Source: a virus
IMG/VR virus record: IMGVR_UViG_3300031269_000071
Span: 1-28,745 of that record
Strand: one strand, 5' to 3'
Length of the DNA: 28,745 nucleotides
A model generated the notes under the pieces. That model was given only the letters and a program-made list of their open reading frames with translations. It did no database searches and was not told the origin of the DNA. Of this stretch, positions 1 to 28,745 are shown piece after piece. A program made the translations under genes and the position numbers. Numbering within the stretch: the stretch's first letter is position 1; each line of letters begins with the position of its first letter.

Positions 1-155
1 ACGAGCATTACATCGCAAAAACGGTGATTGTAGGTGCGTCTGACTCCACGACAATTACGCTAGGACTGACACTAGACGCTGCGGATGTTGTGACGGTACA
101 AGCCTCAACAGCAGACCTAAGCTTCAACATCTTTGGCTCTGAAATAACTGCGTAA
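1..155 (+). CDS. C-terminal part of a virion protein cut by the window edge
   Basis: The frame beginning at base 3 is open to TAA at 153-155 and gives about 50 residues ending FNIFGSEITA. The composition (alternating Val, Thr, Ser and Ala, with stretches such as LDAADVVTVQAST) looks like a beta-rich surface protein. Short proteins with this kind of ending are common next to capsid genes in marine and actinobacterial siphoviruses, so a head-associated or decoration protein is my best guess. The 5' end lies outside the window, and no domain is complete enough for a firm name. The next gene starts 11 bases downstream, consistent with one operon. Confidence 0.6.
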   Translation, partial: EHYIAKTVIVGASDSTTITLGLTLDAADVVTVQASTADLSFNIFGSEITA

Positions 156-165
156 GGCATAACTA

Positions 166-1047
166 ATGGCGGTCACAAAACTTTCAACATCCACGCTAAT
201 TAGCTTTGCTCGGTATAACTCTATGCTTGCTGGGTATACTCCTCCTCCTCCCCTAACGGTTGACTACCTTGTTATTGCTGGCGGTGGCGGTGGTGGTGGT
301 ACCAATGGCACCAACGTTGGCGGCGGCGGCGGTGCAGGTGGCTACCTATCTACTAATTCTGACACTTTAGAACCAGAGTCTTTTACGATAACGGTAGGCG
401 CTGGTGGAAGCGAAAACTCAAACGGTAACAACAGTGTTTTTAGCTCTTTTACATCTATTGGGGGAGGTGCGGGTGGTGATAATACCACGAATGGGTCTTC
501 CGGCGGTAGCGGCGGCGGCGGCGGTTTTCATGCTAATGGCGGCTCAAGAACATCGGGTCAAGGATTCGATGGCGGAGACGCCGGCACAGATAACGGAGAC
601 AGCGGAGGCGGTGGTGGTGGCTCTTCAGCTAGAGGAAAAGACTTTAATTATGATGGTGATGGTGGCGCAGGTACTTCTTCAAGCATTACTGGAGCCTCGG
701 TAGCCCGCTCTGGCGGTGGTGGCGGTGGTTCCCATTCTTCAGACGGGGCAGGAGGCTCAGCTACCGCTGGCGGTGGCGCTGGTGGTACTGGGTATGGTTC
801 TAGAGATGGCATTGACGGCGATACAAATACAGGCGGCGGTGGTGGCGGCGGCGGTAGGCTTGCTGGAACTAGCACCGGAAGCGGTGGAAACGGCGGCTCA
901 GGTGTTGTAATCATAAAATACCCAGACGTATTCACCGCAACATTTTCAGGTGGAGTTACATCATCTACAGCAACTGCTGGCGGATACAAGGTTTCCACAA
1001 TAACCGCAACAAGCACAACTTCCGAAACAGTATCGTTCGCAGTCTAG
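166..1047 (+). CDS. Glycine-rich phage surface protein (fibre or decoration type)
   Basis: Residues 30-40 read VDYLVIAGGGGG, which opens a region of about 215 residues packed with Gly runs up to eight long and closing with GGSGVVIIKYP near residues 241-251. This opening and closing pair is typical of a glycine-rich domain found in phage fibre and adhesin proteins, thought to form a polyglycine sandwich that binds a receptor or packs on the virion surface. A Thr/Ser/Ala-rich tail of about 40 residues follows. It lies between a cut structural gene and the head-tail connector, not among the tail-tip genes, so a capsid fibre or decoration role is possible. The local rise in GC comes from GGN codons. 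Start ATG follows a TAAGG-like ribosome site. Confidence 0.65.
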   Translation: MAVTKLSTSTLISFARYNSMLAGYTPPPPLTVDYLVIAGGGGGGGTNGTNVGGGGGAGGYLSTNSDTLEPESFTITVGAGGSENSNGNNSVFSSFTSIGGGAGGDNTTNGSSGGSGGGGGFHANGGSRTSGQGFDGGDAGTDNGDSGGGGGGSSARGKDFNYDGDGGAGTSSSITGASVARSGGGGGGSHSSDGAGGSATAGGGAGGTGYGSRDGIDGDTNTGGGGGGGGRLAGTSTGSGGNGGSGVVIIKYPDVFTATFSGGVTSSTATAGGYKVSTITATSTTSETVSFAV

Positions 1048-1058
1048 AAAGGAACACA

Positions 1059-1430
1059 ATGTCACATTTTGCAAAATTAGATGAAAATAACATTGTTACA
1101 TTTGTTACCGTTGGTAGGCAGGAAGATGACGGCCTTGAGGCCGAGCTATCTGAGCGCACTGGCGATGTTTACAAGCAGACCTCATACAACACTTCAGGCG
1201 GCGTTCACCTATTAGGTGGCACACCATTCAGAAAGAACTACGCTGGCATAGGATTCAGCTACGACGCAGAGCGTGACGCATTTATCTCGCCTAAGCCATA
1301 TGACTCTTGGCTACTAGTCGAGGAAACTTGCCAATGGGAAGCACCAGTGCCTTACCCAGACGACGGGCTAATTTATTCGTGGAACGAAGAACTGACTGAC
1401 TGGGAAGCAACAGACTTCGGCACCCCATAG
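1059..1430 (+). CDS. Small conserved protein of marine-type phages, function unknown
   Basis: This 123-residue protein begins MSHFAKLDENNIVTFV, and its middle has a short block NTSGGVHLLGG followed by RKNYAGIGFSYD. The later part, FISPKPYDSWLLVEET with a W-x-AP-x-PYPDDG stretch, is rich in Trp, Tyr and Pro. I recognise this layout from small structural-region proteins of cyanophages and pelagiphages; their role has not been established as far as I know. It has no membrane segment or signal peptide. The ribosome site AAAGGA lies at good spacing before the ATG, and it follows the glycine-rich gene by 11 bases, so the two may act together on the virion. Confidence 0.6.
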   Translation: MSHFAKLDENNIVTFVTVGRQEDDGLEAELSERTGDVYKQTSYNTSGGVHLLGGTPFRKNYAGIGFSYDAERDAFISPKPYDSWLLVEETCQWEAPVPYPDDGLIYSWNEELTDWEATDFGTP

Positions 1431-1436
1431 CATACT

Positions 1437-1450
1437 GATACAATAGTCCT
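1437..1450 (+). promoter_or_regulatory. Possible -10 element for a leaderless start
   Basis: TACAAT at 1439-1444 ends six bases before the ATG at 1451, the spacing expected if transcription begins at the start codon itself. No Shine-Dalgarno sequence precedes this ATG. Leaderless transcripts are common in actinobacteria. The same ten bases, GATACAATAG, recur at 14722-14731 before another ATG. No convincing -35 box is seen, so the call is tentative. Confidence 0.35.
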
Positions 1451-1852
1451 ATGCCAATAACTGACGTCACACCACCGGACTACTCGACTCAAATAGGTCA
1501 AGTAAGACTTCTGATACCAGACACCGATCAGCTGGCTAACCCTGCTGACCCTTCTCAGGCTGCTTCTTATATCTTTGACGACAGCCAGATTCAAGCTTTT
1601 GTCACTATGTATGTTGGCAGCATAAAGCGAGCTGCAGCTCAGGCTAAGCTTGTGCTTGCTACCAGCGAAGCGCTTATCAACAAGGTCATTACAACTTACG
1701 ACCTAAAGACAGACGGCGCAAAGCTTGGCGCAGAAATACGAGAACAAGCAAAGTTGCTTCGTGAAGAGGCAATAGAAGACGAGCAAGAAGATGCCAATGA
1801 TACGTTCACAGTTGTTGGTAACACGACAGCTTGGACTAACTCATGGCTCTAA
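1451..1852 (+). CDS. Head-tail connector (adaptor) protein
   Basis: The 133-residue protein begins with ITDVTPPDYSTQIGQVRLLIPDTD and continues with FDDSQIQAFV, then a long helical region (SIKRAAAQAKLVLATSEALI, then DGAKLGAEIREQAKLLREEA). This matches the all-helical HK97 gp6-like adaptor family, whose ring docks below the portal. Length and gene order fit: head-tail adaptor, head closure, tail completion, tail terminator and tail tube follow in the usual siphovirus order. The end overlaps the next gene by ten bases. The assignment rests on motif pattern and position; no alignment could be run. Confidence 0.7.
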   Translation: MPITDVTPPDYSTQIGQVRLLIPDTDQLANPADPSQAASYIFDDSQIQAFVTMYVGSIKRAAAQAKLVLATSEALINKVITTYDLKTDGAKLGAEIREQAKLLREEAIEDEQEDANDTFTVVGNTTAWTNSWL

Positions 1853-2313
1853 ACTCAAGGAGTGTGCTTCACCCTAAGTGGCTGACGCACAATGTACCAG
1901 TAGGCGATAGCTTTCAGCTAGCCACAATAGAAATCTTCGACCCTAAAGGCTCTGACTCAACCTACGATGCAGTGAACAACACTTGGTCGTCTGCCCGCAC
2001 TGTGCTATGGACTGGCAAGGCTAGGATTCAAGTATCAAGGAACGCAACTAACGCAACCTCTACAATCAACCCCTCTACCGTGCAGATGTTTGAAGTGCAC
2101 ATAGACCTTCGTGGCAATACCCTAGAGGGTGCTGTAGGAACGATGCCAGACATCAGACCTAATCACCAAGTCTTTGTAACGGCATCTCCTTACGATGAAG
2201 CTTTAAAGTATTACATATTTACAGTGACTGGTGCTCTGAGCTCATCAAACCCTTGGAGCAAGATGTTGCAGTGTGAGGTGGATCAAGAGGTGAAGCGTGT
2301 CATTAGCTCCTAG
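1843..2313 (+). CDS. Head closure-like protein (DUF6093-like)
   Basis: The 156-residue protein is beta-rich with the pattern TVLWTGKARIQVS near residues 45-57 and a later FEVHIDLRGN plus MPDIRPNHQVFV. That pattern resembles proteins of the DUF6093 type that sit between the connector and tail completion genes in actinobacterial siphoviruses and are thought to plug the head. It starts inside the end of the connector gene and overlaps the next gene by 17 bases, so the three are probably translated in a coupled way. Family assignment is from memory of the pattern; the head-closure role is inferred from position. Confidence 0.55.
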   Translation: MALNSRSVLHPKWLTHNVPVGDSFQLATIEIFDPKGSDSTYDAVNNTWSSARTVLWTGKARIQVSRNATNATSTINPSTVQMFEVHIDLRGNTLEGAVGTMPDIRPNHQVFVTASPYDEALKYYIFTVTGALSSSNPWSKMLQCEVDQEVKRVISS

Positions 2314-3034
2314 CTTTAAATGGAATGTAAACCCCAAATCTGTAAGGCGCATTACTGACATCTACCTTAAAAAGAATACAGATGCAATTCAGAACGTCAT
2401 AGAGGGCACGGCTTCTTACTCTGCAGACTGGATTAGAGACTTTAAGGTGCTACAGAACTCTAGAACAGGCACACTCTGGCACGACTACATTAACGAGGAG
2501 CGTGGGAACGCAGAGGGTGCCCGTGTAGACACAGGATTGATGGCTAACTCCGTTGGCTACACAAGGGCACAGTACCAATCAGAGGGCGAGTACATAGCTG
2601 AGTTTGGTCTGTTGCTACCTAGTGCTGGTGGTAGAAAGTATTTTCTTGAGCAAGACGAAGGTTTTCAGCTAGAGCTTGCTAATGGCAAGGTCAGAGATGT
2701 GCCCGGTATGCAGACTTACGAATCTGTAGAGCCTCAGCTTAAAAAGCGAATGAGTAGAGAGATGCTGCGCCACGGCTTTTTGCGTGGTGGGCGTGACTCA
2801 AGAGGTATGCGTATTTTGCAAAACTCTGAGCGTGAAGGATTTAATACTGCTTGGTCTAGTGAGTATGCACCTAGCGAGGCACAGATAACCGCAGCTCGTG
2901 AGATGCAACAAAGGGGCGCTGAGGCAAGGATAGTCAGAGACGCTTACATGGCTTCAAGAACCGAGTCCTACCGAACAAGTGGCAGGATAACCTTTGGTTC
3001 AGCTAAGTCAGCTCTAAACAGGAAGAAACGATAA
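2297..3034 (+). CDS. Tail completion or neck protein, HK97 gp10-like
   Basis: The start is GTG, preceded by the ribosome site AAGAGGTGA inside the previous gene. The protein has 245 residues. Residues 52-82 carry RTGTLWHDYINEERG and then ARVDTGLMANSVGY, and a YFLEQDEGFQ stretch follows; a DTG-LM/S-NSV block of this kind is seen in gp10-like neck proteins, which finish the tail end that joins the head. The C-terminal third is basic (many Arg and Lys, ending NRKKR) and longer than in the minimal family. The stop overlaps the next ATG by one base. The function is inferred from order and the weak motif. Confidence 0.5.
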   Translation: MSLAPSFKWNVNPKSVRRITDIYLKKNTDAIQNVIEGTASYSADWIRDFKVLQNSRTGTLWHDYINEERGNAEGARVDTGLMANSVGYTRAQYQSEGEYIAEFGLLLPSAGGRKYFLEQDEGFQLELANGKVRDVPGMQTYESVEPQLKKRMSREMLRHGFLRGGRDSRGMRILQNSEREGFNTAWSSEYAPSEAQITAAREMQQRGAEARIVRDAYMASRTESYRTSGRITFGSAKSALNRKKR

Positions 3035-3468
3035 TGTCACTAGCTCTACTGCCAGTCCAAGACCAGATCACGACACACGTCAAAGAGTTGGCTCAGGATG
3101 TCTACGAGAACGGTGTGCCAGAAGATAACGAGCTGGTCTACTCAACAGACGGCATGATGATGCCTTTTATAGTTGTGCAGTATTCTGGTTTTATTCAGAG
3201 GTCCACAGAGCGTGGCATTACTGGACCGAGGCAAGACTTGGGTCGAAGCTATGCAGATTTTATGTGTGTAGCGCCAACCGAAAGAGCTGCTAGGCAAATC
3301 TTTGATTTGGTGTCAGATAAAATGACTGGCTTTGAACCAACTGGAGCAAGCCTTTTGACACCAGAGGGCGTTGGGAAATCGTACACGGTTTCGGATGCCA
3401 GCACACGTCCTGTGAAATATGTTATAGACATCAGCTTCTCATACGCAGTAAACACTGTGGTATCATAA
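3034..3468 (+). CDS. Tail terminator-like protein
   Basis: This 144-residue protein has an N-terminal helix (LLPVQDQITTHVKELAQDV), a central strand set including MPFIVVQYSGFIQR, and a C-terminal strand VKYVIDISFSYAVN. The layout of an initial helix followed by strands that end in a mainly hydrophobic beta hairpin is that of small tail terminator proteins, which cap the tube during assembly. Position immediately before the tail tube gene supports this. It begins by TAATG overlap with the gene before it. No catalytic motif is present. Confidence 0.55.
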   Translation: MSLALLPVQDQITTHVKELAQDVYENGVPEDNELVYSTDGMMMPFIVVQYSGFIQRSTERGITGPRQDLGRSYADFMCVAPTERAARQIFDLVSDKMTGFEPTGASLLTPEGVGKSYTVSDASTRPVKYVIDISFSYAVNTVVS

Positions 3469-3491
3469 TAGGTAGTATTGGAAGGATTCTA

Positions 3492-3728
3492 ATGGCTTCA
3501 GCTATGAACAAAAGAACCGGTAAGGTTACTGACGTTCCAGAACATTACATCGGTCACCCCGTCTTGGGGAAGGACCTAGTATCACCAAAGTCTTCGGTTG
3601 CTCCCAAAGAAACCGAAAAGCTAGTTGTTGAAAAAAAGGAAGTTAAGTCTTTCTTTAAAACTTCAGCTGCTGTAGACGAGGGGCAACTTGCTCCAGAAAC
3701 CGAAAACGAAACAAACGAGGATATATAA
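3492..3728 (+). CDS. Small charged protein upstream of the tail tube gene
   Basis: The 78-residue protein starts MASAMNKRTGKVTDVPEHYIGHPVLGKDL and then becomes a Lys/Glu-rich, low-complexity tail ending in TENETNEDI. Small proteins with an N-terminal 'K-TG-V-VP-HY--HPVLG' pattern are found before the tail tube gene in other actinobacterial phages; their role is unknown to me. The ribosome site GGAAGGA gives good support for the start. Its stop codon is followed directly by the ATG of the tail tube gene. The disordered tail suggests a partner-binding or assembly role, which is inference. Confidence 0.65.
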   Translation: MASAMNKRTGKVTDVPEHYIGHPVLGKDLVSPKSSVAPKETEKLVVEKKEVKSFFKTSAAVDEGQLAPETENETNEDI

Positions 3729-4811
3729 ATGGCTACCAAAATGCTACGTCCCAACGTTGGCCTTTATGTTGCTACTGCAGATGCTTTCGCTGACTGGACA
3801 GCTCCAACGCTGGCTGAGATCACCGCCGCAACTAAGGTATTTAACATTTCGCCAGCAGTAACTGACGACTACACACTAAATCAGACTGACTCTGACACTG
3901 ACGATTCACTCGCCATTGTAGATAACGCTGATGTTCAGACACCAACCTACTTTAACTATGAAGCTTCTCTTGACATTTTTAGAGATTTAAATGCAGATGC
4001 TGACTCTGTATACAACAAGGCTTACACCCTGTTCAAGACAGTTGACACAAAGTATTTCCTAATCAAGCGTATTGGCAAGGACCACAGTGCTGATTTTGCT
4101 GCGGGCGACTTGATTAGCATTTACGGCGTAAAGACCGACTTCCCAATTGACATCGTTGGCGATGGCGAAATGATCCGCATGGGTGCTCGCTTCTTGGTTA
4201 GCGGTGAGGTTGCTATTAACGTTGCCGTTGCAGCTGGCACAGCAGGGGCTGGCCCAGAGCTAAAGGCAGTAGTTGGAACTAAGTCCACATCAAACGGTAA
4301 GATTAGCGTTTACTGGACCCCGCTTTCAAACATATCTGGCACAGAGGCTGCGTTCCTTGCTGACCCAAGTGTTGCAGACATGACTGCTTCTGGCTCATTG
4401 AACCTAACTACAGCTATTGCTTTTGATGGCTTTGACTTGGGCTCAACCGAATCTAATAAGATTGAAGACCGTGGAATTGTTGACACCACTTCTGTAGAAA
4501 GCCGTGGCTTTGCACAGTTCAGTGGTAACTTGACCTTCTTCCGTGGAGTAACTTCAGAAACTAGCGGAGATTACTACAACGCATTTGAGGCATTCAAGGC
4601 TTCCACTGACGGCACACGCCCTCAGGGATTCTTGATAACTCGAATCAACGTGGTTAGCACCGAAGCTCTTGCTGAAGACGACGTAGTATCTGTATACAAG
4701 TTCACTGCAGATGCTTTCATGGACGACACCGAAGGTGAAGACAGCGTTAAGTTTATGGTTAACTTTATGCCTCAGGGCGAGGTTTCTGTAAACGCTGTTG
4801 TAGCAGCATAA
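3729..4811 (+). CDS. Major tail tube protein, internally duplicated
   Basis: The 360-residue protein is a beta-rich tail tube subunit. It can be read as two related halves. Residues 26-168 contain PTLAEITAA, then YFNYEASLDIFRD, then FLIKRIG, then GDLISIYGVKTDFPID, and end GEVAINVAVAA. Residues 213-360 contain PSVADMTAS, FAQFSGNLTFFRG, FLITRIN, DDVVSVYKFTADAFMD and end GEVSVNAVVAA. The order and spacing match, so one tube domain has been duplicated and fused. Phage T5 pb6 is a known case in which a duplicated subunit forms trimer rings instead of hexamers. An intrinsic terminator follows at once, as expected for a highly expressed gene. Confidence 0.85.
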   Translation: MATKMLRPNVGLYVATADAFADWTAPTLAEITAATKVFNISPAVTDDYTLNQTDSDTDDSLAIVDNADVQTPTYFNYEASLDIFRDLNADADSVYNKAYTLFKTVDTKYFLIKRIGKDHSADFAAGDLISIYGVKTDFPIDIVGDGEMIRMGARFLVSGEVAINVAVAAGTAGAGPELKAVVGTKSTSNGKISVYWTPLSNISGTEAAFLADPSVADMTASGSLNLTTAIAFDGFDLGSTESNKIEDRGIVDTTSVESRGFAQFSGNLTFFRGVTSETSGDYYNAFEAFKASTDGTRPQGFLITRINVVSTEALAEDDVVSVYKFTADAFMDDTEGEDSVKFMVNFMPQGEVSVNAVVAA

Positions 4812-4818
4812 TCTAGAC

Positions 4819-4863
4819 GACCCCACCGAGTCTTTGCGCCCGTTCGTCTCGGTGGGGTCTTTT
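4819..4863 (+). terminator. Intrinsic terminator after the tail tube gene
   Basis: GACCCCACCGAG (4819-4830) pairs perfectly with CTCGGTGGGGTC (4848-4859) across a 17-nt loop and is followed by TTTT. It lies 8 bases after the tail tube stop and before the chaperone gene, so it probably lowers transcription of downstream tail genes relative to the tube protein. Confidence 0.85.
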
Positions 4864-4888
4864 AAACGGGCGGAATGGGCGGATTAAA

Positions 4889-5488
4889 ATGAGCGAAAAC
4901 ACAATTACAAAAGAGACTATGGAAATGGTTGAAGAAGCCCGCAAGCCGGGAGTCTTCAACCTTTCTGACGTTATAAAGGGTCGTGGGTATCCAGAGCGTG
5001 AAGTTACTGTATACACAGACGTAAAAGCTGCATTTAGGCTTGTAGAGCTTGAGGACAAAATGGCTCAGGTTGGTGGTAGCGATCAAAAGCTATATGACAC
5101 CCTTGAAGCCGAGTCACAGGAAGTTGCTGTAACTGTGCAGAAGTCAGCACTAAAGTTTCTGATGCGAGGCGTTAGCCAGAGTGTTGTTGAAGCTGTCACT
5201 AAAGAGGCAGACAAGATATACAAAACTGCTAAAGAGCCAGAGGGCGAACAGAGCGACGACTGGTTTAGGTTTTATGTAACCTCGCTGGTTGCTCGGAATG
5301 TTGTGTGCGTTACTGACGCTGACGGCAACATTGACAAGACTGAGTTCTCCTTTGAAGAAATGCTAGACATTAGAAACAACCTGCCGGGCGACTCTTGGGG
5401 CGTTCTGGTAAACACCATGCAAAAACTAACCCTAGCAACTGGATACTTTAAGGGGTTAACAGATGCCGGTTTTTTACCGAAGTCCTGA
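4889..5488 (+). CDS. Tail assembly chaperone, short form (gpG-like)
   Basis: The 199-residue protein is the unshifted product of the tail chaperone gene, which coats the tape measure before tube polymerisation. Location between the tail tube and tape measure genes, an acidic helical composition, and a frameshift heptamer three codons before the stop all fit. The ATG follows GGCGGATTAAA, a weak ribosome site of a form also used by the tape measure gene. Residues near the end (FKGLTDAGFLPKS) span the slippery site. Ribosomes that slip back one base continue into the T frame to make a 337-residue fusion. Confidence 0.85.
   Translation: MSENTITKETMEMVEEARKPGVFNLSDVIKGRGYPEREVTVYTDVKAAFRLVELEDKMAQVGGSDQKLYDTLEAESQEVAVTVQKSALKFLMRGVSQSVVEAVTKEADKIYKTAKEPEGEQSDDWFRFYVTSLVARNVVCVTDADGNIDKTEFSFEEMLDIRNNLPGDSWGVLVNTMQKLTLATGYFKGLTDAGFLPKS
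5470..5476 (+). other. Programmed -1 ribosomal frameshift site
   Basis: The heptamer T TTT TTA is in the correct phase with the chaperone reading frame (GGT TTT TTA). A stem of TCCTG (5483-5487) with CAGGG (5494-5498) begins six bases downstream. Further on, ACAGGGG (5501-5507) and CCCCTGT (5550-5556) can enclose a perfect GATAAAG/CTTTATC hairpin (5520-5537). The -1 frame is open from here to 5901. The slip site is very strong evidence; the role of the structures is inference. Confidence 0.85.
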
Positions 5489-5901
5489 CATGGCAGGGAA
5501 ACAGGGGTTATGTAGTAAAGATAAAGGCAGCTTTATCCGCTAGTATCCGCCCCTGTGCGATGCTCTTCCACGAACAGCCAAATGAGCCATGGAACGAATT
5601 TGACTTTCTCTTAGTGGAAGCGATGCAGATTTTGCAAGACGAGACCTGCAACCAGTGCGGCAACCCAATATGGATTTGCCGAAATGAAGAAGCTAACAAC
5701 GTTGGCTTCAAGATAAAGAAGTCAAAGTGCTTTGCTCAGGCTGAGCTTGACAAGCATAGGGAAAAGGAAGAGAAGAAGAAAACAAGCAAAAAAGCCTATG
5801 GCGAAACCGATTATGCGTCTGCTTATACTTATGACGGCACTGAGTTTCCATCTAGGCAAAGTTACTACGAAGGTTTAGTATCTCGTGATGAGGTAGAATA
5901 G
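5476..5901 (+). CDS. Tail assembly chaperone, frameshifted extension (gpT-like)
   Basis: This frame has no need for its own start: it is read after a -1 slip at 5470-5476 and adds 141 residues to the first 196 of the short form. The frame is open right through the interval, including upstream of the internal ATG at 5560. The extension carries CNQCGNPIWIC with a further Cys about 17 residues on, a likely zinc site seen in T-type extensions of actinobacterial phages, then a Lys/Glu-rich helix and a Tyr-rich end. A free product from 5560 cannot be excluded, but no good ribosome site precedes that ATG. Confidence 0.8.
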   Translation, partial: TEVLTWQGNRGYVVKIKAALSASIRPCAMLFHEQPNEPWNEFDFLLVEAMQILQDETCNQCGNPIWICRNEEANNVGFKIKKSKCFAQAELDKHREKEEKKKTSKKAYGETDYASAYTYDGTEFPSRQSYYEGLVSRDEVE

Positions 5902-5931
5902 ACCTAGTATCTTACGGTCTTAGGCGGATAA

Positions 5932-8900
5932 ATGGCATCGAACAACGCAACCTTTCACGCAAAAATAACGGCTGACGCTAGTGATTTTGTAAAGCAAGTC
6001 GAAAGTGCGAACCAAGCTCTTACTGGACTTGTTGGAGCTTACGGTAAAGCCGGTAAAGCTTCTAAGGGTAATCCGGGCAAGTCTGCCTCTAAAGCACAGA
6101 AGGACACTGGCAAAGAAGCCAAGGCCGTTTGGGATAAAGCCCAAAGCGCTGCTGATGATTACTATGCAAACATTGTGCAAGAAGAGCGCAAGGTTGCTGC
6201 TGTTCAAAAAAAGGCAGCCGATCTTTACAAGACTGCTGGAAGACGTGACAAGCTAGAAGGTCCAGTTCGTGCGCCTGTTGGTTTTGGCGGCTCAAAAAAC
6301 AAATCACAAAAAGAGCAGCAAGACACAGCAAAGCTTATTGCAGGAGCAAAACAACTTAACGCTCTTACAAAAGAACGTGCCAGAAGCTATGAGACTGTCG
6401 GCGACAAGATTTTTGAGAACCTAGTTGCAAAAAATAGAATTAGAGCTGTTGACAAAGCTGAGCTTGGCGACATAAAGAAGCGCTTGCGAGAGCAAGACAA
6501 GATGAATAAGCTTCAAGATGAGGCACAAATAGAAAACTCTCGTAGAAGTGCGATTGAAAACCGTAAGCAGCTTGACGCTATGGTTACTGGTCGTTATGCA
6601 CTTTACGATATGGCAAACGCATACCAGAGCATTTTTAGGGTTGCCGCCCGTGTAACTGGTGAACTAATCAAAACAGTTAATGTTGCTGCGCAGTTTGAGT
6701 CCGCATTTACCTCCGTAGAAAGAGCCCTAGAACTTGATAGCGGTTCAGAAGGATTCAACAGAATCAGACAAGTCCTCATAGACCTCAGCACAGAAATACC
6801 AGTGGCATTTGATGAGCTAAGCGAGATCGCAACGCTTGGTGCACAGATGGGTATAAGCGCCGAAAACATTGAAGCATTTACAAGGACGATATCTTCGTTT
6901 ACTGCAACTACCGGTGTGTCAATTGATGATGCAGCTGAAAAGTTTGGTCGAATTGCATCTCTACTAAACGTGCCCGTTCAGGACTTTGAGAACCTTGGCT
7001 CTGCTGTTTTGTTTGCTGGCTACAATGCGGTTGCAACAGAGGCTGAGATTCTAGCAATGACTCAATCAATTGCCGCATCAGCAGCAACAGTTGGAATGGC
7101 AGCAGATGAAACTGTCGGTCTATCAACTGCGCTTGCATCACTGGGTCTAGCGCCCGAACTTTCTCGTGGTTCACTACAGCGTATTTTTGCAGAGATAAAC
7201 CGAGCTGTGGCTGGCACATCGCCATACATGGATGAGTTTGCAAGGGCGCTTAACATGGCAGAGGAAGAGGCTTCCTTTCTGTGGAAAGAAGACCCTAGCT
7301 ATTTCTTCAACTCGCTACTTTCTAGCTTAGGTGGCGTAGAGGACCTGACTTCATCTCTGGACTCACTCGGAATTATTAACATCAGAGACGTTGAGTTAAT
7401 TACAAGGCTTTCTAAAAACTATGATGTCTACACAAAGTCAATGGACGACGCAACTGACTCTTACGCAAAAGGAACTGCACTTGCAGACAACTACGCAAAG
7501 GTAGCAGACAATCTAGAGTCAAAGCTTACAATCCTAGTAAACTCATTTACTGCGCTACAGGCTGCATTTGCTGCTCCGACCGGCGAAGTTCTAAAGCCAC
7601 TTATAGATGGACTTAATGAAGCAATAAAGGCTGTTACTAAATTTGCAAACACGGGTGTAGGTGGGTTTATCTTACCGCTAACAGTTGCAGTTGGAGGAGC
7701 GGTTCTTGCTTTTGCCGGGCTTAACTTTGTGCTAAATATTGGGCAAGCTCAAGTTCTGGCCATGAGGACTGCAACATTGAAAATGGCTCAAATACAAGAG
7801 CTTAGCGGAAAGACTACAAATACTCTTAAGTCTAGAATCGCAGAGCTTACGAACCAAATACTTGGTAATACTTATGCGATTGAGCTTACCAGTGGGGCTA
7901 CTGTGTTCTGGACTAAAACACAAATTGAAGCTGCCGTGGCAGCGGAGACCTTGGATGCAGCAACTGCCAACACAGCACTTGCCGCAGGAAAGGCAACCTT
8001 TGCTGTTCGTGGCTTGAGCGTTGCGCTTAGGATAATGACGGCACTAACGGTGGTTGGATTTATAGTAACTCTGGGTGCTGTGCTGCTGGGTGCAGCTCAA
8101 TCGGCTGGGTTATTTAGTCGTGCTATAAACAGAAATGAAGACGACTTAAAAGATCTTGGTAAAGAAGCCCTTAGCGCTTCTGGAGGTCTGCAGGCATTGC
8201 TTGACACTACTTCAGCTGGAGCTTCTGATAGCGGGTACAAGACTTTGACCAGAACCGTTGGAGAGCTGACAGAAGAAGAGAAGAAGCTTAATGTAGAGCT
8301 TGAAAAGGTAATAGATGCATCTGACGTAGCGACGAGTGCATTCATAGATTCTTCAGAATCTCAAAAGCAATATGGAGATAACGTTCGTGACACCAATGAA
8401 GCACTTCAGGAGCAGCTAACCTTAACGCCAGAATCCGCGACATTAATTATTGATGCACTGGGCAGTTTTACCTATGAAGGCGAAGATGGTGAAATGACCA
8501 GCTACTTCATGGAACAGATTAGAAATCCAGAAATAACAAGAGCAGCTGAGCTACTTGGCTTTGACATTACAGACGCAGTTTCTGCCTCCATGCTTGAGGG
8601 CGGAACTGCAAATGCATACTATGCTCAGTATGAGGATGCTTTCAAAAGGATTGACGCTCTCGTAAACAGCAATAGCATCACTCCATGGACTTACGGTGCT
8701 CAAGAGGGCACTGCTGCTCAGGAAGCTTTTGCTGGTTTAGAATATAGTGGTGACCTAGCAAGGGATAGCATTGATGCAGTGGCAGAGTCTCTAGGCATAA
8801 CGTCTGAGGCGGTTGAAACAGTTTATGCCATGATTAAAAACAACCCAGACATTAACTTTGATTCCCTAAGAAACGGCATTGATCTAATTGATGGATACAT

Positions 8901-11157
8901 ACTTGCATCTCGTGAAGCGTACCAAGTTAACGAAGCCATTAGAATGGCAGGCGGGCTGGTTGACGACGACGGCAACGAGCTTAAGAGCAAGACCGAGCTC
9001 ATAAAAATACACCTAGATGCTCTAGGGCTCCTCGCTAAAGCAAATCAAGATGCTCAAGCATCATTCCAGAACCTTGCTAATGGAATTATTGGTACTAGGG
9101 GTAGCCTTGAGGGACTTGACACAGCTTCAAAAACAAACCTAGAGAATTTTAATTCTTATATAGTGTCAGCATTTGCTGCTGCAGAGGTTTCTGGTGAAGG
9201 TGCAGAAGGCGCTTTACTTAATGTAGCCCGTGGAATTTCATCGCTAGGCGCTCAAGGTGTCAATACTGGAGAAATGCTAGAACGGTTTGCAGAGGTTGCC
9301 ATTACTGCCCTTCCCGGCGTTGGGGCAGAATACAAGCAAATGTTGTCTGATATTGCTGCTGCTCCCGATTTAGAGGGTATGGAAAAAATTATTATCGCCT
9401 TTTACAAGCTTAAGATTGCTGCTGCCGACAGCGCAGCTGACGCAGGAGTTTTTGTAACTGCACTTCAAAGAGCTCTTCGTGGCTTGAATGAATCTTCTAC
9501 AGAGTTTGATATTACTGACACAGTAACCCAGTCACGAACTGCCCTAGAAAAGCTAACTGAATCTTTGGATTCTTTGTTTAGTTGGACTGGTCAGCAGACT
9601 GGAATTAGCGGCTCACTTAGAACGCTTGGCAAGTCGCTAGAAGAAAACGGTAACACCTTTAGTATCTGGTCAGAAGCAGGTGAAAGCAACGTGAATAACA
9701 TCGAGGGTGTTATCAGGCAGCTTGCAACACGCTCAGGTGGAAACCTGCAGACATTTGCCAACCTTCTTGCTTCCCTAAGGCAGTCACTTGTTGACGCTGG
9801 GGTAGGAGCTAGTGGTCTTCGTTACGTTGACATTGCGATAGAAAATACAGGCAAGACCGGCAAGGCAACCGACAGCATTGTTAAAAGACTAACTAACTCG
9901 CTAGAAGATATCGATTCTTCCGTAGATGAGATCAAGACAGTAGAAGAGGCAATCAAAGCTGTTGCAGATGCTGCTAGCAAGGGAATCAAGTCAAACTTCT
10001 CAGAAGCGTATGCAATCGATGAAGTAACTCTTGGTTGGCTGGATATGGCTGACGCTGCGGAAGACGCTGCGGAAAGCATTGTGAACTTCCAAGAAGACAT
10101 AGACAAAGCCAATGAGTCTATTGAAGACGCTACACAGTCGATCATAGAAGCCAAGGCTGCAATTGACGGGCTAACCGCTGACCGTGGAAAGCTTGAGTAC
10201 CAGCTAGAGGTAGCACTACGCTATGGCGATTTCCTAAGGGCAGACCAGATTCGTGCAGACATCGCAAAGGTTGATGCAGACCTTTTGGGCGAGGCTGACA
10301 ATATTTCTGACGCAAACAAAGACATTTCTAAATCTGAAAAAGATGTGGCTGATGCGGAGCAGGGCATTATTGATGTCCGAACAGAGAGCACACGAGAGGC
10401 AATTGAAGCAAGCCGTGCACTTGAGGACATGGCTGAAAAGTATGCCTTGGTAACTGCTGGAATGATTATAAACGCAGATGAAGGTGAAGATCTAATTGCA
10501 ATTATTGACGCACAGGTGGAAGCGTTCGAGGAGAACGCAATACAAATGGGGTACACCGAAACCAAGGCTCAGGCTGTTGCAGATGTGCTCCGTAAAGAGT
10601 TAATCAAGTCAATGGATGAAATCCCAGAAAACATTGAGACAGACATAGTAGCCGACACCGACGAAGCTCTTAGCAATGTGCTTTCTTTTGTAAGTAAAGC
10701 AAACACGGCTCTCGCTTTAATTAAAGACAGAACGATAACAACAACCTTTGTGGAAAAAAGAGTCGGATACGAGACCTCCTCTAACCCAACTCACAGGGAC
10801 GGATACTCAGATGACGGTCACGCAGATGGTGGGATTGTCAGGGGTGCCGGTACTGGCACTAGCGACAGCATAGCTGCCAGACTTTCAAATGGTGAGTTTG
10901 TCGTAAAAGCCTCTGCGGTCCAGCACTTTGGTGTGCCTTTTATGAACGCCCTGAACCAAAGCAAACTACCCGCAGCAAGCATGTCTGCTCCTAGTCAACA
11001 GGGGCAAGGCAGCCAGATGGTTTACTTGTCTCCAGAAGACAGGCAGCTACTACGCTCAGCAGTCGAAAGACCGATCTCACTGTACACTGATAACACTGTT
11101 ATCGCAAAATCTGCAAACGCTGGAAATCAAGTTCTGGCACAAAGAGGTTCTAACTAA
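5932..11157 (+). CDS. Tape measure protein
   Basis: At 1741 residues this is the longest gene here and sits directly after the chaperone pair. The N-terminal part (ATFHAKITADASDFVKQVESANQAL) is the usual start of TP901-type tape measures, followed by long helical and coiled-coil stretches. Hydrophobic segments near residues 576-602 and 700-727 fit the membrane-insertion parts of these proteins. Near residues 1630-1665 lies HADGGIVRGAGTG followed by LSNGEFVVKASAV, a common C-terminal motif of the family. At about 0.15 nm per residue the tail would be roughly 260 nm. I see no embedded peptidoglycan hydrolase motif. The start follows GGCGGATAA, and the stop overlaps the next ATG. Confidence 0.92.
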   Translation: MASNNATFHAKITADASDFVKQVESANQALTGLVGAYGKAGKASKGNPGKSASKAQKDTGKEAKAVWDKAQSAADDYYANIVQEERKVAAVQKKAADLYKTAGRRDKLEGPVRAPVGFGGSKNKSQKEQQDTAKLIAGAKQLNALTKERARSYETVGDKIFENLVAKNRIRAVDKAELGDIKKRLREQDKMNKLQDEAQIENSRRSAIENRKQLDAMVTGRYALYDMANAYQSIFRVAARVTGELIKTVNVAAQFESAFTSVERALELDSGSEGFNRIRQVLIDLSTEIPVAFDELSEIATLGAQMGISAENIEAFTRTISSFTATTGVSIDDAAEKFGRIASLLNVPVQDFENLGSAVLFAGYNAVATEAEILAMTQSIAASAATVGMAADETVGLSTALASLGLAPELSRGSLQRIFAEINRAVAGTSPYMDEFARALNMAEEEASFLWKEDPSYFFNSLLSSLGGVEDLTSSLDSLGIINIRDVELITRLSKNYDVYTKSMDDATDSYAKGTALADNYAKVADNLESKLTILVNSFTALQAAFAAPTGEVLKPLIDGLNEAIKAVTKFANTGVGGFILPLTVAVGGAVLAFAGLNFVLNIGQAQVLAMRTATLKMAQIQELSGKTTNTLKSRIAELTNQILGNTYAIELTSGATVFWTKTQIEAAVAAETLDAATANTALAAGKATFAVRGLSVALRIMTALTVVGFIVTLGAVLLGAAQSAGLFSRAINRNEDDLKDLGKEALSASGGLQALLDTTSAGASDSGYKTLTRTVGELTEEEKKLNVELEKVIDASDVATSAFIDSSESQKQYGDNVRDTNEALQEQLTLTPESATLIIDALGSFTYEGEDGEMTSYFMEQIRNPEITRAAELLGFDITDAVSASMLEGGTANAYYAQYEDAFKRIDALVNSNSITPWTYGAQEGTAAQEAFAGLEYSGDLARDSIDAVAESLGITSEAVETVYAMIKNNPDINFDSLRNGIDLIDGYILASREAYQVNEAIRMAGGLVDDDGNELKSKTELIKIHLDALGLLAKANQDAQASFQNLANGIIGTRGSLEGLDTASKTNLENFNSYIVSAFAAAEVSGEGAEGALLNVARGISSLGAQGVNTGEMLERFAEVAITALPGVGAEYKQMLSDIAAAPDLEGMEKIIIAFYKLKIAAADSAADAGVFVTALQRALRGLNESSTEFDITDTVTQSRTALEKLTESLDSLFSWTGQQTGISGSLRTLGKSLEENGNTFSIWSEAGESNVNNIEGVIRQLATRSGGNLQTFANLLASLRQSLVDAGVGASGLRYVDIAIENTGKTGKATDSIVKRLTNSLEDIDSSVDEIKTVEEAIKAVADAASKGIKSNFSEAYAIDEVTLGWLDMADAAEDAAESIVNFQEDIDKANESIEDATQSIIEAKAAIDGLTADRGKLEYQLEVALRYGDFLRADQIRADIAKVDADLLGEADNISDANKDISKSEKDVADAEQGIIDVRTESTREAIEASRALEDMAEKYALVTAGMIINADEGEDLIAIIDAQVEAFEENAIQMGYTETKAQAVADVLRKELIKSMDEIPENIETDIVADTDEALSNVLSFVSKANTALALIKDRTITTTFVEKRVGYETSSNPTHRDGYSDDGHADGGIVRGAGTGTSDSIAARLSNGEFVVKASAVQHFGVPFMNALNQSKLPAASMSAPSQQGQGSQMVYLSPEDRQLLRSAVERPISLYTDNTVIAKSANAGNQVLAQRGSN

Positions 11158-12038
11158 TGGATAGAAAAATATACTTCGGTAACAAGACCAAGCAGGTCTG
11201 GATAAATGCCCCTCAGACGGGCATGACTGCCTCCTCACAGTCCTTTACTAGCGAGACGCAGCTACTCAACGGCAGAAGCCACATAAACCGTTCTAGAGGC
11301 TCTCACAGACGCTTTCAGCCAACGTGGGTTGGCTCGCTAAATAGCCCTGCTCTTGAGTCAAGCTTGCAAACTGTTAAAGATTTCTCAGACGGCGTTTACG
11401 GCGACGGTCCTTTCTACTGGGCAGACCCTTTTGCAACTCAGCAAAACCTTTGCCCTCCTCACTGGGCAACTCCGATGATGATGCAGAATGATCTTCCTCA
11501 GCTTTGGGACATTGCGCCTTTTGAATATTTAGATACAGCAGACAATCTTTTTAACTACCCAGTCAAGTCTGCTAGGTATGTCTCTTCTGACACAGCAGAA
11601 GTTAGCAGCACTAAAAAACTTACGTTTATTATCCCAGAAGGCTACACTCTTTTCTTTGGGTGGCATGGTGTTATTGCTGACGGTGTGCCAACCATGAGAA
11701 TAGACCGCTATAAGCGCTCAGATGGTGCTGTGAGCGCCTTGGATACCACTCCGGTAGCAGTCACATCATCTGCTAGAACAAACACCTCAGTGGACGGCAC
11801 AACCTACTCCTGCGTAGACATCTACTTCTATAACCCACAGGGTGAAATCTTTGATTTTACCGTGGCTGGAATGATCGCTCAGATATTGCCAAGTAGCGCA
11901 TCTCCTAGCTTGGGTGGATTTATCTCAGGTCGAGGCACAACAGCTGTCGAGTTTGGTAGCACAGTGAACATCGAGTACTATTCCTCTGCAATAAACGACG
12001 GGCAGGTAGGGCTATCTACTGAGTGGATAGAAGTCTAA
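11157..12038 (+). CDS. Distal tail-type minor tail protein
   Basis: This 293-residue protein follows the tape measure with a one-base TAATG overlap, the place of the distal tail protein that closes the tube. The N-terminal part has repeated aromatic strands and FYWADPFATQQN near residues 80-92. The C-terminal part is a beta-sandwich-like region rich in Ser, Thr and Gly with GGFISGRGTTAVEFG near 252-266. This two-part build fits a Dit-like ring protein with a carbohydrate-binding-like second domain. Sequence alone does not prove the fold. The next gene begins by the same TAATG overlap, so the two are tightly coupled. Confidence 0.6.
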   Translation: MDRKIYFGNKTKQVWINAPQTGMTASSQSFTSETQLLNGRSHINRSRGSHRRFQPTWVGSLNSPALESSLQTVKDFSDGVYGDGPFYWADPFATQQNLCPPHWATPMMMQNDLPQLWDIAPFEYLDTADNLFNYPVKSARYVSSDTAEVSSTKKLTFIIPEGYTLFFGWHGVIADGVPTMRIDRYKRSDGAVSALDTTPVAVTSSARTNTSVDGTTYSCVDIYFYNPQGEIFDFTVAGMIAQILPSSASPSLGGFISGRGTTAVEFGSTVNIEYYSSAINDGQVGLSTEWIEV

Positions 12039-13624
12039 TGAGCATTAGGACTTCAAAACTTACCGGTAGCGGCTCTATACTTCAGGGCTCTGAGGTTAGC
12101 TATTCCTACTCAGAGGATGTAACCAGCCTTCAGCCTTCTGAGCTTTCAGGTGGTGCGGGTCAAGTGACACTTCAGGCAATCGCCCAGGAGTCGATCATTT
12201 CTGGCGACAAGCACCCTGCAACAAAGCTCTCAATCAATAACACCATGAGCGTTATAGACGACAATGCAGGTGAGGTCGAGTTTCAAGTTAAGAAGGTAAT
12301 CAGCAATTCCGAGCTGGTAAGCATAACCGGCTCTACCATTGATGCAACTTTAAACGTTGACAGAACTGCATTGCCAATGGGCGGTCCAGTAGACAATCCA
12401 AAGACACTAAAAGATGCCATCGACTACTATTGTGCTTTAGTTGACATAACCGCTTACTACTCTGATGATTTGCTTGACTATGTAGAAGCAAAGCCAGTGA
12501 ACTTTATCGGCTGGCAGGGCAACGTTTGGGAGCACTTGAAGATGCTGTGTGCTGGTGTGTCAGCTAGTGACACCGAATATGTCCCAATGGAGATGCACAT
12601 AGAGTTAAATGCATTAACTTTTAGAATTGCAAAGACACAGACTATCGATGTTCTTTCAAACGCTTCTTCAATTTCTACCGAGATCGATGCGTTCAATGCA
12701 GCTCAGCAGGTAGAGATAACGAGCTACGCAACTTCTTATAAAAGCAACGGCATAATCACAGAACAAGAGAGTCGTGTTGACGAGATTCTTGGCATTCAGA
12801 ATGTGACTATAAATGACCAGCTACAAGTGGAGGCTGGTGAGACTCTAGTTAAGCGCTTCACTGTAAACTCCTCTTTGACTAGCGTAAACCAGCCACTAAA
12901 CAAAAGCGCAATTACATCTCTTCCTTACACCGGCGCAACCGGCGAGTATGTCGTAGTTGGCTCTGATGATTTGCCAATACTTCCTGCTCAGTGGTTGGCT
13001 CAGGGAGGTCAGCTTGATGTCTCTCTTACTGAAAATCCCAATGAGATACAGATAAGAATTGTTGCACCAGCCGTGACCCAAATAGATGCCGCTGGTGGCG
13101 GCACAACTCTTGCGCCTTACAAAATCGGTGTCGAGTCTTCGGGAGCCGAAAGCTACCCAGCGTTGTGGATAACCGGCACAGGGGTGTTCTATGATGAGAA
13201 GCTAACCATTTTCCCTACTGGCTCACCAACTGAGTACGCTCCAAACATTAGTGCACCAAGCGTGACCAATCTTTTTATAAACAATGATGCTGACCTTTAC
13301 ACAAGAGGCGTTGCTGCTGCTCAATGGGAGTGTGGACCAAGAGTAAAGATAAACGTTGAGAACCCAGTTGATTCTAGCTTCGGCACAACTATTGGCTCTA
13401 TGTTTGTTTATGAGCAAAATAGATACAGAATTGACTCAGTTAGTTTCTCTCAGAACGGCTCAACTATATCTGCGGTTGCCTCTGCGCCAATCTCTGAATT
13501 TAATACCAACTGGGCTGGCAAAACGTTTCAAGATTTTACTGACTTTGCATTCGATCCAGACAACTCTCCAGATAGCTACTTGAGCTTTAATGAGTTTACA
13601 ATTATCCCACTAGCAAAGGTGTAA
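12038..13624 (+). CDS. Tail-tip hub-like minor tail protein
   Basis: A 528-residue protein if ATG at 12038 is used; that codon overlaps the previous stop as TAATG, as in the preceding gene. An in-frame GTG at 12023 would add five residues but has no better signal. The first third is beta-rich with VDNPKTLKDAIDYYCALVDI near residue 112, and then AKPVNFIGWQGNVWEHLKML, a helical block like that in hub proteins of actinobacterial phages. The remainder is mainly strands. Position third from the tape measure and size fit a baseplate hub or tail-associated protein. No lytic domain is seen. Confidence 0.6.
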   Translation: MSIRTSKLTGSGSILQGSEVSYSYSEDVTSLQPSELSGGAGQVTLQAIAQESIISGDKHPATKLSINNTMSVIDDNAGEVEFQVKKVISNSELVSITGSTIDATLNVDRTALPMGGPVDNPKTLKDAIDYYCALVDITAYYSDDLLDYVEAKPVNFIGWQGNVWEHLKMLCAGVSASDTEYVPMEMHIELNALTFRIAKTQTIDVLSNASSISTEIDAFNAAQQVEITSYATSYKSNGIITEQESRVDEILGIQNVTINDQLQVEAGETLVKRFTVNSSLTSVNQPLNKSAITSLPYTGATGEYVVVGSDDLPILPAQWLAQGGQLDVSLTENPNEIQIRIVAPAVTQIDAAGGGTTLAPYKIGVESSGAESYPALWITGTGVFYDEKLTIFPTGSPTEYAPNISAPSVTNLFINNDADLYTRGVAAAQWECGPRVKINVENPVDSSFGTTIGSMFVYEQNRYRIDSVSFSQNGSTISAVASAPISEFNTNWAGKTFQDFTDFAFDPDNSPDSYLSFNEFTIIPLAKV

Positions 13625-13626
13625 CA

Positions 13627-14721
13627 ATGGGCTTCAGAAGAAACTATTTACCATCTCAGTCTCAGCCTTGGACTAGGGAGGTTCAATCTCGGGTTGAGGC
13701 GATGGAGAGAGACGTAGTTCTTTCAGACATTAATAACAGAACCCGTGACGATCAGTTGCAGTCCTCTTACAACCGCCTAGACTCTGCCTTTGTAACCCTT
13801 GCTACTCAGCAAACGACTTTAGAGTCGCAACAGACTGAGCTAACAACCGTGTCGGGAGAAGCTGACGATGCGCTGCAGGCTGCTATAACTGCTAACGGAT
13901 TGGCAGTTGACGCTATACAGGATGTTGTAAACCTTAGCAGCCCGGGTGGTCCGTCCGTCAATGCATCAAACGTTACTGCTGGAAGCATAAACGGTTTAAA
14001 CATTACTGGTGGAACTCTTGCAACCGCTGGATTGAGACACGTTGAGATATCAGGAACAAGCACTTTATATTTTGATGAAAGCAACAACTTTACTGGAAAA
14101 GTAACTGGACTTGGCACGGCGAATGGTGCCGCACTTGAACTCTCTGGTCCGGGATCGGGACTGGTTTCCATCTGGTCGTCTGGGGTTGTTATGTATGGCG
14201 GAGGCGGTAGTATTGCCGCCCTTAGCAGCAATGGATTTGGGGTTGGTGGCAATAAGCTTTATACTTTCGATAATCAAAATATTGAAGCAGGAGGCAGCCT
14301 AATTTCTGGCGGCACTATAACAAGAACTGCACTGATTGGTGGTGGCACAACTGGTGCATCTATAACCAGTGGCGGGAACCTCGTACGTACAAGCTCCTCA
14401 GAAAGATACAAAGCCGACATCGAAGATGCTGAGTTTAGCCTTGAGGCAGTTTTACAACTTCAGCCAAAGACTTTTAGGCTTAAAGAAGAGGTAGAAGGAG
14501 ATCCTGAAAACGCCTTAGTCTACCCCGGCTTTATTGCTGAAGACATTGCTGGGACAGACCTTGATGTGTTTGTAAATTACGAAAACTTGCCAGACGGAAC
14601 AAGGCGGCCTGACGGCGTTAGGTATGCAGAGCTTACCGCAGCCCTTGTTTCTGCCATGAAACAGCAGAACGAAACCATCAAAACACTAGAGGCTCGCCTC
14701 GATGCCTTGGAAGCTAAGTAA
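13627..14721 (+). CDS. Tail fibre with C-terminal S74 intramolecular chaperone
   Basis: The 364-residue protein has a charged helical N-terminus (about 15-80), a Gly/Ser-rich beta region (about 100-250) and a C-terminal S74 domain from residue 256. That domain begins SSSERYKADI; S257 and K262 are five apart, as in the Ser-Lys pair of endosialidase-type chaperones. It continues with LQLQPKTFR, PGFIAEDI and PDGVRYAELTAALVSAM, then a coiled coil (KTLEARLDALEAK). In this family the domain drives trimer folding and then cuts itself off; cleavage before S257 would release about 108 residues. It follows the hub gene closely and is likely a receptor-binding fibre. Confidence 0.85.
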   Translation: MGFRRNYLPSQSQPWTREVQSRVEAMERDVVLSDINNRTRDDQLQSSYNRLDSAFVTLATQQTTLESQQTELTTVSGEADDALQAAITANGLAVDAIQDVVNLSSPGGPSVNASNVTAGSINGLNITGGTLATAGLRHVEISGTSTLYFDESNNFTGKVTGLGTANGAALELSGPGSGLVSIWSSGVVMYGGGGSIAALSSNGFGVGGNKLYTFDNQNIEAGGSLISGGTITRTALIGGGTTGASITSGGNLVRTSSSERYKADIEDAEFSLEAVLQLQPKTFRLKEEVEGDPENALVYPGFIAEDIAGTDLDVFVNYENLPDGTRRPDGVRYAELTAALVSAMKQQNETIKTLEARLDALEAK

Positions 14722-14731
14722 GATACAATAG
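14722..14731 (+). promoter_or_regulatory. Possible -10 element before the lectin-like gene
   Basis: GATACAATAG here repeats exactly the ten bases at 1437-1446. TACAAT ends seven bases before the ATG at 14737. Unlike the first copy, this one is followed by AGGA, a usable ribosome site, and no -35 box is clear. It could be a weak promoter for the lysis side of the block or simply a shared leader sequence. Confidence 0.25.
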
Positions 14732-14736
14732 GACAT

Positions 14737-15105
14737 ATGACAACGACTACTAAGGGTATCTCTTACCCGACCTCCTCAGATAACATAGCTCCTCTTGAGT
14801 CGCACTTTGCGGCACTCGCAGCTACAGCTGACAGGGCTGCAGCATTGACTGGCTCAGAGGGATTTACGGGACACGCATCTACTGGCAGTGCTGTTAATGT
14901 TGCAGTCACTTTTGGGGTGACTTTGGCTACTGTGCCAAAGGTGGTGTGCACAATTGAAGGCACTAGCTCTTCTAGTAGTTACATAGCAACAGTAGTGGGA
15001 CCGACTACCACGACTGGATTTACTGCAAAGGTTTACCGTTTAGACGGCTCCGGGGCAGATACCAGCTTAAAATTAATCTGGTTCGCCAGCGACTACGCAG
15101 CATAG
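14737..15105 (+). CDS. Lectin-like tail appendage protein
   Basis: This 122-residue protein starts MTTTTKGISYPTSSDNIAPL, a form shared by N-terminal attachment segments of other actinobacterial phage appendages. Residues 45-120 form a strand-rich module with VAVTFGVTLATVPKVV, VGPTTTTGFTAKVYR and a final LKLIWFASDYAA. The 'TTTGF' and 'IWFA' endings match the H-type lectin fold used for sugar binding in fibres. I infer a receptor-binding or decoration role next to the S74 fibre. It could instead be a small fibre subunit with no sugar binding. Confidence 0.55.
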   Translation: MTTTTKGISYPTSSDNIAPLESHFAALAATADRAAALTGSEGFTGHASTGSAVNVAVTFGVTLATVPKVVCTIEGTSSSSSYIATVVGPTTTTGFTAKVYRLDGSGADTSLKLIWFASDYAA

Positions 15106-15111
15106 GAATAT

Positions 15112-15363
15112 ATGTCCGATACAGGCGAGCAGCCACACGCAAGAGTCACTCTTCAAATGCTCTATGAAAAGCAGATAGAAAGCCAGAATCTACTTATAGA
15201 GTTGACAACTAAGATGTCAAGCCTAGAAGGAATTGTTGAGCGAGTTAACAAGCTGGAGGTCAGGCAAGCAAAGTTTGAATGGATTGAAAAAGTGGCGTAT
15301 GCCTCTTTGACAGCTGGCATCGGTGCAATTGTATTTGCAGTAATGAACATAGGCAGGATTTAA
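15112..15363 (+). CDS. Small membrane protein with coiled coil (XhlA-like, lysis)
   Basis: The 83-residue protein has a helical heptad region at about 20-55 (LLIELTTKMSSLEGIVERVNKL) and one C-terminal membrane segment at about 60-80 (AYASLTAGIGAIVFAVMNI). Soluble coiled coil followed by a single membrane helix is the build of XhlA-type proteins that assist holins and endolysins. It lies two bases before the endolysin gene and after the last virion gene, so it opens the lysis cassette. An alternative is a spanin-like or anti-holin role. Confidence 0.55.
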   Translation: MSDTGEQPHARVTLQMLYEKQIESQNLLIELTTKMSSLEGIVERVNKLEVRQAKFEWIEKVAYASLTAGIGAIVFAVMNIGRI

Positions 15364-15365
15364 TA

Positions 15366-15863
15366 ATGGCTAAAAGACTTTCAGATTGGCGTTTAGTTTA
15401 CGACGCAAAATACATAACCTCTCACTATGGAGAGATGTCTGCCTATCGCAGAGCAAATGGTATGCAGCCACACTCAGGCACCGATTGGGCCAGACCACTC
15501 GGCACACGCATACCGGCAATTGCAAAAGGAACTATTCATCTTATCCAGTTTAGTGAAGTGCTCGGCTGGGTGGTGGTGCAGACGGCTATGGACAAAGATG
15601 GAATCATCTGGTACTTAGGCTACTGCCACATGGATAACAAGCCCGGATATAGGGTCGGGCAGAAACTGCGCAAGGGTCAGACTGTAGGAGTCCTCGGTAA
15701 CAGTGGTCAAAGTTCTGGGCCCCACGTCCACGTGACAGCGTCGAGAACCCTCAAGGGCGTGTTCGGTGTAACGTCTGATAAAGTTGACGTTTACAAGCTA
15801 ATCCTAGATAATGTAAAGCGACCTGTACGAGAGGTATGCGAATGTTGCAAAAGACCCTTATAA
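15366..15863 (+). CDS. Endolysin, M23 family peptidase
   Basis: The 165-residue protein carries the full zinc peptidase signature of the M23 (LytM-like) family: H36-x3-D40 in HSGTDWA, H88 in YCHMD, and H120-x-H122 in GPHVHV, with VGQKLRKGQTVGVLGNSG between them. These enzymes cut peptide bonds in the peptidoglycan cross-bridge or stem. There is no recognisable cell-wall-binding domain and no signal peptide, so export should depend on a holin. The last residues, CECCKRPL, form a small Cys cluster. Membrane-protein genes on both sides define the lysis cassette. Confidence 0.88.
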   Translation: MAKRLSDWRLVYDAKYITSHYGEMSAYRRANGMQPHSGTDWARPLGTRIPAIAKGTIHLIQFSEVLGWVVVQTAMDKDGIIWYLGYCHMDNKPGYRVGQKLRKGQTVGVLGNSGQSSGPHVHVTASRTLKGVFGVTSDKVDVYKLILDNVKRPVREVCECCKRPL

Positions 15864-16138
15864 AAATGCTTGATGGCGTGTTCTTCCTAAAGGATGAGCC
15901 TGAGTCTGCTTCCGGTCCCGACTGGAAGTTTAGGCGCAAGGTAATCTTTGGCTCTTACCGCTTGGGTTTTGCTATGATTATCTTTGGTGCATTGACTTTC
16001 CTTGTTGATCAATGGGGAGTAGGGGTAACACTAATAACTGGCGGAGTCTCACTCATCTCCATCATCACAACCGCTTACACCTTGAGTGCATCTTATGAAG
16101 ATGTCAAGTTATACAAAAACGAAGGAACGGATTACTAA
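15842..16138 (+). CDS. Two-segment membrane protein, holin candidate
   Basis: Two ATGs lie close together at 15836 and 15842. GAGGT at 15831-15835 leaves six bases to the second and none to the first, so I choose 15842 (98 residues). Hydrophobic segments lie near residues 39-56 (GFAMIIFGALTFLV) and 61-82 (VTLITGGVSLISIITTAY), with a charged C-terminal tail. Together with its place between the endolysin and a second holin-like gene, this suggests a class II holin or antiholin. It overlaps the end of the endolysin gene by 22 bases, and its stop overlaps the next ATG (TAATG). Confidence 0.6.
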   Translation: MLQKTLIKMLDGVFFLKDEPESASGPDWKFRRKVIFGSYRLGFAMIIFGALTFLVDQWGVGVTLITGGVSLISIITTAYTLSASYEDVKLYKNEGTDY

Positions 16139-16341
16139 TGAAACTAATTACAAAGGAGTTTGTCAGCTACAGTGCTGAACGAGCTATTAAAACTTTTGCC
16201 CAAACAGCTATCGCAGCACTAGGTGCTGGAAGCATTGGGCTACTGACCATCGATTACGTCAACCTGTTTAGTGTTGCCGGCGGAGCTGCTCTACTATCTC
16301 TCTTGACCTCTGTGGTAACCACCACGAGCGTTAAGAAATAA
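16138..16341 (+). CDS. Holin, r1t-like
   Basis: The 67-residue protein has the pattern AERAIKTFAQTAIAALGAG followed by a second hydrophobic segment SVAGGAALLSLLTSVVT and a short basic end VKK. The 'ERAIKTFAQT' block and two membrane helices are typical of r1t-type holins found in many actinobacterial phages, which form membrane lesions and let the endolysin out. It is the last gene of the rightward block, joined to the previous gene by TAATG, and is followed by the bidirectional terminator. Confidence 0.8.
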   Translation: MKLITKEFVSYSAERAIKTFAQTAIAALGAGSIGLLTIDYVNLFSVAGGAALLSLLTSVVTTTSVKK

Positions 16342-16388
16342 CTGTCTTAGTTTTCTAAGGCGTTTACAGAGGAACAAACCCGACAAGC

Positions 16389-16423
16389 AAAAAGCCCCCT
16401 GCAGAGGTGACAGGGGGCTTTTT
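16389..16423. terminator. Bidirectional intrinsic terminator between convergent blocks
   Basis: AAAAAGCCCCCTG (16389-16401) and CAGGGGGCTTTTT (16411-16423) are a perfect 13-bp inverted repeat with a nine-base loop. The A-run on one side and T-run on the other allow termination from both directions. It sits between the holin stop and the last gene of the leftward block. Confidence 0.92.
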
Positions 16424-16428
16424 CGTTT

Positions 16429-16644
16429 CTAGTCTTGTTCGTCTTCGTCTTCGTAGTGCTCTTCTTGGTGACTCTTGTCCATTACTGCGTAGTTACAATA
16501 AGCGCAGTCTGGGATTCCTACCTCACAGTACCTGTCACAGTGTGGACAAGAGAAGTTATTGTCTTCGCTCAATCTATAAACAGGCTGAGAGCAGCTGCAA
16601 ACGTATTGAATGGTTATGTCTATGTCTAACATCTCGTTGTGCAT
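16429..16644 (-). CDS. Small zinc-ribbon protein, function unknown
   Basis: I place the start at the ATG at 16644, giving 71 residues; it lies 17 bases past the previous stop. The reading frame is open further upstream to 16812, but that would overlap the phosphoesterase by about 150 bases. Another ATG at 16632 is also possible; none has a strong ribosome site. Cysteines at 16, 18, 33, 36, 40, 47 and 50 (VCSCSQ, FSCPHCDRYC, DCAYC) form one or two zinc sites. The tail is very acidic (EEHYEDEDEQD). Its function is not known to me. Confidence 0.6.
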   Translation of the reverse strand: MHNEMLDIDITIQYVCSCSQPVYRLSEDNNFSCPHCDRYCEVGIPDCAYCNYAVMDKSHQEEHYEDEDEQD

Positions 16645-16661
16645 AGAAGTAACGTAAGGAC

Positions 16662-17978
16662 CTAAGCCAATATCTGCTTGTCCTGAAAACGGGTCGTTGG
16701 GGTAACCACCCAGCTTAGCATTCCACTTCTTGCGGAGTGACCCGTCATTTCCTTGAAAAAGGCGCTTCCACCATCCATTGCCGGTGTTTGAACCCATAGC
16801 GTTTTGCCCCAATCTTCACAAGCGTTGTGATGGAAATGATGTGTAACTAAAACATCTGCCATACCGACTTCGTGCCGGTTGGCAGCCATAATCTTAAACC
16901 AGTTAAAGACCTTGTTCCTAACGTTACCAGCACCACGCCCGTAGACGCTACCGTGTGTGGTTCCGTAGTTCCAGCCTTGTATCTGGGTCAAGATTGATTC
17001 TTCCTCCTGTGCAATCTGGAAGGAGACGTGTTTCATGTTCTTATCCGCTTGCAATCCGACTTCTGCCATTTCAAATACCAGCAGGTCGTCATTGTCACCA
17101 GTAGCAGTTTTCTTGCCGTTGATGCGATTCTCGCCGTGATTTCCCGGCACAACTACAACACGCACACTCTTGAACTGAGGAGCTAGCTGGTGTAGTCCTG
17201 ACAGGATAGTTGCAACTGTAAATCTAATCTGATCTCTGCGGTGCATATCTAGGTGGAATGATTGGTTTGGGTAAATAGTGCAACCCTCAATCATGTCACC
17301 TCCACCGATGATTACAAGCTCTTCGAGGTTTCGACCAATCTTGCGTAGCTCTTTGATTCTTGCATCGGCATCAGACATTGCAACCTTAAATCGCTCTGCA
17401 AAGGCTGGTGTCCCACCACCTTCTGCCTTGCCTGTTTGCCAGTCTGCCCAGTCAAGGACGAATGTTGATTTTTCGCCCCCCGTCTGGAAAGGCTTTCGTG
17501 CCTCAGACTTTAATCCCATTTGTTTGATAAGCGCCTCGGGATCGAGGTCAAGACGCTCTTGGTTTAGTTTGGAAACATTGAAAGAGTAAGTGTGCTTCCA
17601 AAGCATCTCATTTCGATCCCGAGACCAATACTGGCTGTGGCGTTCCTTTAGAACGCCATTGACCTCAACCTTAGCTGGGTCGTGTCCAAAGATGCGTAGG
17701 ATTTCTTCGTGGCTAATGTCGCTAAGCGCCTCGTCAAGACTTCCAGTGTTGAATACACCCTTGTCGCCATTCCATTCAATACTCTGAAGCTCTTCATTGA
17801 AATGCTTCTCTGCATTAGCAAAAGATATACAATTCTTTCGGTGATTATTTAAGGTCGACTTCGCAAACAATCCATACATAGTAGAAATTGTCCTGCTAGA
17901 AGTTTCCGAATTTACATCAGCCTTTAGTTGCGGATTACCGGTTTCTCTTATTGCCTCACATACTTTACAAGTTCGCAT
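16662..17978 (-). CDS. Metallophosphoesterase with N-terminal zinc/HTH-like segment
   Basis: The 438-residue protein has calcineurin-type metal motifs: D179-W-Q181 in ADWQTGK, G-D228-x2-E231 in GGGDMIEG, G-N280-H281-G-E in PGNHGEN, H342 in THGS and H380-H-x-H383 in VTHHFHH. A Gln replaces the usual His of the first motif. Enzymes of this group include Mre11-like nucleases and phosphatases; in phages they are tied to DNA processing, but the substrate is unproven. The first 50 residues hold C4-x2-C7 and H46-x3-C50 around a helix-turn-helix-like stretch (ISTMYGLFAKSTLNNHRK), a possible DNA-binding module. It starts by TAATG overlap with the gene before it. Confidence 0.75.
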   Translation of the reverse strand: MRTCKVCEAIRETGNPQLKADVNSETSSRTISTMYGLFAKSTLNNHRKNCISFANAEKHFNEELQSIEWNGDKGVFNTGSLDEALSDISHEEILRIFGHDPAKVEVNGVLKERHSQYWSRDRNEMLWKHTYSFNVSKLNQERLDLDPEALIKQMGLKSEARKPFQTGGEKSTFVLDWADWQTGKAEGGGTPAFAERFKVAMSDADARIKELRKIGRNLEELVIIGGGDMIEGCTIYPNQSFHLDMHRRDQIRFTVATILSGLHQLAPQFKSVRVVVVPGNHGENRINGKKTATGDNDDLLVFEMAEVGLQADKNMKHVSFQIAQEEESILTQIQGWNYGTTHGSVYGRGAGNVRNKVFNWFKIMAANRHEVGMADVLVTHHFHHNACEDWGKTLWVQTPAMDGGSAFFKEMTGHSARSGMLSWVVTPTTRFQDKQILA

Positions 17979-18805
17979 TATTTATCTAAGTTCAACTTAT
18001 TGGTCCACGTCTTGCCAGCGTCTCCACCCCAAGCGTCCCAAGCAACCCTACCCGGTGAGGGGTAGTTCTTTTCTCCTGCGTTGAACCCTTCTGCCTTTCT
18101 GTCTGTAGTGTGCCGAGCGAAGTAAGACTTCATTCTCACAGCGACTTCTCTGGTGACAGAGCCACCATTGGAGAGCTGTATTGCCCTACTACGACCAGTG
18201 TCGGTAAATCCGTCACCAGCCTTACCATCGGATATCCAGTTCACAGCTCTAGTAGCTGCATTCTGAACGCCCTCTGGAATTTTATACTTCTTCTCTGCTT
18301 CTCTAACTCTGATAGTTTCTTGAAAATACTGAGATGGTATCATCGCAAGACGGCACAGACCTTCTTCTTCTATGTCTGCATTGACAGCACTGCACTCAAA
18401 GTTTCCGTTTTCCTCGAAGTGAAAGACACAGTTGCCACACTTGATACCGTTTTCTTTTTCCTTGTTCTGTGCCGGTGACATATAGCCAGCGTAGACACTG
18501 CTACTGGGTCCTTGAAAGCGACCATATTGGCTCACAACGCCGATCATTGCATCGACAAGTGCTTTTTCATCACCTTCAAGTTGAACGTAAAGGTCTTGGC
18601 TAACTTCTTTAATTTGTCTTGCTTCGACCATTCGTTTGTCCCTTAGGTGTTCTCCGCCAATCTCAACCTTTTCCTTCTTGGAGATAGCAACCATTTGTTG
18701 AGTTGCTGACTTCTTGGTTGAATGAGCTGCAACAAGTTCAAAGTTCTCCCTGACTACTGCCCACTTCGGGCAATCAGGATGGGACTTTGTAACGTAGTAT
18801 TGCAA
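17978..18805 (-). CDS. Conserved phage protein with a four-Cys module, function unknown
   Basis: The only usable start in this frame is TTG at 18805; an in-frame stop lies just upstream and no ATG follows until residue 38. The 275-residue protein has three parts. Residues 1-50 (YYVTKSHPDCPKWAVV, then KKSATQQMVAIS) are a small module seen in other phages. Residues 120-155 hold C123-x2-C126, C138 and C151 with NGIKCGNCVFHF and GLCRLAMIP, resembling a small iron-sulfur (HiPIP-like) motif. Residues 174-270 hold DGFTDTGRSRAIQL, MKSYFARH and GRVAWDAWGGDAG, a repeated phage module of unknown role. Its place between resolvase and phosphoesterase suggests DNA metabolism. Confidence 0.7.
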   Translation of the reverse strand: MQYYVTKSHPDCPKWAVVRENFELVAAHSTKKSATQQMVAISKKEKVEIGGEHLRDKRMVEARQIKEVSQDLYVQLEGDEKALVDAMIGVVSQYGRFQGPSSSVYAGYMSPAQNKEKENGIKCGNCVFHFEENGNFECSAVNADIEEEGLCRLAMIPSQYFQETIRVREAEKKYKIPEGVQNAATRAVNWISDGKAGDGFTDTGRSRAIQLSNGGSVTREVAVRMKSYFARHTTDRKAEGFNAGEKNYPSPGRVAWDAWGGDAGKTWTNKLNLDK

Positions 18806-18806
18806 A

Positions 18807-19238
18807 CTATGTCCAGCCTTTCAAAAGAGTTGGCATGTGTCTTTTGTTCCTCAAGTAAATTATACCGTGACGTGTCGAATCATTGACGTGTTGCTGGCCA
18901 ACGGTGTAAAATCCCATCTTCTTTAGCCTTTGATCGTCGCACAGTGGCTTCAGCTTAGGCTCTTGGTAAACTATGTCAAACCCTTGATACAGAGCCTCTA
19001 AAGCCCCTATAATGTATGTCGGTGAAAGGTTGGCCCCGTGTATGCCCGGCCTAAGAGTGAAGGACTCACAAACAATTACGTCTATCGGCGTGTCGAAATC
19101 CTTTTGCCAAGCAATAAAACCACTCAAGTCGTCTTTGACCTGAATGGTTTCTATAATCGATATGGACTTCTCATCTGCCCTGAGCAGTGTTATGCCAGTA
19201 GTTCCTCCGGGATCTATGCTGAGAATTGTAGTAGTCAT
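18807..19238 (-). CDS. RuvC-like Holliday junction resolvase
   Basis: The 143-residue protein starts with the RNase H-fold strand ILSIDPGGTTG, giving the first metal ligand D9. E58 lies in VIVCESF, and the C-terminal helix VNDSTRHGIIYL supplies D120 and H124, the usual acidic pair position. Order and size match phage RuvC-type resolvases, which cut four-way DNA junctions made during replication and recombination and clear branches before packaging. It begins one base after the stop of a small upstream frame and ends just before the next gene. Confidence 0.8.
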   Translation of the reverse strand: MTTTILSIDPGGTTGITLLRADEKSISIIETIQVKDDLSGFIAWQKDFDTPIDVIVCESFTLRPGIHGANLSPTYIIGALEALYQGFDIVYQEPKLKPLCDDQRLKKMGFYTVGQQHVNDSTRHGIIYLRNKRHMPTLLKGWT

Positions 19239-19239
19239 A

Positions 19240-19380
19240 TTATAATTTTTGCACTAGGGCATAGCAGTGAAATGCTAGCGGGTATCTGTAGCCAGCTTGG
19301 AACTTGCTTGCGTGAAAGGCAACTGCTTCTGGATCTTTCTTGACATCTTCAAAACTGGCGTTCTTGTCGTAAGTGTCCAC
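19240..19380 (-). CDS. Small protein of unknown function between two larger genes
   Basis: A 46-residue frame begins at GTG (19380), directly after an in-frame TAA, and stops at 19240-19242, one base before the resolvase ATG. It reads MDTYDKNASFEDVKKDPEAV and ends FHCYALVQKL. It fills what would otherwise be a 110-base gap in a block where genes are packed end to end. Its composition is balanced, with a helix-like DPEAVAFHASKFQAGYRY stretch. The first 32 bases overlap the HTH gene in another frame. A weak GAAAG precedes the start. The evidence is position and composition only. Confidence 0.5.
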   Translation of the reverse strand: MDTYDKNASFEDVKKDPEAVAFHASKFQAGYRYPLAFHCYALVQKL

Positions 19381-19756
19381 TTAAAATCTTTCTGTGAATT
19401 GTTGACTTGGGTATTCCAGATATCCTTGAAAGCATATCGGCAGAAGTCCCGTCAGATGTAATCTTTTTTACTGTCTGCCAATCAACTTGGTCTATGTCTT
19501 GCTGAAAGATCAAGTCTCTAATCTCCTCAAGATGTTGGGGGTTTAGCTTACCACCGGTGCGAGAAGTCCTCTGGACAATTCTGCTAAGCGTTGCAGGGCT
19601 CTTGCCACACATATTGCTTATCTGCCTAATTGAGAATACGTTCTTCTCTGTAAGCTGCACAATTGTTCCACGCAACTCTTCTTCTCCATAAGAATCTGAG
19701 TTGTCTCTGAGCCTTATAGCCATTGCTATTGCGAATAAACTGTCTTGTTGTTTCAT
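19349..19756 (-). CDS. DNA-binding protein with two helix-turn-helix segments
   Basis: The 135-residue protein has two HTH-like stretches: SIRQISNMCGKSPATLSRIV at about 42-61 and SADMLSRISGIPKSTIHRKI at about 105-124. They resemble each other ('I S x x x G x x x x T I/L x R'), so the protein may be a duplicated DNA-binding module. It overlaps the primase-helicase stop by ATGA, so the two are made together. It could regulate early genes or bind the replication origin, perhaps at the repeat arrays near 25.3 kb; this is inference. No enzymatic motif is present. Confidence 0.7.
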   Translation of the reverse strand: MKQQDSLFAIAMAIRLRDNSDSYGEEELRGTIVQLTEKNVFSIRQISNMCGKSPATLSRIVQRTSRTGGKLNPQHLEEIRDLIFQQDIDQVDWQTVKKITSDGTSADMLSRISGIPKSTIHRKILSGHLRQERQF

Positions 19757-21966
19757 ACTTGGGTCTCCAAAAAGGTTTTGTGGTTGTCTACATAGAGCCT
19801 GAGTCTGCCCTGTGAGCGCAATGATTCGACCATCTCGTCAAACTCACGCTTACGCTTGGAACCAAACCGGCGGAACACTTCATCGAACCTAACCTTGCCA
19901 CCCTTGTTAGTCACAAAGGCTTCCAAATCATCGAGCTCTCTTTGCCACTCTGATTCACTAATTGATTGAGCCATACGAATCAGATTTGCAAACCAGTTTT
20001 CTGAGTAGTGAATTGCAACCAAGACGTGATGAATCTGAACTTCGTCACTCTTGTCATACATAGAAAGAAGAACTGCAATCTTCCAGATCGAAAGAGCAAG
20101 TCTCTGGCGAGATGGCTCGATTGACTCCTCTTGTGGGTGACCCTCAACGAACAGACCCATATCCCACTTGAACTGGTTGAACCTCTTGAGTGCATCATCG
20201 GTCATTCTGATTGGTCTAGGGAATGGAGCGCCCTTCTTTTCCCAGTAAAGCTTTGAGTGATACAAAGAAGCGACAATCTCATCCATCTCGTAATCTTGTG
20301 TGACTATCGATTGGTCTTCAGGGGCCTGTTCGATTGCCTCTTTCTCAAAGGTCTTCTCGGGAGCGTCTGCAACCACATAGAGGAATCGAGCTAGGAACCC
20401 AGAGCGGAAGTAGTCAGCAGTCAAAATTTCAGATACTTTACTGGTGATGCCCATCAAATACATAATGAAGTTTGTCTCTGCCCTGTCAGACTGAACCGCA
20501 GAAGTTGCTGTCTTGCCACCAGTAGACCGAATAACAACTGGCACAGAGCCGTCGTACAGCTCGGTGAACTGGTCGGCAGCGTTTGCCATATAAGTCTTAG
20601 TCATAAACTCTTTGAACATTCCCTGAACTTCGTCCCTGTGGAACATAGAAGTAAGACCATCACGGGCAGACAGGTGCTTGACCAATCCTTCTGCGGTCAC
20701 GTTAGAGCCGATGTCAATCTGATATCCAACGTAGTGCTCGTAAGCTCGAAGCATACGAAGCATTAGCTGTCGGGATGTTGACTTACGGCTAAGAGTTGTT
20801 TCGCCCAAGACCATAAACCAAAGGTTCAATCCGAGCTTTCCATACTTGGGTGTACCGTGCCCCGTGTCTGCAAAAGCAGAAGACAGAAGCGTAAAAGCAG
20901 ATGCGATCTGAAACTCTACAGCGCCATCGGTCTTCTTGCGAGCCCAAGAAACATATCGGTCAATGAATGTAGCTTGAGAGCTGGCAATCTCTCGCTCCTC
21001 AGGTGTTAGAAAGTCGATAGCTTTGGACTCATCGGTAGGCACAATAGAGTCAAGCTCTTCCAGCGCATCAAAGGGCTTGTCTGGAATATTGTAGGACTGC
21101 TCAGCTCTTTGGACTTCACGCCACAGGTCGCCATCAGCATCAGGTCGCTTCTGTCTAGTAGAGATGTGATACTTATTGCACTTAGCGTGACGTGCAACTG
21201 TGTAAACTTCTTCTGCCGTAAGACCTATGCGGAAAAGCTCAAGCTCAAGCCTCCAAAGGCGCTTAGATAAATCCGCCCCCACTGGTGGGGTGTCCATATA
21301 CAAAGACATAATGTTGCCGGTAGCTGGAATCTTTCCAAGCACCTCAATGATTGGGGGTGTATCTTTTGGTGCTTCAACGCTTCCTACTGAGTCAGGAGCA
21401 GGAGCAACATCTATATCTTTGTAGACATCCTCAAGCTCACCTATTGAATAGATCAATCCAGATGAGTCGCCAATAACGTCTTGGTTGTTCTCATACTTTG
21501 TGTTCTTGCTTCCCGGAATGCGTAGTAGCTTAGTTGGATTCCAACCAGACACGTCACAGCCTTGATTCCTGTGTGCGTATGCAATCTTCTTAGCTAAGTT
21601 AGCCACTCTTGTTGGGTCACCGGCGCTCTCAAGCATCCAGTATGAGTGCCAGCGACCTTCTGAGGTCTGCACGTTGATGCTTGGTGGCATCCTAAAGTTG
21701 TCTGGGTTGCAAGTATCGGAGTCGGCATAGACAGAAGAAACGGAGGTAGCGTGTTCACGAATGCGTCTTTTTTCTGCGAAAAGAATCGGAGAGAAGTAGA
21801 CATCCCCAGCAGACATTGACTCTGCATACTCGACCATCTCTGAGAACTCATCAGGGTAACTGAAGAACTTCTGCACAGTGGGTTGCCCATTAGAGTCTTT
21901 GGTGACCACGGTTGCGTAGCCCGCAGCCTCACCCAGTATTGACTCTAGAAACTCTTTTGCCTTCAT
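19753..21966 (-). CDS. Bifunctional primase-helicase (AEP primase plus DUF3987-like ATPase)
   Basis: The 737-residue protein joins two enzymes. The N-terminal third is an archaeo-eukaryotic-type primase: D82-x-D84 in VYADSDT, H107 in GRWHSYWML and KLLRIPGSKNTKY at about 146-158. The C-terminal part has a P-loop GETTLSRKST (388-397), followed by HRDEVQG (443-449) with the acidic Walker B pair D445-E446, as in DUF3987-type helicases. Together these would make primers and unwind the fork. The ribosome site AAGAGGAG sits seven bases before the ATG and is preceded by a long structured leader. No polymerase lies nearby in this window. Confidence 0.85.
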   Translation of the reverse strand: MKAKEFLESILGEAAGYATVVTKDSNGQPTVQKFFSYPDEFSEMVEYAESMSAGDVYFSPILFAEKRRIREHATSVSSVYADSDTCNPDNFRMPPSINVQTSEGRWHSYWMLESAGDPTRVANLAKKIAYAHRNQGCDVSGWNPTKLLRIPGSKNTKYENNQDVIGDSSGLIYSIGELEDVYKDIDVAPAPDSVGSVEAPKDTPPIIEVLGKIPATGNIMSLYMDTPPVGADLSKRLWRLELELFRIGLTAEEVYTVARHAKCNKYHISTRQKRPDADGDLWREVQRAEQSYNIPDKPFDALEELDSIVPTDESKAIDFLTPEEREIASSQATFIDRYVSWARKKTDGAVEFQIASAFTLLSSAFADTGHGTPKYGKLGLNLWFMVLGETTLSRKSTSRQLMLRMLRAYEHYVGYQIDIGSNVTAEGLVKHLSARDGLTSMFHRDEVQGMFKEFMTKTYMANAADQFTELYDGSVPVVIRSTGGKTATSAVQSDRAETNFIMYLMGITSKVSEILTADYFRSGFLARFLYVVADAPEKTFEKEAIEQAPEDQSIVTQDYEMDEIVASLYHSKLYWEKKGAPFPRPIRMTDDALKRFNQFKWDMGLFVEGHPQEESIEPSRQRLALSIWKIAVLLSMYDKSDEVQIHHVLVAIHYSENWFANLIRMAQSISESEWQRELDDLEAFVTNKGGKVRFDEVFRRFGSKRKREFDEMVESLRSQGRLRLYVDNHKTFLETQV

Positions 21967-22170
21967 TTTCTCTTCTCCTCTTAGAAGTGTAAATAAAAAT
22001 AGCTAGATAGGACTTACGATATCGAGCAACGAATTAGTGTTGTCCTATCCAGCAGTCCCCTTTTGGGAGTCGAACCCAATACGCCAACACGAAAGAGGAG
22101 GGAGGTTAGCGTAATCCAATAAGGGGGAATGTGCGTTGTTTACGAGTCGCACCCCTCGTTCGCCCGTTTG
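21967..22170 (-). promoter_or_regulatory. Structured leader with a tRNA-like core before primase-helicase
   Basis: This 204-base gap is non-coding and highly structured as leftward RNA. CCCCTT (22126-22121) pairs with AAGGGG (22062-22057). Inside lie a 9-bp hairpin TACGCTAAC/GTTGGCGTA (22113-22105 with 22088-22080, one G-U pair) and a T-arm-like hairpin TTGGG-TTCGACT-CCCAA (22079-22063) abutting the outer helix as in tRNA. The D-arm and a normal anticodon arm are missing. At the start, ACGAG/CTCGT and GTGCG/CGCAC stems compete for shared bases. The arrangement suggests a regulatory RNA, a degenerate tRNA or an attachment-site remnant. Confidence 0.45.
21991..22053 (-). terminator. Terminator-like hairpin in the primase leader
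   Basis: GCTGGATAGGAC (22053-22042) pairs with GTCCTATCTAGC (22013-22002) over 12 bp with one G-U pair and a 28-nt loop, then TATTTTTATTT follows. As leftward RNA this could end or attenuate transcription between the SSB-like gene and the primase-helicase. The long loop and the broken T-run make it weaker than the two clear terminators in the window. Confidence 0.4.
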
Positions 22171-22638
22171 TTACCAGACATCTCCGGACTCAGTTGCACC
22201 GATATCGGCAAGTGAAGAAGCGCCTGATACCGACTTGGCAAAGCCAGAGACATTGTTGTCAGCCGAGTAGTCACCCTCAGCTTCACGGATGGTTACCTTG
22301 ACATCAACTGCTTTTCCAAGCACATCTCTGACATCAGGAACCTCGAACTCGCCCTTTACATCGTAGTCAAGCGCTTGGAAGAAGCTCTGTGTCTTCCAGA
22401 AGTCACCTGCAACATAAAGTGGAATGTATGCAAACAAACGACGGTTCTCAGTAGGACCTTCGCTTACTCGTAGCTGAACATTCCAGCGTGGTTTTCCAGC
22501 GTTCTTGCCGGAGCGAACCTCCTCAGCCTTAGCGTCGAAGATCGTGCAAGAATAAGTTCCTGCTGGTATCGGACCTAAGTCCGATGTTTGTGATGTGTTT
22601 ACTACTGCATCCGTTGGGACGCTTATTGTAAATGACAT
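22171..22638 (-). CDS. Single-stranded DNA-binding-like protein (DUF669-like)
   Basis: The 155-residue protein has the pattern GPIPAGTYSCTIFDAKAEEV, GKPRWNVQLRV and RRLFAYIPLY of an OB-fold type phage SSB, then DVRDVLGKAVDVKVTIREA and a flexible Ser/Ala tail. It ends in an acidic, aromatic tip (ESGDVW), similar to the partner-binding tip of bacterial SSB. It lies directly behind the Sak4-like ATPase, joined by TAATG; annealing proteins of that type work with a cognate SSB. DUF669-type proteins are a related alternative name. Its role would be to protect single strands and aid recombination. Confidence 0.72.
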   Translation of the reverse strand: MSFTISVPTDAVVNTSQTSDLGPIPAGTYSCTIFDAKAEEVRSGKNAGKPRWNVQLRVSEGPTENRRLFAYIPLYVAGDFWKTQSFFQALDYDVKGEFEVPDVRDVLGKAVDVKVTIREAEGDYSADNNVSGFAKSVSGASSLADIGATESGDVW

Positions 22639-23375
22639 TATTTTTTAGCCTCTCCTATTTTTCTGATGGTTTCTAGTATCTTCTTGAAGCTTGGGTCATA
22701 CATCTTGGCTGGCAATCCAAATCGATTACCTGATACCAACCTGTCTGAACCTTGAAGATACAGAGCTCGCCTGATGTTATCATCAGTTCGCTCACTTGCC
22801 ATATAGCCAATGATGTCTGGTATCGCTGGCAGGGTTCCTCGCATTGATCCGGGGAGCATCGGCACGGTCTTCACTGCACCGGTGGAGTCGTCCTTCTCAT
22901 CTTGAGCGTGAGCAATGAAGATGGTCAAGAATGGTGCGTGGTGCAGATTGCGAGTCAGCTTGTTAGCCCACTCTTTTAGGTCTGCCCACTTGCCAAAAGT
23001 GTTCTTGGCGTTTTCTGTCTTCTCTTCAAATACCTTCTCTGCTCGGTTCATCGCAACTCCAAGCGTGTCAATAATGACAGTCTTGTATTTGTGTTTCACC
23101 GTTAGCAATTGCTCCACAGCAGCATCTAACTGCTGGTGTGTGTCAACCGCCAATACATCTACGTCCTTCCAGTCTCGGGCAATAGCAGTAGCGCCACCCT
23201 CAACGTCAATCAGTAGAACTGGGCTAAGCTCAGCAAGTTCGCTGGCTGAAGCAGCCAACCAAGTCTTACCGTTCTTAGGGTCACCGTATATCAATACGGA
23301 CTTAGGTGTGTTTAGCACCTCAGCTTTCTTTACGGCTTTAGCAAAAGCTAATTCCGGAAATTTTGTTTCTGTCAT
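22638..23375 (-). CDS. Sak4-like RecA-fold ATPase (single-strand annealing type)
   Basis: The chosen ATG at 23375 has AAGGAG five bases upstream and gives 245 residues; an in-frame ATG at 23396 would add seven but has no ribosome site. Residues 26-38 (SVLIYGDPKNGKT) are a Walker A loop, LLIDVEGG at 54-61 and TVIIDT at 99-104 are strand motifs with the Walker B Asp, and IFIAHAQ follows. This is the short RecA-like AAA_24 build of phage Sak4 proteins, which anneal single strands with help from an SSB. The neighbouring SSB-like and Cas4-like nuclease genes support a recombination role. Confidence 0.78.
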   Translation of the reverse strand: MTETKFPELAFAKAVKKAEVLNTPKSVLIYGDPKNGKTWLAASASELAELSPVLLIDVEGGATAIARDWKDVDVLAVDTHQQLDAAVEQLLTVKHKYKTVIIDTLGVAMNRAEKVFEEKTENAKNTFGKWADLKEWANKLTRNLHHAPFLTIFIAHAQDEKDDSTGAVKTVPMLPGSMRGTLPAIPDIIGYMASERTDDNIRRALYLQGSDRLVSGNRFGLPAKMYDPSFKKILETIRKIGEAKK

Positions 23376-23402
23376 TTCATCTCCTTCTTGTGTCATTTTT
23401 AG

Positions 23403-23431
23403 ATACTAGCACGAATATGTTTCATTCGCAA
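23403..23431 (-). promoter_or_regulatory. Sigma-70-like promoter before the Sak4-like gene
   Basis: On the minus strand TTGCGA (23431-23426) and TAGTAT (23408-23403) are exactly 17 bases apart. Transcription would begin near 23396, leaving a leader of about 21 bases that contains the AAGGAG ribosome site for the ATG at 23375. It lies in a 48-base gap after the nuclease stop, one of few gaps in this block. Confidence 0.5.
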
Positions 23432-23444
23432 TAGCGTGTCGGAA

Positions 23445-24155
23445 TTAGATTCCAACCCTGCACTTGAAACATTCTGGGTCTCTGTCAAAGAGCTCAAGGT
23501 CACGGCTCTCCTGTAAAGCTGACCACACATTTACCAATCTGTCCCACATTGACTGTGCGAACTCCTCTGAGTATTCAAAGGTGTGCGACCATACATCAGC
23601 CTCAGTTGTGCCATCTCTGTTGATGAACACCAAGCTAAGGTTGTCTATCCTTGTGCCTGACCGATTCAATCCCCAAGCATAGAGCTGTGTTTGTGCAACA
23701 TACTTCTTGATTGTGTATGCACTGCCAGAGTCTTTGCCACTAGGGTCGTCAATCATCTTCTGAAGCTTTCTTGACTTGTCCCTAGTCGATGTCTTCCAAT
23801 CGATCAAGTGGTTGTGCTCAATCAGCACAAGGTCTGGCTTAGAGTTGATTTTCCCGTAGCCTTCGATCTCTCCGAGGAAGATCTTTTCTTCGACCTTAGC
23901 ACCGGTAAGCTCTGGGAACTGCTCTAGGTCTGCTCTCTCTATTGCATCTTCAAGATACATATGAGTAGCTGTCCCGAGCTTACCCCCAAGCCAATACTTT
24001 ACATACTCTTCTTTAGATGATATCAGTGCTTGAGCGAGGTGATAGGTGCAAGGGTCTGAAATTTGACTTGCTCCTACCTTTCGTTGTAAGTCTCTTTCTG
24101 ATTTCTGCGTAAATAGTCGCAAAGTCAGCTGTCTTACTTCGTAATCTGTTAGCAA
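23445..24155 (-). CDS. Cas4/RecB-like PD-(D/E)XK exonuclease
   Basis: The start is TTG at 24155, with a perfect AGGAGGT eight bases upstream. The 236-residue protein has the RecB-nuclease motif order: H65 and E69 in GTATHMYLEDAI, D108 in KPDLVL, D119-x-K121 in IDWKTS, and QTQLYAWGL at 155-163. Cysteines are C36 near the N-terminus and C229, C232 near the C-terminus; Cas4-type enzymes use four for an iron-sulfur cluster, and a fourth is not evident. It likely trims DNA ends to make single strands for the annealing ATPase. Its first 143 bases overlap the upstream whiB gene in another frame. Confidence 0.8.
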   Translation of the reverse strand: MLTDYEVRQLTLRLFTQKSERDLQRKVGASQISDPCTYHLAQALISSKEEYVKYWLGGKLGTATHMYLEDAIERADLEQFPELTGAKVEEKIFLGEIEGYGKINSKPDLVLIEHNHLIDWKTSTRDKSRKLQKMIDDPSGKDSGSAYTIKKYVAQTQLYAWGLNRSGTRIDNLSLVFINRDGTTEADVWSHTFEYSEEFAQSMWDRLVNVWSALQESRDLELFDRDPECFKCRVGI

Positions 24156-24456
24156 GTTCTTTTACCTCCTCAGGTCTGTTGTGTGCTCTTACTGTTGTGG
24201 TTCTTGAAGACTCTCTACTTGTGAAATCTATGCCTCCCCAAACACCATACTCTTCATCGTTCTCAATAGCAAATATTAGACAATCTTTTATGACGGAACA
24301 GTTTCCGCAGATAGGGGTTACTGCCTTAGATTCCTTGATTGACTCTGGAAAGAACGCATCTGGGTCGGTCTGGCGACAGATGCCTTCTTGTTGCCACAAG
24401 AGCTCACTAGCGTAGTTGCTCTCGTATAAAGCCTTTAGTAAAACATCCTTTTCCAT
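24013..24456 (-). CDS. WhiB-family iron-sulfur regulator (distal of the tandem pair)
   Basis: ATG at 24456 follows GAGGAG at good spacing, giving 147 residues; a TTG at 24474 is less likely. Four cysteines C27, C50-x2-C53-x5-C59 bind the [4Fe-4S] cluster typical of WhiB proteins, and GVWGG at 71-75 is the family turn. After that comes a basic tail (RAHNRPEEVKELANRLRSK, later KGRSKSNFR) that may bind DNA. The last 47 residues are encoded in the region shared with the nuclease gene. Phage WhiB proteins such as that of mycobacteriophage TM4 act on host WhiB-controlled promoters; a like role is inferred. Confidence 0.88.
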   Translation of the reverse strand: MEKDVLLKALYESNYASELLWQQEGICRQTDPDAFFPESIKESKAVTPICGNCSVIKDCLIFAIENDEEYGVWGGIDFTSRESSRTTTVRAHNRPEEVKELANRLRSKTADFATIYAEIRKRLTTKGRSKSNFRPLHLSPRSSTDII

Positions 24457-24466
24457 TTTGATCTCC

Positions 24467-24766
24467 TCATTCAAACAGCTCTTCTATGTATGTTGCCGAT
24501 GTGAAGTTGATGCCACCCCACACTCCCCACTGTTCGTCATTCGCAACTGCGAACTGGTAACAAGCTTGGATCAATGGACACTTGTGGCAAAGTTCTTCTG
24601 CTTCATTGTCCTCTAAAAGATGAGGTTTGTCAATGTAGGGTTCTGGGTTCTCCTTGCAAGCCAATGTGTCTTGCTGGAGTTGCAGGTGTTGAAGCCTTTG
24701 GAAAGCTCTGGTGGCTTCCGGCTTCGGCATCAGTGTTGTTTCGTCAATTCTCACTTTGGGCGACAT
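24467..24766 (-). CDS. WhiB-family iron-sulfur regulator (first of the tandem pair)
   Basis: The 99-residue protein has C37, C60-x2-C63-x5-C69 and GVWGG at 81-85, the complete WhiB signature, with an unusual N-terminal 30 residues rich in Gln and Leu. Unlike the second copy it has almost no tail after the GVWGGINFTS block. Its stop codon overlaps the ribosome site of the second copy, so both are probably translated from one message. The two share GVWGGI(D/N)FTS but differ elsewhere. No good ribosome site precedes this ATG, which fits a leaderless start or a weakly read gene. Confidence 0.88.
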   Translation of the reverse strand: MSPKVRIDETTLMPKPEATRAFQRLQHLQLQQDTLACKENPEPYIDKPHLLEDNEAEELCHKCPLIQACYQFAVANDEQWGVWGGINFTSATYIEELFE

Positions 24767-24774
24767 AACAATAG

Positions 24775-24807
24775 TTTTCCACAGGTTGTGAATAACTATT
24801 AGTTATT
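24775..24807. promoter_or_regulatory. DnaA-box-like inverted pair and 17-bp palindrome before whiB
   Basis: TTTTCCACA (24775-24783) and TGTGAATAA (24787-24795, the reverse complement TTATTCACA fits TTATNCACA) form an inverted pair three bases apart. Overlapping on the right is a perfect palindrome AATAACTA-T-TAGTTATT (24791-24807). Both lie in the 41-base gap upstream of the tandem whiB genes. They could bind host DnaA or a phage regulator. Confidence 0.4.
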
Positions 24808-25029
24808 TCAGCGTGTTTCGTAATTACTTTTTTCCATCGCCTTTAGTGATTGAACGACTTCTCGCATAATCTGTTCCTTGTATTCGTTCCGAAGTCCGAA
24901 CTGTGCGTATCCTGTGTTCGCTCTAACTTGGGCCTCAAGCTCAAGTATTGCTCCTCTGATACCACTTTGGTATCCAGAAAAGTATGCGTTGTGAGATGTC
25001 ATATGTATTACGTCGTTTATGCTGGTCAT
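24808..25029 (-). CDS. Small helical protein, function unknown
   Basis: The 73-residue protein begins MTSINDVIHMTSHNAYFSGY and has a predicted long helix through RGAILELEAQV and NEYKEQIMREVVQSLKAM. It has no cysteines, membrane segment or catalytic motif. Its ATG overlaps the DUF3310 stop as ATGA, so the two are coupled, and GGAAGAG lies upstream. I do not recognise a family. The helical build would suit a small binding protein or a modifier of a host target, which is speculation. Confidence 0.65.
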   Translation of the reverse strand: MTSINDVIHMTSHNAYFSGYQSGIRGAILELEAQVRANTGYAQFGLRNEYKEQIMREVVQSLKAMEKSNYETR

Positions 25030-25238
25030 TTTTTCTCTTCCTTTATTCTGTTGATTTCATCGTTTATGTAAAATCTTGCTTTCTCAAGGTCTTGGATCCC
25101 TTCACCCTTTAGGTCTGCTCGCCAGATGTATTTCACAGCGTTGCCTAGATTGAAGTTCATATGTCTTGTGACTTCGATCGCTTCGATGCCACTTGGGTGA
25201 CTGGTGTAATGCTTTGGGTTGTTTACTGGGTCGTTCAT
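25026..25238 (-). CDS. DUF3310 family protein
   Basis: The 70-residue protein reads NNPKHYTSHPSGIEAIEVTR at 6-25, then NFNLGNAVKYIWRADLKG at 28-45 and DLEKARFYINDEI. The 'PxHY...GIE.IEV' and 'F.lGNAvKYiwR..KG...DL.KA..Y' blocks are the signature of DUF3310 proteins, which occur in many phages, often beside nucleotide and replication genes. The biochemical role is not settled. A ribosome site GGAGA lies upstream, and a promoter-like pair with tandem repeats precedes it, so it may be the first gene of a transcript. Confidence 0.88.
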   Translation of the reverse strand: MNDPVNNPKHYTSHPSGIEAIEVTRHMNFNLGNAVKYIWRADLKGEGIQDLEKARFYINDEINRIKEEKK

Positions 25239-25250
25239 ATCTCTCCTTTT

Positions 25251-25295
25251 GGTAGTTTAGCGAGGGTGAAAAGGGTAGTGTAGCGAGGGTGAAAA
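25251..25295. repeat. Two 22-bp tandem direct repeats
   Basis: GGTAGTTTAGCGAGGGTGAA continues with AA at 25251-25272, and the same 22 bases with one change (T to G at the seventh base) recur at 25274-25295, a period of 23. They lie between the promoter-like -10 box and the DUF3310 start codon, a position suited to a repressor operator. Confidence 0.8.
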
Positions 25296-25323
25296 TCGTA
25301 TGCCGTTTGTCGCAAGCTGTCTA
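25295..25323 (-). promoter_or_regulatory. Sigma-70-like promoter for the DUF3310-led transcript
   Basis: On the minus strand TAGACA (25323-25318) and TACGAT (25300-25295) are 17 bases apart. Transcription would start near 25288, inside the second tandem repeat, and run into the DUF3310, whiB and nuclease genes. The -10 box overlaps one base of the repeat, which suggests operator control. Confidence 0.5.
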
Positions 25324-25350
25324 GCTTCGTTGACGTTAAGGGCTATTTCA

Positions 25351-25524
25351 TTACTAATGTAAGTTGTTATTTACATTACTAACTTTAGTTATTCTTTGCC
25401 TTACTAACTTTTGTGACGATAGTGTTACTAAGGCGCTTGTGTCGTTATGATTACAAATCACTTTGTGCCGTATCGGTTACATTCCATGTTTTTATGGATG
25501 CTGGCTTTTATGTTTTTATAGATG
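25351..25524. repeat. Iteron-like array, period about 25 bp
   Basis: TTACTAA begins at 25351, 25376, 25401 and 25425; related TTACAAA and TTACATT begin at 25451 and 25477. The spacings are 25, 25, 24, 26 and 26. A second element, TTGTG-N-CG, recurs at 25411, 25437 and 25463, exactly 26 apart. ATGTTTTTAT-R-GATG then recurs at 25486 and 25510, 24 apart. The units are degenerate outside these cores. Such helically phased repeats usually bind an initiator or repressor. Confidence 0.65.
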
Positions 25525-25750
25525 GTTCAAGTGCTTCAAGTGCTTTCCTAACGCAAACCTCTGCACCATCACCATAGCGATGTTTGTAATGTATTCCTTG
25601 TTGCTCATAAATGTCAAGATAAACAGGGTCGTCACCAATAGTAGCAATGTAAGTATTTACATCGTCGGGGTCTGTGCCACCCCCCTCCCTAGTAATATGT
25701 ATCTCACTGAGGAGAGTCCGATTTACTCTAATCTGAACGTGTAGTGGCAC
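25508..25750 (-). CDS. Small conserved actinophage-type protein, function unknown
   Basis: The 80-residue protein starts at GTG (25750) with GGGAG six bases upstream. It reads MPLHVQIRVNRTLLSEIHIT, then GGTDPDDVNTYIATIGDDPV, and ends GDGAEVCVRKALEALEPSIKT. The strand-rich first half and final helix suggest a small mixed fold. I have a sense of similar short proteins in other actinobacterial phages, without a known role. It overlaps the exonuclease end by 23 bases. The final codons also form part of the repeat array. Confidence 0.65.
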   Translation of the reverse strand: MPLHVQIRVNRTLLSEIHITREGGGTDPDDVNTYIATIGDDPVYLDIYEQQGIHYKHRYGDGAEVCVRKALEALEPSIKT

Positions 25751-26306
25751 CGATTACTCCCTTCAGGTATTCAAAGCAATAAATATGCATCAAGCTGTCC
25801 CAGCCAGCGTTGTGCTGATTCTCCACGCCAATCTTTTCAATAGCATAAGCCTTAGCTCTTTTCTTCCACGTCTCAGCCTTGACTGGCATCCCGTTTTCCT
25901 CTTTGTAATCCAGCGCGAAACATAGCGCGTTTAGATCTACTGTCCTTCGCGAAAATAGCGAGTAGCTCTTGGGCAGCGAGTCCTTGACGAACGGCATATC
26001 AAACGCTCCCACGTTGAATCCAACTGGGATGGTCTTACCTCTTCGTTTGGTGTCTGCTCCCAGTTCAACAAGGAACTCATAAAGTTTCACGTCAACTATT
26101 TCAGGTGACAGGGAAGTGCTCAGCTTTTCGCGCGTAATTCCGTGAACCGCAAAAGCCTGCTCCGACCACTGGCAAGGGCCAGGGTTCATTGTGTACGACC
26201 TCATAAGGCCATCCTCTGTGGCAACGCCAATCTGAATAAGCTTGCCACCCTCGCTTAGCTCACTCGATGACATCTCGCCGTCAAGTCCTAGGAATAAATA
26301 GCTCAT
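25728..26306 (-). CDS. DnaQ-like 3'-5' exonuclease (DEDDh)
   Basis: The 192-residue protein carries the full DEDDh set: D9 and E11 in LGLDGEM, D103 in FNVGAFDMPFV, H165 and D170 in QHNAGWDSL. AFAVHGITREKL at 51-62 is the usual helix between the first two motifs. This fold proofreads DNA synthesis or trims DNA and RNA ends. As no polymerase is seen nearby, it may act in trans with a polymerase encoded elsewhere or with the host enzyme. It begins by ATGA overlap with the coiled-coil gene before it. Confidence 0.85.
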   Translation of the reverse strand: MSYLFLGLDGEMSSSELSEGGKLIQIGVATEDGLMRSYTMNPGPCQWSEQAFAVHGITREKLSTSLSPEIVDVKLYEFLVELGADTKRRGKTIPVGFNVGAFDMPFVKDSLPKSYSLFSRRTVDLNALCFALDYKEENGMPVKAETWKKRAKAYAIEKIGVENQHNAGWDSLMHIYCFEYLKGVIGATTRSD

Positions 26307-26575
26307 CTTTTTTGATTCTTTAGCAACGATTCAAATGCCTGACTTCTCAAAAGAGTTAGTGCGTTTGTCGCTGTCGCTGTTTCGCTCATCAGTTTTTCAG
26401 CGCAAGCTCTCCATCCAGCTTTGTAAGACTGTCGGATTTGTTGTCCTTCGATAATCCCGGGGTTTGCCAGCTTGTCCTGTAACTCTGCAATCTGTTTGTT
26501 TCGCTTTGTCAGAGTGGCTTGAAGCCCTTCGATGTGGATGTGTAGATTTTCTATGTTTTGCTCTTGCTTAGTCAT
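26303..26575 (-). CDS. Small coiled-coil protein, function unknown
   Basis: The 90-residue protein has a heptad-type coiled coil in its first 40 residues (NIENLHIHIEGLQATLTKRN, then KQIAELQDKLA), followed by a second helix with a Trp (SYKAGWRACAEKLM). ATGA overlaps join it to the genes on both sides. No catalytic motif or membrane segment is visible. It may be a dimerising partner of one of the neighbouring DNA enzymes; this is inference from position. Confidence 0.65.
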   Translation of the reverse strand: MTKQEQNIENLHIHIEGLQATLTKRNKQIAELQDKLANPGIIEGQQIRQSYKAGWRACAEKLMSETATATNALTLLRSQAFESLLKNQKR

Positions 26576-26766
26576 TCTTCTCCCTCCATAATCATTTCTT
26601 CAAGCTCTTTAGCCGTATACGGATACTCCAAGGCTTCCATTATGGTTCGGTTGGCTTCTTTAGCCTGAAACATTTTGATTATGCGCTCACGCTCTAACTC
26701 AACCCCAGCCTCGTAGCCTTTTGTCCAGTAAAGCTTGTTGCTCATATCTTTCATATCTACTATCAT
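26572..26766 (-). CDS. Small acidic helical protein, function unknown
   Basis: The 64-residue protein is helical and rich in Glu and Lys: LYWTKGYEAGVELERERIIK, then MFQAKEANRT and AKELEEMIMEGEE. The 'GYEAGVELERERI' pattern is common in small early proteins of actinobacterial phages, though its role is unknown. Three Met codons lie in the first eight residues; I use the first because it overlaps the helicase stop as TAATG. The end overlaps the coiled-coil gene. Confidence 0.65.
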   Translation of the reverse strand: MIVDMKDMSNKLYWTKGYEAGVELERERIIKMFQAKEANRTIMEALEYPYTAKELEEMIMEGEE

Positions 26767-28151
26767 TAGTTTCCTCTCAAACTCCTATTCATACTAAGTT
26801 GATCTTTTACCAACTTACCCAGCTGACCTTCATCATAAGTCCCGTCAGCGACAATGTCAAAGCTCAACACGGCTTGTGTTTGCCCTTGCCGGTCAAGCCG
26901 ACCTGCTGCCTGTTCGTTCATCAAGCGGTTATCATCCTTGCTCAGCCAGATAACTGTCGAGCAAACTTCTTGCAGCCCGTCAGTGCCTTCTCCGATTGCA
27001 GAGATTACAGCGACTATGACCTGAATCTTTCCAGCGATGAAGTCGGTAAGCGCAATGTCTCTGACCGGCTGGGGCTTAGCACCAGACCATTCAAAGCTCA
27101 CAATCTTCTTGTTGTTCAGCCTCTGGGTAACTACCTTTGCAAACTTCTGTGAGTGAGTAAGCACCAGCAGGGGTTCGCCATCTGGCAAATCAGAGATGAT
27201 GTCAAACATCTCGTCTATCTTGCTGGACTTGCAATCATCCGCAAAGTGCACAACCCCTTCATCGTCAACGCTAGGCACACCGAGTGTGATCTGGCGGAGC
27301 CGAACTCTCTGAGCTACTGGCACTTCGGCAATCATAGGATTACCTTCTAACCAGACAAAGAGTTCCTTCTCGAACTCCTTATATATCTTTCTCTGGGCAG
27401 GAGCTAATTGAACTACTCTCTGCTCTTCCACGATTGCTGGCAGGTCTGCATCCATCCCGTTGGGATGAAGCTCACAACAGTTATCTCGCTTGAGGTGTCT
27501 GATGTAACAGGGAAGTGATGCAACAATTCCGCCCGGCATCCTCTCGCCAGAAACTATCTTCCCAGCGAACGGGTCAAACTTGGTGGTGCAATACTTATCA
27601 ACCCACTTCCAAAAGCTCTTGTCTGCAATTCCGGGATACACCCAACGAAGCACAGACCAGAAGCCTTCAATCCTATTGCCGGCTATCGTTCCAGACATAC
27701 CGATGCGTCTTTCTGATCTCAATGTCTGCAACATCACAGCGGTCTTACTATTGCGGTTAGATGCCCTGTGTATCTCATCAAAGATAGCCAACTGAGGATG
27801 GCACTTAGCCCAGTTGAATCTCCTGAACAGCTCTGGGCCGATGAGGTACCAGCCAGACTTATGTTCGTGTAGGTCTGTAAAAGCTTCCTTTCCAGAAACC
27901 GTTGAGTTTACATAGCGAACCTGAGCATCAGGTATCTGCCTAAGAATTGTCTTTTCCCAAGCCCTCTTGTGAGTTCCCTTTGGGGCTATCACAAGATTGA
28001 CACCAGTGCCAAGCCTCTTGGCTACCTCGATGGCAATCAAAGTCTTGCCACCGCCTACCTGAGTGGCGACAATGCCAGTGCCATCGTTGTCGATGAGCTT
28101 CTGGATGTCACTCTCTTGGTAAGCGTATGGCACTAGTGGTGAATCTACCAC
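26766..28151 (-). CDS. SNF2-type DNA helicase/ATPase
   Basis: I choose GTG at 28151 (461 residues), because GGGAG lies eight bases upstream; a TTG at 28166 in frame would add five residues. Motifs in order: Walker A TQVGGGKT (30-37), motif Ia LVIAPKGTHKRAW, Walker B FDEIH (124-128), motif III GMSGT (151-155), and motif VI QAAGRLDRQGQ (414-424). This is the SNF2-like superfamily 2 layout without a visible extra DNA-binding domain. Such phage proteins move along duplex DNA to remodel forks or recombination intermediates. The start overlaps the previous stop by seven bases. Confidence 0.88.
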   Translation of the reverse strand: MVDSPLVPYAYQESDIQKLIDNDGTGIVATQVGGGKTLIAIEVAKRLGTGVNLVIAPKGTHKRAWEKTILRQIPDAQVRYVNSTVSGKEAFTDLHEHKSGWYLIGPELFRRFNWAKCHPQLAIFDEIHRASNRNSKTAVMLQTLRSERRIGMSGTIAGNRIEGFWSVLRWVYPGIADKSFWKWVDKYCTTKFDPFAGKIVSGERMPGGIVASLPCYIRHLKRDNCCELHPNGMDADLPAIVEEQRVVQLAPAQRKIYKEFEKELFVWLEGNPMIAEVPVAQRVRLRQITLGVPSVDDEGVVHFADDCKSSKIDEMFDIISDLPDGEPLLVLTHSQKFAKVVTQRLNNKKIVSFEWSGAKPQPVRDIALTDFIAGKIQVIVAVISAIGEGTDGLQEVCSTVIWLSKDDNRLMNEQAAGRLDRQGQTQAVLSFDIVADGTYDEGQLGKLVKDQLSMNRSLRGN

Positions 28152-28411
28152 CCCGTTGTCTCCCAATCGATCTCTGGATACAGGTTCTTTATATAAGACC
28201 TAGCTGTATCAAAGTCACGAAAGAACATTGACTTCTGAAACGGGAACTCTTCTTGAGGGATGTTGACACAGACTTCGTAATCTCCACCTGTGTTTACAGC
28301 TCGGAGCTGAACCAAAGTGCCAAGCCCTACTAGGTCAAGCATATTTTCGGCGCTGGTGCTCTCGTCCCAAAGGAACATATCCAGCTCCCTTTCTTCTGAT
28401 AAGTAATACAT
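28145..28411 (-). CDS. Small protein, function unknown
   Basis: The 88-residue protein starts MYYLSEERELDMFLWDESTS with AAGGAGA at good spacing before ATG. It is acidic, and the second half (YEVCVNIPQEEFPFQKSMFF, then DTARSYIKNLYPEIDWETTG) has alternating strands and a helix. No family comes to mind. It ends in the region where the helicase begins, with a seven-base overlap, so the two are read from one message. Confidence 0.65.
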   Translation of the reverse strand: MYYLSEERELDMFLWDESTSAENMLDLVGLGTLVQLRAVNTGGDYEVCVNIPQEEFPFQKSMFFRDFDTARSYIKNLYPEIDWETTGW

Positions 28412-28419
28412 ATCTCTCC

Positions 28420-28647
28420 TTAGATAGTTGGTGTGTGAACTTCGTATTCATCGCTGTGGTCGAAGTAAGCGTTGGAGCAATCGACACACATTCCTAATTC
28501 TTCTTCGTGCAGATCGGTTGCCATTAGTTCTTCACACTCTTTACAAGGCGTTAGACCAGTGTCAACCTGAATAGCACCGTTATCATCACTGAAGATAGCG
28601 TCAGGAGCTATCTCCAATATCTTTTTCATTAGTTCGTTGGTATCCAT
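28420..28647 (-). CDS. Small zinc-binding protein, function unknown
   Basis: ATG at 28647 has AAGGAG six bases upstream, giving 75 residues. The frame stays open to 28713, but that ATG lacks a good ribosome site and would overlap the end of another likely gene. Two CxxC pairs (C35-C38 in TPCKECEE, C54-C57 in GMCVDCSN) with nearby H64 suggest a zinc site. The N-terminal part is helical. No enzymatic motif is present. Confidence 0.6.
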   Translation of the reverse strand: MDTNELMKKILEIAPDAIFSDDNGAIQVDTGLTPCKECEELMATDLHEEELGMCVDCSNAYFDHSDEYEVHTPTI

Positions 28648-28657
28648 TCTGCTCTCC

Positions 28658-28745
28658 TTAGTATTCTCTGTGTTCGTATCTGTTGTATTGTTCGTGGCGT
28701 AGATAGATATCATCTTCGCCCCCGCTCAAGTTCTGTCCGTAACCA
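28658..28745 (-). CDS. C-terminal end of a protein cut by the right window edge
   Basis: A frame open from the window edge stops at TAA 28658-28660, where the stop runs into the AAGGAG of the next gene. The visible 28 residues end DIYLRHEQYNRYEHREY, polar and rich in Tyr, Arg and Glu. This tight fit between stop and ribosome site favours this frame over another that stops at 28710. Too little remains to name the protein. Confidence 0.5.
   Translation of the reverse strand, partial: GYGQNLSGGEDDIYLRHEQYNRYEHREY

Follow-up and report, generated by a model that had tools for sequence, protein, structure and literature searches.

The locus analysed here raises the question of what a regular array of short repeats is doing directly upstream of an early gene, and whether it marks a replication origin or a control region. 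The window, i.e. the whole stretch of DNA that was analysed, is a linear IMG/VR virus record of 28,745 bp, in which structural genes run rightward up to ~16.3 kb and genes for DNA metabolism form a leftward block at 16.66-28.71 kb. This block encodes an exonuclease, a two-HTH protein (19349..19756, minus strand), a DUF3987 primase, a DUF669/SSB-like protein, a Sak4-like protein, a Cas4-like exonuclease, two WhiB proteins, a DUF3310 protein, a DnaQ-like exonuclease and an SNF2-type helicase. The array lies in a gap of 269 bp (25239-25507) between an 80-aa ORF upstream (phrog_3491; 25508..25750, minus strand) and the DUF3310 gene (25026..25238, minus strand), which is the first gene downstream of the element; as the earlier note had stated, this is the biggest gap in the leftward block, the next being 204 bp. 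Based on the WhiB genes and on the best annotated relatives of the primase, which are phages of Arthrobacter, Gordonia, Microbacterium and other actinobacteria at ~37% identity, we infer that the phages considered here are actinophages.

The array (25345..25502, minus strand) consists of about six units of 24-26 bp and lies upstream of a promoter-like site read on the minus strand. TTACTAA or close variants had been reported at six positions; the word is exact at 25351, 25376, 25401 and 25425, whereas 25451 reads TTACAAA and 25477 reads TTACATT, both weak matches. TTAC is constant in all six units and most other positions vary. The measured spacings of 25, 25, 24, 26 and 26 bp agree with the range claimed, and the two companion motifs are also where they were said to be, TTGTG-N-CG at 25411, 25437 and 25463 (26 apart) and ATGTTTTTAT-R-GATG at 25486 and 25510 (24 apart). 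Of the two ATGTTTTTAT copies, the second overlaps with the 3' end of the 80-aa ORF, and in phages lacking the full array it trails relatives of this ORF, which carry its 3' tail. Only once in the whole record do four identical 7-mers follow one another at nearly constant spacing; such a chain was reached in none of 150 order-2 random sequences of 28.7 kb, five of which reached three, and in none of 3000 random sequences of local composition. The word TTACTAA is not enriched in the record (7 observed vs 3.75 expected), and the signal is therefore the regularity and not the word. Tandem Repeats Finder calls the core independently (25344-25411, period 25), and the array has a GC content of 32% compared with 47% for the record. 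The array is regular and real, partly as first described. Its upstream edge holds a small hairpin, TCCAT-AAAAAC-ATGGA (25486..25502, minus strand), and similar hairpins precede the element in other phages that carry it. A short array of two boxes was also seen in contig L242 (2140-2250), with TTAGTAA at 2219 and 2243 beside small hairpins, TCCACTAAAGTGGA, and hairpins similar to these precede the element in other carriers.

Read 5' to 3' on the minus strand, the gap contains the small hairpin, the array, TAACGTCAA..AAGC, the promoter-like site TAGACA-N17-TACGAT, a leader starting with TTTTCACCCTC..., a ribosome-binding site (AAAGGAGAG, just 5' of the DUF3310 gene) and the start codon. The promoter-like site (25295..25323, minus strand), sigma-70-like by sequence, is made of TAGACA (25318-25323), a 17-nt spacer and TACGAT (25295-25300), with a start point predicted near 25288 on the minus strand, which would place the predicted box centres 66 to 192 bp upstream of it. 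Between the promoter and the start codon there are two tandem copies of a 23-bp leader repeat, CTTTTCACCCTCGCTA(C/A)ACTACC (25251..25296, minus strand), which Tandem Repeats Finder also reports at 25251-25295; the start-proximal sequence CTTTTCACCCTCGCTACACTACC is confined to 25251-25296 within the record. Two to three tandem copies of this repeat (TTTTxCACCCTCGCTACACTACC) are found just before DUF3310 in the record and in contigs L003 and L004, and leader repeats are present in L003 (6660-6715), L004 and L007, all without the array. A scan with the leader pattern gave too many matches, probably by chance, and was discarded.

The same element of ~190 bp, at 75-97% pairwise identity, is found in at least five other IMG/VR phage contigs, the homologues being L206/L233/L235, L250, L252, L258, L260 and, in part, L261. 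Apart from the element, these contigs have little nucleotide similarity to the record, and some have none. A scan for three TTACTAA words at the array spacing returned 47 stretches, mostly unrelated repeats, with a true homologue in L206, L233 and L235 (183 bp at 87% identity to the record plus an adjoining 24-41 bp); the others came from scans that used the promoter block, an inner block or a box block, and a final carrier scan of IMG/VR found nothing new. Some carriers were found by exact patterns, and identity inside those patterns is partly selected; L252 and L258 were found via the promoter pattern, so that the conservation of their arrays is independent of the search. Two exact-pattern scans of bacterial and archaeal genomes gave no match, and the specific element is without a match in the annotated phage and plasmid collections searched (INPHARED and PLSDB).

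The genes on either side of the element differ among carriers. Upstream there is the 80-aa ORF in the record, a holin in L233 and L250 and a WTLGYEAG-type small ORF in L252 and L258, and downstream there is DUF3310 in the record and L252, a YqaJ/RecE-like exonuclease in L233 and L250 and an excisionase-like HTH gene in L258, with the element in the same orientation toward the downstream gene in every case. By blastn, neither L233 nor L250 is similar to G002 outside the element, which is also the main similarity in several other pairs, and L233 shares with the record the 183 bp together with ~90 bp of one small gene. The copies of L252 and L258 are identical across 168 nt except for one 26-bp unit, whereas their DUF3310 genes are 68% identical, which indicates that the element moved recently between different phages. 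A single 26-bp unit (25451..25476, minus strand) is missing in L233, L250 and L252 and present in L258 and L260, and whole units are thus gained or lost, probably through recombination between the repeated boxes. In L272 (G002; 12688-13048) the array is followed by flank sequence that lies before it in G001 and L258, as though this flank had been duplicated and partly deleted.

In light of these data, our preferred reading, which we regard as probable if only narrowly so, is that the element is a promoter that phages exchange horizontally, that has a multi-site binding region upstream of it and that drives the leftward early operon. The genes driven would be DUF3310 first and then those for WhiB, the exonuclease and the Sak4-like recombinase, and the cassette would be exchanged as a unit among phages whose actinobacterial hosts are probably of the same kind. 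A DNA-binding protein, either a phage HTH protein or a host factor, would occupy the boxes, at the distance of ~66 to 192 bp given above, and would activate or repress the promoter cooperatively; this placement would fit activation by an array as well as repression from upstream via cooperation or looping. The earlier note had offered a multi-site control region as one of its two readings, and the conservation of the array together with the promoter-like site and an early-gene start, despite different downstream genes, speaks for such a region as far as sequence comparison can indicate. A promoter adjacent to the repeats is likewise recognisable by sequence. From the -35 site into the leader, five of the six distinct copies hardly vary, TAGACA-N17-TACGAT being unchanged save for one spacer base in five of six distinct carriers, and the hexamers, the 17-nt spacing and the leader start are among the best-conserved parts of these five. 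The exception is L260, where the array is present without the promoter block, which argues against the promoter reading, as does the match of the hexamers to 9 of 12 consensus positions, since sites of this quality are expected by chance about twice per 1.5 kb. Also weighing against it are the boxes, which are conserved about as well as the spacers, the lack of an HTH gene common to all carriers, and the nearest relatives, in which the array is missing.

The earlier note had also proposed a replication origin, tied to the primase-helicase and the two-HTH protein of the same block. According to this explanation, an initiator, or transcription starting at the adjacent promoter, would open iteron-like and inverted repeats in AT-rich DNA, and several features are compatible with it: the array is AT-rich, carries direct plus inverted repeats with a promoter-like site adjoining, changes copy number as whole units, lies near recombination and replication genes and is exchanged between phages. 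The link to the replication genes found no support. A primase scan of IMG/VR yielded 72 loci, and the array occurs in none of these 72 primase-bearing records, searched as whole records, although they are mostly fragments, many of which stop short of this locus, and one of the searches was without an internal positive control; the leader alone is found, in three. The array thus does not travel with the primase, the two-HTH or the WhiB genes, and the two-HTH gene has no co-occurrence tie to it. The longest carriers, G001 and G002, have no blastp match to the primase or the two-HTH protein of the record, and no replication gene is common to the long carrier contigs. Nor is there an exact DnaA box (TTWTNCACA) in 25239-25507, one with a mismatch being present at 25367. 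GC skew, which the earlier note had suggested might have a minimum here, shows no extremum at the array and turns near 16.0 kb, where transcription switches strand; the skew in this incomplete genome follows the direction of transcription. The array was expected in the nearest relatives, L003 and L004, whose primase and WhiB proteins are ~99% identical to those of the record, but it is missing there before DUF3310, the order in L003 being the DnaQ-like gene, ~110 bp, the 23-bp leader repeats and DUF3310; in L007 there is a second arrangement, with a different gene straight before DUF3310. A lack of conserved boxes or spacing in related phages, named beforehand as counting against the array, is therefore what the nearest relatives show, but it is contradicted by the more distant phages. 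Taken together, we consider an origin at this site unlikely.

Two inverted repeats, A (GCCTTAGTAAC-N15-GTTAGTAAGGC; 25398..25434, minus strand; boxes at 25401 and 25425) and B (TTAGTAATGTAA-N8-TTACATTAGTAA; 25351..25382, minus strand; boxes at 25351 and 25376), allow the array to fold, and it could alternatively be a structured RNA, e.g. a regulatory or antitermination-like one, read through from the upstream minus-strand genes. The folding is more stable than that of shuffled sequence (MFE z-score of -3.55, with 1 of 200 shuffles as stable) and than that of sequences in which the boxes were kept and the spacers shuffled, and sense-strand z-scores range from -1.8 to -5.4 in five members. The antisense scores are low too (-1.4 to -3.4), as expected of inverted repeats in DNA. 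The pairing of inverted repeat B is kept despite a double change in L252, L258 and L260, and there are several G-U changes among the copies; this one compensatory change, common to the three sequences, is the whole of the covariation and was equalled by 26 of 500 shuffles. Rfam gave no match for the array region and ARAGORN no tRNA, and the promoter-like site lies downstream of the array, which hence would not be transcribed from there. We consider an RNA improbable, and the symmetry more likely reflects DNA sites, as judged from the sequence. The dyad symmetry summed over the units gives P = 0.002 against shuffled spacers, but single units match in only 3-6 of 7 positions; a dyad scan gave no single clean palindrome per unit, which led us to reject a perfect palindromic operator in each of them. 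A further explanation is a recombination or mobility hotspot, in which neutral repeats are kept by phage recombination and the boxes have no regulatory role. Different gene modules flank the element in the carriers and likewise abut DUF3310 in the closest relatives of the record, the G002 flank is duplicated or rearranged, and conservation of the boxes does not clearly exceed that of the spacers, with 37 of 45 and 32 of 43 invariant columns, respectively, summed over the six-copy alignment. Conservation is highest at the promoter end and in one box region, GCGCCTTAGTAAC, where 13 of 13 columns are the same in all six copies. A neutral spacer is unlikely to hold 75-97% identity, an invariant promoter-like block and a constant orientation unless all exchanges were very recent, and we give this explanation a small chance.

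In a promoter with an upstream binding region, the boxes might be bound by a protein of the host or by an HTH protein of the phage. An all-against-all protein comparison found no HTH gene common to all carriers, most carrier contigs being fragments. HTH_17/excisionase-like genes are present in L252, L258 and L242; such genes are common in actinophages, and their presence was therefore not counted as evidence. The sole protein family found in every carrier compared is one of ~65 aa without a DNA-binding assignment. Members of this family (W-T-x-G-Y-x-A-G-V-E-x-E-R-x-R-I) are encoded at 26572-26766 in the record, 7059-7256 in L233 and 1351-1551 in L250.

Operator arrays at phage promoters are well known as a kind. 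In lambda OR and OL, several imperfectly symmetric sites stand ~20-25 bp apart at an early promoter, and the element resembles them in having clustered, imperfectly symmetric sites at such distances, but its boxes are upstream of the -35 site and not over the promoter, the symmetry within units is weak and no repressor gene has been identified for it. Iteron origins, such as the P1 RepA iterons and lambda ori, have repeats at ~20-25 bp spacing in AT-rich DNA (for context see PMC7157519). The array shares this spacing and setting and consists of tandem direct repeats at regular spacing, but it has no linked cognate initiator gene and does not co-occur with its phage family's replication genes. 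Cluster K mycobacteriophages carry start-associated sequences with extended inverted repeats, SAS/ESAS (PMC3203893, PMC12699233). Like these, the element is found in actinophages just upstream of the start codons of different gene families (PMC3203893, PMC12699233), with an asymmetric start-proximal sequence, imperfect inverted repeats upstream, one main orientation and a proposed role in expression control. Its sequence is unrelated, the SAS consensus GGGATAGGAGCCC at many gene starts being replaced by the start-proximal sequence given above, and it occupies one site per genome where tested, whereas SAS/ESAS occupy many; it also differs in having about six tandem units of 24-26 bp and a promoter-like site and in being exchanged between unrelated phages. 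The stoperators of cluster A mycobacteriophages are 13-bp sites scattered across the genome (PMC9283540). Cluster A operators and stoperators are asymmetric sites for a repressor that recur in the direction of transcription (PMC9283540), and the boxes of the actinophage element resemble them in repetition, asymmetry and orientation, but the element is a single cluster of different sequence.

Phage mosaicism is usually described for genes, and here it concerns a non-coding cassette of ~190 bp, which is the best conserved and sometimes the only nucleotide sequence common to otherwise different phages and stands before different early genes. Tentatively, we also propose that this control cassette of array, promoter and leader might move independently among unrelated actinobacterial phages and bring various early genes under one common regulator, perhaps one supplied by the host, which would give the unrelated phages of one host a shared control signal; we hold this with clearly less confidence than the promoter reading itself. 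If the signal is indeed a common one, its binder would reveal how regulation is shared among unrelated phages that infect one uncultured host.

Two other sites in the leftward block were noted. The 204-bp gap upstream of the primase gene (21967-22170) contains a strong hairpin, CTGGATAGGAC/GTCCTATCTAG; on the minus strand a T-rich run comes after it, and by its sequence this looks like an intrinsic terminator. Directly upstream of the first WhiB gene (24767-24807) there is a 31-bp near-palindrome, AATAGTTTTCCACAGGTTGTGAATAACTATT, which consists of two exact DnaA-box-like sites in inverted orientation (TTTTCCACA and TTATTCACA) and is a possible operator or DnaA site.
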